Source: Halorussus ruber (GTDB lineage Archaea > Halobacteriota > Halobacteria > Halobacteriales > Haladaptataceae). From it: 64,000 nucleotides of DNA. Within the stretch, counting starts at the first letter, position 1; each line of letters starts with the position of its first letter. The position numbers were made by a program, and so were the translations under genes. Location of the stretch: NCBI RefSeq assembly GCF_004765785.1, contig NZ_SBIT01000001.1, positions 124,001 to 188,000 on the forward strand, given 5' to 3'. Shown here in pieces: positions 1 to 64,000 of the stretch. The notes beneath the pieces were generated by a model. It was given only the letters and a program-made list of their open reading frames with translations, made no database searches and was not told the origin of the DNA.

Positions 1-83
1 AATATGTAGTCATGTTTCGGATTTTTTTATTTCTTTTAGAATTGTAGAACTGTCTGGTGGCGGAAATCGAACGGAGCTAGCTT

Positions 84-200
84 CAGGCTTGAACATAGGA
101 GTCTGCCGCACCGCGCTGCAACCGCGAACCACACCCACCCCGACCGATTGCGTTGCTCGGCCGCCGGAAGACAAACCGCGTCTTCCGAGCCTGCGCTACT
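84..200 (-). repeat. Family-2 intergenic repeat, copy 2a
   Basis: Read on the minus strand this holds a GGGG-rich tail (GGGGTGGGTGTGG), the GCGGTTGC and GCGGTGCGG blocks, and ends in TCAAGCCTGAAGCTAGC. The same end is found at 23482-23498 and, with small changes, at 2152-2167. It lies directly 3' of gpmI and in the same direction, as do most copies of this family relative to their upstream gene. Confidence 0.6.
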
Positions 201-251
201 CATCCCTCGCGCGGTTGGCGGGGCCACGAGAGACACCGACGGACAAACCGC

Positions 252-309
252 GTCCGTCGAGCAGTCACTCGCTTCGCTCGGTCCGTCGAGCAGTCACTCG
301 CTTCGCTCG
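252..309. repeat. Perfect 29-bp tandem duplication
   Basis: Bases 252-280 and 281-309 are identical and contain CAGTCACTCGCTTCGCTCG. The unit holds the short inverted element CGAGCgaagCGAGTG. It lies in non-coding DNA. A recent slippage duplication is the simplest explanation. Confidence 0.85.
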
Positions 310-390
310 TGACGACCCCGCCAGCGCGCGCCGAGTCGGGAGGAGAGGCCAGTACGTGCCGAGAAGAAGTCAACCCGAGCGTTCGACAGC

Positions 391-1908
<1,518 letters not shown>

Positions 1909-2011
1909 GCGCGACAGGAGGGCGTCGCGTCCTAACTACCCTTCGGCTTTCGGAAGCGAGTAAAGAGATTTTCAACCGGAACAAAATCGGGGATTTCTCG
2001 TCCGGCGCGCG

Positions 2012-2167
2012 GGGATGCGCGCAGTTCTGCGCGCATCCCTCGCGCGAGGGACGAGCGAACGACCGGCGGGAGTGAGTGAGGAGGCTGGGGAGGTGTGAGG
2101 TCCGCGGTTGCGGTGCAGGGCGGTTGCAGTGCTGTGCGGGACTCCGTGGCTCAAGCCTGAAGTTAGC
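2012..2167 (+). repeat. Family-2 intergenic repeat, copy 2b
   Basis: Opens with a perfect 13-bp hairpin (arms 2012-2024 and 2027-2039, two-base loop), then GAGGCTGGGGAGGTGTGAGG, GCGGTTGCGGTGC, and an end CTCAAGCCTGAAGTTAGC. Unlike most copies it does not follow a gene of the same direction; it lies in a divergent gap. Confidence 0.65.
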
Positions 2168-2222
2168 TTTTTGCTATCGAGCTGATAGCAGAGAGCAACG
2201 CTGGGTGGACTAATTTTATTTC

Positions 2223-2338
2223 TGAAGCCCCCGCCCGCTCGCGGTCGCTGAGCGACATATCCACGGCCCTCAGCAACGCCCGCCGTGGATAGTGGTCGCT
2301 CAGACGACCAAAGTGAACGCGACCGCGCGGCCCCTTCA
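2223..2338 (+). repeat. Family-1 structured repeat, copy A
   Basis: Bounded by TGAAG and CTTCA. Inside, CTGAGCGAC pairs with GTCGCTCAG and ATCCACGG pairs with CCGTGGAT, giving a stacked hairpin with conserved ATAT and ATAG joints. The outer helix CGCGGTCGC/GCGACCGCG is imperfect here compared with the other copies. It lies 122 bases upstream of the NurA-like gene and points towards it. Confidence 0.85.
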
Positions 2339-2460
2339 CCCACCAACGGTGGATAGGTTGGCTAAGCCAACTGCCGGAAGTCGGCCTGCGCTCGCCAACC
2401 GCACGACCTCCTTCCCCGGAACCCAACCCTTTTTGCAGAGTTGGCGAGAATCCATCTCCC

Positions 2461-3717
2461 ATGACTCTCGACCCGGTGCACTTCGACGGCATCGCGGGCC
2501 TCGCCGACCACATCGACTACGACGCCGAGGACCGCGACCACCGGGAGTTCGCCGAGGAGGTCTGGAACCACTACCTCGACCCGCTCTACGGCGAGGAGGG
2601 CGAGATTCTGACGCCCATCGGCGAGCAGTCGCGCCGCCGGGTGGACGCCCAAAACATCGCACTCGAAGACGACCCCTTCCCGACGACCCACGGCCTCGAC
2701 GCCGGAACCCTGAACCCCCGACCGTTCAAGAACGGACTGGTCATCGACGTGGCCCACGCCGCGATGAGCGCCACGCCCTCGGAGCTGGACCTCCACGACC
2801 GCCGGACCGTGGTGAAGGCGCTCCACTCGAACGACACCGCCGCCAACTTCGGGACCGACTGGGACGAGTACGACGACGGAAGCCAGCGCCGTATCGTCCA
2901 CACTCACCTCCCCCAGAACCAGTACGAGGAGGACGTGGTCCACGCCCTCGCTCTCTACCTCGCCGAGAGCAGTCACGCCCTCGAACACGCCGACCGGGTC
3001 TCGGACTTCCTGCTCCTCGACGGCCCCATCTACCCGAAGGGCGTCCTGCGGTGGTACTCCCGCAGTTCGGTGCTGACCGACCTCTTCGAGGAGTCCGACG
3101 AAGTCGCCCGGATTCTGTCGAACTACGTCGAACTGGTCGAGACGTTCGCCGAGCGCGGGGTCCCCTTCGCCGGGTTCGTCAAGAACGTCTCCGCCAAGTC
3201 CGTCGTCCGGGCGCTCAAGCAAAAGGCCGACTTCGGACCGGTGCCGTGGGCACACGACGCGGGCCTGTTCGCCCAGATTTTGGAGCGCCGAGACCTCGTG
3301 GACGGCGAGTTCGAGCGCCTGACCGACGAGTTGACCCTGACCAACTGGTTCGAGTCCCGCGCGGGCCTCGACGGCTTCTTCGACGCGGACCCGAATCGCC
3401 ACCTCGACCGAGAACTCGACCCCGAGGACTACAAGGTCACGTTCTGCGTGATTTACGACCCGCGCCGGGACCTCGTGTTCAAGGTCGAGGCCCCGAAGGT
3501 GTTCACCGAGGACGACGCGACCCGCGAGCGCATCGAGCGCCAGATTCTCGGCGAAATCGCGGCGCGGCGCGGCCCGCCCCGGGTCGTCTCGAAGGCCGAC
3601 GAGTTGGCGGCCATCGACCGCGGGAGCGCCGACTCGCTCATCAAATCGTTCGAGGAGTCGCTGGATACCGAACTGGACGAGAACTACAACGCGGTGCGGT
3701 GGGGTCGGGACTACTGA
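2461..3717 (+). CDS. nurA: NurA-like DNA end-resection nuclease
   Basis: NurA is a 5'-3' exonuclease/ssDNA endonuclease that works with the HerA hexameric translocase and Mre11-Rad50 in double-strand break resection. The 418-residue protein has the family's acidic first motif in FKNGLVIDVAHAAM (Asp96) and later conserved segments LYLAESSHALEHADR, FVKNVSAKSVVRALK and the C-terminal FKVEAPKVF plus DELAAIDRGSADSL, which fits the RNase-H-like NurA fold. Context supports it: a HerA-like ATPase gene follows on the same strand at 4386, with one small opposing gene between. The ATG start is preceded by a T-rich box at about -30 and no Shine-Dalgarno, which suggests a leaderless transcript. The assignment rests on motif memory and context; overall similarity within NurA is low. 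Confidence 0.8.
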   Translation: MTLDPVHFDGIAGLADHIDYDAEDRDHREFAEEVWNHYLDPLYGEEGEILTPIGEQSRRRVDAQNIALEDDPFPTTHGLDAGTLNPRPFKNGLVIDVAHAAMSATPSELDLHDRRTVVKALHSNDTAANFGTDWDEYDDGSQRRIVHTHLPQNQYEEDVVHALALYLAESSHALEHADRVSDFLLLDGPIYPKGVLRWYSRSSVLTDLFEESDEVARILSNYVELVETFAERGVPFAGFVKNVSAKSVVRALKQKADFGPVPWAHDAGLFAQILERRDLVDGEFERLTDELTLTNWFESRAGLDGFFDADPNRHLDRELDPEDYKVTFCVIYDPRRDLVFKVEAPKVFTEDDATRERIERQILGEIAARRGPPRVVSKADELAAIDRGSADSLIKSFEESLDTELDENYNAVRWGRDY

Positions 3718-3734
3718 CGACTCCAAAAACGAGT

Positions 3735-4085
3735 CTACTGCGGTTCCGCCGCCTCGGGTTCCTGTTTCTCGACAGTGATTTCCACGTCGTCGGCGTCGAT
3801 GCCGATGCGGACGAACTGCGTCCGGATATGTTCGCGCGCGGCCTCCTCGGCCTGCTCGCGGGTGTCGAACCCGCGGGGCATCGGCGACTCGAAGGCGACG
3901 TTGACCTCCTCGCCGTCGACTTTCTGGACCGTCCCGCCGCTCTCGACCTGATAGAACTCGTCGCAGACCCAGACGTACGGCGCGTCCTCGTCGGGCGCGC
4001 CCTTGAACCGCGGCGCGCGCTCCCCCCGCTCGTACAGCGTCCCGGTCAGGGTGGTACCCCCTGCTTCGCCACGGATGAGTAGCAT
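3735..4085 (-). CDS. Conserved haloarchaeal protein (DUF7113-like)
   Basis: A 116-residue acidic protein of unknown function. It has the pattern of a small soluble domain: an N-terminal beta-rich part (LLIRGEAGGTTLTGTLYERG), a region with CDEFYQVESGG, then EQAEEAAREHIRTQFVRIGID and an acidic tail. No membrane segment or catalytic motif is seen. It lies on the opposite strand between nurA and herA, converging on nurA with a 17-base gap, a position that suggests a possible link to DNA repair but proves nothing. The family name is from memory of haloarchaeal annotation and is uncertain; that the gene is real is supported by codon bias. Confidence 0.7.
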   Translation of the reverse strand: MLLIRGEAGGTTLTGTLYERGERAPRFKGAPDEDAPYVWVCDEFYQVESGGTVQKVDGEEVNVAFESPMPRGFDTREQAEEAAREHIRTQFVRIGIDADDVEITVEKQEPEAAEPQ

Positions 4086-4385
4086 AGACCGGACGTAGGA
4101 CGCGGGGAGATAAAAGGGGTGCGCTCGCGCGAAGTATCCCGGGTAGCGAAGGCCGAAGCGAAGTCGAGAGTCTCGACAGAAACGTATTCACATTTTCTAA
4201 AGAATCCCAAACATACCTTTAATATTCATAATTGTGTCTCTAAGTGGGTCGAGACCCGACAGACGACGCCCCGACTGCCGCCCGCACCGGACGAGGTCCT
4301 ATCCGTGGCCGCGCCGGAGGAGCTTCCACCCGTGGCCGCGCCGGAGGGAAACCTGTTTGTCTCATGCGCTCATTGCCGGGTAACG
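4086..4385. other. Leader/promoter region of the herA-like gene
   Basis: Contains an AT-rich stretch at 4185-4240 with TTTAATATTCATAAT, a plausible promoter, and further down two direct copies of GTGGCCGCGCCGGAGG (about 4306 and 4336). The herA frame is open upstream of 4386, but codon use and content there do not look coding. Confidence 0.5.
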
Positions 4386-6290
4386 ATGACCGACCTCGGC
4401 GACTTCAGCAGGTCCGGCGAGAGCGACGACTCGGAGACCTCCGAGTCGTCGGCTCCCGAGACCGACGACTTCGATGCGGACGCTTCCGGCTCCGACACCG
4501 CCGGTTCCGACCTCGACGACGTGGGCGACTTCGAGACCTCGTCGAGTTCCGGCGCGCGCGACGGCGCGGAGTTCGACCAGATGACCGCCAATCCCGCGGG
4601 CACCGACCGGGGCATCGGCACGCTGTCGGCGGCCGAGGGCCTACGCATCGGCGAGGAGGACGACGAAACTCACCTCCAAGCCTACGTCACCGCCGACAAC
4701 CGCGAGGAGGTCCGAGTCGGCCAGTACCTCCTCGTGCCCTACCCCGACGAGGAGAAGCTCTTCTGTCGCATCTGCGGGCTGGAGTACCTCCAAGAGTACC
4801 GCGTGGACGACGCCACCGAAATCCACTCCAAGCGCGCGATGCGCCGGGACGAAATCGAGGAGACCGACTACAAACTCATGGCCGACCTCGAACCCGTCGC
4901 GGTCCTTTACAAGGACGGGAACGGCCCGGACGCCGAACTCAAGCGCCGGATGACCGACCGCGTGCCCAAGCCCAAGTCGGTCGTCCGCGAGGCCAGCGAC
5001 AAGTCCGAAATCAAGACCGGCCTCAAGATGCCCGAGGACGGCGTCTTCCTCGGGCACCTCTCGGTCGGCGGCGAGAAGGTCCGGACCGCCGCGGAGCCGC
5101 CGACAATCGACTACCGGCTGAAAGACGACTACGAGGACGGCGACCCCCTCGTCTTCCGCCACACCCTCGTCGCCGGTGGCACCGGGTCCGGCAAGACCCA
5201 CGGCGCGAAGAACATCCTCCGGCAGTTCCTCGCCGACGAGCGCCGATACGAGATGGAAGACGGCGCGGAGCGCCGGACCGCGGTCGTCCAGTTCGACCCG
5301 CAGGACGAGTACGCCCAGATGCACGACGACAACCCCGACGTGACTCGGGAGGACGAGCGCACGTGGGAAGCCGAGAACGTCGCCCACGGTGGCCACGACG
5401 AGACGAAGGCGTTCGTGCCGAAGGTCGGCGGTGGGCGCTACGCCGCGGACCACCACCGCGCCGAGCAGGTCGAGTTCACGATTCCGTTCTCGATGGTCGC
5501 CCGGCGGCCGTGGCTGGTCGCGGGCGCGAGTCTCAACGACAACCAGTACAACGCCCTGCGCCTCCTGTTAGACCGCTTCTTCGAGCAGTACGGCGACTCG
5601 GCGACCTACGAGCAGTTCGTCAGCTACATCGACGACCCCGCGCTCCGCGAGGAGTTAGACGAGAGCGGTCGGGTCCACGAGGCGACGTACGACGCCGTGA
5701 AGCGCCGCGCGATTAGTTCGTCGTTCTACGACGTGTTCGACCAAGACGCCCGGCCCATCACCGACCAAATCAAGCAGTTCGTCAAGCCCGGCCAGTTGAG
5801 CGTCGTGCCGACCTACCACCTCAACGACTCGCGGGCGACCGAGGTCGTCGTGCTGGCGCTCGCCAGCCTGCTGGTGGACGAGAAGCTGTCGAACGACCCG
5901 ACCCACGACCGCATCAAGCAGACGCCCCTCGTGGTCGGGATGGACGAGGCACACAACTTCCTGACCGACGCCGACAGCGTGCAGGCCCGGAAGGTCATCG
6001 GGAAGTTCACCGAGGCCGCCAAGCAGGGCCGCAAGGAGCGTCTGGGCCTGTTCCTCATCACGCAGGACCCCCAAGACATCGCCGAACCCGTCTTCAAGCA
6101 GGTCAACACCACCGTCGTCCTGAATCTGGGCGACGAGGACGCCATCAAGAGCGTCAACATCCCCGCCAAGCTGGAGGGGAAGGTGCCCTACATGGAGAAG
6201 GGACAGATGGTGGTCTACTCGCCGGACAACTCCGAACCGGTCGAAATCATCGGCCTCTCGAAGTGCGTGACCAAACACGGCCGAGACTAG
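4386..6290 (+). CDS. herA: HerA-like DNA translocase ATPase
   Basis: A FtsK/HerA-family ATPase that forms hexameric rings and, with NurA, drives DNA end processing. The 634-residue protein starts with about 60 residues of acidic, Ser/Asp-rich low-complexity sequence, then a beta-rich HAS-barrel-like region, and an ATPase core with Walker A GGTGSGKT (residues 264-271) and Walker B VVGMDEAHNF (Asp520-Glu521), followed by LGLFLITQDPQDIAEPV, which fits the sensor region. The ATG at 4386 was chosen because MTDLGDF begins haloarchaeal-type sequence; the open frame upstream to 4119 is not convincing. Other HerA/VirB4-like ATPases are possible, but the nearby nurA makes this the best reading. Confidence 0.82.
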   Translation: MTDLGDFSRSGESDDSETSESSAPETDDFDADASGSDTAGSDLDDVGDFETSSSSGARDGAEFDQMTANPAGTDRGIGTLSAAEGLRIGEEDDETHLQAYVTADNREEVRVGQYLLVPYPDEEKLFCRICGLEYLQEYRVDDATEIHSKRAMRRDEIEETDYKLMADLEPVAVLYKDGNGPDAELKRRMTDRVPKPKSVVREASDKSEIKTGLKMPEDGVFLGHLSVGGEKVRTAAEPPTIDYRLKDDYEDGDPLVFRHTLVAGGTGSGKTHGAKNILRQFLADERRYEMEDGAERRTAVVQFDPQDEYAQMHDDNPDVTREDERTWEAENVAHGGHDETKAFVPKVGGGRYAADHHRAEQVEFTIPFSMVARRPWLVAGASLNDNQYNALRLLLDRFFEQYGDSATYEQFVSYIDDPALREELDESGRVHEATYDAVKRRAISSSFYDVFDQDARPITDQIKQFVKPGQLSVVPTYHLNDSRATEVVVLALASLLVDEKLSNDPTHDRIKQTPLVVGMDEAHNFLTDADSVQARKVIGKFTEAAKQGRKERLGLFLITQDPQDIAEPVFKQVNTTVVLNLGDEDAIKSVNIPAKLEGKVPYMEKGQMVVYSPDNSEPVEIIGLSKCVTKHGRD

Positions 6291-6348
6291 AGGCGGTCAG
6301 AGCTGACTAGTCAAGGTCGGTCGACATTTTTGCCCGCCGAAACCAACC

Positions 6349-6360
6349 TACTTTTTTATT
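6349..6360 (+). promoter_or_regulatory. TATA-like box of the sensor kinase gene
   Basis: The T-rich ACTTTTTTATT lies 27-36 bases before the ATG at 6386, the spacing expected when the transcript begins at or just before the start codon. This favours the internal ATG over a TTG codon at 6359, which sits inside the box. Confidence 0.6.
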
Positions 6361-6385
6361 GGTTGGTTCTGTTGTAACGGCTGAG

Positions 6386-8092
6386 ATGGAACTCTCTTTG
6401 ACGTGGCTGGCGCTCGGCCCCCTCTCAGCTTTTGTTATGTCGCTGTACTTCATCTGGCACCTCTGGCCCTACCGCGACGAACCGGGCGGAGGGCTATTTA
6501 TCGCCACGGTCGTCTGCGAGGGGCTGTGGACCGGCTCGTACGGTGTCGCGCTACTCGTCTTCGACCCGGTCGTTCGCCAACTCCTCGAAATCCCGATTTG
6601 GTTCGGAAAGAGCTTCATCACCGTATTCTTCCTCGCCTACGCGCTCGAATACACCGGTCGGGCCGAAATCGTCCGGTCGAAGTGGATGTACCTCCTCGGC
6701 GCCATTCAGTTCGCGTCGGTCATGCTCGTGGCGACCAACCCCCTCCACCACATCGCGTGGAACAACTACCACATCGACCCGATTTTCGGCGCGGCCACGG
6801 TGGCGTACACCCACCAGACGTGGCTGTTCATGTCGATGCTCATCTTCTACTCGCTCACGACGGTCGCGCTGTTGCTCCTGCTCGAAGCGTTCGTCAGTTA
6901 CGGGTCGGTCTACCGAGGTCAGACGGCCGTCGTCGCGCTCTCCTTTTTCCTCCCCTTCGTGGCGAACGCGGCGTGGCTGTTCAACTGGGTCCCTCATCCG
7001 GGCCTCAACCTCACCACCTCGGCGCTGACGATTCACCTCGTACTGGACTTCTACGGACTGTTCCACCTCGACATGTTCGAGCAGTCGCCCGCGGCACGGC
7101 GAGTCGGCGAGCGCGCCGCCATCCACGACCTCGGTACGCCGGTCCTCATCATCGACACCAAACACCGCGTCATCGACGCCAACGAGGAGGCCGAGCGCGT
7201 GTTCGGCATCGACGCCGTGGGCGACATCGGCGGCCAGTTGAACGACCTCGTGGAGACGCGAATCGACGTGACGGCCGACGAGCAACTCATCACGGTCCGG
7301 ACCGACGGCGAGCGCCGGGAGTACAGCGTCGCCAGTTCGGAAGTGGTAGACTCGACGGGGATTCACGTCGGCTACACTCTCGTCTTCCAAGACGTGACCG
7401 AGGAGAAGCGCCGCGAGCAGCGCCTCGAAGTCCTCAACCGCGTCCTGCGGCACAACCTCCGCAACGACATGACGACGATTACCGGCTACGCCGAGGTGAT
7501 TCAGGACACCGACGACCCAGAGGAAATCGAGGAACACACCGAGACAATCATCGAGACGGGACGCGAACTGGCCGAACTCGGCGACAAGGCCCGGAAGTTC
7601 GAGCAGGCGATGGGCGAGTCGGGCGAGCGCCAGCGCGTCGAGTTCCGGACCTTCCTCGCTGACCTCGCCGGGGAGTTCCGCGAGGAGTACCCCGACAGTC
7701 ACATCGACGTGGACCTTCCCGACGGACTCGAACTCGACACCGACCCCGCGGTGGCCCGCATGGTGTTCTCGAACCTCGTGGAGAACGCGCTCAAACACGC
7801 TCCCGGCGACGAACCGCGGGTCGAAATCAGCCTCGCCGAGGTCGAGCGCGACCAGAACTCGGTGGTCCTCACCGTGCGCGACGAGGGGCCGGGGATTCCC
7901 GACCACGAGGTCAAGGTCATCAGTCAGGGCGAGGAGCGCGACCTCGAACACGGGAGCGGACTCGGCCTCTGGATCGTCCAGTGGGGCGTGAACGCGCTCG
8001 GCGGCGACGTGTCGTTCGAGGGAGACGAGACCGGCACGGTCGTCACGGTCCGACTGCCCGGACTGGTCGATGCGCCGCGCATGAAAGCTTAA
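6386..8092 (+). CDS. Seven-TM PAS sensor histidine kinase
   Basis: A membrane sensor kinase of 568 residues. Residues 1-220 hold about seven hydrophobic helices of the histidine-kinase N-terminal 7TM type. A PAS domain follows (TPVLIIDTKHRVIDANEEAERVFG). The HisKA H-box is LRHNLRNDM with His356, the form usual in haloarchaea. The catalytic domain has an N-box (NLVENALKHA), G1 (DEGPGIPDHE) and G2 (GSGLGLWIVQWG). No response regulator gene is adjacent, so the partner and signal are unknown. It follows herA by about 95 bases with its own promoter. The universal stress protein gene starts 25 bases after it. Confidence 0.9.
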   Translation: MELSLTWLALGPLSAFVMSLYFIWHLWPYRDEPGGGLFIATVVCEGLWTGSYGVALLVFDPVVRQLLEIPIWFGKSFITVFFLAYALEYTGRAEIVRSKWMYLLGAIQFASVMLVATNPLHHIAWNNYHIDPIFGAATVAYTHQTWLFMSMLIFYSLTTVALLLLLEAFVSYGSVYRGQTAVVALSFFLPFVANAAWLFNWVPHPGLNLTTSALTIHLVLDFYGLFHLDMFEQSPAARRVGERAAIHDLGTPVLIIDTKHRVIDANEEAERVFGIDAVGDIGGQLNDLVETRIDVTADEQLITVRTDGERREYSVASSEVVDSTGIHVGYTLVFQDVTEEKRREQRLEVLNRVLRHNLRNDMTTITGYAEVIQDTDDPEEIEEHTETIIETGRELAELGDKARKFEQAMGESGERQRVEFRTFLADLAGEFREEYPDSHIDVDLPDGLELDTDPAVARMVFSNLVENALKHAPGDEPRVEISLAEVERDQNSVVLTVRDEGPGIPDHEVKVISQGEERDLEHGSGLGLWIVQWGVNALGGDVSFEGDETGTVVTVRLPGLVDAPRMKA

Positions 8093-8095
8093 GCG
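8086..8095 (+). promoter_or_regulatory. TATA-like box of the uspA-like gene
   Basis: AAAGCTTAAGC overlaps the stop codon of the preceding kinase gene and lies about 27 bases before the ATG at 8118. This implies separate, leaderless expression of the stress protein even though the genes are close. Confidence 0.5.
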
Positions 8096-8117
8096 GTCCC
8101 CGTATCTATCGGCAAAC

Positions 8118-8546
8118 ATGAGCAAACAAGTTCTCGTTCCGCTCGACGGGTCGCCCCAGTCGAGCGACGCGCTCGAACACGCGCTCGAAGAGTTCGCCGA
8201 CGACGAAATCACGGTCTTCCACGTCATCGACCCCATCGACGCGGGGTACAACGCCCCGGTCGGCCTCCCCGGCGGGTCCGAAGAGTGGTACGAGGGTGCC
8301 AAAGAGGAGGCCCAGTCCCTGTTCGAGGAGGCCCAAGAAGTCGCCGACGAGTACGGCATCACCCTGAAGAACGCGACCGAGATGGGCCGACCGGCTCGGA
8401 CCATCGTGGAGTACGCCGACGACGAGGGCTTCGACCACATCGTGATGGGAAGCCACGGCCGGTCGGGCGTCTCGCGGATTCTGCTCGGGAGCGTGGCCGA
8501 GACGGTGGTCCGGCGCGCGACGATTCCGATTACCGTGGTTCGGTAG
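8118..8546 (+). CDS. Universal stress protein, UspA family
   Basis: A 142-residue single-domain Usp. The first strand is KQVLVPLDGSPQSSDALEHAL. The ATP-binding signature is near the end as MGSHGRSGVSRILLGSVAE followed by VVRRATIPITVVR. Length and motifs match the ATP-binding subgroup. Haloarchaea carry many paralogues and the specific stress role cannot be told. It is a single gene, followed by a strong hairpin at 8571-8603. Confidence 0.93.
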   Translation: MSKQVLVPLDGSPQSSDALEHALEEFADDEITVFHVIDPIDAGYNAPVGLPGGSEEWYEGAKEEAQSLFEEAQEVADEYGITLKNATEMGRPARTIVEYADDEGFDHIVMGSHGRSGVSRILLGSVAETVVRRATIPITVVR

Positions 8547-8570
8547 GTCTGCTATACCAACCTCGGGCGG

Positions 8571-8603
8571 AGCGAGCGCGTGCGCTCTGCGCACGCGCTC
8601 GCT
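8571..8603. terminator. Perfect 15-bp hairpin after the uspA-like gene
   Basis: Arms 8571-8585 and 8589-8603 pair without mismatch around a TCT loop. A T-rich stretch (CAATTTTTCATTGC, TTTTTCATTC) follows within 50 bases. It lies 24 bases after the stop codon, so a role in transcript ending or 3' end protection is plausible. It may be a short relative of the family-2 repeats. Confidence 0.5.
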
Positions 8604-8723
8604 GGACGACAAAAGACAATTTTTCATTGCTTTCAAAATTATTTTTCATTCCTAGAAGATTCTCTATTTATCTTTCCGCGGAGCGCACCAGCGGTCGCAC
8701 TGCGAGTGCAGTAAAAGGTCGGC

Positions 8724-10175
8724 TCAAAAGATGTTCGCCTGCCGGTAGACGCTGATGCCCTCGTTGGTAATCGAGTAGGGCTTGATCTCCCGGGAGTGGT
8801 TGGCGTCCCGAATCTTCTGGATTTCGACCGCGAGTCGGGTCTCGCGGAAGTCGTCGCCCGACCGGATGTAGCGCAGGATGAACACGGCGTCCACGAGGTA
8901 CTCGATGATGCCGTGCCGTGAGGCGTAGGCGTTGTCCTCGCTGGCCTCGCTCGTGAGCATCGTCGTCACGCCCGCCTCCTTCAGGCTCTTGGTGAAGTCG
9001 TAGACCTCGTTTCGGCGGGTGGCCTGATTGTCGTACATCATCTCCAACAGCGACACCGAGTCCAGCACGAGGCGACTCGCGCCGAACTGCTCGACCAGTC
9101 GCGGCAGGTCGTTGCGAATCGAGGTCAGGCTGTTGGCCATCTCGATGGGGTCCAAGTCGATGACCGCGAGCTGGCCGTTCTTCTCGTACTCGTCGAAGTC
9201 CCACCCCTTCTCGGTCGCGGTGTTGACGATGCGGTCGTGGCTCTCTTCGAGGGTGATGAATACCGCGCTCTCGCCCTGCTGGAGGGCCTCGTGGAGGAAC
9301 TGCAGGCCGAAGGTGGTCTTGCCGGTCCCGGCCGACCCGACGGTCGTGATGAGCGAGCGCTCTGGCACGCCGCCCTGAATCATGTCGTCCAAGCCCTCGA
9401 TGCCGAGGTCGATGCGGGGTATCGAGGACTCGAACTCCTCGTCGTCGAACGATTCGTCCTCGAAGGGGCCGTCGCCGCCGCCGAATCCGCCGCCGAAGCC
9501 CTCGTCGGCGTCCATGCCGAATCCGCCAGCGCCGCCGCCCGCGCCGCCCGCGCCGCCGAAGCCACCGCTGGCGTCGTCGCTCGCTCCGCCGCCCATGCCG
9601 CCCGCGTCCATGCCGCCGCCGGGCGCGTTCTCGAACGCGCTGGCGAAGTCGTCCTCGAAGAGTTCGTCCTCCTCGTCGTCTCCGTCGTAGGGGTCGGCGT
9701 CCGCGAAGCCGCCGCCAGCGCCGCCAGCGTCGCCAGCGTTACCAGTACTGTCCCCGTCGCTCGCGCCGAATCCTCCGTCGTCGGATTCGGCGTCGGGGGC
9801 GTCGTCACTCGCACCGAATCCGGCGGGGCCGGTGTCGTCGGCGTCGAACTCGCCGCCCATGCCGAACTCCCCGCCCTCGCCCGGTCCGTCGTCGCCGACT
9901 GCGGCGTCAGTCGGGTCAGCGTCAATTGAGTCGGCGTCAATCTGTTCGGCGTCGTCGGCGTTCCCCTCTGCGCCGAAGTCGGGGGCGTCCCCGAATCCGC
10001 CGGGGTCGTCTTCGGCGTGTTCGAGTTCGGCCTCCGCGGAGTCGGGGCCTCCCGAGTCGGCTCCAGGTTCCTGCTTTTCGCCGTCGTCCGCTCGGTCGCC
10101 ACCCTCGCTCTCGCCGCCCTCGCTCTCGTCGTCCTCGCGGAGCGCGCGCTCGAACCAGTCGTCGTCCTCGGTCAC
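8724..10175 (-). CDS. KaiC/RecA-like ATPase with long acidic low-complexity N-terminus
   Basis: A 483-residue protein. The C-terminal ~220 residues form a KaiC-type RecA domain: [19 protein letters not shown], Walker A GSAGTGKT (280-287), a conserved glutamate run [10 protein letters not shown], and Walker B-like [13 protein letters not shown]. The N-terminal half is a low-complexity region rich in Asp, Glu, Ser and later Gly/Ala, with no fold recognised. The start is GTG at 10175, chosen because GGAGGTGG lies 8 bases upstream; longer readings run into Arg-rich sequence. Such KaiC-like proteins are often linked to signal transduction or archaellum/chemotaxis regulation in archaea; the partner here is unknown. 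It is divergent from nadK with a 120-base gap. Confidence 0.88.
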
Positions 10176-10295
10176 GTGAGCCACCTCCTCGGCGGTCGAG
10201 CGCGATGCATGTCCGGCACCTCGGACCGGCCACATTTTAATGTTTCTCGCCACCGCGTCGGCGGACTTTTGACGGGCGGGGGAGAATACCCGACG

Positions 10296-11123
10296 ATGAG
10301 AGTCGGCATCGTCGCCCAGAAGGGCAACGCTCGGGCGGCCTTTCTGGCCGAACAGATACGCGAGACCCTGCCGGAGGAGGTCACGGTCCGCCTCGACGAC
10401 GCGACCGCCGAGCGCGTGGACGGCGAGGGCTACCCGGTCGAGGAGATGGACGCCTGCGAACTCGTGGTCTCCATCGGCGGCGACGGCACCTTCCTGTTCG
10501 CGGCCCGCGGAGCGGGTTCGACCCCGATTCTGGGCGTCAACCTCGGCGAGGTCGGGTTCCTCAACGGCGTCGCGCCCGACGACGCGGTCGAGACGGTCGA
10601 GGCCGTCGTGGCTGGCTATCGGGAGACGGACACGATTCCGTCCCGCGAGGTGCCCCGACTGCGGGCGACCGGCGAGGGCGAGAGCGACTGGTCGGTCCAC
10701 CCCGCGCTCAACGAAATCGTCGTGCAGGGACCACAGCGCGGCCACGGACAGGGCCTCGACTACGAGGTCCGAGTCGATGGCCGGGAGTTTACTGCGGGAC
10801 GCGGCGACGGCGTGCTGGTCTCGACCCCGACCGGAAGCACCGCGTACAACCTGAGCGAGGGCGGGCCGCTCGTCCATCCCGACGCCGACGCGTTCGTGAT
10901 TACCGAGATGTGCGCCGCCGAGTCGATGCCCCCGCTGGTGATGGACGGCGACACCGAAGTCGTGATTCGCGCCGAGGGCGCGAAGTTCGGCTACGTCAGC
11001 GCCGACAGCACGCGCAAGCGATTCGAGATGCCCGAGTCGGTGACGGTCCGGCCCGCCGACGAGCCGACCAGAATCGCCGAACCCTCCAGCGACTTCTTCC
11101 GGGCGCTCGGAAAACTCGATTGA
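10296..11123 (+). CDS. nadK: NAD kinase
   Basis: Phosphorylates NAD to NADP. The 275-residue protein has the hallmark GGDGT (residues 61-65) after LVVSI, the NAD-binding NLGEVGFLN, the NEIVVQ segment, and the diagnostic [20 protein letters not shown]. The ATG at 10296 gives an N-terminus [10 protein letters not shown] typical of the family; the frame is open further upstream but the sequence there is not conserved-looking. mptA begins 50 bases after its end on the same strand. Confidence 0.96.
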
Positions 11124-11173
11124 ATCTGCCGAAAGGGAAAGCCCTAATCCCGCTGGTTTGCTAGTCGCCGGTA

Positions 11174-12103
11174 ATGACCGAGCAACTGCCGGACGTGCAG
11201 GCCTCCGAACCCGACGTGACTGTCGGCCTGAACCGCGTCGGCGTGACCGGCGTCACGAAGTTAGTCGAACTCGCCCGCTCCGACAAGCGCCCCATCGTGC
11301 TGACCGCCGAGTTCGAGGTCCTCGTGGACCTGCCGAGCTGGCGCAAGGGCGCGGACATGAGCCGAAACATGGAGGTCGTGGACGAGATTCTGGAGGACGC
11401 GGTGGCCGAACCAACCTACTCGGTCGAAGACTTGTGCGGCGAGGTCGCCGAGCGCCTGCTGGGCAAGCACGACTACACCTCGAAGGCCGAGGTCAAGATG
11501 GAAGCCGAGTACATGATAAAAGACGAGACGCCCGCGAGCGAGCGACCGACGCAGGCCACCGCGGACATCATCGCCAGCGCCACCGCGACCGAGGAGGGCA
11601 CCCGCGAGGAGATCGGCGCGCGCGTCACCGGCATGACGGTCTGTCCCTGCTCGCAGGGCATGATGAGCCAAACCGCCCGCGAGAAGCTGGAGGACCTCGG
11701 CGTCGGCGAGGAGGAAGTCAGCGAGTTCCTGCGCGAGGTCCCGCAGGCGGGCCACTCCCAGCGCGGCCACGCCACCCTCACCGTCGAGAGCGACGGCGCG
11801 CCCGAGGCCAACCTGATGGACCTCATCGAGGTGGCCCGCGACTCGATGAGCGCCCGCATCTACAACCTCGCCAAGCGCCCCGACGAGGACCACATGACCT
11901 ACGAGGCCCACGCCAACGCCAAGTTCGTGGAGGACTGCGTGCGCGACATGGCCGAGGGCGTGGTCTCGGAGTTCCCCGACCTGCCCGACGACGCCGTGGT
12001 GACGATGAAGCAGAGCAACGACGAGTCCATCCACCAGCACAACGCTCACGCCGAGCGCGTGGCCGAGGTGGGGACGCTCCGCGAGGAACTGGCCGACGAC
12101 TGA
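11174..12103 (+). CDS. mptA: GTP cyclohydrolase MptA (type IV, FolE2/MptA family)
   Basis: Opens GTP to 7,8-dihydroneopterin 2',3'-cyclic phosphate, the first step of archaeal pterin (folate or methanopterin) synthesis. The 309-residue protein shows the family signatures: [32 protein letters not shown], and the metal-site loop [14 protein letters not shown] (Cys157 and Cys159), then [11 protein letters not shown]. Length fits. It follows nadK by 50 bases, in the same direction. The pathway product in this organism is discussed with mptG (37283) and mch (41747). Confidence 0.95.
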
Positions 12104-12205
12104 TTACGAATTTCGGGTTTCGTTTCGCGTTTCTTCTTTCGTCTGTCACTCGCTCGCCGCCGGACCTAGATTTCTCCGGCGCGAATTGTAACTGACCACG
12201 GGACG

Positions 12206-12288
12206 CGCCCGCCGCGCGCAGAACTGCGCGCGGCGGGCGGGGAGGCACGGGGCGCAGTGGCGGTGCGGTGGCGGTGCGGTCGTACTCG
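12206..12288 (+). repeat. Family-2 intergenic repeat, copy 2c
   Basis: A perfect 16-bp hairpin (arms 12206-12221 and 12224-12239, two-base loop) runs into GGGGAGGCACGGGGCGC and GCGGTGCGGTGGCGGTGCGG. It lies 102 bases after mptA and in the same direction. The terminal CAAGCCTGAAG block is absent. Confidence 0.6.
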
Positions 12289-12372
12289 ACTGAACCCCGT
12301 CATCGACACCATGACTGATGCTCCCACACACTGATACGCCTCGAAGCCCTACCTGAATCGAGTGAAACGCCC

Positions 12373-12576
12373 ATGAGTGTCACAGGCCTCTGCCAGATTT
12401 GTGAACAGCGAGAAGCCGAACACTCGTGTCCCAACTGCGGGACCCTCGCGTGCGAGAAACACTGGGACGAAGCGGACGGCCTCTGCGCGAACTGCGCGGC
12501 CACCATCGAGCGCGGTGGCGGCGAAGGCCAAGTCCGACCCGAGGACTTGGACGACGACGAAGTGATGCGATTTTAG
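12373..12576 (+). CDS. Small zinc-ribbon protein (HIT-finger-like)
   Basis: A 67-residue protein with four Cys/His pairs in the order CQIC, CPNC, CEKHW and CANC, spaced as in treble-clef or HIT-type zinc fingers that bind two metals. A short acidic C-terminus follows (PEDLDDDEVMRF). No enzymatic motif is seen. Many such mini-proteins exist in haloarchaea and their role is mostly unknown; nucleic-acid or protein binding is the usual guess. It converges on the PyrF-like gene with an 18-base gap. The cysteine pattern and codon bias make the gene itself credible. Confidence 0.8.
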   Translation: MSVTGLCQICEQREAEHSCPNCGTLACEKHWDEADGLCANCAATIERGGGEGQVRPEDLDDDEVMRF

Positions 12577-12594
12577 ACAGGGCGTCGCGCCTCG

Positions 12595-13488
12595 CTACCG
12601 GTGGCGATTCAGTTGGCGCTTGAGCCGCCGGGCCGACTGGCGGGCCGCCGCGGCGTGGTCGTCCTGCCCGCGAGAGCGTCCTCGGCCCGCGGTCTCGCCA
12701 GCGTAGAGGACTTCCCGCGTGGTCTCGACCAGTCCGAGGCCGTCGTTCGGGCCGCCCTCCGGCGCGACGTAGTCGGCGACCCCGGGGTCGTTTCGCGCGC
12801 CGCCGACCGCGAGGAGCGGCCGTTCCGGCGCGCGCTCGCGGATGGCTTCGAGTTCGTCGCTTCCCCCGCCGACGAGGAGGCCCACGTCGGCCGCGTTCTC
12901 GGCCTCGCTCGCCTCGGGGTCGCTCTCCTCGGCCTCGCCCTCCGCGGCCCAGTCGCTGACGAGTCCCGCGACGTGTTCGGCGAGGGTAGTTCCGTCCTCG
13001 TCCTCCTCGTCGGACCGCGAGTCGTTACCCTCCGCGAGTTCCCGGTCCTGCAAGTCCGCCGCGCCGGAGTTCGGCGTCCGGCAGGTGACGAAGACGCCCA
13101 GATTGGAATCGAGGAGGCCCGCGAGCGCGTCCCGGCCGAGATACGGCGAGACGGTCACGGCGTCGGCGCGGTCGAACAGGTCGGCGTCGGGGTTCGGTAC
13201 TTCGGCGTACTTGCCGTCGAGGACGACCGGGACTCCTCGGCCGCGGGCGTAGGCGACGGTCTCGGCCAGCGCGGTCCACCCCTCGCGGTCGGCGTAGACG
13301 GCCGGGTTGACCGAGTAGGCCGCGACGTGTTCGTGGGTCGCGTCCACGATGCGGCGGTTGAACGCCCGCCGCGGGTAGTCGTGATTTCGGCAGTCGTCGG
13401 GGAGCCGCGAGCGCTCGGGGTTCAGCCCCACCGCCAGCAAGCTGTCGGTCAGCCGGATTCGCTCGCGCAGGCGGTCGAAGAAGGTCAC
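12595..13488 (-). CDS. Orotidine 5'-phosphate decarboxylase-like protein with altered active site
   Basis: The 297-residue sequence follows the PyrF type-2 layout: MTFFDRL start, AVGLNPE, RAFNRRIVDATHEH, VPVVLDGK, VTVSPYLGRDALAGLL, VTCRTPNSGAADLQ, and a C-terminal RRLKRQLNRHR. The catalytic set is changed. The usual GLDP reads GLNP (Asn23), the usual KPN lysine is Ser59, and DxKxxD reads DGKYAE (Asp91 and Lys93 kept, last Asp replaced by Glu96). There is also an acidic insert near residues 170-205. The phosphate-side arginine (TTREVLYAG) remains. So the fold and ligand binding may persist while OMP decarboxylation is doubtful; a true pyrF may lie elsewhere. GTG start at 13488. Confidence 0.75.
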   Translation of the reverse strand: MTFFDRLRERIRLTDSLLAVGLNPERSRLPDDCRNHDYPRRAFNRRIVDATHEHVAAYSVNPAVYADREGWTALAETVAYARGRGVPVVLDGKYAEVPNPDADLFDRADAVTVSPYLGRDALAGLLDSNLGVFVTCRTPNSGAADLQDRELAEGNDSRSDEEDEDGTTLAEHVAGLVSDWAAEGEAEESDPEASEAENAADVGLLVGGGSDELEAIRERAPERPLLAVGGARNDPGVADYVAPEGGPNDGLGLVETTREVLYAGETAGRGRSRGQDDHAAAARQSARRLKRQLNRHR

Positions 13489-13690
13489 ACCGGGCGTTGC
13501 GATGGCGCGACCAAGGCTCTTACTCTTGAACTGGAAATATAGATAGCTAACCGCTTAAGACATATATTTATTGCTTAGAGAATTATTTTGTTGTTTTTTG
13601 GTCGTCCGGGACGGTCGTTCGCTACTCCTCGAAACCCCGAGCCCGCTCGCGCCCGTAGCCCTCAAGGGCGCATCGTGCCAAAAACCTCCC

Positions 13691-14347
13691 ATGACCCTCT
13701 CTGCCGTCGTCTTCGACTTCGATTATACGCTGACCGCTCCCGGCCGCCCGCGGCAGGCCGTGTTGGACGACAGCACCGAGGCGGTCGGCGCACCGGACCT
13801 CTCGCGCGAGGAGTACCTCGACGCTCACTCCCAGCACCTCGACAGCGACTCGCGCGACCCCATCTTCGACGCCCTCCTGCCCGAGGATGCCGACACCGAC
13901 CCCGAGGAGTTGTCCGCAGTCTACCGCGAGACGGTCGCCGAGTCGCTCCGCTCGGTCGAGGGCGTGGCGGGCCTGCTGGCCGACCTCGAAGCCGACTACG
14001 GCCTCGGACTACTCACCAACGGCCCCTCGAAGGCCCAGCGGAGCAAACTCGACCCCTTCGACTGGGTCGCGCGCTTCGACGCGATTGCGATTACGGGCGA
14101 CCTCGAAGCGGGGAAGCCCGACCCGGCGGCCTTCGAGGCCATCCTCTCGGACCTCGGCGTCGAACCCGCCGAAGCGGTCTACGTCGGCGACGACCCCGAG
14201 GCCGACGTGGAGGGCGCGCGAAGCGCCGGAATGCACGTGATACAGGTCGTCTACGAGGACGGTCCTGACCGCCATCCCGACGCAGACGCTCACGTCGAGC
14301 GTGACTCGCTGGCTGCAGCGCTACCGGAAATCCTGAAACAGCTATAG
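13691..14347 (+). CDS. HAD-superfamily phosphatase
   Basis: A 218-residue HAD hydrolase. Motif I is VVFDFDYTLT with nucleophile Asp9 and acid/base Asp11, motif II is LLTNGPS, the motif III lysine lies in EAGKPDPAAF, and motif IV is VYVGDDPEADVEGA. The cap between motifs I and II is helical, as in the phosphoglycolate phosphatase/haloacid subgroup. The substrate cannot be deduced. The ATG at 13691 was chosen because the motif I strand must lie near the N-terminus; the frame is open further upstream without coding character. Its last bases overlap the opposing small gene by six. Confidence 0.9.
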   Translation: MTLSAVVFDFDYTLTAPGRPRQAVLDDSTEAVGAPDLSREEYLDAHSQHLDSDSRDPIFDALLPEDADTDPEELSAVYRETVAESLRSVEGVAGLLADLEADYGLGLLTNGPSKAQRSKLDPFDWVARFDAIAITGDLEAGKPDPAAFEAILSDLGVEPAEAVYVGDDPEADVEGARSAGMHVIQVVYEDGPDRHPDADAHVERDSLAAALPEILKQL

Positions 14348-14716
14348 AATCGCCACGAACACGTCCGTCGCGCGCTTGACCGCCGCGCCGTCCTCCACGA
14401 AGACGATGGTTCGCGGGGGTTCGACCGCCTTGGGCCGGACGCGCAGTTCGACCGACTCCGCGGCCTCCGCCGCGGCATCGACCTCCTCGCGGAACTCGAT
14501 TCGAGCGCGGTCGTCGTGGACGTAGACCTCGGCGAGCGTTTCGTCGGTGTCCACGAACGCGATTTCGTAAGCCAGTTCGCCGTCGGCCGACGGCTCGACG
14601 TCCGCGTCGGCGTTGACGACTTCGAGCGCGTCGAGTCCGGAGTCCTCGCGGCTCGACACCTCCGAGGAGAGCAGTTGCGCGATTCGCTTGCCGTCGGTGG
14701 TTCGGTCCTCGACCAT
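14342..14716 (-). CDS. Conserved haloarchaeal protein of unknown function
   Basis: A 124-residue acidic soluble protein. It begins MVEDRTTDGKRIAQLLSSEVSSRED and contains an alternating alpha/beta pattern (YEIAFVDTDETLAEVYVHDDRARIEF, then EAAESVELRVRPKAV, PRTIVFVEDGAAVK). No known motif is recognised. The 3' end overlaps the HAD gene by six bases on the opposite strand. A family-1 repeat in the same direction lies about 160 bases upstream. Confidence 0.7.
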   Translation of the reverse strand: MVEDRTTDGKRIAQLLSSEVSSREDSGLDALEVVNADADVEPSADGELAYEIAFVDTDETLAEVYVHDDRARIEFREEVDAAAEAAESVELRVRPKAVEPPRTIVFVEDGAAVKRATDVFVAIL

Positions 14717-15067
14717 ACCGGAGAATCGAATCGCGGGGGAATCAGCCTTCGGCTTTGGGCCGGATTCGAGTGGCTGTCACCGGGGACTGCACGCGCTCGG
14801 TGTCACAGCCACCGGGAAGCGCCAGGCCGACCAACCGCCAGCAGGCGCTCATGGATACACCCGACCGTCTGGGTGGATGAAGGGGCCGCCCGGTCGCGGG
14901 TCGGAGACCCATGGTCGTCTCAGCGACCACTATCGCGGACCGGGCTGTGCGGAGAGGTCCGCGATATGTCGCTGAGCGACCGCGACCGGGCGGGGGCTTC
15001 AGGAAACGTTCATCGCTACCGATTCTGCGGTTTGCACTCGTGGTCGCGCCAAGAAGGGGAGGAGAGG
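14717..15067. other. Intergenic region carrying family-1 copy B
   Basis: Apart from the structured repeat (14878-15001), the stretch 14770-14870 holds short inverted elements (GCTGTCACCGG...CACAGCCACCGG, GGCGCTT...AGGCGCT). No coding frame is credible. Confidence 0.6.
14878..15001 (-). repeat. Family-1 structured repeat, copy B
   Basis: Read on the minus strand it runs from TGAAGCCCCCG to GGCCCCTTCA. CTCAGCGAC pairs with GTCGCTGAG, ATCGCGGACC pairs with GGTCCGCGAT, and the outer CCGCCCGGTCGCG pairs with CGCGACCGGGCGG. All three helices are perfect. The arm sequences differ from the other copies while the pairing is kept. It lies upstream of the 14342-14716 gene and has its direction. Confidence 0.88.
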
Positions 15068-15523
15068 TTAGTCTACTTTCAGTTCCTCACGTGCTTCCTC
15101 GGCCTCGCTACCCACCTCGACGCCCCGCCGTCGGGCGTAGACCACGGCCGCGGCCTCGATGGTCACGCCGAGGCGACCCTGCAGGTCGTTGATCTCGGCC
15201 ACCGCGGTCTGCTTGTCGGTGCCCGCCGAGACCACCCTGTCGAGCAACTTCTCGAAGGTCGATTGCTCTTGGAGGACCGACTCGTCGGGCACGAACTCCT
15301 CGGGTATCTCGACCGCCGCGGGGTCGAACTCCGCGAGGACCTCGTCGGTCTCGTCGTCGCGCGCGAGGAGACCCTGTCCGGTCGCCAGGTCCACCAGTCG
15401 CTCGGCCTGGTCGGGCGAGAACCAGTCGCGGTCCAGCGACAGCGCCACGACGAACTCGCTCTCGGGCATCGACTCGGTGCCCTTCTGCTGGAACGGGGCG
15501 GCGACTGCACTTCGGAGACTCAT
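15068..15523 (-). CDS. DUF2240 family protein
   Basis: A 151-residue archaeal protein of the DUF2240 type, of unknown function. It has an N-terminal MSLRSAVAAPFQQKGTESM, then FVVALSLDRDWFSPDQAERLVDLATGQGLL, which reads like a winged-helix segment, and a C-terminal helix with AAAVVYARRRGVEVGSEAEEAREEL. The start was placed at the ATG at 15523; the frame is open upstream through a family-1 repeat that is not coding. A DNA- or protein-binding role is possible from the helix-turn-helix-like pattern, which is inference. Confidence 0.8.
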   Translation of the reverse strand: MSLRSAVAAPFQQKGTESMPESEFVVALSLDRDWFSPDQAERLVDLATGQGLLARDDETDEVLAEFDPAAVEIPEEFVPDESVLQEQSTFEKLLDRVVSAGTDKQTAVAEINDLQGRLGVTIEAAAVVYARRRGVEVGSEAEEAREELKVD

Positions 15524-15978
15524 TCGGGTGTGAGTGGTGCGGGAGTAGTGGGTAAAGGTGGCGGTTCTTGGATGTGGTAGTGGTTTCTGAGTGTCAGTTA
15601 CGGTCCGTGTTGTTGGTGTTCTTCGACTCGACAGGAGACGCCGCCGATTCGATGGGACGACGGTTTCTGAAGCCCCCGGTCGCTCGCGGTCGCTGACCGA
15701 CATATCGGCGCAAACCGCGCGCCGATAGGGGTCGGTCAGACGACTACAGTGAACGCGAGCGACCGGCCCCTTCATCCCGCCCGTGTTCGATTCGGCCGAG
15801 CGTCTACTGTCGGCTGGTCGGCCGAGCGTTCGCTGGCGGTTGGTCAGTTAGCGCGACTCGGTGGCGTGGTTAGTCGGTGCATCTCGGTGGGTGGCCAACT
15901 CACACGAAACTCCAAGTCGAAGTCGTCGCGTACCGCGAAAGGTTGGGGTTTAACCGGCCTTCCGCGCAACGGGAGCAT
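15524..15978. other. Divergent intergenic region carrying family-1 copy C
   Basis: Lies between DUF2240 and the CARF-like regulator. It contains the structured repeat at 15668-15774. At 15785-15850 there is a direct repeat of GGTCGGCCGAGCG-like sequence. GGTTTAACC at about 15947-15955 lies about 27 bases before the ATG at 15979 and is a possible TATA region. No gene is seen. Confidence 0.6.
15668..15774 (+). repeat. Family-1 structured repeat, copy C
   Basis: TGAAGCCCCCGG to GGCCCCTTCA. Outer CCGGTCGCTCGCG pairs with CGCGAGCGACCGG (13 bp, perfect), CTGACCGAC pairs with GTCGGTCAG, and ATCGGCGC pairs with GCGCCGAT. It lies 204 bases upstream of the CARF-like regulator and points towards it. 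Confidence 0.88.
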
Positions 15979-16878
15979 ATGCAAACCCACATCGTCCCGG
16001 TCGGCTTCGACTACGACCGGCTCATCGCGCCCCTCGTGCGCGACCAGTTGGACGTGGACCGCGTCATCCTGCTGGAGGGCGCAGTCGGGAGCGAGGCCAA
16101 CGTCGAGTACTCCCAGAACCTCTCCCAGAAGCTCGAACAGGACTTCCAGAACCTGTTGGGGGCGTCCACCGAGCGCGTGGTCGTCGCCGACGTGTACGAC
16201 TACGACGCCGCCTTCGAGCAGGCCTACGACCTCATCAACGCGGAACTGGACGCGGGCCGCGAGGTCTGGGTCAACATCTCCGCGATGCCCCGGACCGTCA
16301 GCTTCGCGTTCGCCACCGCGGCCCACTCCGTGATGGTCGAGCGCGAGGAGGACCGCGAGAAGATTCACACCTACTACACCGCCCCGGAGAAGTACCTCGA
16401 AACCGAACTCGCAGAGGAGCTACGCCGCCAGATGGACCTGCTCGAAGACCTCGAATCCGAAGTCGAGGACGACCGCATCGGCCAGCGACTGGAGAGCGCC
16501 CGGGACCTCCTCTCGGAGTTCGACGAGCGCGGGACAACCATCGGCGCGAAGGAGATCCGCGGCGGGCACATCGTGGAACTCCCGGTGGCCTCCTTCTCGA
16601 ACGTCAAGCCCTTCGAGGAGGTCATCCTGTTCAAACTCGGCGAAGAAGGCGAGTTCGAGTCGGTCTCGGAACTCGCGGAGGCCCTCGCGCTCGAACTCGA
16701 CGAGGAGTACACCGACAGCTTCCGGTCGAAGGTCATCTACAACGTCGATAGGCTGGGACCGGGCGGTAAAGGGTACATCGAACAGGAGGAACACGGGAAA
16801 TCGTATCGGACCAGATTGTCGAGAATCGGGGAGCTGTGGGTCCGAGCCCACGCAAACGGAGAGACGCAAACGCAGTAA
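15979..16878 (+). CDS. HFX_2341-type regulator: CARF-like domain plus winged helix
   Basis: A 299-residue protein. Residues 1-130 form a Rossmann-like alpha/beta domain: MQTHIVPVGFDYDRLIAPLV, VILLEGAVGSEANVEYSQNL, and VWVNISAMPRTVSFAFATAA, which resembles the NxTGGT-type strand-loop of CARF domains in Csa3-like proteins. A charged coiled-coil-like linker (ELRRQMDLLEDLESEVEDD) follows, and the C-terminal ~100 residues look like a winged helix (FEEVILFKLGEEGEFESVSELAEAL, VIYNVDRL). The family is known as HFX_2341/DUF6293 in haloarchaea. No CRISPR genes are nearby, so a ligand-sensing transcription factor outside CRISPR is the likely role. The ATG at 15979 gives the canonical N-terminal strand. 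Confidence 0.8.
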   Translation: MQTHIVPVGFDYDRLIAPLVRDQLDVDRVILLEGAVGSEANVEYSQNLSQKLEQDFQNLLGASTERVVVADVYDYDAAFEQAYDLINAELDAGREVWVNISAMPRTVSFAFATAAHSVMVEREEDREKIHTYYTAPEKYLETELAEELRRQMDLLEDLESEVEDDRIGQRLESARDLLSEFDERGTTIGAKEIRGGHIVELPVASFSNVKPFEEVILFKLGEEGEFESVSELAEALALELDEEYTDSFRSKVIYNVDRLGPGGKGYIEQEEHGKSYRTRLSRIGELWVRAHANGETQTQ

Positions 16879-16908
16879 GTCCAGCGCGTACAGGAACGCA
16901 GAAGCGTC

Positions 16909-18120
16909 CTATTCGAGCGCGTACAGGAGACCATCGCTCGTCCCCACGTACAGCCGTCCGTCCGCGGGTATCGGCGAACCCTTGACCGGCGGGTCGATTC
17001 GGACGCGCCAGCGTTCGCCGCCGCTCCGAGTCCACGAACTCAGCGCGCCGTCGATGTCCACCGCGTAGACGCCGCGCTCGCCCACCGTCGGTCCGCCGTA
17101 GTACGTTTTGCCCGCCGCAGTCCACTCGGTGTCGCCCGTCGCGGCGTCGAGCGCCCGGAGCGTCCCGTCGAGACAGGCGACGTAGAGCGTGCCGTCGGCC
17201 AGCGCGGGCGACGCCTGCACGCCGCGCGGCGGGTCGACGCGCCACGCCTCGGCCCCGGTGTCCGTCTCTAACGCGACGAGCGGGCCGGTACCAGTTGGAA
17301 CGTAAACCAGTCCGTCGCCGACGACCGGCGCGTCTACCGGGTTGAACCGAGCCGACTCGCCGAGTGATTGCGACCACACCGCCGACCCGTCGGCGAGGTC
17401 GATGGCGTGGACGGTTCCCTGCGTGTCGGGATCGCCTTCGTCGTCGTCGCGGGCGGCGGCGTAGACCGTCCCGTCGGCGACGGCCGGCGCACCCCAGACC
17501 GACGTTTCGACGGGATACTCCCACCGGACGCTCCCGTCAGCCAACTCGACGGCCGTGACCCGGCCGCCGCCGGGCGAGTGGCCGGTCATTCCGACTCCGG
17601 CGACGATAACGCTCTCGGAGACGGTGGGCGGCGATTCGGGGTAATCGAGGTCGGTCCGCCAGCGGTCGTACGTCACCGTTCGACCGAACGCGCGCAGACC
17701 GCCGTCCGCCGCGACCCCGCGGAAACCGTACCGTCTCGGGAGCGCAAGTGTGTCGTCGGCGAGCGCGGGCGTCAGTTCCTTGTACCCGGTCGGGTCGTGC
17801 CACCGGACGCTCCCGTCGTCCGGGGCGAGCGCAAACAGTCCGTCGAACCCGGCGTTGGCATAGACGGACTCGCCGAGGACTGGCTGGGCCGAGTTGCGGT
17901 AGTAGCTTCCGGCGGCGTGGACCCACGCCGTGCGAGGTTCCCCGTCGGGGCCGGTGGCGTCGGGATTGAACGCCGCGTTCGTCGCGTCGAAACCGAACTG
18001 CGGCCAGTTCTGCTCGTCGGGGACGGTCTCCGTTTCGGTGCAACCGGCCAGACCTGCTATGACCCCCGTTCCGAGGGTCGCCAAGAACGAGCGCCGGGAG
18101 GGAAACGCGGCGGAGGGCAT
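16909..18120 (-). CDS. Tat-exported lipoprotein with PQQ-like beta-propeller
   Basis: A 403-residue protein. The N-terminus FPSRRSFLATLGTGVIAGLAGC is a twin-arginine signal with a lipobox (LAGC), so it should be folded in the cytoplasm, exported by Tat and anchored by lipid. The rest is a series of PQQ/YVTN-type blades: repeated units such as DGSVRW, DGTVYAAARD, VYVPTGTGPLVALETDTGAEAW, TLYVACLDGTLRALDAATGDTEW, RLYVGTSDGLLYALE. No PQQ-dehydrogenase catalytic residues are evident, so it is probably a scaffold or binding protein. It lies 48 bases after the DUF1405 gene on the same strand. Confidence 0.9.
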   Translation of the reverse strand: MPSAAFPSRRSFLATLGTGVIAGLAGCTETETVPDEQNWPQFGFDATNAAFNPDATGPDGEPRTAWVHAAGSYYRNSAQPVLGESVYANAGFDGLFALAPDDGSVRWHDPTGYKELTPALADDTLALPRRYGFRGVAADGGLRAFGRTVTYDRWRTDLDYPESPPTVSESVIVAGVGMTGHSPGGGRVTAVELADGSVRWEYPVETSVWGAPAVADGTVYAAARDDDEGDPDTQGTVHAIDLADGSAVWSQSLGESARFNPVDAPVVGDGLVYVPTGTGPLVALETDTGAEAWRVDPPRGVQASPALADGTLYVACLDGTLRALDAATGDTEWTAAGKTYYGGPTVGERGVYAVDIDGALSSWTRSGGERWRVRIDPPVKGSPIPADGRLYVGTSDGLLYALE

Positions 18121-18168
18121 CGAGTCGAGGGTGGGAGGGGCAGGAAAAAAGAATTCCGAAGCCGCGGA

Positions 18169-18900
18169 TTACGCCCTCGCCTCCAACTTCTTCACTCGCG
18201 TCGCCAGCGCCAGAAACGTCGCGGCAATCGTGATTACGACCGCACCTGCGGCCGCAATCTCGTGCGTCGGCGAGGGATGCGAGAACCCAGTCGCCAGCAC
18301 CTCTTGGCCCGGAAGCGCGGTGTGGTGGGGCGTTCCCACGAGAGGAATGAAGTAGTCCACTACGTCGTTGAACCCGTACCAGACCACCGCCACGAGAACC
18401 GCGCCGACCGGAAAGTCGCTGTACCGGTGAATCAGGAACGCCTCGGCGACCATCCCGAGGTGGCTCCAGAACAGGAAGTTGTACATCAACACCGAGTTGT
18501 ACGAGAACCCCTCCATGAACGCCAGCAGGACGAACGGCGTCCAGAGGCCCAACTTGAGACACCCGAAGAACGCCAGCGCGTTGACCACCTCCGAGTTCCG
18601 ACCTAACTTCCAGAGGCCGAGGCTCGCCGCGATGAAGAAGGTCGCCACCGGGCTGTCGGGGACGAACGGCCACATGACGGGCGGTTCGACTGCGAACTGC
18701 CACGTAATCAGGGAGTCCGAGAGCGGGAGGAGATGGAAGCCGTAGTACCAGAAGCCGAAGGCGGTTCCGACGATGTTGACCGCGACGATGACCCACGCGT
18801 AGCGGAGCGCGAGGTCCTCCAGGGACTCCGGCAGCGGAGCGAGATACCGAGGCAGGTCGGCGCGACGCGGTACGTCGGCGCGGCGGGGCACCCTCGTCAT
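18169..18900 (-). CDS. DUF1405 family membrane protein
   Basis: A 243-residue integral membrane protein with about six or seven hydrophobic segments: YAWVIVAVNIVGTAFGFWYYG, FFIAASLGLWKLG, LWTPFVLLAFMEG, NFLFWSHLGMVAEAFLI, VGAVLVAVVWYGFNDVVDYF, and the last AAAGAVVITIAATFLALAT. The FWYYGFHLLPL and NFLFWSHLGM segments are typical of DUF1405. Function is unknown. The downstream beta-propeller lipoprotein gene is probably co-transcribed. Confidence 0.85.
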   Translation of the reverse strand: MTRVPRRADVPRRADLPRYLAPLPESLEDLALRYAWVIVAVNIVGTAFGFWYYGFHLLPLSDSLITWQFAVEPPVMWPFVPDSPVATFFIAASLGLWKLGRNSEVVNALAFFGCLKLGLWTPFVLLAFMEGFSYNSVLMYNFLFWSHLGMVAEAFLIHRYSDFPVGAVLVAVVWYGFNDVVDYFIPLVGTPHHTALPGQEVLATGFSHPSPTHEIAAAGAVVITIAATFLALATRVKKLEARA

Positions 18901-19015
18901 TGGCGAAAGCCTCGGAGGGCGGTGGCTAAATCCTAACGGTACCGCAGTCGTTCCGCGGACGCTCCCCAGCCACTCGTCGAAACGTTTTTTGCAACGTTCT
19001 GAAAAAGCTCCGTTA

Positions 19016-19747
19016 GTGATAGAACTGGGCGTGAACGCGGCGATTCTGTTCGGCTTCGTCGGGGCAATCGTCGTCGGAATCGGAGCCTACCAGTTCGGCC
19101 ACTACGAGCGCGTCCGGCGTCGTTCGGTGGCGCTAAGTCAGGCCTCGTGGTTCGCCCCGGTCGTGGCAGTTCCGCCGATAGCGGCGAGTCTCGGTGTCGC
19201 TGACTTCTTCCTCTCGGAAATCTCGGTCGCCGGACTCGGCGCGCTGTTTCCGGCAATCTGGCCAGTCGCGGGTGTCGGTCTCTTCACCTACGCGCAGGTC
19301 GAAACCTACGCGGCCGCCGAGGCCATCCGTCACCACCCGGACGTGACGGCGTTCGACGACGACAGCGACGAGGACGAAGGCGAGGACGGCAATGAAGACG
19401 GCGACAGCGATAGCGACGAGGATAGCGACAACGACCTCGTCTACCGGAAGAGCGACTACTATCGGTCGTGGTGGACCTTGGTAGAGCGCCACCATCCTCA
19501 CGCCCTTACGGCCTCGCTGGCCGCGTTTCCGTTCCTCTCGATGGCCGCGCTCGTGCTGATGCTCCGTCCGAACGTCGGAGTTCGGCTCGCGGGGGTGGCG
19601 TCGTTCTCGCTCGCGCTCTACGACCTCGTGCTGTTGGGCGTCGTCGCCGGGGGGACGTACCGGATGACCGACGACGAGGAGGCGGCGCAGGTGGACAGAC
19701 TCGTCGCGCGTCGAGACGCCGAGTGCCAGCAGGCCGACCGCCGGTAA
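19016..19747 (+). CDS. Conserved membrane protein with acidic cytoplasmic loop
   Basis: A 243-residue protein with five or so hydrophobic segments (NAAILFGFVGAIVVGIGAY, FAPVVAVPPIAASLGVADFF, LFPAIWPVAGVGLFTYAQV, and two near the C-terminus: FPFLSMAALVLML and FSLALYDLVLLGVVAGGTY). Between residues 115 and 145 is a run of Asp/Glu with Gly and Ser, a low-complexity acidic loop. GTG at 19016 was preferred over TTG at 18989 because a T-run at 18985-18990 lies about 27-31 bases before it, suiting leaderless transcription; both are possible. Function unknown. Confidence 0.72.
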   Translation: MIELGVNAAILFGFVGAIVVGIGAYQFGHYERVRRRSVALSQASWFAPVVAVPPIAASLGVADFFLSEISVAGLGALFPAIWPVAGVGLFTYAQVETYAAAEAIRHHPDVTAFDDDSDEDEGEDGNEDGDSDSDEDSDNDLVYRKSDYYRSWWTLVERHHPHALTASLAAFPFLSMAALVLMLRPNVGVRLAGVASFSLALYDLVLLGVVAGGTYRMTDDEEAAQVDRLVARRDAECQQADRR

Positions 19748-19767
19748 CGACGTGGGGCAATCGGTAC

Positions 19768-19777
19768 GTCTTAAGTC
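19768..19777 (+). promoter_or_regulatory. TATA-like box of pdxS
   Basis: GTCTTAAGTC lies about 27 bases before the ATG at 19799, with no Shine-Dalgarno between. This is the spacing of a leaderless haloarchaeal promoter. Confidence 0.5.
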
Positions 19778-19798
19778 CCCGAATCCTAACGTGGCGGT

Positions 19799-20707
19799 AT
19801 GGCCGACGAAACTGATATCGAGGAACTCAAGCGAGGGAGCGAACTCGTCAAGCGCGGGTTCGCCCGGATGCAGAAGGGCGGCGTTATCATGGACGTAGTC
19901 AACCGCGAGCAGGCCCGCATCGCCGAGGACGCGGGCGCTGTCGCGGTGATGGCGCTCGAAGCGGTCCCGGCCGACATCCGCAAGCGCGGCGGCGTGGCCC
20001 GGATGGCCGACCCCGCCGACGTCGAGGAGATCATCGACGAGGTCTCTATCCCGGTAATGGGCAAGTCCCGCATCGGCCACACCAAGGAGGCCCAGATTCT
20101 CGAAGCCATCGGCGTGGACATGATAGACGAGTCGGAGGTCCTCACGCCCGCCGACGACAAGTACCACATCGACAAGCGCGAGTTCACCTCGCCGTTCGTC
20201 TGCGGTGCCCGGAACCTCGGCGAGGCCCTGCGCCGCATCGAGGAGGGCGCGGCGATGATTCGCACGAAGGGCGAGGCTGGCACGGGCGACGTGAATCAGG
20301 CCGTCCACCACCAGCGCAACATCAAGAGCGCGATTCGCAAAATCGAGGGTATGACCAAAGAGGAGCGCGAGGCATTCGCCCGCGACATCGAGGCCCCCGC
20401 CGACCTCGTCCACGAGACCGCCGAGGAGGGCCGCCTCCCGGTCGTCAACTTCGCGGCGGGCGGCATCGCCACGCCCGCAGACGCCGCGCTGATGATGCAC
20501 CACGGTTGCGACGGCATCTTCGTCGGGTCGGGCATCTTCGGCGCAGAGGACCCCGAGGCGATGGCCGACGCCATCGTGGAGGCGACGAACAACTGGGACG
20601 ACCCCGAGCGACTCGCCGAAATCAGCAAGGACATCGGGTCGGGCATGAAGGGCGAGGCCAACGCCGACCTGCCCGAGGAAGAGCAGTTGCAGGGTCGCGG
20701 GAACTGA
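19799..20707 (+). CDS. pdxS: Pyridoxal 5'-phosphate synthase, lyase subunit PdxS
   Basis: Makes PLP from ribose 5-phosphate, glyceraldehyde 3-phosphate and ammonia supplied by PdxT. The 302 residues show the full family pattern: [38 protein letters not shown], the Schiff-base lysine in [39 protein letters not shown] and [10 protein letters not shown]. No pdxT is adjacent in this window, so the glutaminase must be encoded elsewhere. An AT-rich orphan gene converges on it 43 bases downstream. Confidence 0.97.
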
Positions 20708-20749
20708 GGAAGATAGACAAATTTGTTCTAAATATAGAAATTAATTATA

Positions 20750-21472
20750 CTAAATAAGGTTGAGTAAAAATTGGATTTTTCTAGCTATTCCATCAAGAAT
20801 ATTATTGTCACTCTCATCGGGATTATTTCCTGAGTATCGGCGTGTATTCGTCTTTCGTCGCTTCATCATCTGTTTCAGGGAGGCAATGTGACGTTTGATT
20901 ACTGGATCTTTTACCGTTACTGTAGTGCTATTTTTAAGAGCCTCAAGTACGAGTTGCTCCGCATCTTCGTCAAGCTCCTCGCAATTTAAAAGATTAGAAA
21001 TTGACTCTAAACCATCCTCGCCAAAGGCAGAGAGGGTTTTTAGAAACTCTCGCTGATGTTCGAGTATTTCCTCTTTTTTAACTCCCTCTGCCAGTGTTGC
21101 GCGTGTTTGGATTTTTTCTGGAGAGCTAGCAGAAGTTGCATTAACTGGGCTAGTCAGTTTCTGTCGGAACTCCTGTTTCCTTCGTCGTTGGACGGGTTCT
21201 CGTATCTCCTTCAGCGCTTTTTGCCGGATTTCCCATTCGAGAGTAATTTCTGATGCAATCTCAGCTAATACGAGATAGGCTTGTGGACCAAAGCGTGAAA
21301 TTGTTTCAACTGCCTCTAATTTGTCTTTTCGGCGATTTGATTTGATGACGAATTGCTTGAGGTCTCCCAATGTAGCACCATATTGTGAGTTGAAAACGTT
21401 GTTTTTGGTCTCCTCACATACATCTACTTCTTCAGGGTCAACAGCGACGTATCGAGTAATCTTTGGTCTCAT
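20750..21472 (-). CDS. AT-rich orphan protein of unknown function
   Basis: About 240 residues with a basic, helix-rich composition (KQFVIKSNRRKDKLEAVETISRF, EIRQKALKEIREPVQRRRKQEF). The pattern of repeated helices (EAVETISRFGPQAYLVLAEIAS, LKTLSAFGEDGLESISNLL) suggests HEAT/ARM-like repeats, which is inference. Its base composition is clearly more AT-rich and less acidic than its neighbours, a sign of recent transfer. ATG at 21472 (MRPKITRYVAVDPEEVD) is favoured over GTG at 21496 because a TTTAATG box lies about 38 bases upstream. It lies between pdxS and thrB on the thrB strand. Confidence 0.7.
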   Translation of the reverse strand: MRPKITRYVAVDPEEVDVCEETKNNVFNSQYGATLGDLKQFVIKSNRRKDKLEAVETISRFGPQAYLVLAEIASEITLEWEIRQKALKEIREPVQRRRKQEFRQKLTSPVNATSASSPEKIQTRATLAEGVKKEEILEHQREFLKTLSAFGEDGLESISNLLNCEELDEDAEQLVLEALKNSTTVTVKDPVIKRHIASLKQMMKRRKTNTRRYSGNNPDESDNNILDGIARKIQFLLNLI

Positions 21473-21531
21473 TTGTAATATAAATCGGTAAGCCACCGAG
21501 AAACATTAAATTTCTGCCACTGAAGGTTGTT

Positions 21532-22413
21532 CTACCGACTGATTTCCGCCCCGTCCCCGATTTCGGTCTGGTAGGCCTGCGCGTCAACCCCCGCCTCCGC
21601 GAACGCGCCGACTATCGCCGAGGCCACGTCCCGGCGCTGGCCGCGGTGGCGACAGACCGCCAGGACGCCCGGTCCCGCGCCGGAAATCGTCACGCCGGTC
21701 GCCCCCGCCTCGCGGGCGGCCTCCTCGACCGCCTCGTAGCCGTCCACGAGGTCGGCCCGTGCGGGAGTGACCACCGGGTCGGTCAGACCCCGACCGACCA
21801 GTTCGGGGTCGTCCCGGCACATCCCGGCGACCAGCGTCGAGGCGTTGCCGACCGTCTCGACCATCTCGTTCATCTCGACAGAGCGCGGAACGACGCCGCG
21901 GGCGTCGCGGGTCGAGACGACGGTCTCGGGCAGGCAGACCACGACCGGGAGGTCGGCGTCCATCGTGGTGATGCCGTCGTCGGTGACGATGGTGAAGCCG
22001 CCGAGAATCGAGGGGGCCACGTTGTCGGCGTGGGCGTCCCCCGAGACGACGGCTTCGCCCTCGGCGGCGAGCCAGACTAGCTCCTCGTCGGAGAGGCCGC
22101 AGTCGTAGAGTTCGTTCAGGGCGACCGCCGCGCCCGCCGCGCTGGCCGCCGAGGAGCCGAGACCAGACGAGGGACGGACTCCCTTGTCGATTCGGATGTG
22201 AGCGGGGGCGTCGAGTTCGCGGGCGACGACGCCCGCGGTGTTCTCCGCCGGGTCTGTCGGGACGTACTGGGCACCCACGCCGGTCACCTCTATCGTCGTC
22301 TCGGGGGCGCGTTCGACCCGCACCACGTCGGCCGGGCGGGTGAGCGCCGCTCCGAACACGTCGAAGCCGCTACCGAGATTCGCGCTCGTCGCTGGGGCCC
22401 GCACCGTAAGCAT
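21532..22413 (-). CDS. thrB: Homoserine kinase
   Basis: Phosphorylates homoserine in threonine biosynthesis. The 293-residue GHMP kinase begins VRAPATSANLGSGFDVFGAAL, has the ATP-binding motif PSSGLGSSAASAAGAAVAL, and a C-terminal glycine-rich motif VTISGAGPGVLAV. These three match ThrB rather than mevalonate or shikimate kinases. It is divergent from adk. Threonine synthase is not adjacent. Confidence 0.94.
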   Translation of the reverse strand: MLTVRAPATSANLGSGFDVFGAALTRPADVVRVERAPETTIEVTGVGAQYVPTDPAENTAGVVARELDAPAHIRIDKGVRPSSGLGSSAASAAGAAVALNELYDCGLSDEELVWLAAEGEAVVSGDAHADNVAPSILGGFTIVTDDGITTMDADLPVVVCLPETVVSTRDARGVVPRSVEMNEMVETVGNASTLVAGMCRDDPELVGRGLTDPVVTPARADLVDGYEAVEEAAREAGATGVTISGAGPGVLAVCRHRGQRRDVASAIVGAFAEAGVDAQAYQTEIGDGAEISR

Positions 22414-22504
22414 GCCCGTGCATAGTCAGGGGCAAATCAAAAACCTGCCGGGGCGCGTCGCTTTTTGCGTGACGAGTGTTGGCACGGCGCACTTTATCCG
22501 CTTT

Positions 22505-22519
22505 CTTTAAGCCTTTATG
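22505..22519 (+). promoter_or_regulatory. TATA-like box of adk
   Basis: CTTTAAGCCTTTATG ends 23 bases before the ATG at 22542. There is no Shine-Dalgarno in between, so the transcript is probably leaderless or nearly so. Confidence 0.5.
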
Positions 22520-22541
22520 CGAGGGCGGCGGAGTTCGATAC

Positions 22542-23186
22542 ATGAACCCGAACATTCTGATACTCGGTGCGCCGGGCGCGGGCAAAGGAACCCAGAGTGA
22601 GAAAATCGTCGACGAGTTCGGCGTCGAACACGTCACGACCGGTGACGCCCTCCGGGCGAACAAGCAGATGGACATCAGCCATCTGGACCTCGAATACGAC
22701 ACGCCCGGCGAGTACATGGACCAGGGCGAACTCGTCCCCGACGAAGTGGTGAACGAAATCGTGGACAAGGCCCTCTCGGAGGCCGACGGCTACGTGCTGG
22801 ACGGCTACCCCCGTAACCTCGACCAAGCCGAACACCTCTCGAACATCACCGACCTCGACGTGGTTCTGTACCTCGACGTGGACGAGGACGTGCTGGTCAG
22901 TCGGCTGACCGGCCGCCGCGTCTGCGAGGAGTGCGGCGCGACCTACCACGTCGATTTCAACCCGCCGGAAGAGGAGGGCGTCTGTGACGAGTGCGGCGGC
23001 GACCTCTACCAGCGCGAGGACGACTCCGAGGAGACCGCCCGCGAGCGCATCCGGGTCTACGACGAGAACACTCAACCCGTCGTGGAGTTCTACGACGAAA
23101 GCGGCGAACTCGCCCGTATCGACGGCGAGCAGACCCCCGACGAGGTCTGGACGGACGTGAAGGCGACCATCGAAGACCGCGCCTGA
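22542..23186 (+). CDS. adk: Adenylate kinase
   Basis: Interconverts ATP+AMP and 2 ADP. The 214-residue protein has the P-loop GAPGAGKGT (residues 9-17), the AMP-binding TGDALR, the [16 protein letters not shown] strand, and a LID domain with four cysteines in the pattern CEECG and CDECG that should bind zinc. This is the bacterial-type long form. ATG at 22542 puts the P-loop at its normal place. It starts the set adk, DUF106, cmk, cbf5 that is conserved in archaea next to translation genes. Confidence 0.97.
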
Positions 23187-23818
23187 ATCGGTCGGCGTCG
23201 GGTCGTCGCTTCAGTCTCGGCTTCGACTTTTTGTTTCGGCTGTGTTCGGTGGTTCGACGTTTTCGACGGTCTCGCTTCCCCGGTTTCGAGACGGCGACTC
23301 CCCGACTCGGCGCGCGCTGGTGCGCTCTCTCGTGAGCGCACCCTTCCGTGCGAGGTCTTCGTGAGCGTAGCGAACGACGGCTCGGACGCCGCGGGTTGTC
23401 TTCCGGTGGAGTCGGCCGCCGGAGGCGGCCGACGAGGTTGGGGAGGACGAGGCGCAGTCGCGGTACGGTAGACGCCTGTGCTCAAGCCTGAAGCTAGCGC
23501 TCTGCCGTTTCTACGGTGCTGTGCGGTCGCGGTCTTGGATTGCTGCAGTCGTCGCCCGCTTTCGGTGTACCTGCCTAACCAGTAGCCCGTTTCATTACTC
23601 AATTGATGTCTGTGCGTTCGGTGTCCGCACGTTCTGGGCCGGTAGACAATTACAAAACAAATTTAGAAGTGCATATTTAATTTCTTAACATACAATTAGT
23701 TGTCTTCACACGTTCTCCGGAAACACACCCCACAAACCGAACACAAATCTCAAACGAACTGTCCCGAGCGCGCACGAGAGCGAAAGTTGATTAACCGGGG
23801 GATTCCAAATCTGTCACA
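23187..23818. other. Long intergenic region between adk and DUF106
   Basis: A 632-base gap. It holds a family-2 repeat (23310-23498). After it come an AT-rich tract at 23640-23705 (CATATTTAATTTCTTAACAT) and a probable TATA region GTTGATTAACC at about 23785, near 30 bases before the DUF106 ATG. No coding frame is credible. Confidence 0.6.
23310..23498 (+). repeat. Family-2 intergenic repeat, copy 2d
   Basis: Begins with a 9-bp hairpin GGTGCGCTC/GAGCGCACC, followed by GAGGTTGGGGAGGACGAGG, GCAGTCGCGGTACGGTAGACGC, and the end CTCAAGCCTGAAGCTAGC. It lies 123 bases after adk in the same direction. This copy best shows the family's conserved 3' half. Confidence 0.65.
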
Positions 23819-24733
23819 ATGGCACGGACCGCGGACAAGATCGAGTCGCTCATCGCCGACGATTCGGCGATGGCCGACGCCTTAGCGGTCGTCTACGACC
23901 GCACCGACGGCGGCTCCGAGCGAATCGGGTGGGCCGACGTGAACGACGAACTCACGAGCGGCCAGTGGGGCCGACTCATCGAGAAGGACGTGTTGGAGAG
24001 CGTGGACGACGAGTTCCGGCTCGCCGACCCCGACGCCGTCGAGGCGGCGTTGGAGGGCGAATCGACCACGGCCTCGACAACGACGACCGACGTGGACTTG
24101 GACGACGAGGAGATGGACGGCTCCTCGTGGACCACGTGGGACAAGCTCGCCGCGGTCGGCGCGGCGGGACTGTTCCTCGGCTACTCTCAGACGACGGTTC
24201 GGAACATCGTCGGGAGTACGGTCGAACTCTTCGTCGGCCCAATCGACGGCGTGCTGCCGTTCTACATCGTCGTGTTGGTGCTGGCGCTCCTGACGGGGCT
24301 GTTCACGACGCTCCTGCAGGCGAACCTGATGGACATGGAGAAGATGAGCGCCTATCAGGAGCGCATGAAGGAGATTCAGGACAAGCGCAAGGAGGCCCGC
24401 GAGCGCGGCGACGACGAGGCGCTCGAACAGATCCGCGAGGAGCAGATGGACGCGATGGGCGACCAGCTGGGCATGTTCAAAGAGCAGTTCCGCCCGATGG
24501 TCTGGACGATGTTCTTCACCATCCCCGTGTTCCTCTGGATCTACTGGATGGTGCTGGACGGCCACGTTGCGACCGGCGAGTGGGAAATCGTCGCGCCGCT
24601 CATCGGCGAGGCCCGCTGGACCACGAAGGTGCTGGGCCCGATGCAACTCTGGATCGTCTGGTACTTCCTCTGCTCGATGGGCTTCACCCAGCTCATTCGG
24701 AAGTCGCTGAACATCCAGACGACACCGACGTAG
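23819..24733 (+). CDS. DUF106 membrane insertase-like protein (EMC3/TMCO1 type)
   Basis: A 304-residue protein of the archaeal DUF106 family, related to the Oxa1/YidC/Get1/EMC3 insertase superfamily, which helps place membrane proteins. Residues 1-90 form a soluble acidic domain (haloarchaeal extension). The membrane part has three hydrophobic helices: VLPFYIVVLVLALLTGLFTTLL, FRPMVWTMFFTIPVFLWIYWM and LWIVWYFLCSMGFTQLI. Between the first and second is a long charged coiled-coil region (RMKEIQDKRKEARERGDDEAL), the hallmark of the family. It lies between adk and cmk, the usual position. Confidence 0.9.
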   Translation: MARTADKIESLIADDSAMADALAVVYDRTDGGSERIGWADVNDELTSGQWGRLIEKDVLESVDDEFRLADPDAVEAALEGESTTASTTTTDVDLDDEEMDGSSWTTWDKLAAVGAAGLFLGYSQTTVRNIVGSTVELFVGPIDGVLPFYIVVLVLALLTGLFTTLLQANLMDMEKMSAYQERMKEIQDKRKEARERGDDEALEQIREEQMDAMGDQLGMFKEQFRPMVWTMFFTIPVFLWIYWMVLDGHVATGEWEIVAPLIGEARWTTKVLGPMQLWIVWYFLCSMGFTQLIRKSLNIQTTPT

Positions 24734-24782
24734 ACTGCGCAATTTTCCTTTTCTTTTGGGTTTCTGTGGGTCGTCGGATTCC

Positions 24783-24811
24783 TCCCACGGCTGAAGCCGT
24801 GGGCTTCCTCC
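24783..24811. mobile_element. Lone IS200/IS605-type terminal hairpin
   Basis: CCCACGGCTgAAGCCGTGGG followed by CTTCC resembles the palindromic end found on haloarchaeal IS200/IS605/IS1341 (tnpB) elements. No tnpA or tnpB frame is nearby, so this is a remnant end or a stray palindrome. The family link is from memory. Confidence 0.45.
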
Positions 24812-24821
24812 TTGCATCTAT

Positions 24822-24897
24822 GTGAGTGCGGACCGCAGAATTGTCGTGATGAATGCTTCTCGAAACCCCCGCTCGGTCACGCTGTCTCGACGCAATC
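24822..24897 (+). repeat. Partial family-1 unit in tandem with copy D
   Basis: Offset by exactly 76 bases from the sequence starting at 24898: GTGAGTGCGGACCGCAGAATTG here corresponds to the start of the next unit with scattered changes, and CTTCTCGAAACCCCCGCTCGG corresponds to the TTTCCTGAAGCCCCCGCCCGG start of copy D. Only the 5' third of the element is present. Confidence 0.65.
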
Positions 24898-24936
24898 GTG
24901 AGCGCGAACCACGGAGTTGTCGTGGTGGACATTTCC

Positions 24937-25054
24937 TGAAGCCCCCGCCCGGTCGCGGTCGCTGGCCGACATATCTGCTCCTCTCAACACCGCCCGTCGC
25001 AGATAGGGGTCGGCCAGACGACCAAGCCTTCGGCGCGACCGGGCGGCCCCTTCA
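24937..25054 (+). repeat. Family-1 structured repeat, copy D
   Basis: TGAAGCCCCCG to GGCCCCTTCA. CCGCCCGGTCGCG pairs with CGCGACCGGGCGG, CTGGCCGAC pairs with GTCGGCCAG, and ATCTGC pairs with GCAGAT. It is directed towards cmk, 315 bases downstream. Confidence 0.88.
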
Positions 25055-25110
25055 TCCACTCACCGATAGTTTGCGTCACCGGCTGTAACCGGTGGAAAGC
25101 GCCACGGAGC

Positions 25111-25160
25111 GCGGGCCTCACGCCTCCCCAGCCTCCTCGTTCACTCCCGGTGGTCGTTCA
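25111..25160 (-). repeat. Family-2 intergenic repeat fragment, copy 2e
   Basis: On the minus strand it reads GAGTGAACGAGGAGGC then TGGGGAGGCGTGAGG, closely matching the core of copy 2b at about 2070-2100. Its direction is opposite to both flanking genes, an exception to the family's usual placing. Confidence 0.55.
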
Positions 25161-25340
25161 CTCGTCCACCGTCAGAGGCAAGACCTCGCACGACGATGGC
25201 AGCTCACGAGGAGCCGCCAGCGCGCGCCGAGTTTCTGTTTCGGCTGTGGCCCCGGTTCGTATTTGCTCTCCGTGCGCTCCGAGTTCCTCTCGAAGAGAGT
25301 TACGAGTTAACAGGGCGAACCCCCGGCGAAGTTCAAAACC

Positions 25341-25350
25341 CCTTTTATAC
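25341..25350 (+). promoter_or_regulatory. TATA-like box of cmk
   Basis: CCTTTTATAC lies 20-29 bases before the ATG at 25370. It separates cmk transcription from the upstream repeats, so these are unlikely to be part of a cmk leader. Confidence 0.55.
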
Positions 25351-25369
25351 TTCGCCTCGGAGATGGGAT

Positions 25370-25945
25370 ATGCTAATTACAGTCTCCGGACCACCGGGTG
25401 TCGGAAAGAGTACGACGGCCTCCGAACTCGCCTCCGTACTCGACCTCGAACACATCAGCGGTGGCGACATCTTCCGCGAACTCGCCGACGAGCGAGGCTA
25501 CACGACCCTAGAGTTCAACAAACTCGCCGAGGAGGACGACCAAATCGACCGCGATTTGGACCAGCGACTCGAGCAAATCGCGGCCGACCGCGACGACGTG
25601 GTCCTCGAATCGCGCCTCGCCGGGTGGCTGGCGGGCGACCACGCCGACTTCCGGGTGTGGCTCGACGCACCCCTCGAAGTCCGCGCCGCGCGAATCGCCG
25701 ACCGCGAGGACAAGACCGTCCAGAACGCCCGCGAGGAGACCGCGGCCCGCGAGGGGAGCGAGGCCGACCGCTACCGGGAGTACTACGGCATCGACATCAC
25801 CGACCTCACCATCTACGACCTCTCTATCAACACCGCGCGCTGGGACGCCGAGGCGGTCGTGGACCTGCTCACCACCGCGGTCGAGGACTACGACCCCGAC
25901 GCAGACGAGGGCAAGTACCCCGTCGAACTGGACTACGAGTTCTGA
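25370..25945 (+). CDS. cmk: Cytidylate kinase
   Basis: Phosphorylates CMP and dCMP. The 191-residue protein has a P-loop GPPGVGKST (7-15), the archaeal-type [12 protein letters not shown] acceptor-site segment, a LID-type arginine-rich region ([36 protein letters not shown]) and a C-terminal D-rich tail. The start was moved from the long open frame to the ATG at 25370 because the P-loop belongs at the N-terminus and a TATA box lies just before it. cbf5 starts four bases after its stop, so the two form an operon. Confidence 0.95.
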
Positions 25946-25949
25946 CGCC

Positions 25950-26819
25950 ATGCTCCGTGGACCTCCCGACGAACGGTCGCCCGACGACCTCCTCGAGTTC
26001 GGCGTCGTGAACCTCGACAAGCCGCCCGGTCCCTCGGCCCATCAGGTCGCGGCGTGGGTCCGCGATTTGGCAGACGTGGGCCAAGCCGCCCACGCCGGGA
26101 CGCTCGACCCCAAGGTCACGGGCTGTCTCCCGATGCTGACTGGCGCGGCGACCCGCCTCTCGCAGGTGTTTCTGGAGGGAGCCAAGGAGTACGTCGCGGT
26201 GCTGAAACTCCACGACGAACCCCCGGCCGACGTCGAGGCCATCGTCGCGGAGTTTGAAGGGCCGCTCTACCAGAAACCCCCGAGGAAGAGCGCGGTCGCC
26301 CGCCGACTCCGCGTCCGCGAGGTCTACGACTTGGACGTGCTGGAAGTGAAAAATCGGCAGGCCTTGCTGCGGATTCGCTGCGAGAGCGGGACCTACATCC
26401 GGAAACTCTGCCACGACCTCGGCCTCGCGCTCGGCACCGGAGCGCACATGGGCCACTTGCGGCGGACCGCGACCGACCCCTTCGACGACTCGACGCTGGT
26501 CACGATGGAGGACTTCGCCGATGGATTGGCGAAGTGGCGTGAGGATGGAGAAGACGACTGGCTCCGCGAAGTCGTCCAGCCCGCAGAGCGCGCCCTGACC
26601 CACCTCCCGAAAGTCACCATCGCGCCGAGCGCCGCCGAGGAGGTCGCGCAGGGAGCGCAGGTCTACGCGCCCGGCGTAATCGACGCGGAGGACGCCGACG
26701 AGGGCCAACTGGTCGCCTGCTTCACGCCGGACGAGGCCGCGGTCTGTCTGGGGACGATGGTCGGCGATGCTGACGCGGACTCGGGGACAGTAGTCGAGTT
26801 AGAGCGCGTGCTGGTGTAA
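25950..26819 (+). CDS. cbf5: tRNA/rRNA pseudouridine synthase Cbf5 (TruB family)
   Basis: Catalytic subunit of archaeal H/ACA ribonucleoproteins, also able to make tRNA Psi55. The 289-residue protein has NLDKPPGPSAHQVAAWVRD, the catalytic motif HAGTLDPKVTGCLP (Asp53), the RIRCESGTYIRKLCHDLG strand, HMGHLRRTATDPF, and a C-terminal PUA domain from about residue 215 (APSAAEEVAQGAQVYAPGV, VACFTPDEAAVCLG). It is co-transcribed with cmk. Confidence 0.95.
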   Translation: MLRGPPDERSPDDLLEFGVVNLDKPPGPSAHQVAAWVRDLADVGQAAHAGTLDPKVTGCLPMLTGAATRLSQVFLEGAKEYVAVLKLHDEPPADVEAIVAEFEGPLYQKPPRKSAVARRLRVREVYDLDVLEVKNRQALLRIRCESGTYIRKLCHDLGLALGTGAHMGHLRRTATDPFDDSTLVTMEDFADGLAKWREDGEDDWLREVVQPAERALTHLPKVTIAPSAAEEVAQGAQVYAPGVIDAEDADEGQLVACFTPDEAAVCLGTMVGDADADSGTVVELERVLV

Positions 26820-26890
26820 GACGCACGCCTCCCTGCGCCTCCCCTGCCGCCAAACTCACTTTTTTCACGCCGCCCGGACACCTCGTTTCC

Positions 26891-27970
26891 ATGCAACTCG
26901 GAACCGCGGACTCCGAACCCGGCGAACTCGTCACCGGGTGGCTCGACGTGACGAATCTCCCGACCGGCACCCCCGAGCGACTCCCGGTCCTCATCGCGGA
27001 GGGCGAAGCGGACGGCCCGACGCTCTGGATTACGGCGTCCATCCACGGCAACGAGGTCACGGGCCTCGCTGTCGCACAGGACGTGATGACCGAGGAGTTG
27101 CCCGGCGAAATCCGGGGCACCGTGGTCTGCATCCCGAACCTCAACCCGGCGGGCCTGCGCCGCAACTCTCGTACCTCCTACTACGACGACGAGGACCCAA
27201 ACCGGTACTTCCCCGACCCCGACGCAGAGAGCAGTCGGCCCCCGAGCGTCCAGCAGTTGGTTGACGAGCGCGTCTACGACGAGTTCGCCGACTCCGCGGA
27301 CGCCCTCGTGGACCTCCACACCGCTCACGTCGGGTCGATGCCCTTCCTGATTCGGGACAGAGTCCTCTTCGGGGAAGAGCGGACCGAAGACGAGGCCCGC
27401 GAACTCGCCGACCTCCTCGAATCGCTGGTGGACGCCTTCGGCATGCCCGTGGTCAACGAGTACGCCGCCGAGGAGTACACCGAGCAGAACCTCCAGCGCT
27501 CGACCGCCGGCGCGGCGCTGAACAACGCTGGCGTCCCCGCGTTCACCGCCGAGCTGGGCGGCCACGATGTCGTCGAGGAGGACACCCGCGCCGCGGGAGT
27601 CGAGGGCGTCAGAAACGTCATGCGCGAGTTGGATGTCCTCCCCGGCGATCCCGACCCGGACGCGGTCGGCCCCGACGCGCCGGTCGAGTACCCCGTCAAG
27701 CGCGCGGTCCACCCCCACACCGAGACGGCGGGCATCGCGCGCCATCGGGTCGAAGCGGGCGACGTGGTGGCGGAGGGCGACCCCGTCGCGGACATCTGCA
27801 CGCCCCACGGCGAGGTCGAGGCCACGGTCGAGTCCGACCACGACGGCTACGTGCTGGGCCGGATGCACGGCGTCGCGGCCTACGAGAACGACGCGCTGGC
27901 GAGCATGGCGGTCCGCGACGACGGCGACCTCGTGGTCCCGCGGGACGCCGAGGAGTCTACGTCCGAGTGA
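26891..27970 (+). CDS. Succinylglutamate desuccinylase/aspartoacylase family zinc hydrolase
   Basis: A 359-residue M14-like metallohydrolase. Zinc ligands are visible in TASIHGNEVTG (His and Glu) and VDLHTAHVG (His); substrate arginine/Asn-type residues lie in NLNPAGLRRNSRTSYYDDEDPNR. The C-terminal beta domain (HRVEAGDVVAEGDPVADICTPHGEVEATVESDHDGYVLG) is lipoyl/biotin-like, as usual in this family. The substrate is not clear; amino-acid N-acyl hydrolysis is the family theme. A 27-bp tandem repeat begins in its last codons. tRNA-Pro follows. Confidence 0.88.
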   Translation: MQLGTADSEPGELVTGWLDVTNLPTGTPERLPVLIAEGEADGPTLWITASIHGNEVTGLAVAQDVMTEELPGEIRGTVVCIPNLNPAGLRRNSRTSYYDDEDPNRYFPDPDAESSRPPSVQQLVDERVYDEFADSADALVDLHTAHVGSMPFLIRDRVLFGEERTEDEARELADLLESLVDAFGMPVVNEYAAEEYTEQNLQRSTAGAALNNAGVPAFTAELGGHDVVEEDTRAAGVEGVRNVMRELDVLPGDPDPDAVGPDAPVEYPVKRAVHPHTETAGIARHRVEAGDVVAEGDPVADICTPHGEVEATVESDHDGYVLGRMHGVAAYENDALASMAVRDDGDLVVPRDAEESTSE

Positions 27971-28027
27971 GATGTTGCCGGGTCCGCGTCCGAGTGAAAT
28001 GTTGCCGGGTCCGACTCCGAGTGACAC
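27961..28027. repeat. 27-bp tandem repeat crossing a stop codon
   Basis: About two and a half copies of a 27-base unit (GTCCGAGTGA, ATGTTGCCGGGTCC). The first copy includes the last sense codons and the TGA stop of the hydrolase gene; later copies lie after it. The period is a multiple of three, so copies keep the reading frame. Confidence 0.8.
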
Positions 28028-28095
28028 GGCCGCTACGAAACGAAGCGCTTAACTCAAGGACGTGCCTTTGTTGAATTGCACGCGAAGTGCATTGC

Positions 28096-28166
28096 GGGAC
28101 CGTGGGGTAGCGGTATCCTCAGCCGATGGGGTCGGTTGGACCTGAGTTCGAATCTCGGCGGTCCCA
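28096..28166 (+). tRNA. tRNA-Pro (anticodon GGG)
   Basis: A 71-base cloverleaf. Acceptor GGGACCG pairs with CGGTCCC, discriminator A. The anticodon arm AGCCG/CGGTT encloses a seven-base loop with GGG at 28128-28130 after the invariant T. The T arm CTGAG/CTCGG encloses TTCGAAT. The D arm is GGG/CCT with AGCGGTA in the loop. No intron and no encoded CCA. It reads CCC/CCU codons. Confidence 0.95.
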
Positions 28167-28484
28167 CTTTCTGCGACGCAAAAATGGGAGCACGAGGTAT
28201 CGCGGTTTGATACCTCGGCGGTCCCACTTTTCACGAAGCAAGACGAGGAGCGGGCTATCGCCGTTCGATATTTCGGCGTCCCGTTTCACTTCCTTCCGGT
28301 GCCGACGTTCGGGCACCGGCTCCGTCGTCACGCCGTCGCGTAAATTCCGGATAGGTCCGAGAATCGGAAATCGTAGTACAATCGCCAACGTTGGCGTGAA
28401 GCCCTCGATTTTGTCGGCATATGTTTGGATCATTATTTTAACAAGGAAATATTTAAGTTAAATTGAAATTGATACTCGGGTGAA
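28167..28484. repeat. Tandem degenerate duplications of the tRNA-Pro 3' end
   Basis: Bases 28214-28230 repeat exactly the 17 bases 28154-28170 (CTCGGCGGTCCCACTTT) at a 60-base offset, and a weaker copy (TTTCGGCGTCCCGTTT) follows at about 28271-28286. Linkers between them also align (GACGCAAAAATGGGAGCACGAGG with GAAGCAAGACGAGGAGC). The remainder to 28484 is AT-rich, with a promoter box TATTTAAG at 28449-28456 for the next gene. Confidence 0.75.
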
Positions 28485-29546
28485 ATGGCACCCGATTCTC
28501 ACGAGAGCGACGCGCCCGGCACCGGCGACGAGCCGCTGCACAAGAACCTCTACGACGATATTCCGTTCGACGAGTTAGAACCGTCCGGCACGTTCACCGA
28601 GGAGGCCGCGAAGCAGTTCTTCCCGGTCCACGAGCAAGACCGAATCGACACGATGGACAGTCCGGTCATCATCGAGTGCGCGTATCCGGGGTGGCAACCC
28701 GGCGGCGAACACTACCCCGCGGTACCCGACACGAAGGACGAGCAGATTCAGGAACTCGTGGACAGCGTGAACGCCGGGGCCGCGGCGGTCCACGTCCACC
28801 CCCGCGACGAGAGCCGACGCCCGCAGTGGAACGACAACGAACTGCTGACCGACATCCTCGACCCGGTGTTCGAGGAGTGCGGCGACGTGGTGACGTTCTC
28901 GCAGGGGTGGGAAGTCGCGCCCCACGCCGACTACGTCTCGGGCGTCCAAGACCTGCTCGAACGCGGTGACGGCAACAAGTACTGTCAGGGGAGCGTCATC
29001 CTCCCGCCGGGGCTGTTCGGCGCGGGCGCGCTCCACTCGATGTCGTCCATCCGCGAGGCGTGTCGCTACTACGAGGAGAACGGCGTCAAGCCCATCTTCC
29101 AACTCTACGACACCCACGTCCTGCGGGACATCAAGCACCACCTCATCGACGAGGACGAGACGGTCTGGGAACCCCACGTCCTCTGTATCCGGGCGGGTGC
29201 CCACGACTCGCTGACGACGGAAAACGACCCGTGGTCGTACTTCAAGGTCATCTCGGAGATCTACAACGTGCGCCAGACTATCGACAACAGCGTCGTCGGC
29301 CTCTATCCCGGCGGTCGGAACTGGCTCCCGATGCTGATGATGGGGCTGGTCGCTGGTGCGAACGTCATCCGGGTCGGAATCGAGGACGCCTACTGGCGCT
29401 ACCCCCACAAGGACGAACTGATTCGGAAGAACTCGGAAGTGGTCGAGATGGCGGTCGAACTCGCAGAGATGCTCGGCCGCGAGGTCATCACCGACCCCGA
29501 GCGCGCTCGGGAGTACCTCGGAATGGAGTACACCTCGCCGCGGTAA
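28485..29546 (+). CDS. BKACE family protein (3-keto-5-aminohexanoate cleavage enzyme-like)
   Basis: A 353-residue TIM-barrel enzyme of the DUF849/BKACE family, which condenses a beta-keto acid with acetyl-CoA and releases acetoacetate and a CoA ester. Visible motifs are SPVIIECAYPG, AAAVHVHPRDE with the zinc His pair, TFSQGWEVAPHA, and the C-terminal GLVAGANVIRVGIEDAYW with the acidic ligand. The first ~55 residues are an acidic extension not usual for the family. The beta-keto acid substrate cannot be told. It is a single gene with a TATTTAAG box about 30 bases upstream. Confidence 0.85.
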   Translation: MAPDSHESDAPGTGDEPLHKNLYDDIPFDELEPSGTFTEEAAKQFFPVHEQDRIDTMDSPVIIECAYPGWQPGGEHYPAVPDTKDEQIQELVDSVNAGAAAVHVHPRDESRRPQWNDNELLTDILDPVFEECGDVVTFSQGWEVAPHADYVSGVQDLLERGDGNKYCQGSVILPPGLFGAGALHSMSSIREACRYYEENGVKPIFQLYDTHVLRDIKHHLIDEDETVWEPHVLCIRAGAHDSLTTENDPWSYFKVISEIYNVRQTIDNSVVGLYPGGRNWLPMLMMGLVAGANVIRVGIEDAYWRYPHKDELIRKNSEVVEMAVELAEMLGREVITDPERAREYLGMEYTSPR

Positions 29547-29576
29547 GGGGGAAACTCCTCGCCGCAGTTAGAAGCG

Positions 29577-30107
29577 TTACCAGGAAATCTGGAATGTCGT
29601 GACCTCGCCGTCGCTGGTCTGCTCGACGCGGACGAACGCGTCGTCACCGCTGAACTTCTCGGCGGTGGCCTTCAGCAGTCCCTCGTCGAGCGACGACGGG
29701 TAGGGGTTCTTGCACTCGATGACGCCGCCTCGGTCGCCGGTCTTCTCGAACTCGTAGTAGCCGATTTCGTCGCCGCGGTGGGTGTTCTGGTACTGCTGGT
29801 TGAGCGCTTCGAGCGCGCCCTCGACGCTGTCGATGGTCGGCGGCCAGTCCACGAGGCCGGGAATCTCGGAGCCGATTTTGGTCACGGTCTTCGGGCCGAC
29901 GGTGTCGGCCAACTCCTCGAAGGCGTCGATGTACGCGCCCCACGAGTACCACTCGTCTTCCTCCGGTTCCGGGAGGCCGTGGTCGTCGAGAATGCCGAGC
30001 GCGCGGTCCTTGTACGTGGTCGAGAACTGACCGACGCCTTCCACGACCGACCGAACAGTCTGTCCGCTTACTTCGCCGTCCGTACTGAATGCTTTTTGAT
30101 GTGCCAT
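29577..30107 (-). CDS. Conserved haloarchaeal protein of unknown function
   Basis: A 176-residue soluble protein, MAHQKAFSTDGEVSGQTVRSVVEGVGQF at the start, then helices (RALGILDDHGLPEPEEDEWYSWGAYIDAFEELADTVG) and a C-terminal beta-rich part (GDEIGYYEFEKTGDRGGVIECKNPYPSSLDEGLL). The shape recalls small V4R/heme-NO-binding-like sensor domains, which is a weak guess. It converges on the BKACE gene with a 30-base gap. The codon bias and a start near an AT-rich promoter region support a real gene. Confidence 0.7.
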   Translation of the reverse strand: MAHQKAFSTDGEVSGQTVRSVVEGVGQFSTTYKDRALGILDDHGLPEPEEDEWYSWGAYIDAFEELADTVGPKTVTKIGSEIPGLVDWPPTIDSVEGALEALNQQYQNTHRGDEIGYYEFEKTGDRGGVIECKNPYPSSLDEGLLKATAEKFSGDDAFVRVEQTSDGEVTTFQISW

Positions 30108-30314
30108 ACATCATGAATCATATTTGCTTGACTTAACTTTACTGTTATAATATTATCAGATATGATAATTGGTGCTACGGTTGAGAATCTTAACGTCTGA
30201 ATCGAAACGCGAGTTTTTGGCGATTTCAGAGGCTAGGTTACAAAATTTCGACCTAGAAAATACTACGAACTAGCTAGGATAATTTTATAATCAGAAAGCT
30301 GGGAGGTAGTACGT

Positions 30315-31013
30315 ATGGACGGCACGGAGACGTACGCCATCGACGACGTTGCGTTCATCGGCCGGACGGTGACAGAGTACGAACACATGTTCGACCTCGA
30401 CCTCTCGGCGTGGGAGGGCGAGTCGGTTCTCGACTGTCCGGGCGGTGCGTGCGCGTTCGTCTCCGAGGCGAACTCGCGTGACATCGACGCGGTCGGCGTA
30501 GACCTGATGTACGACACGCCGCCCGAGGAGTTACGCCAGCGATGCGAGGAGGACATCGACAGGGCCATCGCCGGGTTCGACGGCGTCGAGGACCAGTTCG
30601 TCTGGGACTTCTACGACGACGTGGCCGACGTCCGCGCCCACTGGAGCGCGGCGTATCGGGAGTTCATCGAGGACTACGAACAGCACTACGACAGCGGGCG
30701 ATACCTCCCCTCGAAACTGCCGGAACTGCCCTTCGAGGACGACGCGTTCTCGCTGGTGCTGTCGGCCCACCTGCTGTTCCTCTACATGGACAAGCTCGAC
30801 CACGAGTTCCACGAGCAGTCGCTGCTGGAACTCGCCCGCGTGGCGAGCGACGAGGTCCGGGTCTACCCCCTCGAACGTTTCGACGGCATGCGCTACCCCC
30901 GACTGGACGAACTGCGGGAGGTGCTGGCCGACGCGGGGTACAGCACCGAGATTCGGTCGGTGCCCTTCGAGTTCCAGCAGGGGGCCGACGAACTCCTTCG
31001 AATCGAGGTCTGA
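30315..31013 (+). CDS. SAM-dependent methyltransferase-like protein
   Basis: A 232-residue class I methyltransferase-like fold. Motif I is SVLDCPGGACAFVSEANSRD followed by VGVDLMYD; the post-I and motif IV region is ELPFEDDAFSLVLSAHLLFLYMDKLDHEFH, and the end has EVRVYPLERFDGMRYPRLDELREVL. The motif I glycine pattern (CPGGACAF) differs a little from the usual GxGxG. The substrate is unknown. A GNAT gene follows 64 bases downstream. Confidence 0.8.
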   Translation: MDGTETYAIDDVAFIGRTVTEYEHMFDLDLSAWEGESVLDCPGGACAFVSEANSRDIDAVGVDLMYDTPPEELRQRCEEDIDRAIAGFDGVEDQFVWDFYDDVADVRAHWSAAYREFIEDYEQHYDSGRYLPSKLPELPFEDDAFSLVLSAHLLFLYMDKLDHEFHEQSLLELARVASDEVRVYPLERFDGMRYPRLDELREVLADAGYSTEIRSVPFEFQQGADELLRIEV

Positions 31014-31077
31014 GAACGAAATCCCGACCCTCACCGGTCCGACATTTAATAGTCCGCCCGCCGACGCTCTCGACGCA

Positions 31078-31629
31078 ATGGCCGGACCAACCTTTCTCGA
31101 CGGCGAGCGCGTGACGCTCCGCGTCCCTGAAGAGTCAGACGTGGCGTTTCTGCTCGAAAACGAGAACGACCCCGCAGTCCGCGCGACTCGGAGCGCCTCC
31201 GCGCCGACCGGTCCCGACGACGTTCGCCGCCGACTCGGCGGGACGCTCGGCCAGAACGACGACACCCTCGCGCTGGTGATCTGGGCCGACGGCGAGCGTG
31301 TCGGCCACGTCTATCTCGTCCGCGAGAAACCCAACGACCAGACCTACCGGCGCGCGGAACTGGCCTACTGGATTACCCCCGACGCGCAGGGCAACGGCTA
31401 CGCCACCGACGCCGGACGGACCATTCTCGACCACGGGTTCGACAGCCTCGGCCTCCACAAGGTCGTCGCCAAGACCTTCGCGTCGAATCCGGCCTCGGCG
31501 CGCGTGCTGGAGAAGTTAGGGTTCACGCAGGAAGGCGTCCTCCGCGACGAGGCGCTGGTCGGCGGCGAGTTCGAGGACCTGCTTCGGTTCGGGTTGCTGG
31601 TCGAGGAGTGGCGGGAAGGCGAGGAGTGA
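31078..31629 (+). CDS. GNAT acetyltransferase (RimJ/RimL-like)
   Basis: A 183-residue N-acetyltransferase of the Acetyltransf_3 group. It has LRVPEESDVAFLLENENDP, GHVYLVREKPN, RRAELAYWITPDAQGNGYATDAGRTILDHGF (acetyl-CoA binding QGNGYA), and the closing NPASARVLEKLGFTQEGVLRDEALVGGEFEDLLRFGLL. These match enzymes that acetylate protein N-termini or small amines; the target is not known. A TTTAATAG box precedes the ATG by about 30 bases. Confidence 0.92.
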   Translation: MAGPTFLDGERVTLRVPEESDVAFLLENENDPAVRATRSASAPTGPDDVRRRLGGTLGQNDDTLALVIWADGERVGHVYLVREKPNDQTYRRAELAYWITPDAQGNGYATDAGRTILDHGFDSLGLHKVVAKTFASNPASARVLEKLGFTQEGVLRDEALVGGEFEDLLRFGLLVEEWREGEE

Positions 31630-31971
31630 AGAGGGTCGTTTCTCTGTGGCGTTAAGCAATATTTCTGTTTTCTAAAGGTATAAATACATGTCTTAAAGAA
31701 TTGTTTTGGTATCTATTTGTCCCTAATATCTGCCCTTCGGCTCGGCGCGCGCTGGCGCGGCGTTCATGCCGCGCCATCGGCGTGCGAGGGATGAGCATCG
31801 CAGGCCGGAGGCCGAGAAGCGCAAGAGGTTGGGGAGGTGTGAGGTTCGCGGTCGCGGGGCGGTACTGTGTGGTAGACGCCGAGGCTTCGGCGATAGCTAG
31901 CTACTCGGAAACTACAACTCGTACTGTAATGCCTCGAACAACAACCGACAGAAAAGACGTTTTAACTACCG
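31630..31971. other. Intergenic region with family-2 copy 2f
   Basis: AT-rich bases 31640-31725 precede the repeat at 31745-31901. No gene is seen between the GNAT gene and ilvD, which converge here. Confidence 0.6.
31745..31901 (+). repeat. Family-2 intergenic repeat, copy 2f
   Basis: Hairpin TGGCGCGGC/GCCGCGCCA (31753-31761 and 31768-31776) followed by GAGGTTGGGGAGGTGTGAGG, TTCGCGGTCGCGG, GGTAGACGCC and a GCTAGC end. It lies 3' of the GNAT gene and has the same direction. Confidence 0.62.
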
Positions 31972-33678
31972 CTAGTCCCGCTTCACGCCCGGATTCGTCA
32001 CCGCGCCGTTGGCCGCCGAGCCGAAAGTAGCGCCGTATTTGGCCAGCACGCCGTTCTGATACGCTAGCTCTGGCTCATCCCGAGCGTCCAGCCGCGACTC
32101 GATTTCCTCGTCGGAGAGGTCCACCGCGAGCGTCCGGTCGGGAATGTCGATAGTCACGTGGTCGCCATCTTCCAAAGCACCAATCGGCCCGCCGGAGAAC
32201 GATTCGGGGGCGACGTGGCCAATCATCGGCCCGCGAGTCGCGCCCGAGAACCGGCCGTCCGTGACCATCGCCACGTCGTCCTCGTGGCCCGCGCCGACGA
32301 CCGCCGCGGTGACGCCGAGCATCTCGCGCATCCCCGGCCCGCCCTGCGGTCCCTCGTTGCGGATGACGATGACGTCGCCCGATTCGATGTGCCCCTCTTG
32401 GACGTACTTCATCGCGTCCTCCTCGGTCTCGAAGACGCGGGCCGGTCCCTCGTGGTGGAAGTCGTCCTCGCCCGTGACCTTCAGGACGCCACCGTCGGGC
32501 GCGAGGTTGCCCGTCAGAATCTTGATTGCGCCCTCCTCGTGGAAGGGGTCCGAGACCGGGCGGACGAACTCGGCGTCGATGTCCGAATCCTCGGGGAGGT
32601 CGAGTTCGTCCAGTTCCTCGGAAATCGTCCGGCCCGTGACGGTCATGGCGTCGCCGTCGAACAGTCCGGCGTCCACGAGGCGGCGAATCACGACCGGGAC
32701 GCCGCCCTGCTCGTAGAGGTCGAGCATGGTCTTGGTGCCGCCGGGTTGGAGGTTGGCGATTTTGGGCGTCCGGCGCGAAATCTCGTCGAACTCCTCGATG
32801 TCGAGGTCGATTCCGGCCTCCGCCGCCAGCGCGAGCAGGTGCAGGACGCCGTTGGTCGAACCGCCGATGGCGACCTGTAGCGCGATGGCGTTCTCGAACG
32901 ACCGCTTGTCGAGGATGTCGGAGGGACGCCGGTCCTCCTCGATGCACTCGACGGCGAGTTCTCCCGTTCGCTCCGCGACGTCGTATCGCTCCTCGAACTC
33001 GGCGGGTGCCCCGGCGCTCCCGAGGGGCGCGAGGCCGAGCGCCTCCGAGATGGAGGCCATCGTGTTCGCGGTGAACATCCCACCGCAGGAGCCAGCGCCG
33101 GGGCAGGCGTGGCGCTCCAAGTCGTCCAGTTCGTCCTCGCTCATGTCCCCCTCGGCGACTGCGCCCACGCCCTCGAAGACGTTCTGGATGGTGACCTCCC
33201 GGCCGTCGTGTTCGCCCGGCATGATGGACCCGCCGTAGAGGAACACGGAGGGCAGGTCGGTCCGAATCGCGGCCATCATCATCCCCGGCAGGTTCTTGTC
33301 GCACCCGCCGATGGTCACGAGGGCGTCCATTCGCTCGCCGAACGCGACCAGTTCCACCGAGTCGGCGATGACTTCTCGGGAGATCAGCGAGGCCCGCATC
33401 CCCTCGGTCCCCATCGAGATGGCGTCCGAGATGGTGATGGTCCCGAACTCGATGGGCATCCCGCCCGCCACGTCCACGCCGTCGTAGGCCGCGGCGGCCA
33501 CGTCGTCCAAGTGGACGTTGCACGGCGTGATGTCGGCCGCAGGGTTGGCGACGCCGACCATCGGCGAGGAGAGGTCCTCGTCGTCGTAGCCCATCGCGCG
33601 GAACATCGCCCGGTGCGGGGCGCGCTCGACCCCTTCGGTGACTTCGCTACTGCGGAGGTTCTCGGACTTCTCGGTCAT
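31972..33678 (-). CDS. ilvD: Dihydroxy-acid dehydratase
   Basis: Dehydrates 2,3-dihydroxy acids in valine, leucine and isoleucine synthesis using an Fe-S cluster. The 568-residue protein has the signatures [13 protein letters not shown] and [16 protein letters not shown] with the cluster cysteines, plus the C-terminal [20 protein letters not shown]. Full length and unbroken. No other ilv gene is adjacent. It is divergent from the glucoamylase gene. Confidence 0.97.
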
Positions 33679-33912
33679 ACGTCCGGATGGCGGCGAATCG
33701 GCTTAAGTTACCGCCCTCGGACAGATATTGCTGTCTGACCGTCAGGTTCGGCGGCGGTCGAACGCCGAACTGGTCCGGCGCTCCCGCCAGCTCTGCCATC
33801 GGATTTCGAATTCGAGTGCAACCCGACTCGTAGCCGAATCACCGCTCGAACTTATATTAATTTTATTTCGAGGAAATTTTTATAGACTCGTATCTAACAC
33901 GATACGCGCTAC

Positions 33913-36058
33913 ATGACAGATGACAACCGATTCAGCCGACGGACAGTTCTGAAAGGCATCGGCGGGACGGCCGCCGGGAGCGCCCTCCTGCGGAGCGTCT
34001 CGACGCCCGCCTCGGCGGGCGAACACTATCCGGACAGCGACAAGGACGCCATCGTGAGCGCTCCCGATGGCGCGGGCCAGAACGTGCTGGCGACGCTCAA
34101 CCAGTACCCCGGCGTCGAAGGCAACGACTGGTACGGCACACTCATCGAGGACACCTCGGCCTTCCGGCGCGACGTGGAACACGTCCGGGACGTGCACACG
34201 ATGCTCTGGGACGCCGACCTCGGCCAAACCCTCGACGTTCGCAACGACGCCGCCGGGAGCGAAGTCACCTACGAGTCGAGTACGGTCCCGGAAGTCCACG
34301 TCCACAACTGGTTCCAGTTCGACAGCGGCTACTGGGCCGACCTCTATCAGGACGTGCTGGTCACCGCGGACAAGCCCGCGCTCCTCGTGCAGAACAACGT
34401 CCAGTTCGACCGAGCCAACGACCACACCCTCTACACGCTCGTCAACCCCGCCATCGACGAGTACGACAGTCGCGGCGAGGGCGACTCGGGTTACTACACG
34501 ACCGCAAGCGGCTACGACTGCATCGTCGCAAACGACGGGTCGTGGTATCTCGCCTACGCTCAGAAGCGACCCTCGACCGGGAAGACGACCTTCGACGGCC
34601 ACCGGGTCGGCGTCGAGGGCGACACCTCGGGGTCGGACAAGAGCGCGTGGCACGACATCTACGGCGAGAACGACGGCTACATCGACCGGAACAACTCCGC
34701 GTCGGGCAACGTCGATTCCGGCGTCGGCCTCTACGTCGGCGGCGCGACCGACGTGACGTGGCTCACCGCAATCGGGTTCGGCAAGTCCGAGAGCGAAGCC
34801 ATCGACAACGCGACCGCCGCACTCGACAACGGATACGCCACCGAGCGGAGCAACTTCGAGTCGGCGTGGACCGACTGGCACGCGAGCGTTTCGTCCGGCC
34901 CGACCGGCGACGCCACCGCCGACGCGATGTACGAGAAGTCCCTCACCAGCCTCAAGTGCGCCCAGGACCCCCGCGGCCCGATGATTGCGGGGGCCTTCGA
35001 ACCCGGAAGCGAGGAGTACACCTACGTCTGGCCGCGCGACCAAGTCGTCGTGATTCAGTCGCTCCTCTCGGCAGGAGCGACCACCGAGGCGAAAGAAGCC
35101 CTCTCGTGGCTCGACAGCGCCCAAATCACCACCGACACCTACGACGACCGGAACATCAACCGGAACGGGACGTGGTGGCAGAACTACTACGTGGACGGGT
35201 CCAGCCACTGGGAGGCGCTCCAACTCGACCAAGTCGGCGGCCCCCATCTACGCCCACTGGCTGGTCTGGCGGGAGACCGGCGATTCGACGGTCCTCAACG
35301 ACCACTACTCGATGTCGAAGCAGGCCGCCGAGTTCCTGCTAGGTTACGACAACGGCTACGGCTTCCCGAAGAAACACCAAGACCCGTGGGAGGAGATATG
35401 GGGCTACTCGACCGAGGGCACCGCGGCCGCGATTGCGGGCCTCCGGGCGATGGCCGAGCTGGCCGACGCGAATGGCGAGACGGCCTTCGCCGACGACTGC
35501 CGGAGCAAGGCCGACACGTGGGAATCGAACTTCGACGCCTACTGCTACAAGACCGACGCCTATCTCGGCGACCACTACGTCACGGCCGACAGCCCCGAGT
35601 ACACCGGGAGTCCGCCCGCCGACCAGCGCCCCGACGCCGCGGCGTTCATGGCCTACTGGCCGTGGAACGTCAAGGCCGCCACGAGCGCCGAGATGAAATC
35701 GACCGTCCGAAAGGCCGACGACAACCGGTGGAAGGCCGACAACTCCCCCTGTGCGGGTCGGTACCCCGAGGACGACTACACGCCGAGCGGGACGGCCGAA
35801 GACGGCGGATGGCCCCTCTGCGAGGCCTACGCCGACGTAGTGCGCTGGCAGAGCGGCGTCGATTCGAGCGCGGTGAGCGACTACGTCTTCGACCACGCCG
35901 AGACGTGGACCACCGCGGCCGGACTCCTCCCCGAGCGCGTGGACGGCGACGGCGACGTCCGGTGGAACTCCAACCTCCAGTGGAGTCAGGCGATGTACCT
36001 CCTGCTGGTCGAGAGCGACCAGCGCGGGACGCCGTTCGGTCTCGCGCCGAGTAGCTGA
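33913..36058 (+). pseudogene. GH15 glucoamylase-like protein, interrupted by a one-base frameshift
   Basis: Two overlapping frames together give a 714-residue secreted glucan 1,4-alpha-glucosidase. The N-terminus NRFSRRTVLKGIGGTAAGSALL is a Tat signal. The first frame carries the catalytic-domain motifs YVWPRDQVVVIQSLL and DGSSHWEALQLDQVGGP. At the C5 run 35241-35245 the frame must move by one base to continue as IYAHWLVWRETGDS and then QDPWEEIWGYSTEGTAAAIAGLRAMAEL (the GH15 WEE region), ending LAPSS at 36058. Removing one C restores the protein exactly. The original frame runs on as Arg/Pro-rich nonsense to 36054. A sequencing or assembly error in the homopolymer is at least as likely as a true null. 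Confidence 0.85.
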
Positions 36059-36253
36059 CTCCTCGGCGCACATTTCATGCCAAGGAGTATCAATCCACAA
36101 CCACGTCGGTCGAATCCCCGACGAGTTCCGGCGTTGGCCTTCGGAAACAAAAGCTAAGTCGGCGTGATGCGGAGAAGCGCCTCTCGGCGGCCTGCGAGCC
36201 GACGAAATCCTAGAATGGGAACATACTTTCCGGGCGGCCGTCGAAGGGACGGC

Positions 36254-37213
36254 ATGGACCAGACGGTCGCCGTCGCCCACTACCCCGAAGGCGCTGGCCA
36301 CGCGACCCGGATGCTCGCCGTCGCCCAAGCCTTCGAGGAGGCGGGCACGGAGGTCGTCCTCGCGGGCGGCGGCCCCGGCTCGCGATTCATCGAACACAAC
36401 GGCTACGAGGTGTTCCGGGCCGCGCCGGTCGATTACATCGGCGACTACCAGCAGGGGTCGCTCGGCCGCGTGCTGACCCGGAGTCTGCCCTACAGCGGCA
36501 AGCGCGTGTTCGACTTCGTGCGGTGGCTCCGCCGGGAGGACCCCGCGGCGCTCGTCACCGACGACATGTTCGCCGCGATGGCCGCGCCGCTGACCGGGAC
36601 GCCGCTGTACATCGTCACGCACAACGCCGCCTCCTACTACGACGCCGCCGTCGAGCAGGTGTTCACGTGGCTCCTCAATCGCTACCAGTTGGGGGCGGCC
36701 GAGTCGTTCCTCTACCCGGCGGTCTGGCCGCCCGACGAGGGCGACCCGCCGGGCGTGACCCACGTGCCGCCCATCGCGCTCGACCCCGAAGGGTGCCCGC
36801 CGCCGGAGGAGGACATCGAGGTGCTGGTCGTCCCGAGCGTCTACTCCACGAACTTCGATGTGCTGGCCGAGACGCTCCGGACCGAGGGCCATCAGGTGAC
36901 GCTGGTCGGCGACGACCGCTGGGAGCCGGTTCCGGCGCTCCTGCCGTGGATTCGGTCGGCCGACGTGGTTGTCTGCTCAGGGTACTCGACCGTGATGGAG
37001 GCCGCCGTCGCCGGGACGCCCTGCGTGGTCTACCCCTTCACCGACGAGCAACACGGGGTCACGCGGGTCCTCGAACGCCGCGGCGTCGAGGGCTTTCAGG
37101 TCGAACACTCGGTCACCCACGTCGCCCGGGCAGTTCAGCATCCGCCCAAAGCCCCCGACCACGAGAACGGAATCGACCGCGTCGCCGACCACGTCCTCGG
37201 CGAACTTGTCTGA
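36254..37213 (+). CDS. Glycosyltransferase family 28-like protein (MJ1255 type)
   Basis: A 319-residue GT-B glycosyltransferase. It starts VAVAHYPEGAGHATRMLAVAQAF with the glycine-rich N-terminal loop, and the donor-binding end is IRSADVVVCSGYSTVMEAAVAGTPCVVYPFTDEQHGVTRVLERRG, as in MurG-like and MJ1255/VC2487 enzymes. The acceptor is unknown; a lipid or surface glycan is usual. ATG at 36254 fits the N-terminal strand. The RFAP synthase gene begins 69 bases later. Confidence 0.85.
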   Translation: MDQTVAVAHYPEGAGHATRMLAVAQAFEEAGTEVVLAGGGPGSRFIEHNGYEVFRAAPVDYIGDYQQGSLGRVLTRSLPYSGKRVFDFVRWLRREDPAALVTDDMFAAMAAPLTGTPLYIVTHNAASYYDAAVEQVFTWLLNRYQLGAAESFLYPAVWPPDEGDPPGVTHVPPIALDPEGCPPPEEDIEVLVVPSVYSTNFDVLAETLRTEGHQVTLVGDDRWEPVPALLPWIRSADVVVCSGYSTVMEAAVAGTPCVVYPFTDEQHGVTRVLERRGVEGFQVEHSVTHVARAVQHPPKAPDHENGIDRVADHVLGELV

Positions 37214-37282
37214 ACGCGGCCGACCTGACCACGTTTTGCCACTATCGGAACCACGAACACCAGTCCCTCCCAAGTCGAGGGT

Positions 37283-38248
37283 ATGGCTCGCGTCGCCGCC
37301 GGAGCGCGCCTCCACTTCGGCTTTCAGAACCTCTCGCTGGCTCACGAGCGACTCTACGGGTCGCTCGGGGTCGGTCTCGACGCCCCGCGCGTAGTCGTGA
37401 CTGCCGACCCCGCCGACGAGGTCCGATGCAACCACGACGCGGCCCGCGAGTACGCCCGGCGAGCGGTCGAACTCCTCGGCGTGGCGGGCGCGGAGGTGAC
37501 CGTCGAGGAGACCCTGCCGCGCCACGTCGGCCTCGGGAGCGGGACTCAGTTGGCACTCACCGTCCTCGCCGCGGTGGCGCAGGCCCACGACTGCGACCCG
37601 ACGGTCCGCGAGCGCGCCCCGAAACTGGGCCGGGGCGGTCGAAGCGGCGTCGGCGTCGCCACGTTCGAGTCGGGCGGGTTCGTCGTGGACTCGGGCCACC
37701 CGACCGAGCGGTTCACCGCCGACCGGCCCGCCCGCGGCGAGTGGTCGGTCCCGGCGGTCGCGGCCCGCCACGGGATTCCCGACAACTGGCGGTTCGTGGT
37801 CGTCCTCCCCGACTCGGACCCGGGCCGGAACGGCGAGGCGGAGGACGAAAGCATGCGCTCGGTCGTCGAGCGCGCGGACCCCGCGCTGGCCGACGAAATC
37901 GCCGCGGTCGTGACTCGGCGCGTCCTCCCGGCAATCGCGGAGGGCGACGCGGAGCGGTTCGGCGCGGCGGTCGCCGAGGTCGGCCGCCTCAATGGCGCGT
38001 GGTACGCCGACGAGCAGGGCGGGGTCTACCGCCCGCCAGTCGGCGAACTCGTCGCCGAACTCGCCAAGTCGCCCGCGATAGCCGGTGCTGGCCAGTCCTC
38101 GTGGGGGCCGGCGGTCTACGGCGTCACCACCGAGCGCCGCGCCGACGCGGCCCGCGAAGCGGCCCGCGAGGCGCTCTCGACGGCTGGCGTCGGCGGCGAG
38201 GTGCTTCTCGCCGGTCCTCGGAATCGAGGTGCGCGAATCGAGGATTGA
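37283..38248 (+). CDS. mptG: Beta-ribofuranosylaminobenzene 5'-phosphate synthase
   Basis: Joins PRPP and 4-aminobenzoate (or hydroxybenzoate) in tetrahydromethanopterin-type cofactor synthesis. A 321-residue GHMP-fold protein with ARLHFGFQNLSLAHERLYGSLGVGLD at the N-terminus, the loop LPRHVGLGSGTQLALTVL, RSGVGVATFESGGFVVDSGH, and the C-terminal GAGQSSWGPAVYGVT. These are diagnostic of RFAP synthase rather than kinases. Its presence in a haloarchaeon sits with mptA and mch in this window. Confidence 0.9.
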   Translation: MARVAAGARLHFGFQNLSLAHERLYGSLGVGLDAPRVVVTADPADEVRCNHDAAREYARRAVELLGVAGAEVTVEETLPRHVGLGSGTQLALTVLAAVAQAHDCDPTVRERAPKLGRGGRSGVGVATFESGGFVVDSGHPTERFTADRPARGEWSVPAVAARHGIPDNWRFVVVLPDSDPGRNGEAEDESMRSVVERADPALADEIAAVVTRRVLPAIAEGDAERFGAAVAEVGRLNGAWYADEQGGVYRPPVGELVAELAKSPAIAGAGQSSWGPAVYGVTTERRADAAREAAREALSTAGVGGEVLLAGPRNRGARIED

Positions 38249-38871
38249 TTTTGGCTCTGCCTTTTCAGGTTAGTCGGACTGGCGGTTACGAGGTCAGAGC
38301 GGCTCTGCCGCCACCGAGGCGGTGAAACCGCCGAGACGACACTGGTGACTGACTCGCCACCTCCCTACCCGTAACCGCGCGAAACGTCCGAAGTTGATTC
38401 GTCCCGCTCTCGTATTTCAACCTTCGCCTGCGCAGGTCCGGCCATCTGCGAGTGTCGTGAATTGGTACTCACTACAGGACGCACCGGAGCCGCGCTCGGC
38501 CGCATTCGGTGCGGTCGCGGCCGAGCGCGGCCACAGTGGGGAGGTACGGGGGCGCGGTGCGGTGGCGGTGCGGTCGTGGTGGTGCCGTGGGGGCGTGGTG
38601 GTGCAGGGTGGTGCCGTGCGGTTGCAGTCTTCGTTTGCTCGAGCGAGGGTCACGGTCTGCGGACTAGCTTTGCTCAGGATTCAGAGCAGAGAAATAAATG
38701 CCTGTTCTTAAGCAATTTGTTTCTGTCTCAAGAAATTAATTTGTTGTCTTTCGGAGGAAACGTCCATCTCGCGTCACGACGTGCATCCGACCGAGGAGTC
38801 GAAAGTCCGCCGGTTCCCCCGCACAGACGAAAGACCCAAGCACCACCGCCGAGACCACCCGAAACGAATCA
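38249..38871. other. Long intergenic region before the HTR-like gene
   Basis: Holds family-2 copy 2g (38489-38640) and an AT-rich tract 38690-38755 (AATAAATGCC, AAGAAATTAATTTG), with GGAGGAAACG at about 38754. No gene is seen. Confidence 0.6.
38489..38640 (+). repeat. Family-2 intergenic repeat, copy 2g
   Basis: A perfect 15-bp hairpin (arms 38489-38503 and 38517-38531), then GTGGGGAGGTACGGGGGCGCGG and repeated GCGGTGGCGGTGCGG blocks. It follows mptG by 240 bases, in the same direction, and lacks the CAAGCCTGAAG end, as does copy 2c. Confidence 0.6.
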
Positions 38872-39708
38872 ATGGACCGAGTACCCTTCGGCGTCTCCCG
38901 ACTGGACGACATCATCGGCGGCGGTGCCCCGCCCGGAAGCGTGGTCCTGCTGGCGGGCGAGGCCGGGGCCGGTGCCCGCGAGTTCTGCTACACCGCGGCG
39001 ACCATCAACGGGTTGGCCCACACCGACGACGACCAGTTCGACCTCCACTACGGCGACGTGGCCGAGCGCGCCGCGGTCCCCGAGGAGATTCACTACGTCT
39101 CGTTCACCGCCAGCGGGAACGAACTCCGGCAGGAAATCGAGTTCACGATGAGCGAGGAGTTAGTCCGCGCGGGCGTCCGGGCCGTGGAGTTCGCCGACTT
39201 CAGCCAAGAGTACTTCCAGCTCTCGGCCATCCCCCGCGAGTGGTACACCCGCAAGACCCAGACCATCACCGACCTCGGGCGAGGAAGCGACCGTCGAGGG
39301 GTACTGGAGGCGCTGGGCGGGTACCTCAACCAGAACGCGCCGGGGAATCTGGTCCTCCTCGACTCGCTGACCGACCTCGCCCGCGCGCCGAACGAACACC
39401 TAGACTGGAGCGACATCACCTTGCTGGTGAAAGGGCTTCAGAAGGCCTCTCGCGCGTGGGGCGGGATGATTCTCGTCCTCGTGAATCAGGAGGCGCTGAC
39501 CGACGAGGAGATGGGCAGTCTGATGGGCGCGGCCGACGGCACCATCGCCTTCGAGTGGGAGACCGGCGGGAACGAGCGCGACAGGGTGATGTTCGTCCGG
39601 GAGTTCCGTGGGGTGCTGTCTCGACTGGAGGAGGAGGACATCATCCGATTCGAGACGGAGATTCACGACGGCGGATTCGACATCAGTAACGTGCGGAAGA
39701 TTCGGTGA
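38872..39708 (+). CDS. HTR-like RecA-superfamily protein with altered Walker A
   Basis: A 278-residue KaiC/RecA-related protein of the haloarchaeal HTR-like group. It begins FGVSRLDDIIGGGAPPGSVVLLAGEAGAGAREFCYTAAT, where the P-loop reads GEAGAGARE and has no GK[ST]. Strand B is present (NLVLLDSLTDLARAP) and the rest follows the KaiC pattern (LLVKGLQKASRAWGGMILVLVNQEAL, GTIAFEWETGGNERDRVMFVREFRG). So the fold is kept while ATP hydrolysis is doubtful. Function is unknown; a regulatory or structural partner of KaiC-like ATPases is a guess. Confidence 0.85.
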   Translation: MDRVPFGVSRLDDIIGGGAPPGSVVLLAGEAGAGAREFCYTAATINGLAHTDDDQFDLHYGDVAERAAVPEEIHYVSFTASGNELRQEIEFTMSEELVRAGVRAVEFADFSQEYFQLSAIPREWYTRKTQTITDLGRGSDRRGVLEALGGYLNQNAPGNLVLLDSLTDLARAPNEHLDWSDITLLVKGLQKASRAWGGMILVLVNQEALTDEEMGSLMGAADGTIAFEWETGGNERDRVMFVREFRGVLSRLEEEDIIRFETEIHDGGFDISNVRKIR

Positions 39709-39720
39709 CGTGACCAGTGG

Positions 39721-40287
39721 TCATCTTTCGGGGTTCTTGACCATGATTCTCTTACCAGAGCGTTTTGAGACCAATACCATTTCAATAGTTTCTATCAACC
39801 GCGATAGTTCGTTTTCTACTACTTTCGGTTTGCTTGAATGGATGTCTACGATAAGGCGACCTCTATTCGGAGGATGAACAAGGAGATTAGCATCATTATA
39901 CCAAGGGTGTGAACGTAGTTCCTCCATCATGTCCGGAACACCTGATGACTTTGGAATACCATCGTGGTTGCGAAGAACCTGTTCAAATTTTAAGTTGATA
40001 GACGTGTTCCCCTCGCTTCCGAAAATAGATTTCTCCAACTTATAACGAATACGGTCGTCATTTTCTGAACACCCAATTCTATCGACATGGATTGTATGAG
40101 ATATCACGTCCGCCTCCTCAGGCATTTGAATCGTATATTCTCTGCCTTCGAGCGAATTTTTCAGTATCTCTTGTTGCTCATAAATACCTTGAGTTCTGTT
40201 TGACCGCCAAATTAGAAAACTAAAGAATGCCGCAGGTATGGAAAACAGCAGTATTAGAGTCGACAAAATAATCTGGGTATTTACCAT
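39721..40287 (-). CDS. AT-rich membrane-anchored orphan protein
   Basis: A 188-residue protein with one N-terminal membrane helix (IILSTLILLFSIPAAFFSFLIW) followed by a soluble domain with a beta pattern (GREYTIQMPEEADVISHTIHVDRIG, NLLVHPPNRGRLIVDIHSSKP). The composition is AT-rich and less acidic than the neighbours, with codons unlike theirs, so recent transfer is likely. No known domain is recognised. It converges on the HTR-like gene with a 12-base gap. Confidence 0.72.
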   Translation of the reverse strand: MVNTQIILSTLILLFSIPAAFFSFLIWRSNRTQGIYEQQEILKNSLEGREYTIQMPEEADVISHTIHVDRIGCSENDDRIRYKLEKSIFGSEGNTSINLKFEQVLRNHDGIPKSSGVPDMMEELRSHPWYNDANLLVHPPNRGRLIVDIHSSKPKVVENELSRLIETIEMVLVSKRSGKRIMVKNPER

Positions 40288-40572
40288 GTTTTAATGATAG
40301 TAGTCAACAGATATTGAAGGTTTGGTTGACTGGAAAATTCAGAGATTCCTCAGATTGGGACCGACGTGGGATAGGAGTTTCAGCATTGACGTTAGGTCAC
40401 GTTCTCCCTGTCTATTTCCTCAACTAACAGTCTCACCCCGATAAGAATTCCAAGCACTCGCGCCAGATGCCCTCCAACGAGTTCGGTTTCTTGTGGTGTT
40501 TCCATCGGCATCTCATCTGCCGGAAAAGAACTCACCATCGGACTTATTACACTCTATTACGTTCTATCACAC

Positions 40573-40890
40573 ATGCCTATCAGTATCGACCAGTTCAACG
40601 AGGAGCCATCGGGAGTCCTTGACCTCCAAAAGGGAACCAATCCCTACCGTATCATCCAGTTTCTCGCCGAGAACGAACACCAAGCGTTCACCCAGACCGA
40701 AATCCACGAGGCGACTGGCATCAACCGCGGAAGTGTCGGTGCCACGCTATCGCGCCTCGAAGACCGCGGTCTCGTTCGCCATCGCGGGCGATACTGGGCC
40801 ATCGCCGAGGACGACCGCCTCGCGGGATACGCGGCCCAAACGCAGGCCAGTTCGGCGTCCACGAACGACGACTACTATGGTGAGGAGTAA
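40573..40890 (+). CDS. MarR-type winged-helix regulator, probable antitoxin
   Basis: A 105-residue protein with a single winged helix: GTNPYRIIQFLAENEHQAFTQTEIHEATGINRGSVGATLSRLEDRGLVRHRGRYWAI. A short polar tail follows. It lies three bases before a PemK/MazF-like gene, the usual antitoxin-toxin arrangement, where the first protein would bind DNA to repress the operon and neutralise the toxin. This role is inference from the pairing. Confidence 0.8.
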   Translation: MPISIDQFNEEPSGVLDLQKGTNPYRIIQFLAENEHQAFTQTEIHEATGINRGSVGATLSRLEDRGLVRHRGRYWAIAEDDRLAGYAAQTQASSASTNDDYYGEE

Positions 40891-40893
40891 CCG

Positions 40894-41223
40894 ATGGTGT
40901 ACGACCGCGGAACAGTCGTGAAAGGCCCGGACCTGCTCGCCGACCATAACTATCGCCCCTACGTCTGCCTTAGCGACGATGCCCACCCATTTAGCGATGA
41001 GGAAGCACTCTACACGGCGGTCACGACGACCCGACGCGCAGTCGCTATCCCACTCGCCGACGCCGATTTCAAGAGCGGTGGACTACCACGCGAAAGCTAC
41101 GTCAATCCGTGGACCGTCGTTCCAATTCGGCACGCCGATGTTCACGGTGAAGAAGGTCGATTAGTCGAGGCGACGACAGAAAAGGTAGCACAGGAGGCCG
41201 CCGGATATCTCGGCGTCGAATAA
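40894..41223 (+). CDS. PemK/MazF-like toxin
   Basis: A 109-residue protein with a MazF-like beta-barrel pattern: MVYDRGTVVKGPDLLADHNYRPYVCLSDDAHPF (the RP-x-V strand), ALYTAVTTTRRAVAIPL, and YVNPWTVVPIRHADV. MazF toxins are RNA endonucleases. The identification is from fold pattern and its partner; length is right. It is translationally linked to the preceding gene. The neighbouring gene converges four bases beyond its end. Confidence 0.68.
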   Translation: MVYDRGTVVKGPDLLADHNYRPYVCLSDDAHPFSDEEALYTAVTTTRRAVAIPLADADFKSGGLPRESYVNPWTVVPIRHADVHGEEGRLVEATTEKVAQEAAGYLGVE

Positions 41224-41227
41224 GTAA

Positions 41228-41716
41228 CTACGGGGCCGCATACCCCCCGTCAACTTCCTCGGCCAATCCCAACAGCACCGCCCAGTCCAGCAGATACTCC
41301 ACGCGCTCACCCCAAATCTCCTGCCACGAGTTCGGATTCTTGTGATGCTCCCACGTCGGGACCGCTCCTTTGAACTCCTCGAAGACCTCCTCGGCGGACA
41401 ACGCCTCCTCGGCCTCCGCCAGAATCTCCAACAGCGCGGGAACCCCGAAGACGTTCTCCCGAAATTGCTCGCGCAGGTACGCCGGTTCGGGGTCACGGCG
41501 AATCCGGGCGGATCCCGACGATTTCTCCTCGGCAAGCCCCAGCGCCCGCAGGAAGGTCAGCCACGTCCGGGCTTGGTCCCGACTCTGGAGGTCGGTCCGG
41601 TCCAGCATCCGGGCACAGCAGTCGTCCTCGCTTCCGGGGACCAGCGGGACCGCGCGCTGGGCCTCCTCGACGAACGCCAGCGATTCCGGGGGTTCGGGAA
41701 CCAGCTTGAATTGCAT
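41228..41716 (-). CDS. Conserved haloarchaeal protein of unknown function
   Basis: A 162-residue helical protein. It starts MQFKLVPEPPESLAFVEEAQRAVPLVPGSEDDCCARMLDRTDL and has two segments that look like winged helices (DQARTWLTFLRALGLAEEKSSGSARI and a C-terminal VEYLLDWAVLLGLAEEVDGGYAAP). It begins 30 bases after mch on the same strand, so the pair is probably co-transcribed. DNA binding is a guess. Confidence 0.75.
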   Translation of the reverse strand: MQFKLVPEPPESLAFVEEAQRAVPLVPGSEDDCCARMLDRTDLQSRDQARTWLTFLRALGLAEEKSSGSARIRRDPEPAYLREQFRENVFGVPALLEILAEAEEALSAEEVFEEFKGAVPTWEHHKNPNSWQEIWGERVEYLLDWAVLLGLAEEVDGGYAAP

Positions 41717-41746
41717 CGTATGTCACCTCGGTCGTAATCCGGCGGC

Positions 41747-42679
41747 TCAGATGCCGAAGCTCTCGGCCAGTAGCTCCTCGTCGCGCTCGCCGACGACGTA
41801 GGTGTCCCCGCCGACGACGTTGACGGTGGCCTGTGCGGGCGCGAAGACGCTCTCCTCGACCTCGTAGAAGTCCCAATCGACCGACTCGAAGATTTCGGCG
41901 AAGTGGGTGCCGTACTCGTCGTTCGCGGTCGAGACGATCTCGTCGAAGCGGTCGAACTCCTCGCGCACCGTGATGTGGACCTGCCCGCCGTAGGCAAGCG
42001 CGTCGTTGGTCCGGGCGATGGCGGCCTCCTCGTCGCCCGCCACGGGCGCGACCGGCGCAGAGCCGGTGACGCTCACGACGTCCAGCGGGTCGTAGCCCAG
42101 TTCCGAGAGGCGGAAGACGGCCATCTCGGCGGCGCGCGAGGCGATGCTCACGCTCCCCGCGAGGCTCGCGGTCGGGACGGAGGGCAGGAAGACGCTGCTC
42201 GGTTCGACGCCGGTCAGGTCCGCGACGTGGTCTGCGACGCTCGCGGTCGGGTAGTCGTCGCTCTCGACCGCCAGCACCGCGAACTCCGAGACGTCCTCGT
42301 AGCCCACGCGAGCGAACTCCTCTTCCTCGGCGACCAGCGCGCGTGCCGGACCGCTCCCGAGGCCCTCGAAGTCTTCGGTGGCGACCTCCCACCCGGCCTT
42401 CTGCGAGCAGAGGAGCGCCAGCGCGGGGTGGTCGCTGGTCAACTCGACGTGCTGGAGCGGTGCGCCCGCGACTTCGTCCATCCGGGACTGAACCGTGGCG
42501 AGGCCCGCGGTCTGCATCTCCACCAGCAGGAGTCCGGCCTCGACGCCGCCGTCGAACTCGTGCCCGAAGTCGAGGACGGTCGCCCCGTTCTCGAGTTCGC
42601 GCGCTCCGATGTCCAACTCCTCGGCGAAGTCGAGCGCCTCGTCGGCCAACTCCAACGCGTTCCGATTGAGACTGTCCAT
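41747..42679 (-). CDS. mch: Methenyltetrahydromethanopterin cyclohydrolase
   Basis: Interconverts 5-formyl- and 5,10-methenyl-tetrahydromethanopterin. The 310-residue protein follows the Mch family throughout: NGATVLDFGHEFDGGVEAGLLLVEMQTAGLATVQ, ALLCSQKAGW, GSGPARALVAEEEEF, LPSVPTASLAGSVSIASRAAEMAVFRL, VSVTGSAPVAPVAGDEEAAIARTNDALAYGG, and a C-terminal FAPAQATVNVVGGDTYVVG. Methanogenesis is absent in haloarchaea, so the enzyme probably serves C1 transfer with a pterin carrier. Confidence 0.94.
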   Translation of the reverse strand: MDSLNRNALELADEALDFAEELDIGARELENGATVLDFGHEFDGGVEAGLLLVEMQTAGLATVQSRMDEVAGAPLQHVELTSDHPALALLCSQKAGWEVATEDFEGLGSGPARALVAEEEEFARVGYEDVSEFAVLAVESDDYPTASVADHVADLTGVEPSSVFLPSVPTASLAGSVSIASRAAEMAVFRLSELGYDPLDVVSVTGSAPVAPVAGDEEAAIARTNDALAYGGQVHITVREEFDRFDEIVSTANDEYGTHFAEIFESVDWDFYEVEESVFAPAQATVNVVGGDTYVVGERDEELLAESFGI

Positions 42680-42718
42680 GGGCGTCGATTGGACGTCACC
42701 GCCTAAACCATTTATCAG

Positions 42719-43200
42719 TCAGTAGCGCGCGTCGTGGCGCGCGGTCCGAATCGCCGCTCCGTTCCCGACGAGATACGTAATCGGCGCGCCGACGTAATCG
42801 CCGTGCCGTCCGTCGTCGCCGTAGTAGGCCGCTCCCTGACGGAGTACCACGACGCGGTATCCGCCCCGAACAGATTCGACTTCCTGAACGCTACACTCGA
42901 CGGTAATCTCGTCTACGGTCGTCCCGTACATCGAGTTGTACATCCGGCGCTCCTCGTAGGTAGCCGCGTATCGCTGGGCAGTCTCCTCGGTCCACGTCTC
43001 CGGCGGTTCCGGCGGTGATTTCGGACCGTCCGGTAGTTCGTGCTGTTTCTGCGGAAGGGGGTCGGAGTCGAGGCCGGTGTCGAGTTCGCACCGTCGGTAG
43101 TATTCGGTGATTTGGTCCGGTCTTCGCCGGTGCATCCGCCGAGGAGGACCGCGGCGGACCCGACCGCGATTCGCAGGAACTGTCGTCTGGCGGACTTCAC
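42719..43200 (-). pseudogene. Lipoprotein gene with a one-base frameshift
   Basis: The first frame (from 43200) encodes SARRQFLRIAVGSAAVLLGGCTG, a signal with lipobox LGGC, then a Thr/Ser/Pro linker. It then degrades to Arg-rich nonsense. Moving the frame by one base at the run of five G (43057-43061, C on the coding strand) gives LPQKQHELPDGPKSPPEPPETWTEETAQRYAATYEERRM and ends AIRTARHDARY. One added C would restore a protein of about 160 residues. No known domain is recognised in the mature part. Error in a homopolymer is a strong alternative to true inactivation. Confidence 0.7.
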
Positions 43201-43246
43201 GTTCGAGCGTTACTGCGAAGTAGTACGTGTCTTGTCGTCTTTCGAG

Positions 43247-43558
43247 TTACCGCTCCCGCTTTGCTTCCCGACCCAGCGCCTCCTCGACCGCGTCGACCTT
43301 CTCTTGCGCGCGTTGCTCGCGCGTGCGCTTATCATCTATTTTTAAGACGGTACTCACGCGGTCGCCGTCCACCGCCTCGTGGGCGGCCTGCGCGGCGGCG
43401 AACAACTCGTCCACCGAGTCGGCCTCGATGACGGTCCCCATCGGGTTCGTCTCGTAGGACACGTCGAACTCGTCGAGCGCGGCGACTGCCTTGGCGACCT
43501 CCTCGGCCATGCTCTCCTCGGTCACGGGCGCGACGCTGAGTAGTGCGATTACCGTCAT
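43247..43558 (-). CDS. MTH1187 family thiamine-binding protein
   Basis: A 103-residue protein of the DUF77/MTH1187/YkoF group: MTVIALLSVAPVTEESMAEEVAKAVAALDEFDVSYETNPMGTVIEADSVDELFAAAQAAHEAV. These ferredoxin-like proteins form multimers and bind thiamine or small ligands; the function in haloarchaea is not settled. The C-terminal helix is long and charged. It is a single gene. Confidence 0.9.
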   Translation of the reverse strand: MTVIALLSVAPVTEESMAEEVAKAVAALDEFDVSYETNPMGTVIEADSVDELFAAAQAAHEAVDGDRVSTVLKIDDKRTREQRAQEKVDAVEEALGREAKRER

Positions 43559-43667
43559 GGTCGGACAGACGGGCCGAGCGCTCTAAGGCGTTGATGATGG
43601 ACACATTGCTTCGACGGCGCGAGAAACAACTCGGTTGTATTATTGGATTTGATAATTGAAGACAGGA

Positions 43668-43675
43668 TATAAATA
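43668..43675 (+). promoter_or_regulatory. TATA box of the large subtilisin gene
   Basis: TATAAATA lies about 35 bases before the ATG at 43707, in a region of AT-rich sequence (GATTTGATAATTG upstream). A short leader of up to ten bases would follow. Confidence 0.6.
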
Positions 43676-43706
43676 TCGGTGGTGATACCTCTCGCTCAGT
43701 AGCGAT

Positions 43707-46700
43707 ATGAAAGCCAGTCCGAGAGAAGTATTAGATAATCTAACTAAACGGGAAGCGGTGATGGCGCTCGCCCTTTCGATTTTACTCATCGGTGGTGCCG
43801 TCACGCCCGTTATCGCCGTCTCGACAACTACGGCCGGTGTTCCGGCAGTAGCGACCGAGACGACAGCAGTCGCACAGCAGTCGCAATCGAGTGAACATCC
43901 GGCGACGTTCTCGAACGCGGACGTAACGTCTGCGGACACGTCGTCAGCGACGGACCAACGTTTCCCCGCGAACGGAAGTGTCCGAAACGGGGCGATTCCG
44001 GAGAACGCGACGACGACGCAGGTGACGCTCGTCACGGGCCAGACCGTGACCGTCGCCGAAGTCGACAACCAGACCCGCTACCACGTCGACGCCGACGTGC
44101 CGATGCAGCGGATTTCGACCGACAACGAGACGTACATCTACCCCGAATCGGTCGATTTCGGCACGTTCGACCGAAGCCTCTTCGACATCGACTTCCTCGT
44201 CGAACAGAACCTCACCGACGAGAAGACCGACTCGATTCCGGTCATCGTGAGCGAGGCGGAGCGCGACCAGCGGAACGACGACGAGTACTTCGCCGCGAGC
44301 GCGGACGGAGCGGTCGACGTCCTGAGCGGCGCTCCCGCGGTTCGCCGAACCCGGACGTTGGCGAGCATCGGCGCGGCGGCCGGTGAGGTGCCGAAGTCGA
44401 GTGCGTCCACAGCCTACGCCCAACTCGCGTCGAGCGACGACGTGGGCAAGGTCATACTCGACGTGAAGTACAACGTCACTCTCGACGAGACGAACGACCG
44501 CGTCTCGGCCGGGCAGGCCCGAAGCGAGTACGGCGTCTCCGGCGAAGGGATTAGAGTCGCCGTCGTCGACACGGGAATCGACCAGAGCCACCCCGACCTC
44601 GAAGGGTCGGTCGTCGCGGAAAAGGAATTCGTGTACGACGGCACGTCGGCGGTCGCCGACGACCGGTGGGGGCACGGCACGCACGTCGCCGGTATCATCG
44701 CCGGTGACGGGACCGCCAGCGGCGGCAAGTACACGGGTATCGCACCGGAGGCGAGTCTCATCGACGCCAAAGTGTGTGATTTGAACGGCTGCCCGACATC
44801 GGCCATCGTCTCGGGGATGAACTACTCCGTGAACCAGAACGCCGACATCATCAGCATGAGCCTCGGCGGTCCCGCCGAGGCCGAGCGCTCGAACGACGCT
44901 TTCCTCGACGCAGTCGAACACGCCCGAGCGAACGGCGTGACGGTCGTCATCTCTGCCGGAAACGAGGGGCCGGGGTACGAGACTATCGGGTCGCCCGGCA
45001 TCCACAAGAGCGCCATCACGGTCGGCGCGAGTGACAAGGACGGGAACATCGCCGGGTTCTCCTCGCGCGGCCCGACGCCCGTCGGGATGTACCTGAAACC
45101 CGACCTCGTCGCGCCCGGTGTGGGAGTGATGAGTACCGCGTCGGCAGAAGCCGGGTACGAGAGCGGCAGTTACGTCAGCTACAGCGGGACCAGCATGGCG
45201 GCCCCCGTGGTGAGCGGGACCGCGGCGCTGATGCTCCAAGAACACAAAGACTGGACGCCCTCGCGCGTCAAGAGCGCGCTGGTCAGCACGGCCGACCCGC
45301 TCGGTTCGCAGGACGTCTACACGCAAGGCGCAGGGCGACTGAACGCCGCGGACGCGATTGGGACAGACGTCGTGGTCGGCCCCGGAACGGTCGACTTCGG
45401 GACCTACGAGAGCGACAAAAACGACTCGAAAGTCATCACCGTCACGAACTTCGGTGAGGCGAAGACGACGCTCGACGCGACGGTAAGTGTCCAGAACATC
45501 GCTGGAGACACCTCCGCGAAGGTGACACTGAACAAGTCGAGTCTCACGCTCGCGCCGGACGAGAGCGCCGACGTGAAACTCAGCGTCGACACGGACGTCG
45601 CGGCTGGCGTCTACTCGGGTCGCGTCACGTTCGGCGGCGAGTACCACGCCATCTTCGGGTTCGTTCGCGCGAGCCAAGTCACGGTCGAGAAGACGCCGAT
45701 AAGCGGCACCTCGACCGACGGCGACGACATCTGGCTGTTCGCAGATAACACCGGGCCGTTCAGCATGACGGGAACGGCCGGACTGAAGAACGTCTCGGAT
45801 ACCACCGCCACGTACACCATCGTCAGTCCGGGCGAGTACAACATCGTGTCCGACGGCGTGAACGAGAACACCGGACAGCCGATACTCCTCTCCCGCGATG
45901 TTACCCTCACCGGCGGCGAAACTGTCACGCTGGACGAGAGCAACACGGTCGAATACGACCTCGACACGACGGAAATCGAGGAGACGGTCCGAACTCGAAT
46001 GGCCGACGTGATCGCTCGAAAACAGACTGCGTCTGGTGGCGGCTACACGCTGACTCGCAGTTCAGGCCCGTCAGAGACGACCGCGGTTCGGTTCTCGAAG
46101 GACGCCGACCTGAACGTCAGCGTCCACCGCCTCCTCACCGCGGGCGCGCCGAGTAGCGCCGAAGCCACCTCGCTCGACGCCCCGGCGCTGTACTACTTGG
46201 TGACCACCGACGCCAGCGTCACCGGGCCGAAAACGACCGACGTGGACGAGAGCCAGTTGGCGAGAAAGAACGTCACTTACTACCACAGTAACCGTTCCGC
46301 GACGTACAACGTCTCGATGACGACCGTGGGCGGGACGTGGTTCGACACGGCTTACGGCCACATCGTCGAAGGGAGCATCGGCGACACTCACGAGCAGACT
46401 ATTTACCTCTCGCCGGAACACAACGAGGAGTCGGACTACGCGGCCGACGGCGACGGACGACTGCTCTACCACTCGATAGAGGCGAACGGAAACCGGAGTG
46501 CTGGCAACGAGTGGTACCTGAATTCCTCTTTCGGCCTCGGTCCCGTTCCCGAGGCTGGCGAGAGCATCTCGTTCGACTTCAATCGTCACCCGCTCTTCCC
46601 GCACGTCAACGCATTCTTCACCGATGCCTCGGACGGTGCGTGGCTGAACACAATCGTCAAACCCCAATCCGCGAGCGGCCCGGAGCTGTGGAACTACCGC

Positions 46701-49700
46701 GACACCACCGCCGACGAGATTCGGGTGTATCGAAACGGAGACCTCGCCTTTGAGACGTCTACGACGGACACAAGCTCCCTTGAGTTCGACACGGCGAAGC
46801 TCACCGACGGAGACGACGCGACCATCGAGGTCGTCTCGAACAACGACGCCACGCCGCTCTCGACCAAGTCGGTGACCGACTACAGCATCACCTACACCGA
46901 CGGCGGCGACAACCGACCGCCGCTCCTCGACGGCGCGCGCGTCGAGTCGCTGAACGCGAACCACACGGTCACGCGCGACGAGGTCACCTTCCGGTTCCAC
47001 ACCTACTGGACGGACGACCCCGACATGACCGCCGACGTGTGGATGTCGCCCGGTAACGTCACGACCACGCCGTTCGAGGAGGAGAGCGACTGGAGGGAAG
47101 CCAGCGTCGAGCAGGTCGGACTGAACACCTACGAGGCCACGCTCCGGGTCGAGAACTACACCGGGCGGATGAACCTCGCGCTCCGGCTCGCCGACGAACA
47201 CGGAAACGCGGTCGAGAACACGGTCTTCGACGCCTTCCGCGTCGAGAACACCAAGCCATCCGTGAGCGTGACGGGGGTCGGCGCGACCAAGAACCCCTCG
47301 ACCGTCGAGTCGGTGGTCCGGACGACCGGACCGCTTCACGCGACGGCGACCGCGAGCGACTCGCCCATCGGACTCGACCGCGCCGCGTTCTTCCTCTCGG
47401 CGAACTTCACGAGCTACGGTACGTGGCTCCCGACGACCCAGCAGGACGGCACGTGGGTCACGTCGGCGGACCTCTCGTCGATTCCTGACGACGGGAACTA
47501 CACGCTGTACGCGGTCGGTATCGACAAGGCGGGCAACTGGAAGATTCAGCGGGCCGATTCGACGGTCGTCGTGGACCGCCGCGCGCCGGACATCGGCGCG
47601 ACGCTGAACCGGAAGAACACCAGCCACGGGTCGGTCACGATAACGTCTGACGAGGCGCTGGCCTCGAAACCGACCGCGACGGTCGAACTACCGGACGGCA
47701 CGACGACGGACGTCGCTCTCCAGAAGAACGCCACGCGGCAATGGAACGGTACCTTCGAACTCGGCGAAGACGGCGGATACAACGTGACCGCGACTGGGTC
47801 CGACCTGACCGGAAATACCGGAACCGGAACTTCGTCGGCGAATATCACGACCGTCACCACGAAGGACAAGACTGTCACGGTGAAAGTCGAGGGGTCGGGG
47901 CTGTTCATCCAGTTCGAGACGGACACGGAGGTTAGCGACTCGTTCGTCACGATTACGGCGAGCCGGTCGAAGCTCGCGCCCCTCTCGCCGAACCTCAAGG
48001 GAATCAACTTCCTGAACGGGCAGTTGGGTCCGGAACTGAGCGACGCCCTCGACAACGCGATGATCGGGATTCCGGTCGAACAGTCCCGACTCCCCGAGGG
48101 CGTCTCGGCCGGACAGGCCAACATCAGCTACTACGACGAATCGACCGGCGACTGGAAGCTTCACAACACGACCGTCCGGAACGTCACGCTGTCGGACGGC
48201 ACGAACGGAACCTACTGGACGACCAACGTCACGCACTTCTCGACCTACGGCGCAGTCGCCGACGACCAGACCGCGCCGACCCTCGAAACCAGCGTGACGC
48301 CGGGCGACACCGTGGACTACGGCACGTCGAACGCGACCGTCGAGTTCGACTACACCGACGACCTCACGGGCGTCAACGCGAGCGAGGTCGAACTCCGGTT
48401 CGAGGGCGAAGACGTTACCTCGACGGACGCCGCGACGATTACGAGCGAGTACGCCCGGTACAACGCCTCGCTCGACAACGGCGAGACCTACAACGCGACG
48501 GCCGTCGTCGTGGACGAAGCAGGCAACGAGGAGACGTTCACGACGCAGTTCTCGGTCGAAGGCGACACGGCACCGCCGACGGTGGTCGGCTCCATGCCGG
48601 GAGACGGCGCGAAGTTCGACAGCGACACCTCGTCGGTGGTTCTCAGCGTCATGTTCGATGACGAACGGAGCGGCGTCAACGTGTCCGCGCTCCGCGCGAC
48701 GTTCGACGGGGCCGACGTCCTCGAAGCCGCGACCATCAACGACGGCACCGTCAGCTACGAGGCAACCGGACTGTCGAGTGGCGACCACGAGTTCTCGGTC
48801 TACCTCGAAGACGAGGCCGGAAACGGAAAGTGGCACACCGTCGAGTTCACCGTCGCCGAAGCGGAGAGTAGCGGCGGAGGCGGCGGTGGCGGCGGTGGTG
48901 GCGGCGGCGCGCCCCCGCCAGCGGTGCAGGATGAGGTTGTCGAGCAGAGCAGCACCTACGCCAAGGCGAAAATCACGAGCGCACGGTCCAACAATCCCGG
49001 CAAAGTCACCTTCGAGGGCGGCCTCGACGGCGGTGAAGCGACCTTCAGAGGGCTGACCGTTGAACCCAGCACCAACGACGCTCAGCCGCGGTTCTTCGTG
49101 GAAGCGGAGTCGAGCGAGTCCGCACCGGGTGTTCCGTCCTTCGAGCAGATGGGCCAGACGCTCGGCTACCTGACGGTGACGCCGACCTACATCAAGGACA
49201 ACAAACTGAAGACCGTCGGGGTCACCTTCGGCGTGGACGCCGCGAAGACGGGGTCGCCGGAGAACGTCGCGCTCTACCACTACACCGAGGACACGTGGTC
49301 GCCGGTCGAGACGACGTTCCGCCAGAAGAAGGGCGGGTCCTACCGGTTCTACGCGCCCGCCGAATCCACCGGCACCTTCGCGGTCGGCCTCGACTCGGCG
49401 TCGTTCGAGGTCAGCGACGCGACGCTCAACGAGACCGACGTCGCGCCCGGCGACTCGGTCGCGGTGTCGGCGACCGTCGAGAACGTCGGGTCCGGCGAGG
49501 GCACCCACACGGTCGAGTTGACCGTGGACGGCGAAGTCGTCGCCACCGAGGAGGTGACGCTCTCCGCGGGCGAGTCCGCCTCCGTCGAGTTCGTCCGGAC
49601 GTTCGGCGCGGGCGACCACGAGGTGGCCGTCGGGTCCGCCACCGCAGGGACGCTCTCGGTCTCGAAGGCGTCCGGCGAGAGCGGGATGAGCGACGACGAG

Positions 49701-49823
49701 AACTCCAAGACCAAGCAGGGCGGCAACTCCGGCACTTCCGGGTCCGGAATCCCCGGATTCGGACTGCCCGCGACGCTGGCGGCGCTGCTGGCGGCGCTCC
49801 TGTTCGCGCGACGGCGCGAGTAA
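43707..49823 (+). CDS. Giant secreted S8 subtilisin-like protease with PGF-CTERM anchor
   Basis: A 2,038-residue exported serine protease. The N-terminus has a signal/membrane helix (MALALSILLIGGAVTPVIAV). After a propeptide-like region the S8 domain carries Asp288 (AVVDTGID), His323 (WGHGTHVAGIIAG) and Ser496 (SGTSMAAPVVSGTAAL). Downstream are several Ig-like or CARDB-like beta domains with repeated units such as DTAPPTVVGSMPGDGAKFDS, then an uninterrupted Gly run (about residue 1725), a PGF-pre-PGF-type domain (PPPAVQDEVVEQ to FAVGL), a CARDB-like domain, and a C-terminal PGFGLPATLAALLAALLFARRR, the archaeosortase-processed PGF-CTERM signal. N-glycosylation sequons (NxT/S) are frequent. It is a single gene. 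Confidence 0.93.
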   Translation: MKASPREVLDNLTKREAVMALALSILLIGGAVTPVIAVSTTTAGVPAVATETTAVAQQSQSSEHPATFSNADVTSADTSSATDQRFPANGSVRNGAIPENATTTQVTLVTGQTVTVAEVDNQTRYHVDADVPMQRISTDNETYIYPESVDFGTFDRSLFDIDFLVEQNLTDEKTDSIPVIVSEAERDQRNDDEYFAASADGAVDVLSGAPAVRRTRTLASIGAAAGEVPKSSASTAYAQLASSDDVGKVILDVKYNVTLDETNDRVSAGQARSEYGVSGEGIRVAVVDTGIDQSHPDLEGSVVAEKEFVYDGTSAVADDRWGHGTHVAGIIAGDGTASGGKYTGIAPEASLIDAKVCDLNGCPTSAIVSGMNYSVNQNADIISMSLGGPAEAERSNDAFLDAVEHARANGVTVVISAGNEGPGYETIGSPGIHKSAITVGASDKDGNIAGFSSRGPTPVGMYLKPDLVAPGVGVMSTASAEAGYESGSYVSYSGTSMAAPVVSGTAALMLQEHKDWTPSRVKSALVSTADPLGSQDVYTQGAGRLNAADAIGTDVVVGPGTVDFGTYESDKNDSKVITVTNFGEAKTTLDATVSVQNIAGDTSAKVTLNKSSLTLAPDESADVKLSVDTDVAAGVYSGRVTFGGEYHAIFGFVRASQVTVEKTPISGTSTDGDDIWLFADNTGPFSMTGTAGLKNVSDTTATYTIVSPGEYNIVSDGVNENTGQPILLSRDVTLTGGETVTLDESNTVEYDLDTTEIEETVRTRMADVIARKQTASGGGYTLTRSSGPSETTAVRFSKDADLNVSVHRLLTAGAPSSAEATSLDAPALYYLVTTDASVTGPKTTDVDESQLARKNVTYYHSNRSATYNVSMTTVGGTWFDTAYGHIVEGSIGDTHEQTIYLSPEHNEESDYAADGDGRLLYHSIEANGNRSAGNEWYLNSSFGLGPVPEAGESISFDFNRHPLFPHVNAFFTDASDGAWLNTIVKPQSASGPELWNYRDTTADEIRVYRNGDLAFETSTTDTSSLEFDTAKLTDGDDATIEVVSNNDATPLSTKSVTDYSITYTDGGDNRPPLLDGARVESLNANHTVTRDEVTFRFHTYWTDDPDMTADVWMSPGNVTTTPFEEESDWREASVEQVGLNTYEATLRVENYTGRMNLALRLADEHGNAVENTVFDAFRVENTKPSVSVTGVGATKNPSTVESVVRTTGPLHATATASDSPIGLDRAAFFLSANFTSYGTWLPTTQQDGTWVTSADLSSIPDDGNYTLYAVGIDKAGNWKIQRADSTVVVDRRAPDIGATLNRKNTSHGSVTITSDEALASKPTATVELPDGTTTDVALQKNATRQWNGTFELGEDGGYNVTATGSDLTGNTGTGTSSANITTVTTKDKTVTVKVEGSGLFIQFETDTEVSDSFVTITASRSKLAPLSPNLKGINFLNGQLGPELSDALDNAMIGIPVEQSRLPEGVSAGQANISYYDESTGDWKLHNTTVRNVTLSDGTNGTYWTTNVTHFSTYGAVADDQTAPTLETSVTPGDTVDYGTSNATVEFDYTDDLTGVNASEVELRFEGEDVTSTDAATITSEYARYNASLDNGETYNATAVVVDEAGNEETFTTQFSVEGDTAPPTVVGSMPGDGAKFDSDTSSVVLSVMFDDERSGVNVSALRATFDGADVLEAATINDGTVSYEATGLSSGDHEFSVYLEDEAGNGKWHTVEFTVAEAESSGGGGGGGGGGGGAPPPAVQDEVVEQSSTYAKAKITSARSNNPGKVTFEGGLDGGEATFRGLTVEPSTNDAQPRFFVEAESSESAPGVPSFEQMGQTLGYLTVTPTYIKDNKLKTVGVTFGVDAAKTGSPENVALYHYTEDTWSPVETTFRQKKGGSYRFYAPAESTGTFAVGLDSASFEVSDATLNETDVAPGDSVAVSATVENVGSGEGTHTVELTVDGEVVATEEVTLSAGESASVEFVRTFGAGDHEVAVGSATAGTLSVSKASGESGMSDDENSKTKQGGNSGTSGSGIPGFGLPATLAALLAALLFARRRE

Positions 49824-49870
49824 TCTCGCTCTCTTTTAGCGTCTTTTTCTGCTCGAAAATCCCGTCTCGA

Positions 49871-50302
49871 TTAGGCGGGCGCGTCGGCGTCCTCGGGAAG
49901 CCACGTCTCGTGGAGGTGAACCCACTCGACGCCGTTGGGCGCGTCGTCCGCGGGCCGGAACAGCGCGCTACTCGTCCGACCCTCCCAGTCGCCGTCGCGG
50001 CGTTGCCACTCGTCGTAAGTCACGAGACGGCACTCCTCGCGCTCGACGCGCGTCCGGAGGTCGGTGACGCGAATCTCGAACGCCGGGTCGGAGTCGCCCG
50101 CCGCGCCGTGGCCCGCGCGCAAGTCGGCGCGAATCTTCTCGCCGTCGCGGCGCTCGCCCGACGGCGAGACGATTTCGAAGTCGTCGGGGAGGACGGCCTC
50201 CGCGCGGTCGTACTCGTCGCGGTCGGCGCGTCCGGCCAGCCACGCCTCGATGAACTCGTGAAACTCTCGGACCTCTCGCTCTGGGTCTGCTCGGTGGTTC
50301 AC
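49871..50302 (-). CDS. SnoaL/NTF2-like (DUF4440-type) protein
   Basis: A 143-residue protein with the cone-shaped NTF2 pattern: an N-terminal helix pair (EREVREFHEFIEAWLAG), AVLPDDFEIVSPSGERRDGEKIRADL, then a curved sheet (DPAFEIRVTDLRTRVEREECRLVTYDEWQRRD, RTSSALFRPADDAPNGVEWVHLHETWL). Such domains bind or convert small molecules; no catalytic residue set is clear. It is convergent with the subtilisin gene. Confidence 0.85.
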   Translation of the reverse strand: MNHRADPEREVREFHEFIEAWLAGRADRDEYDRAEAVLPDDFEIVSPSGERRDGEKIRADLRAGHGAAGDSDPAFEIRVTDLRTRVEREECRLVTYDEWQRRDGDWEGRTSSALFRPADDAPNGVEWVHLHETWLPEDADAPA

Positions 50303-50436
50303 GAGGGTTCGTGCGCGCTCCTCGGCTTTAATCGTGGGTTCTCGGAGCGGGGCTGGTGAATGGGAGGGTTGGTCGAGGAGGCAGTAGGAATAGGTATAGA
50401 TTTCTTAGGAAATTATAATTGTTTATCTTTGTACTA

Positions 50437-50444
50437 CATATATT
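50437..50444 (+). promoter_or_regulatory. TATA-like box before a 34-codon frame
   Basis: ACATATATTG lies about 26 bases before the ATG at 50466, at the leaderless spacing. It is the strongest AT-rich promoter-like signal in this gap. Confidence 0.45.
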
Positions 50445-50465
50445 GCTCCGTGTTTCCAGAATACA

Positions 50466-50570
50466 ATGGCAGTTACGTCTCACGACCGAATCGTCGAGGA
50501 GAACGCGGACGCCTCTGCGGGCAGTTACGGCGACAAAAGTCGAGCGATAGAAGCATCACTCGACAGTTAG
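50466..50570 (+). CDS. Possible 34-residue small protein
   Basis: Encodes MAVTSHDRIVEENADASAG followed by SYGDKSRAIEASLDS. The acidic composition, GC-rich third positions and a TATA-like box at the correct distance suggest translation. The end (KSRAIEASL) resembles the first helix of CopG/ribbon-helix-helix proteins, so it may be a small regulator or a remnant of one. No partner is known. Confidence 0.45.
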   Translation: MAVTSHDRIVEENADASAGSYGDKSRAIEASLDS

Positions 50571-50583
50571 CGTCTAAGAGAAG

Positions 50584-50669
50584 TGCGCTGTCGGGGATTT
50601 GAACTACGCCGAGACGGTCCTGCTCACCTCGTTGCGCGGGCGTGCGACTCGTCTACTTCAAATCCCCGT
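50584..50669. repeat. Duplicated tRNA-Gly 3' end with an inverted arm
   Basis: Bases 50584-50604 match the first 21 bases of the tRNA-Gly gene on this strand (50737-50757) at 20 of 21 positions. The segment CGGGGATTTGAA (50592-50603) has a complementary inverted copy TTCAAATCCCCG at about 50657-50668, giving a 12-bp hairpin around a GC-rich loop. It resembles a decayed attachment site. Confidence 0.7.
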
Positions 50670-50736
50670 AGAACGATTTCACTTCGCGCGAGGGCGAGCG
50701 ATATGAACGTCGCTCGCCAGCTTGCTTCAGTAGAAA

Positions 50737-50807
50737 TGCGCTGGCGGGGATTTGAACCCCGGTTGCGACCATGGCAAGGTCACGTGATACCACTACACTA
50801 CCAGCGC
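50737..50807 (-). tRNA. tRNA-Gly (anticodon GCC)
   Basis: A 71-base cloverleaf on the minus strand. Acceptor GCGCTGG pairs with CCAGCGC, discriminator A. The anticodon loop TTGCCAT carries GCC (complement of 50773-50775). T arm CGGGG/CCCCG with TTCAAAT loop. D arm GTG-type with AGTGGTA in the loop. No intron and no encoded CCA. Confidence 0.95.
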
Positions 50808-51023
50808 ACGTGTTCGGTCTTCGTCTGCATTTCCAACAATGCCCGGCGAACAAATAAGGCTTCCGAAAGCAGACGGAATCGCCATACGGTGGCACGGTTC
50901 AATCCGCGGTTTCTGGAAAATCGGAGACGGGACGACGATCTCGTTTCGGCGGCGAGCGGCGGTCCGTGGCGGGGGACGACGGCCCGAGAGAGGGGCAGCC
51001 TCCTCGCACGCGCAAAGGAGGAT

Positions 51024-51131
51024 ATGACTCGACTCTCAGGAACTTGGAATGGGTCGGTCCTCCTCGCGGGCGGCGACTGGGAACGGATGGCACGTTTCAA
51101 GCTCCGATTTCCGCCGATACGAGCTTTGTGA
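51024..51131 (+). CDS. Possible 35-residue peptide with Shine-Dalgarno
   Basis: AAAGGAGG lies six bases before this ATG, one of few clear ribosome-binding sites outside operons here. The product MTRLSGTWNGSVLLAGGDW continues with ERMARFKLRFPPIRAL, a basic, weakly hydrophobic peptide unlike ordinary haloarchaeal proteins. Codon bias is mixed. It may be a chance frame or a leader peptide for the ribosomal operon. Confidence 0.3.
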   Translation: MTRLSGTWNGSVLLAGGDWERMARFKLRFPPIRAL

Positions 51132-51162
51132 GGCCATCGCAATCCCAGCGGAAAGCGGCACC

Positions 51163-51170
51163 CTTTTAAG
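51163..51170 (+). promoter_or_regulatory. TATA-like box of the S10/spc ribosomal operon
   Basis: CTTTTAAG in CACCCTTTTAAGACC lies about 57 bases before the SPOUT gene ATG, so a leader of about 30 bases is expected. This differs from the leaderless genes elsewhere and fits a regulated ribosomal operon. Confidence 0.55.
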
Positions 51171-51226
51171 ACCTAAGCCGGTACGATTCGCTACAGTCTA
51201 GTGACGGGGCGTCGAAGCGGTATGGT

Positions 51227-52114
51227 ATGACCGTCAGCGTACTCGTTCCGTCATCCCTCGTCCGGGAGGCCGAAGACAAGCGCGAGGCGACTCGCAAAAT
51301 CGGCTACGTCGCCCGCGCGGCGACGGTGTTCCGGGCCGACCGCCTCGTGGTCTTTCCCGACCCCGACGGCGAACGGCGATGGGGTGGCGGGTTCGTAAGC
51401 ACCGTACTGGAGTACGCCGCGACGCCGCCCTACCTCCGAAAGGAGGTATTCGGCAAGCGGGACGAACTGGAGTTCGCGGGCGTCCTACCGCCGCTCCGCG
51501 CTCCGTCACTGACCGGCTCCGAATCCGAGGGTTCGGGGTCGTTAAGACAGGGAATCGTGACCGAGGTCGGACCTGAAGGGCGCGTTCGGGTCAATTGCGG
51601 ACTGCAACACCCGATTTCGCTCGTCGTGCCGCCAGAAATGGAGGTCGACGAGGGGAAGCGCGTAACCGTCAGGATCTCTTCGCGAAGTCCGGTCCGTGCG
51701 AAACTCGTAGACGAGCCCGTTTCGGGCTTGTCGGTGACGCGCATGGACCTTCCGGCGGCTCTCGACCGCGACGACGCGGGCGTTCGAATCGGAACGTCCC
51801 GCCACGGGGTCGAGTTGACGACCCGGCGGCTGACCGAACTGGTCGGCCGGACCGAGCGCGACGGTATGACCGTCGCGTTCGGTTCACCGGGTCGCGGCCT
51901 GCCGGAGATGCTCGACCTCCCCACGGACTCGCTGGCCGATACGTGGCCCGGCGACGGGGAGGACGAGGCGGACGCGGAGTCCGGAGTCGAACACGGCGCA
52001 CCCAGCCGGTTCGACCTCTGGCTAAACGCGGTTCCGAATCAAGGCAGCGAGGTCGTGCGAACCGAAGAAGCGATGTTCGCCGCACTCGGCTGCCTGAACC
52101 TCAAAGAGAAGTGA
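51227..52114 (+). CDS. SPOUT RNA methyltransferase (DUF171 family)
   Basis: A 295-residue putative rRNA methyltransferase of the SPOUT/C9orf114-like family that sits just before uL3 in many archaea. It starts MTVSVLVPSSLVREAEDKREATRKIGYVARAATVFRADRLVVFPD, has an inserted OB-like part (GIVTEVGPEGRVRVNCGLQHPISLVVP), and a C-terminal knot region with MTVAFGSPGRGLPEML and LWLNAVPNQGSEVVRTEEAMFAALGCLNL. The target base is not determined. The gene ends four bases before the uL3 ATG and heads the operon. Confidence 0.85.
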   Translation: MTVSVLVPSSLVREAEDKREATRKIGYVARAATVFRADRLVVFPDPDGERRWGGGFVSTVLEYAATPPYLRKEVFGKRDELEFAGVLPPLRAPSLTGSESEGSGSLRQGIVTEVGPEGRVRVNCGLQHPISLVVPPEMEVDEGKRVTVRISSRSPVRAKLVDEPVSGLSVTRMDLPAALDRDDAGVRIGTSRHGVELTTRRLTELVGRTERDGMTVAFGSPGRGLPEMLDLPTDSLADTWPGDGEDEADAESGVEHGAPSRFDLWLNAVPNQGSEVVRTEEAMFAALGCLNLKEK

Positions 52115-52118
52115 TACG

Positions 52119-53135
52119 ATGCCAGAAACAAGCAGACCACGCAAAGGTTCGCTAGGGTTCGGCCCCCGCAAGCGCGCGACCAGTGAGGTTCCGCGCTTCA
52201 ACTCGTGGCCCGAAGGAGACGGCAGTCCGTCCCTCCAGGGCTTCGCGGGTTACAAGGTCGGCATGACCCACGTGGTGATGGTCAACGACGAATCCGACTC
52301 CCCGCGAGAGGGGATGGAGGAGACCGTGCCCGTCACCATCGTGGAGACGCCGCCCATGCGAGCGGTCGCTCTGCGAGCCTACGAAGACACGCCGTACGGC
52401 AAGAAGCCGCTGACGGAAGTGTGGGGCGACGACTTCCACGACGACCTCTCGCGCACGCTCGACGTGCCGGAGGACTACGACGCAGACGCCGCCGAAGACG
52501 AACTTCGTGCGGCAGTCGAGGACGGCGACGTCGCCGACCTCCGCGTCGTCACCCACACCGTTCCGGACAACATCCCCAGCGTTCCGAAGAAGAAGCCCGA
52601 CGTGATGGAAACTCGCGTCGGTGGCGGGTCGCTCGACGACCGCGTCGACTTCGCGCTGGACGTACTCGCGGACGGCGGGGAACACGACATGAACGAAGTG
52701 TTCCGCGCGGGCGAGTACATGGACGTGAGCGGCGTCACGAAAGGTAAAGGCACGCAGGGCCCCGTCAAGCGATGGGGCGTGCAGAAGCGAAAGGGCAAAC
52801 ACGCACGCCAGGGATGGCGGCGCCGAATCGGTAACCTCGGCCCGTGGAATCCGTCCCGCGTGCGTTCGACCGTGCCCCAGCAGGGTCAGACCGGCTACCA
52901 CCAGCGCACCGAGCTGAACAAGCGTCTTATCGACCTCGGTGAGGGCGACGACATCAACGTCGACGGTGGTTTCGTCAACTACGGCGAAGTCGACGGCCAG
53001 TACGCGCTGGTCAAAGGCTCGGTCCCCGGCCCGGACAAGCGCCTCCTGCGCTTCCGCCCTGCCGTTCGACCGAAAGACCAGCCGCGCCTCGACCCCGAGG
53101 TGCGCTACGTAAGCACCGAATCCAACCAGGGATAA
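52119..53135 (+). CDS. rpl3: Large-subunit ribosomal protein uL3
   Basis: 338 residues, the usual archaeal size. Starts PETSRPRKGSLGFGPRKRATSEVPRFNSWP; contains the conserved GYKVGMTHVVMV and GVTKGKGTQGPVKRWGVQKRKGKHARQGWRRRIGNLGPWNPSRV loop that reaches the peptidyl-transferase centre. It is among the first proteins to assemble on 23S rRNA. Gap to the upstream gene is four bases, to uL4 three. Confidence 0.98.
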   Translation: MPETSRPRKGSLGFGPRKRATSEVPRFNSWPEGDGSPSLQGFAGYKVGMTHVVMVNDESDSPREGMEETVPVTIVETPPMRAVALRAYEDTPYGKKPLTEVWGDDFHDDLSRTLDVPEDYDADAAEDELRAAVEDGDVADLRVVTHTVPDNIPSVPKKKPDVMETRVGGGSLDDRVDFALDVLADGGEHDMNEVFRAGEYMDVSGVTKGKGTQGPVKRWGVQKRKGKHARQGWRRRIGNLGPWNPSRVRSTVPQQGQTGYHQRTELNKRLIDLGEGDDINVDGGFVNYGEVDGQYALVKGSVPGPDKRLLRFRPAVRPKDQPRLDPEVRYVSTESNQG

Positions 53136-53138
53136 ACT

Positions 53139-53885
53139 ATGCAGGCAACAATCCGCAACCTCGACGGCGAGGAAGACGGCACGCTGGACCTGCCGGACGT
53201 CTTCGACAAGACCGTCCGGAAGGACCTCATCAAGCGCGCCGTCCTCGCCGCGCAGGCAAACCGCAAGCAGGACTACGGCGCGGACGACTACGCCGGGATG
53301 CGAACCTCGGCGGAGTCGCCCGGTAGCGGTCGCGGGATGGCCCACGTCCCCCGAACGAACGGTCAGGCCGCGCGAGTGCCACAGGCCGTCGGGGGTCGCA
53401 AGGCCCACCCGCCGAAAGAGGAGAAAGACCGAACGCTCGACATCAACACGAAGGAGCGCAAGAAGGCGATTCGGAGCGCCGTCGCGGCGACCACCGACGC
53501 CGACCTCGTCTCCGAGCGCGGCCACCAGTTCGACGACGACCTCGAACTGCCGCTGGTCGTCTCCGACGACTTCGAGGACCTCGTCAAGACCAAGGAGGTC
53601 GTCTCCTTCCTCGAAGCGGTCGGCATCGACGCCGACATCGAGCGCGCCGAGGAGAACAAGTCGATTCGCGCAGGACAGGGTACGACCCGTGGGCGCAAGT
53701 ACAAGACGCCCAAGTCGGTCCTGTTCGTGACCAGCGACGAGCCGTCGAAGGCCGCCCGCAACCTCGCGGGTGCCGACGTGGCGACTGCTGGTGAGGTCAA
53801 CGCAGAGGACCTCGCGCCCGGCGCGCATCCCGGCCGACTCACCGTCTGGACCGAGAGCGCAGTCGAGGAGGTGGCCGAGCGATGA
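53139..53885 (+). CDS. rpl4: Large-subunit ribosomal protein uL4
   Basis: 248 residues. It has the tunnel-lining loop ([52 protein letters not shown]) and C-terminal [52 protein letters not shown]. The stop overlaps the uL23 start by four bases (ATGA), which signals translational coupling. In bacteria uL4 represses its own operon; that is not established for archaea. Confidence 0.98.
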
Positions 53886-54136
53886 GTTCGGTTATCGAGT
53901 ACCCGTGGGTGACCGAGAAAGCGATGAACCAGATGGACTTCGACAACAAGCTCCAGTTCATCGTGGACCTCGACGCAGAGAAGCCCGAAATCCGCGAGGA
54001 AATCGAGAATCAGTACGAGGTCACCATCGAGAAGATCAACACGCAGGTCACCATGAACGGTGACAAGAAGGCCACGGTGACACTCTCGGAGGACGACGAC
54101 GCGCAGGAAGTCGCCTCCCGAATCGGGGTGTTCTGA
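53882..54136 (+). CDS. rpl23: Large-subunit ribosomal protein uL23
   Basis: 84 residues, a compact archaeal uL23 without the long eukaryotic N-terminus. [68 protein letters not shown] is typical. It sits at the exit of the peptide tunnel, where signal recognition particle docks. It overlaps uL4 by four bases. Confidence 0.97.
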
Positions 54137-54139
54137 CAC

Positions 54140-54859
54140 ATGGGACGACGAATTCAAGGACAGCGACGCGGGCGTGGCGGACCGACTTTCCGCGCTCCGT
54201 CGCACCGATACAAGGCGGACCTCACGCACAAGAAGCCCGAAGATGTCGACACCGTCTCCGGGACGGTCGTGGACATCGAACACGACCCGGCCCGAAGCGC
54301 GCCGGTCGCCGCCGTCGAGTTCGAGGACGGCGACCAGCGACTCATCCTCGTTCCCGAGGGTGTCGGCGTCGGCGAGACCATCCAAATCGGCGTCAGCGCC
54401 GAGATTAAGGAGGGCAACACCATGCCGCTGGCCGAGATTCCGGAAGGAGTCCCGGTCTGTAACGTCGAGCGCCAGCCCGGCGACGGCGGCAAGTTCGCTC
54501 GCGCCTCCGGCGTGAGCGCGAACCTCGTCACGCACGACCGCGACGCGGCCGTCGTGGAACTGCCCAGCGGCGAGGTCAAGCGCCTCTCGCCCGACTGTCG
54601 GGCGACCATCGGCGTGGTCGCAGGCGGCGGCCGAACCGAGAAGCCGATGGTCAAAGCGGGTAACAAGTACCACAAGATGAAGGCTCGCGGCACCAAGTGG
54701 CCGAACGTGCGCGGCGTGGCGATGAACGCCGTCGATCACCCGTTCGGTGGCGGTGGCCGCCAGCACCCCGGCAAACCGAAGTCCGTCTCGCGGAACGCAC
54801 CGCCGGGACGGAAGGTCGGGGACATCTCGTCCCGACGAACCGGACGAGGAGGGAACTAA
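54140..54859 (+). CDS. rpl2: Large-subunit ribosomal protein uL2
   Basis: 239 residues. Contains GRRIQGQRRGRGGPTFRAPSHRYKADL at the start and the highly conserved catalytic-region segment VRGVAMNAVDHPFGGGGRQHPGKPKSVSRNAPPGRKVG, including the histidine implicated in subunit joining. The gap to uL23 is three bases and to uS19 three. Confidence 0.98.
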   Translation: MGRRIQGQRRGRGGPTFRAPSHRYKADLTHKKPEDVDTVSGTVVDIEHDPARSAPVAAVEFEDGDQRLILVPEGVGVGETIQIGVSAEIKEGNTMPLAEIPEGVPVCNVERQPGDGGKFARASGVSANLVTHDRDAAVVELPSGEVKRLSPDCRATIGVVAGGGRTEKPMVKAGNKYHKMKARGTKWPNVRGVAMNAVDHPFGGGGRQHPGKPKSVSRNAPPGRKVGDISSRRTGRGGN

Positions 54860-54862
54860 CCC

Positions 54863-55288
54863 ATGAGCGAAGGCGAATACCGAACCGGCCGTGAAGGTGA
54901 GTTCACCTACCGCGGCTACGACCTCGACGAGTTGCAGGACATGAGCGTCGACGAAGTCGCGGAACTGCTTCCCGCTCGCCAGCGGCGAACCATCGAGCGC
55001 GGTCTGTCTGCCCAGCAGGAGAAGCTGCTGGAGGAGGCCCGCGAGGCGACCGATGAGGGGTCGGCTAACGACCCGATTCGGACTCACCTCCGGAACATGC
55101 CGATTCTGCCGGAGTTCGTCGGCAAGACGTTCGAGGTGTACACCGGGCAGAGCTTCGAGCGCGTGTACGTCGAGCCCGAGATGCTCGGCCACTACCTCGG
55201 CGAGTTCCAGCTGACCCGCAAGTCGGTCGAACACGGACAGGCCGGTATCGGCGCGACCCGCTCCTCGAAGTTCGTGCCACTCAAGTAA
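54863..55288 (+). CDS. rps19: Small-subunit ribosomal protein uS19
   Basis: 141 residues. An acidic N-terminal extension ([43 protein letters not shown]) precedes the conserved uS19 core [69 protein letters not shown]. The core lies in the small-subunit head near the P-site tRNA. Length is usual for haloarchaea. Confidence 0.98.
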
Positions 55289-55291
55289 ACC

Positions 55292-55753
55292 ATGGGAATC
55301 AGTTACAGCGTCGAGACCGACCCGGACACAACCGCCAAGGGGATGCTCCGGGAGCGGCACATGAGCCACAAGCACAGCAAAGCCATCGCCCGCCAAATCA
55401 AGGGCATGACCGCGGAGGACGCCCAAGAGTACCTTCAGGCGGTCATCGACGAGGAGAAGTCGGTGCCGTTCAAGTCCCACAACAGCGGCGTCGGCCACCG
55501 TAGCGACATCGACGGCTGGGACGCCGGTCGCTACCCCGAGAAGGCCAGTCAGGCGTTCCTCGACCTCATCGAGAACGTCGTCAACAACGCCGACGAGCAG
55601 GGCTTCGACGGCGAGTCGATGGAAATCATGCACGTCGCCGCCCACAAAGTCGGCGAGGTGCAGGGCCGCAAGCCCCGCGCGATGGGACGAGCCAGCGCGT
55701 GGAACACGATGGAAGTAGACGTCGAACTCGTACTCGAGGAGGTCGAAGAATAA
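55292..55753 (+). CDS. rpl22: Large-subunit ribosomal protein uL22
   Basis: 153 residues. [92 protein letters not shown] is the archaeal type, and the C-terminal hairpin [38 protein letters not shown] lines the exit tunnel. The stop TAA shares one base with the uS3 ATG. Confidence 0.98.
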
Positions 55754-56724
55754 TGGCAGACGAACAAGAGTTCATTCACGACGGGCTTCAGCGGTCTCAG
55801 ATCGACGAATTCTTCGCCGAGGAACTCGGCCGCGCGGGCTACGGTGGCATGGAAGTCGCCAAGACCCCGATGGGAACCCAAATCGTCCTCAAGGCCGAGA
55901 AGCCCGGTATGGTCATCGGTAAGGGCGGGAAGAACATCCGGAAGATCACCACGCAGCTCGAAGAGCGGTTCGACCTCGAAGACCCGCAAATCGACGTGCA
56001 GGAAGTGGACGAGCCGGACCTGAACGCCCGCATCGTCGCGGACCGACTCGCCAACGCGCTCGAACGCGGTTGGTACTTCCGGAAGGCCGGTCACACCACC
56101 ATCGACCGCATCATGGACGCTGGCGCGCTGGGCGCCGAAATCGTCCTGTCCGGGAAGGTCACCGGGGCGCGTTCGCGCGTCGAGAAGTTCAACCGCGGCT
56201 ACATCAAGCACAACGGCGAACCCGCCGAGGACATCGTCGACCACGGTCAGGGCGTCGCCGTCCTGAAGCTCGGCACCATCGGCGTGGACGTCAAGATCAT
56301 CCCGCCGAACGCCAAGCTTCCCGACGACTTCGAAATCGAGGAGGGCGCGAGCCCCGAGGAAATCGTCCCGGAAGCCGTCGAGGCCAACGAGCAGGCTGGC
56401 GTCGAAGAACTCCTCGAAGAGCCGACCGACGAGGAACTCGAAGACCTCCGCGCCGAAGAGGAGGCGGGCGAGGAGCCTGCCGACGTCGGCGAGGAAGAAA
56501 TCGACGAGGAGGTCGTCGAAGAGGTCATCGAGGACGAGACCGAAAGCGAAGAGTCGGCCGAGGAGGCCGAGTCCGACCAGTCGGTCGAAGAGGAACTCGA
56601 CGAGCTCGAAGAGGAAGTCGAGCAGGAAGCCGAGGACCTCATGGACGAGATGGACAGCGAGGCCGACGAGGCCTCGGAAAGTTCGAGCGGCGACGAGCCG
56701 CGAGACGAGGAGGGTGAGGAATAA
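55753..56724 (+). CDS. rps3: Small-subunit ribosomal protein uS3
   Basis: 323 residues. The KH type II domain is in the first half ([24 protein letters not shown]), followed by the C-terminal domain at the mRNA entry site ([35 protein letters not shown]). From about residue 205 there is a long, strongly acidic tail of over 100 residues (mostly Glu and Asp), longer than in most archaea and of unknown use. ATG at 55753 overlaps the uL22 stop; an upstream in-frame ATG (55699) lies inside uL22 and was rejected. Confidence 0.97.
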
Positions 56725-56948
56725 TGGCGATTCTTCACACCGAGGAAATCCGCGACATGACGCCCGCAGAGCGGGAGTCTGAGCTGGAGGACCTCGAAAC
56801 GGAACTCCTCAACGCGAAGGCAGTGAAGGCGGCCGGTGGTGCCCCCGAGGACCCCGGTCGATTCAAGGAACTGCGCCGGACCATCGCGCGAATCAAGACG
56901 ATTCAGCGCGAGGAAGGCGACCTTGAAGACGAAGCAGCAGCAGAATAA
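56724..56948 (+). CDS. rpl29: Large-subunit ribosomal protein uL29
   Basis: 74 residues. [63 protein letters not shown] is the two-helix coiled-coil uL29 with a short acidic tail. ATG overlaps the uS3 stop by one base. Confidence 0.97.
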
Positions 56949-56955
56949 CTGAACC

Positions 56956-57390
56956 ATGCCACTCACACCCGAGACGCTGACCCGACACGAACTCAACGGG
57001 CTTCCCGTCCGCGTCGTGGACGCGGCGAATCCGGACCTCGTCGGAATCGAGGGCCGGGTCGTCGCCGAGACGCAGGGAACCCTTAGTGTCGGGTCCGGCT
57101 CTCGGGTGCGGCAGGTGCCAAAGCAGGGCTCTACATTCGAGTTCGCGCTCACAGATGAATCCGCCGAGGCTGCGAAGGTCTCGGGGACCGCGTCCAAACG
57201 GGGGTCGGAAACTGCCGGAGTACGCTCCGGTCAGTCTGGCTCGTCCGGCGATACCCTATCGTCGGACTCCGGGGGATACCCCCGCGACTGCGAGGGCGTG
57301 GCCTACGTTACGGTGGATGGCGCGCGGCTGCTCTCACGACCCGAACTGCGCACCGAGAAGGCAGGTGACTCCACATGGCAACAGGACTGA
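56956..57390 (+). CDS. rnp1: Ribonuclease P protein component 1 (Rpp29/Pop4)
   Basis: 144 residues. Forms, with other archaeal Rpp proteins, the holoenzyme that trims 5' leaders of pre-tRNA. The Sm-like core is [37 protein letters not shown] and GSTFEFAL, and the end is [30 protein letters not shown]. Between about residues 78 and 112 is a Ser/Gly-rich segment ([20 protein letters not shown] and on) that looks like an insert in the core. It overlaps uS17 by 16 bases. Confidence 0.9.
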
Positions 57391-57752
57391 ACGTATCAGA
57401 ACCGGAGGGAACCTGCTCCGACGAGAACTGTCCGTTCCACGGAACGCTTTCCGTGCGCGGCCAGACCCTCGAAGGAGAGGTTGCCTCCACCGACATGGAC
57501 AAGACCGTGATCGTCGAGCGAGAGTACGACGTTCCGGTTCCGAAGTACGACCGGTACATGAAGCGCCGGTCCCGCGTTCCGGCACACGCGCCGGACTGTA
57601 TGGAACTGGACGTCGGCGACACGGTTCGTATCGCAGAGACCCGACCGCTATCGAAAACGAAGAGCCACGTCGTCGTCGAGAAGTTCGAGACGACGCGGAG
57701 CTTCGGCGCGGGCGGCACCGAACAACAGGACGAAACGGAGGGCGAAGAATAA
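57375..57752 (+). CDS. rps17: Small-subunit ribosomal protein uS17
   Basis: 125 residues. Contains [91 protein letters not shown]. The archaeal form with an N-terminal Cys pair. It overlaps rnp1, and its stop overlaps the uL14 start by one base. Confidence 0.97.
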
Positions 57753-58150
57753 TGGAAGCGCTCAAAGCCGACGTCACGCAGGGCCTCGAGAAGGGCTCGC
57801 TGCTGACCTGCGCCGACAACACTGGCGCACGCGAAGTCAAAGTCATCAGCGTCTCCGGCTACTCGGGCACCAAGAGCCGACACCCCAAGGCGGGTATCGG
57901 TGACAAAGTGACCGTCTCGGTCACGAAGGGTACCCCCGAGATGCGCCGTCAGGTGCTGGAGGCCGTCATCGTCCGCCAGCGCAAGCCCATCCGTCGTCCC
58001 GACGGCACCCGCGTCAAGTTCGAAGACAACGCGGCCGTCATCATCGACGACGTCGAGGAGCCGCGCGGGACCGAAATCAAGGGTCCCATCGCGCGGGAAG
58101 TCGCAGAGCGGTTCGGAAGCATCGCAAGCACCGCTACGATGATAGTATGA
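57752..58150 (+). CDS. rpl14: Large-subunit ribosomal protein uL14
   Basis: 132 residues. [132 protein letters not shown] is a standard archaeal uL14 that binds 23S rRNA and contacts 16S. The start at 57752 is inside a longer open frame; the rest upstream belongs to uS17 and rnp1 in other frames. It overlaps uL24 by four bases. Confidence 0.98.
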
Positions 58151-58503
58151 CTAAGCAACCACGCAAACAGCGAAACAAGACCGAGCGCGCCTCGCTCCAC
58201 GAGCGACACGAGCAGGTCAAGGCGACGCTCGCCGACGACCTCCGCGAGGAGTTCGACACCCGCAGCGTCCGCGTCAACGCGGGCGACACCGTCGAGGTCA
58301 TGCGCGGGGACTTCGCCGGAGAGGAAGGCGAAGTGGCCAACGTCGACCTGCGAGATGCAGTCGTCCACGTCGAGGACGTGACCGTCGAGAAGGCAGACGG
58401 CGAAGAGGTCCCGCGACCGCTCGACGCGAGCAACCTTCGCGTGACCGACCTCGACCTCGAGGACGACCGACGCGAGGAGCGTCTCCGAGGTGAGAACGAA
58501 TGA
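58147..58503 (+). CDS. rpl24: Large-subunit ribosomal protein uL24
   Basis: 118 residues. The KOW motif is in [68 protein letters not shown]. It helps start large-subunit assembly at the 5' domain of 23S rRNA. Overlaps of four bases with both neighbours indicate coupling. Confidence 0.97.
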
Positions 58504-59201
58504 CGAAGCACCAGAAACGACTCTCAGTTCCGAAGTCCTGGCCGGTCGAGCGAAAGACCGACACCTTCACCGTGAAGGCCGACTCCGGCCCGCACGGCGA
58601 AGACGGCGTCCCGCTGCTCATCATCCTGCGGGACGTGCTGGGATACGTCGATTCGCGGAAAGAGGCCCGCTACGCCCTCGAAGAGGGCACCGTCCTCGTC
58701 AACGGCGACGAGGGAGTGGCGGAGGACCGACCTATCGGCATGTTCGACATTCTCGCGTTCACCGAGCGCGAGGAGTACTACCGCGTCTTCCCCGACGAGG
58801 GCGGTCGGCTCGCGCTGACCGAAATCGACGCGGAGTCCGCCGACAGCAAGCTGGGCAAAATCGAGGACAAGACGATGGTCTCCGGCGGCAAGACGCAGCT
58901 CAACCTCCACGACGGGCAGAACCTCCTCGTCGAGGACGAGAGCGAGTACGGCTCCGGCGACTCCATCGTCATCGCCAACGAGGGCGACGACATCGTCGCT
59001 CACTTCCCCTACGAAGAGGGGAGCCTCGTGACCGCCGTTCGCGGTGCTCACGCCGGCGAAGTCGGCGAAATCACCGACATCACCGTCACGCCCGGTAGCG
59101 GGTCGAACAACGTCGAAGTCGAGACCGACGACGGCACCTTCGAGACGGTCGAGGAGTACGTCGTGGTCATCGACGAGAACTTCACGGGTGATGAGGAATG
59201 A
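58500..59201 (+). CDS. rps4e: Small-subunit ribosomal protein eS4
   Basis: 233 residues. An archaeal/eukaryotic protein with no bacterial homologue. [70 protein letters not shown] shows the S4-like RNA-binding part, then a central domain and a KOW end ([23 protein letters not shown]). It overlaps uL24 and uL5 by four bases each. Confidence 0.97.
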
Positions 59202-59722
59202 GCGAAGCGGAAGCTGATTTCCACGAGATGCGAGAGCCGACCGTCGAGAAGGTCGTCGTCCACATGGGCGTCGGCGAAGGCGGCCGCGAACTCGCGGACG
59301 CCGAGGAAATCCTCGAAGACGTGACCGGCCAGCAGAGCGTGCGGACGCTGGCCAAGTCCACCAAGCCCGAGTTCGGCATCCGTCAGGGTGACCCCATCGG
59401 TGCGAAGGTGACGCTCCGCGACGAGGACGCCGAGGAGTTCCTCGAGAAGGCGCTGCCGCTCTCGGACATCGCGGCGCGCCAGTTCGACGACACCGGGAAC
59501 TTCAGCTTCGGTGTCGAGGAACACACCGAGTTCCCGAGTCAGGAGTACGACCCGAACGTCGGCATCTACGGTCTCGACGTGACGGTCAACCTCGTCCGTC
59601 CGGGCTACCGAGTTAGCAAGCGCGACAAGGTCACGCGGTCGATTCCCTCGGGTCACAAGCTGACCCCCGAGGACGCCATCGCGTACCTCGAATCGAACTT
59701 CGACGTGGAGGTCAACGAATGA
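59198..59722 (+). CDS. rpl5: Large-subunit ribosomal protein uL5
   Basis: 174 residues. It has [77 protein letters not shown] and [43 protein letters not shown]. Binds 5S rRNA with uL18 in the central protuberance. A GGTGATGAGG element lies before the ATG. Confidence 0.98.
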
Positions 59723-59901
59723 GTGAAAGCGAAACCGACTCCGAGGCGACCGGAGAACACGCCGGAAAGCGCACCGGCCAGACGGACGAGTGCCAGCGCT
59801 GCGGTCGAAAGCAGGGTCTCGTCGGCAAGTACGACATCAACCTGTGTCGGCAGTGTTTCCGCGAAATCGCCCGGAGCATGGGCTTCAAGAAGTATCGATA
59901 A
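59719..59901 (+). CDS. rps14: Small-subunit ribosomal protein uS14
   Basis: 60 residues with a zinc site CQRC and CRQC ([38 protein letters not shown]), the zinc-binding C+ form. It overlaps uL5 by four bases. The N-terminal part is an acidic, Ser-rich extension of about 20 residues. Confidence 0.96.
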
Positions 59902-59903
59902 AC

Positions 59904-60296
59904 ATGGCAGGAAACGATCCGCTGGCCAACGCGCTCTCGGGCGTCGACAACGCAGAGAGCGTCGGCCATCTGGACCACACGGTACAGCCCGCCTCGAACG
60001 AAATCGGCAGCGTACTCGAGGTCTTCTACGACCGCGGGTACATCGACGGCTTCGAGTTCGTCGACGACGGCAAGGCCGGTAAGTTCGAGGTCGAACTGAA
60101 AGGCGCTATCAACGAGTGTGGCGCGGTCAAGCCCCGGTATTCGGCCGGAGCAGACGAGTTCGAGAAGTGGGAGAAGCGGTTCCTCCCCGCCCGCGACTAC
60201 GGGGCGCTCGTCGTCACGACCAGCCACGGCGTCATGAGCCACTACGAGGCCCGCGAACGGGGCGTCGGTGGGCAGGTCATCGCCTACGTCTACTAG
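59904..60296 (+). CDS. rps8: Small-subunit ribosomal protein uS8
   Basis: 130 residues. [130 protein letters not shown]. The C-terminal GVMSHYEA matches the rRNA-binding loop of uS8. The ATG is three bases after the uS14 stop; an upstream ATG in frame was rejected as it lies inside uS14. Confidence 0.98.
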
Positions 60297-60300
60297 AACA

Positions 60301-60837
60301 ATGGCACGAACAGAACTAGAAATTCCGGACGACGTAACCGCGACCAAAGACCACCTCGACCTCAGCGTCGAGGGGCCCGAGGGTAGCGTCACGCGACGCC
60401 TCTGGTACCCCGACGTGTCGGTCGAAGTGGACGACGGTACCGTGGTTATCGAGAGCGAGGAGGAAGACGCCAAGACCAACGCGACCGTGGGCACGTTCGA
60501 GAGCCACGTTCGCAACATGTTCCACGGCGTGACCGAGGGCTGGGAGTACACGATGGAAGTCTTCTACTCCCACTTCCCGATGCAGGTCCGCGCCGAGAAC
60601 GACGAGGTCGTCATCGAGAACTTCCTCGGTGAGAAGGCCCCGCGACGCACCGATATTCACGGCGACACGAGCGTCGAAGTGGACGACGAGGTTCTGCACC
60701 TGCGCGGACCCAGCATCGAGGACGTCGGCCAGACGGCCGCGGACATCGAGCAGCTGACCCGCGTTCAGGACAAGGACACCCGCGTCTTCCAGGACGGCGT
60801 CTACATCACCGAGAAGCCACAGACCGGAGGTGTCTAA
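60301..60837 (+). CDS. rpl6: Large-subunit ribosomal protein uL6
   Basis: 178 residues with two related domains: ELEIPDDVTATKDHLDLSVEGPEGSVTRRLWYPDVSVEVDDGTVVIESEEEDAKTNATVGTFESHVRNMFHGVTEGWEYTMEVFYSHFPMQVRAENDEVVIENFLGEKAPRRTDIHGDTSVEVDDE. Located near the factor-binding site of the ribosome. Gap of four bases after uS8. Confidence 0.98.
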   Translation: MARTELEIPDDVTATKDHLDLSVEGPEGSVTRRLWYPDVSVEVDDGTVVIESEEEDAKTNATVGTFESHVRNMFHGVTEGWEYTMEVFYSHFPMQVRAENDEVVIENFLGEKAPRRTDIHGDTSVEVDDEVLHLRGPSIEDVGQTAADIEQLTRVQDKDTRVFQDGVYITEKPQTGGV

Positions 60838-60840
60838 CGA

Positions 60841-61548
60841 ATGGCAGACGACGAATCCCAGGAACTCGAAGACGTGAGCGGTGTCGGCCCGAGCAAGGCC
60901 GACGCGCTCCGCGACGCAGGCTTCGAATCCGTAGAGGACGTCAAGGCGGCGAGCCAGGACGAACTCGCGGAGGTCGAAGGCATCGGGAACGCCCTCGCGG
61001 CCCGCATCAAGGCCGACGTCGGCGGTCTCGAAGTCGAAGAGGAGACCGAAGCCGAAATCGAAGAGGAAGAGCCAGAAGAGCCGGAAGCCGAGGCCGAGGA
61101 GGTCGAGACCGAACTCCAGCCCCGCGGGCTGGTCGACAAGACCCCCGACCTCAGCGACCGAGAGGAAGAACTGCTGACCCAGCGCAAGCGCGTCGGCAAG
61201 CCGCAGTTCAACCGGCAGGACTACCACAAGAAGAAGCGGACCCCGACCTCGTGGCGACGCCCGCGCGGCCAGCTGTCGAAGCAGCGCCGCGGCGTCAAGG
61301 GCAAAGGCCCGACGGTCGAGGCAGGCTTCCGGACGCCCAAGGAAGTGCGCGGCAAGCACCCCAGCGGCTTCGAGGAAGTCCGCGTCCACAACACCGACGA
61401 CCTCGAAGGCGTCGACGGCGACACGGAAGCGGTCCGCATCGCCTCGAAAGTCGGCGCTCGCAAGCGCGAGCGCATCGAGGAACAGGCCGAAGAACAGGGC
61501 ATTCGCGTCCTGAACCCGACCTACGTCGAAGTGGAGGTTGAAGAATGA
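60841..61548 (+). CDS. rpl32e: Large-subunit ribosomal protein eL32 with helix-hairpin-helix extension
   Basis: 235 residues. The N-terminal ~60 residues form a helix-hairpin-helix ([57 protein letters not shown]), joined by an acidic Glu-rich linker to the eL32 core ([58 protein letters not shown]). The HhH is a known haloarchaeal addition and might bind nucleic acid. GGAGGT lies 12 bases before the ATG. Confidence 0.97.
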
Positions 61549-61985
61549 GCGACCTGAGCGCACAGAAGCGACTCGCCGCCGACGTGCTCGACGTGGGCCA
61601 GAACCGAGTCTGGTTCGACCCCGACGCGCAGGGTGCCATCGCGGAAGCGATTACCCGCGAGGACATCCGCGAGCTCGTCGAGGACGGCTCGATTCAGTCG
61701 AAGGAGAAGAAAGGCAACTCCCGCGGCCGCGCTCGCAAGCGGAAGGAAAAGCGCGACTACGGTCACCAGACCGGGGCCGGTACCCGGAAAGGGAAGTCGG
61801 GCGGCCGACAGCAGCGCAAAGAGGAGTGGCAGCAGACGATTCGCGCGCAGCGAACGAAGCTCCGCGAACTCCGCGCCGAAGGCGAAATCACGCAGTCTCA
61901 GTACCGAGACCTGTATGACAAGGCAAAAGGCGGGGAGTTCCGTAGCGTCCAGTACCTGCTGAACTACATCGAGAGTAACTACTAA
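61545..61985 (+). CDS. rpl19e: Large-subunit ribosomal protein eL19
   Basis: 146 residues. [141 protein letters not shown] is typical. It overlaps eL32 by four bases. Confidence 0.97.
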
Positions 61986-61987
61986 CC

Positions 61988-62539
61988 ATGGCAACAGGAC
62001 CACGATACACGGTGCCGATGCGCCGTCGCCGCGAGGTCCGGACTGACTACCATCAGAGGTTGCGCCTGCTGAAATCGGGCAAGCCCCGGCTGGTCGCTCG
62101 CAAGAGCAACAAGCACGTCAGGGCGCAGCTGGTCACGATGGGTCCCAACGGCGACGAAACGGTAACGAGTGCGTTCTCCGGCGACCTCGAAGACTACGGC
62201 TGGGAGGCCCCCACGGGCAATCTCCCCAGCGCGTATCTGACGGGGCTGCTGGCAGGAAAGCGCGCGCTCGAAGCCGGACTCGAGGAGGCTGTCCTCGACA
62301 TCGGTCTCAACACCGCGACACCCGGAGGCAAAGTATTCGCAGTACAGGAAGGCGCAATCGACGCCGGGCTCGAAATCCCCCACAACGACAGCGTGCTGGC
62401 CGACTGGTCGCGCAACCGCGGCGAACACATCGCCGAGTACGCCGAGCAGTTGGACGAACCGCTCTACAGCGGGGACTTCGACGCCACAGAGCTACCCGAG
62501 CACTTCGACGAAGTGCGAGAAACCATCATGGAGGACTAA
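61988..62539 (+). CDS. rpl18: Large-subunit ribosomal protein uL18
   Basis: 183 residues. ATGPRYTVPMRRRREVRTDYHQRLRLLKSGKPRLVARKSNKHVRAQLVTMGPNGDETVTSAFSGDLEDYGWEAPTGNLPSAYLTGLLAGKRALEAGLEEAVLDIGLNTATPGGKVFAVQEGAIDAGLEIPHNDSVLADWSRNRGEHIAEYAEQ is the archaeal uL18, which binds 5S rRNA. Two bases separate it from eL19. Confidence 0.98.
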   Translation: MATGPRYTVPMRRRREVRTDYHQRLRLLKSGKPRLVARKSNKHVRAQLVTMGPNGDETVTSAFSGDLEDYGWEAPTGNLPSAYLTGLLAGKRALEAGLEEAVLDIGLNTATPGGKVFAVQEGAIDAGLEIPHNDSVLADWSRNRGEHIAEYAEQLDEPLYSGDFDATELPEHFDEVRETIMED

Positions 62540-62542
62540 CGT

Positions 62543-63187
62543 ATGTGTGCAAACCACGACGGCTGGGAACCCCAGACCCGTCTCGGCCGTAAAGTCGCCG
62601 AGGGCGACATCGACACGATGGAGGACGCCCTCAACTCCGGCCTTCCGCTGAAGGAGCCGGAGCTTGTCGACCAGCTGCTGCCGGGGCTGGAGGACGAAGT
62701 GCTGGACATCAACATGGTCCAGCGCATGACCGACTCCGGCCGCCGCGTGAAGTTCCGCTGCGTCGTCGCCATCGGCAACCGCGACGGCTACGTCGGCTAC
62801 GCCGAAGGTCGAGACGACCAGGTCGGCGGAGCCATCCAGAAGGCGATCGACATCGCCAAGCTGAACCTCATCGAGGTCAACCGCGGTGCAGGTTCGTGGG
62901 AGGACCGCTCCGAGCGACCGCACTCGCTGGCCCGTCGGACGAAGGGCAAGGCCGGAAGCGTCGAGGTCGAACTCATCCCGGCCCCGACCGGACTCGGCCT
63001 CGCCGCGACCGACACCGTCCGCAAGATTCTCGAACTCGGCGGCGTCGAGAACGCCTGGACCAAGAGCCACGGCAACACCCGAACCACGCTCAACCTCGCA
63101 AAGGCGACCTACAACGCCTTGGAGAACGCCGCGGAGTCCCGCGGCCCGCGAGGCCGGACCGACTACGGCGAGGAGGTGGCTGACTGA
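62543..63187 (+). CDS. rps5: Small-subunit ribosomal protein uS5
   Basis: 214 residues. [165 protein letters not shown] includes the double-strand RNA-binding-like N-domain. It overlaps uL30 by one base. Confidence 0.98.
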
Positions 63188-63651
63188 TGAAAGCAGTCGT
63201 CCAGATTCGCGGTGAGGTAGACATGACCGGCTCGACGCAGGACACGCTGGAGATGCTGAACCTCCACCGCGTCAACCACTGCACGCTCGTGCCGGACACC
63301 GACGCCTACCGCGGCATGATCACGAAGGTCAACGACTACACCGCCTACGGCGAGCCGAGCGCGGACGTGCTGGAGACGCTCCTGCGCAAGCGCGCCGAAC
63401 CCGAGGAGGGTGACGCCGACGTCGACGACGAGTGGGTCGCCGAGAACACCGACTACGACGACGTGAGCGCCCTCGCCGAGGCGCTGGTCGACGAGGAGAC
63501 GACCCTGCGCGAGCAGGGCCTCTCGCCCGTCCTCCGTCTCCACCCGCCGCGCGGCGGTCACGACGGTATCAAGCACCCCACCAAGGAAGGTGGCCAGCTC
63601 GGCAAGCACACCACCGAGCAAATCGATTCGCTCCTGAAGGCGATGCGATAA
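63187..63651 (+). CDS. rpl30: Large-subunit ribosomal protein uL30
   Basis: 154 residues, the long archaeal form. KAVVQIRGEVDMTGSTQDTLEMLNLHRVNHCTLVPDTDAYRGMITKVNDYTAYGEPSADVLETLLRKRAE gives the core, and LSPVLRLHPPRGGHDGIKHPTKEGGQLGKHTTEQIDSLLKAMR the archaeal extension. GGAGGTGG lies 8 bases before the ATG. Confidence 0.97.
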   Translation: MKAVVQIRGEVDMTGSTQDTLEMLNLHRVNHCTLVPDTDAYRGMITKVNDYTAYGEPSADVLETLLRKRAEPEEGDADVDDEWVAENTDYDDVSALAEALVDEETTLREQGLSPVLRLHPPRGGHDGIKHPTKEGGQLGKHTTEQIDSLLKAMR

Positions 63652-63653
63652 CC

Positions 63654-64000
63654 ATGACGGACAAGAAACGACGACAGCGCGGCTCCCGCACGCACGGCGG
63701 CGGTAGTCACAAGAACCGGCGCGGTGCCGGTCACCGTGGCGGCCGCGGTCGCGCGGGTCGCGCCAAACACGAGTTCCACAACTACGAACCGCTCGGCAAG
63801 CACGGCTTCAAGCGACCGGAGAAGGTCAAAGACGACGTTCGCACCATCACGGTCCAGAAGCTCGACGAGGACGCGGCCCTGCTGGCCGCCGACGGTGACG
63901 CCGAAGCAACCGACGACGGTTACCGCCTCGACGCCCGCGACATCGTCGAGGACGGCTGGGAAGCAGACGCCGTGAAGGTGCTGGGAGACGGTCAGGTCCG
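63654..64000 (+). CDS. rpl15: Large-subunit ribosomal protein uL15 (cut off by window end)
   Basis: First 115 codons are present: TDKKRRQRGSRTHGGGSHKNRRGAGHRGGRGRAGRAKHEFHNYEPLGKHGFKRPEKVKDDVRTITVQKLDEDAALLAADGDAEATDDG. The glycine/arginine-rich start and GKHGFKRP are typical. The frame stays open to the last base, so the gene continues outside. secY would be expected next. Confidence 0.96.
   Translation, partial: MTDKKRRQRGSRTHGGGSHKNRRGAGHRGGRGRAGRAKHEFHNYEPLGKHGFKRPEKVKDDVRTITVQKLDEDAALLAADGDAEATDDGYRLDARDIVEDGWEADAVKVLGDGQV

What the first reader, a model, noticed from the sequence alone, without database searches (positions are those of the whole stretch)
2223..2338. Intergenic repeat family with compensatory base changes in its helices
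Four full copies (2223-2338 plus, 14878-15001 minus, 15668-15774 plus, 24937-25054 plus) begin TGAAGCCCCCG and end GGCCCCTTCA. Each folds into nested helices. The middle helix pairs perfectly in every copy although its sequence differs: CTGAGCGAC/GTCGCTCAG, CTCAGCGAC/GTCGCTGAG, CTGACCGAC/GTCGGTCAG, CTGGCCGAC/GTCGGCCAG. The apical helix is different in every copy but always pairs and always starts ATAT and ends ATAG. The outer helix also covaries. Joints (CATAT, ATAG, AGACGAC) are conserved. This is how a selected RNA or DNA structure behaves, and I do not recognise it as a named family.
Basis: seen in the sequence. Interest (0 to 1): 0.85.

Follow-up and report, generated by a model that had tools for sequence, protein, structure and literature searches.

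The report
Haloarchaeal interspersed DNA hairpin repeats
The four look-alike hairpins belong to a previously unnamed, order-wide family of about 110-130-base folded repeats scattered between genes of salt-loving archaea (some 250 in this genome); they keep their fold while their letters change, but the pattern of changes says the fold matters as DNA rather than as RNA.

Summary
Four copies lie at the stated places and fold as described. Covariation is very strong: 38 of 41 pairs, 684 double-change cells against 201 in shuffles. But wobble pairs are no commoner than A-C mismatches (28 vs 38, one position aside), whereas archaeal RNase P from the same order shows 153 G-U vs 7 A-C. Copies ignore gene orientation and never overlap genes. 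So this behaves as a DNA hairpin, not an RNA. Copies come and go: the copy-2 gap is -4 to 40 bp in 11 of 14 relatives and 323 bp here. They are mosaics of nested palindromic modules, and one Haloarcula copy shows quasi-palindrome correction, so part of the 'compensation' may be mutational. Best reading: a non-autonomous, proliferating palindromic repeat (REP- or SMR-like), spread by an unidentified activity. Y1 transposases are absent from six genomes with 33-111 copies, so the RAYT model fails. Nothing in Rfam matches; Haloquadratum SMR-A sequences could not be compared.

The parts
2223..2338 (+). copy 1 of the hairpin element
   Evidence: sequence and fold; CM score 137.6 bits
14878..15001 (-). 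copy 2, with a 13-nt hairpin (GGGTC/GACCC) in the 3' side arm
   Evidence: 126.5 bits
15668..15774 (+). copy 3, short apical helix
   Evidence: 121.3 bits
24937..25054 (+). copy 4
   Evidence: 130.5 bits
15002..15035 (-). conserved upstream flank of copy 2 (GCAAACCGCAGAATCGGTAGCGATGAACGTTTCC)
   Evidence: same motif precedes many other genomic copies
24906..24936 (+). conserved upstream flank of copy 4 (GAACCACGGAGTTGTCGTGGTGGACATTTCC)
24831..24882 (+). decayed copy: upstream flank plus only the 5' arm of the element (5' stub), just upstream of copy 4
   Evidence: same kind of stub in other loci and species
14770..14812 (-). downstream inverted repeat (GTGGCTGTGACACCG..GGTGACAGCCAC) within the ~290 bp that relatives lack at the copy-2 site
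15785..15850 (+). ~25-nt tandem repeats downstream of copy 3 (..GGTCGGCCGAGCGTTCGCTGGCGG..), typical of the family in this genome

Best explanation
A non-autonomous, dispersed DNA repeat whose working form is a folded single strand (or cruciform) rather than a transcript. About 107-131 nt fold into a rod: GAAG/CTTC or GAAAG/CTTTC closing helix, C-rich internal loop, 12-bp helix, side arm, 5-bp helix, bulged purine, 9-bp variable helix, asymmetric A(TATC)/(GATA)GGG joint, variable apical hairpin. The core is flanked by a short conserved upstream motif and TCCCACCC downstream, and multiplies as a unit of roughly 300 bp into intergenic DNA. New copies appear, are partly replaced by exchange of palindromic modules, and are lost by collapse of the hairpin to a 5' stub. 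The helices stay paired partly because replication template switching re-copies one arm from the other and probably partly because an unidentified protein needs the fold. Shown: fold, covariation, lack of an RNA-type wobble signature, intergenic location without strand preference, lineage-specific presence/absence, mosaic build. Inferred: that copies move rather than only being lost, the ssDNA intermediate, the trans-acting activity, the selection on the joints.
For: Covariation: own-genome alignment 76 double-change cells vs 27.3 shuffled, score 0.271 vs 0.096, all slid controls at or below 0.043. Order-wide alignment of 105 distinct copies: 38/41 pairs, 684 vs 200.8 cells, score 0.433 vs 0.134. 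DNA not RNA: G-U 28 vs A-C 38 outside one pair; RNase P of the same order, 153 vs 7. No RNA-gene logic: 52 copies, none overlapping a predicted gene, neighbour arrangement equal to background (24/17/11 tandem/divergent/convergent, chi-square p 0.95) and no strand preference in tandem contexts (11 vs 13). Proliferation and turnover: 0 to >=144 copies per congeneric genome. Copy-2 gap is -4 to 40 bp in 11 of 14 relatives vs 323 bp here; copy-1 gap is 49 and 73 bp in G005 and G014 vs 470 bp here; a 5' stub stands at the copy-3 site in G015. Mosaic structure and nested hairpins. Hairpin collapse products in the own genome. Specificity: in 197 genomes sampled from the phylum, all six with hits belong to the window's order.
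Against: No base-precise empty site or target duplication was found: relatives are too diverged (~80-86% in genes) and the intragenomic search gave none. No mobilising enzyme is identified. Gaps could also reflect deletion in relatives, although 11 of 14 agree. In Haloarcula plasmids the element sits at one conserved place ~490-620 bp upstream of an OB-fold (SOSS-B/RPA-like) gene, with invariant outer and 5' arms. That looks like a fixed functional site, not a free repeat. One position (pair 35-157) does show abundant G-U (44 of 105).
Confidence: 0.62

Rival explanations
1. Structured non-coding RNA or RNA regulatory element present in many copies.
For: Deep, conserved secondary structure with compensatory changes and conserved unpaired joints.
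Against: No excess of G-U over A-C (28 vs 38; RNase P control 153 vs 7). No consistent orientation to neighbouring genes. Both strands fold. No Rfam match. Hundreds of copies beside unrelated genes. No shared promoter was noticed upstream.
Confidence: 0.1
2. REP/BIME/REPIN-type elements spread by a single-strand Y1 (RAYT / IS200 TnpA) transposase.
For: High copy number, extragenic, imperfect hairpins with a bulge, inward-facing pairs around a spacer, mosaic combinations. Bacterial REP subfamilies also differ by alternative complementary stem residues (PMC3733652).
Against: Y1_Tnp (PF01797) is undetectable in G011, G002, G001, G003, G016 and G010, which carry 89, 111, 60, 66, 43 and 33 copies. 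No GTAG/CGTC end tag. 107-131 nt rather than 20-40. The single-strand Y1 chemistry was not testable.
Confidence: 0.12
3. Selection is not needed: a neutral, GC-rich palindrome family whose arms are kept complementary only by quasi-palindrome template switching and gene conversion during replication.
For: L177 (Haloarcula plasmid) has the 3' arm rewritten to GATATGTCGC, the exact complement of GCGACATATC, while relatives keep GATAGGGGTCGC/GATAGGGGCCGC. Apical hairpins are swapped whole between otherwise near-identical plasmids. Double changes without wobble intermediates fit one-step rewriting. Mechanism documented in PMC8794818.
Against: 98 of 105 copies across many families keep the asymmetric joint and none in that set is fully symmetrised. 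The C-rich internal loop and the bulge also persist (72 of 105 keep AG[A/G]CGAC). Unopposed template switching would erase exactly these asymmetries.
Confidence: 0.28
4. Member of the haloarchaeal 'small mobile repeats' (SMR-A) described in Haloquadratum walsbyi, which insert into palindromes of PATE/IS605 elements.
For: About 110 bp, inverted ends, many copies, no transposase, mobilisation unexplained, insertion in or near palindromes (PMC3119063). Nested hairpins are common here, and an IS605-like end lies 95 bp upstream of the copy-4 flank (24776-24811, by resemblance).
Against: The three SMR-A families share no sequence with each other and their sequences could not be obtained. Model R1 finds nothing in 97 kb of Haloquadratum plasmids. 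Most copies here have no PATE/IS605 end beside them.
Confidence: 0.25
5. A single-strand origin or single-strand promoter (Frpo-like) of conjugative or rolling-circle plasmids that has spread to chromosomes.
For: Fixed position and orientation upstream of an OB-fold (SSB/RPA-like) gene in more than ten Haloarcula plasmids, several typed MPF_T. The adjacent ~150 bp resembles an intergenic stretch of the small plasmids pNB101 (which encodes a Rep protein, PF07232) and pHLAJ5II.
Against: The shared stretch lies beside, not in, the element. Hundreds of chromosomal copies have no such neighbours. No phage record and only one IMG/VR contig carries it.
Confidence: 0.08

Closest known systems
SMR-A small mobile repeats of Haloquadratum walsbyi (HqIRS42, HqIRS43, HqIRS55)
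   Same: ~110 bp, inverted ends, no coding capacity, many copies, haloarchaeal, mobilisation unknown, association with palindromes (PMC3119063)
   Different: No sequence relation shown; the element here spans the order, has a detailed conserved multi-helix fold, reaches >200 copies (extrapolated) and is not mainly found in PATE/IS605 elements
Bacterial REP / BIME / REPIN elements with RAYT transposases
   Same: Extragenic imperfect palindromes, high copy number, inverted pairs, mosaics, stem variants with compensating changes
   Different: Three to four times longer, no GTAG/CGTC tag, no Y1 transposase in many carrier genomes, almost no G-U pairing
PATEs and IS200/IS605 near-terminal palindromes of haloarchaea
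   Same: Hairpins near element ends; the GAAAGCCCC-hairpin look of some IS605 ends
   Different: Here the hairpin is the element; no tnpA/tnpB and no palindromes at two distant ends
Integron attC sites
   Same: Folded strand with conserved unpaired bases, sequence-variable but always paired arms, variable terminal structure
   Different: Comparison from memory only; no cassette arrays and different end motifs; integrase not looked for

Membership tests
REP/BIME (RAYT-mobilised) | 20-40 bp palindrome tagged GTAG or CGTC at one end | tested here: not met
   107-131 nt rod with GAAG/GAAAG ends
REP/BIME (RAYT-mobilised) | associated Y1 tyrosine transposase in the genome | tested here: not met
   PF01797 absent in six congeneric genomes with 33-111 copies
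REP/BIME (RAYT-mobilised) | extragenic, high copy, inverted pairs | tested here: met
   0 of 52 overlap predicted genes; inward pairs in G288 and G000
SMR-A small mobile repeats | about 110 bp with prominent inverted terminal repeats, no ORF | tested here: met
   107-131 nt; GAAAG..CTTTC / TGAAG..CTTCA
SMR-A small mobile repeats | preferential insertion into near-terminal palindromes of PATE/IS605 elements | tested here: inconclusive
   a few copies lie near IS605-like ends (24776-24811; L011), most do not, judged by eye
SMR-A small mobile repeats | no target duplication | tested here: inconclusive
   no base-precise empty site obtained
SMR-A small mobile repeats | sequence relation to HqIRS42/43/55 | not testable with these tools
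   their sequences are in supplements; 97 kb of Haloquadratum plasmids gave no hit
Structured RNA family | covarying helices | tested here: met
Structured RNA family | G-U pairs tolerated far above A-C mismatches | tested here: not met
   28 vs 38 against 153 vs 7 in RNase P
Structured RNA family | match to a curated Rfam family | tested here: not met
Structured RNA family | is transcribed | not testable with these tools
   no expression data
MITE of a known haloarchaeal transposon | terminal repeats shared with a transposase-bearing element | not tested
   no full search for a parent transposon was made; the best inward pairs hold only repeats between them

The most novel reading that the evidence does not exclude
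An order-wide class of structure-recognised DNA elements of archaea: an imperfect hairpin whose asymmetric joints are read by an unidentified haloarchaeal protein acting on folded single-stranded DNA, spreading without a Y1 transposase, with arms kept complementary by template switching. It would be a new kind of structure-dependent mobile or host site.
Probability: 0.3. Interest if true: 0.8.

Novelty: new variant of a known kind. Interest (0 to 1): 0.55.

Why it matters
It is an abundant (roughly 1 copy per 15-17 kb here), order-wide structured repeat of haloarchaea that Rfam does not list and that none of the papers found here describes. It warns that very strong covariation can belong to DNA, not RNA: the G-U versus A-C count, set against RNase P, separates the two cheaply and should be run on other 'candidate structured RNAs' in GC-rich genomes. 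It offers a natural system for measuring template switching in palindromes, and an entry point to an unknown activity that spreads or acts on hairpin DNA in archaea, an open question since the 'enigmatic' small mobile repeats of Haloquadratum.

Tried and rejected
Rfam scans of the window and ten homologous loci: nothing at these copies. Exact DNA pattern in named genome contigs: nothing. Phage records: no hit; one IMG/VR contig (not followed). RAYT/IS200 hypothesis tested by Y1_Tnp across the genus and rejected. Haloquadratum plasmids searched for SMR-A relatives by model, self-BLAST and palindrome scan: none. Empty-site search by joined flanks: only stubs, hairpin-collapse products and self-matches. 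A G087/G129 pair at 91% identity showed loss/gain of ~180 bp but not at base precision. A quadruplex/i-motif idea from the repeated C-tracts was dropped because several genera lack the downstream CCC tracts. An average A+T profile around copies shows G+C-rich downstream and A+T-rich upstream flanks but no sharp signal.

Full report
CHECK OF THE OBSERVATION. They fold much better than shuffled sequence as RNA (z -6.3 to -9.8) and as DNA (z -5.0 to -9.3), and the complementary strand, tried for copies 1 and 3, folds as well. A covariance model (R1) was built from 17 own-genome copies with the fold of copy 2 without its side arm. On that alignment 96.3% of cells pair; 17 of 42 pairs have double changes; 76 double-change cells stand against 27.3 in shuffles; and sliding the partner by 1-3 columns destroys the signal.

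HOW BIG THE FAMILY IS. The model scores 146 matches at E <= 0.1 in the own genome, with only 150 candidates allowed. On two contigs (0.79 Mb) it finds 53, a few of them partial, so the genome holds roughly 250-300 (extrapolation). 17 of 18 congeneric genomes have it, from 1 to at least 144 copies, and one has none. In 293 genomes of the order 77 have a hit at E <= 1e-6, in 24 of 87 genera. In 197 genomes sampled over the phylum all six with hits belong to the same order. A generic GC-rich hairpin could raise scores, so sequences were read. The signature GAAAGCCC..CGGTCGCT..CGACATATC..GATAGGGGTCG..AGACGAC..CCCTTTC..AGTCC is recognisable in relatives from many families. Named plasmids place it in Halorussus, Haladaptatus and Haloarcula. 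Contig lengths and coordinates identify the g21 genomes as Haloarcula (G110 contig 3 = CP019156, G200 contig 5 = pNG500). The window's genus is inferred, not proven, to be Halorussus.

STRUCTURE OVER THE ORDER. With 105 distinct copies, 38 of 41 pairs show double changes, 684 cells against 200.8 shuffled, score 0.433 against 0.134, all slid controls at or below 0.057. That alignment was fitted to the model, which favours the structure, but the margins are large and the MAFFT alignment agrees.

DNA OR RNA. In an RNA helix G-U is tolerated and A-C is not; in a DNA hairpin neither is favoured. Outside one position the element has 28 G-U and 38 A-C cells. RNase P RNA from genomes of the same order, aligned and folded here, has 153 G-U and 7 A-C. 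G-U is 2.0% of paired cells in the element against 8.2% in RNase P. One position, the first pair beyond the side-arm junction, has G-U in 44 of 105 copies and was set aside; with it the counts are 72 and 39, still nothing like RNase P. This is the main reason for preferring a DNA-level structure.

CONTEXT. A simple codon-usage gene finder on the two contigs gave 713 genes. Of 52 copies none overlaps a gene, though 77% of the sequence is coding. The neighbour arrangement (24 tandem, 17 divergent, 11 convergent) equals that of long intergenic regions (105/81/53; p 0.95), and in tandem contexts the element points with the genes 11 times and against them 13 times. A leader, riboswitch or terminator would not behave so. 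Upstream lies a conserved GAACCGCAGAAT..GTGATGAACGYYTC motif and downstream TCCCACCC and often ~25-nt tandem repeats. Copies also occur in inward-facing pairs, in another genus around a second repeat family.

TURNOVER. The region around copies 1-3 is syntenic across the genus. At the copy-2 site the intergenic gap is 323 bp here. It is -4 to 40 bp in eleven of fourteen relatives, 116 bp in G014, and 460 bp with its own copy in G008; the fourteenth comparison (G016) did not resolve the site. At the copy-1 site G005 and G014 have 49 and 73 bp against 470 bp here, while G006 and G013 have copies. At the copy-3 site copies of different sequence stand in the same place and orientation in G007, G016, G002 and G003, and G015 has only a 5' stub. 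Own-genome copies mostly end TGAAG..CTTCA while other species mostly have GAAAG..CTTTC, even at the shared site, which suggests replacement or conversion within a genome. Base-precise empty sites were not obtained, so gain by transposition is inferred from parsimony, not shown.

HOW THE ARMS STAY PAIRED. Copies are mosaics: outer arms of at least two types, several kinds of apical hairpin, extra hairpins nested in loops. In Haloarcula plasmids, where the element is a true orthologue at a fixed place, the outer and 5' arms hardly change. The apical hairpin is exchanged whole between plasmids that are otherwise near-identical, and one plasmid (L177) has had its 3' arm rewritten into the exact complement of the 5' arm. 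That is the footprint of template switching in a quasi-palindrome, known to mimic compensatory evolution (PMC8794818). Yet 98 of 105 copies keep the asymmetric ATAT/ATAG joint and 72 keep the bulged AG[A/G]CGAC, which template switching alone would erase. I therefore hold that mutation explains much of the covariation and selection on the joints part of it; the split is a judgement.

WHAT MOBILISES IT. The obvious candidate by analogy with bacterial REPs, a Y1 transposase, is undetectable in six congeneric genomes with 33 to 111 copies. The activity is unknown. The closest description found is the SMR-A repeats of Haloquadratum (PMC3119063), which match in size, ends and the lack of a known mobiliser, but whose sequences could not be compared.

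A POSSIBLE CO-OPTED SITE. More than ten Haloarcula plasmids carry one copy, same orientation, ~490-620 bp upstream of a gene with weak OB-fold/RPA similarity. The next ~150 bp resemble an intergenic stretch of the small plasmids pNB101 and pHLAJ5II. A role in single-stranded DNA metabolism there is conceivable and testable, but rests on position only.

VERDICT. Observation confirmed and greatly extended; RNA reading not supported; selection plausible but not proven by covariation. A new, order-wide variant of the known kind 'interspersed palindromic repeat', with an unusual DNA-type covariation signature and an unidentified mobiliser.

Noticed in passing
2004-2100, 25116-25228, 31744-31844 (also near 23309 and 321): A second dispersed intergenic repeat family (GGCGCGCGCTGG..CGCGCGAGGGACGA..GGGGAGGTGTGAGG) that often neighbours the hairpin element; seen also in another genus between inward-facing element pairs, there around an A+T-rich TTTATAAAT centre.
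   Followed up: partly
own genome contigs C1 and C6, e.g. in the copies L124:8784-8960 and L142:15287-15465: A ~22-nt micro-hairpin (CGGAAGACAAACCGCGTCTTCCG) followed by a second variable hairpin is inserted again and again, mostly in loops or arms of the element, sometimes between short direct repeats such as CACCG (16 occurrences in 0.79 Mb).
   Followed up: partly
L176:5999-7761 (Haloarcula marismortui pNG500) and its orthologues: The element sits at a fixed place upstream of an OB-fold gene; the adjacent ~150 bp resembles an intergenic stretch of the small plasmids pNB101 and pHLAJ5II (possible origin-like sequence).
   Followed up: partly
51573-51672: Strong Rfam hit to the L4-Archaeoglobi ribosomal protein leader (75 bits, gathering 34.5) in a haloarchaeon.
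   Followed up: no
24776-24811: Hairpin CCTCCCACGGCTGAAGCCGTGGGCTTCCTCC resembling the end of an IS605/IS1341-type element, 95 bp upstream of the copy-4 flank.
   Followed up: no
L317:1097-1153: One IMG/VR contig (112,934 bp) carries the element core; its nature (virus, plasmid or host) was not examined.
   Followed up: no
G009 and G014 (congeneric genomes): Genomes with no copy and one copy of the element beside relatives with about 100: natural pair for finding the gene that spreads it.
   Followed up: no
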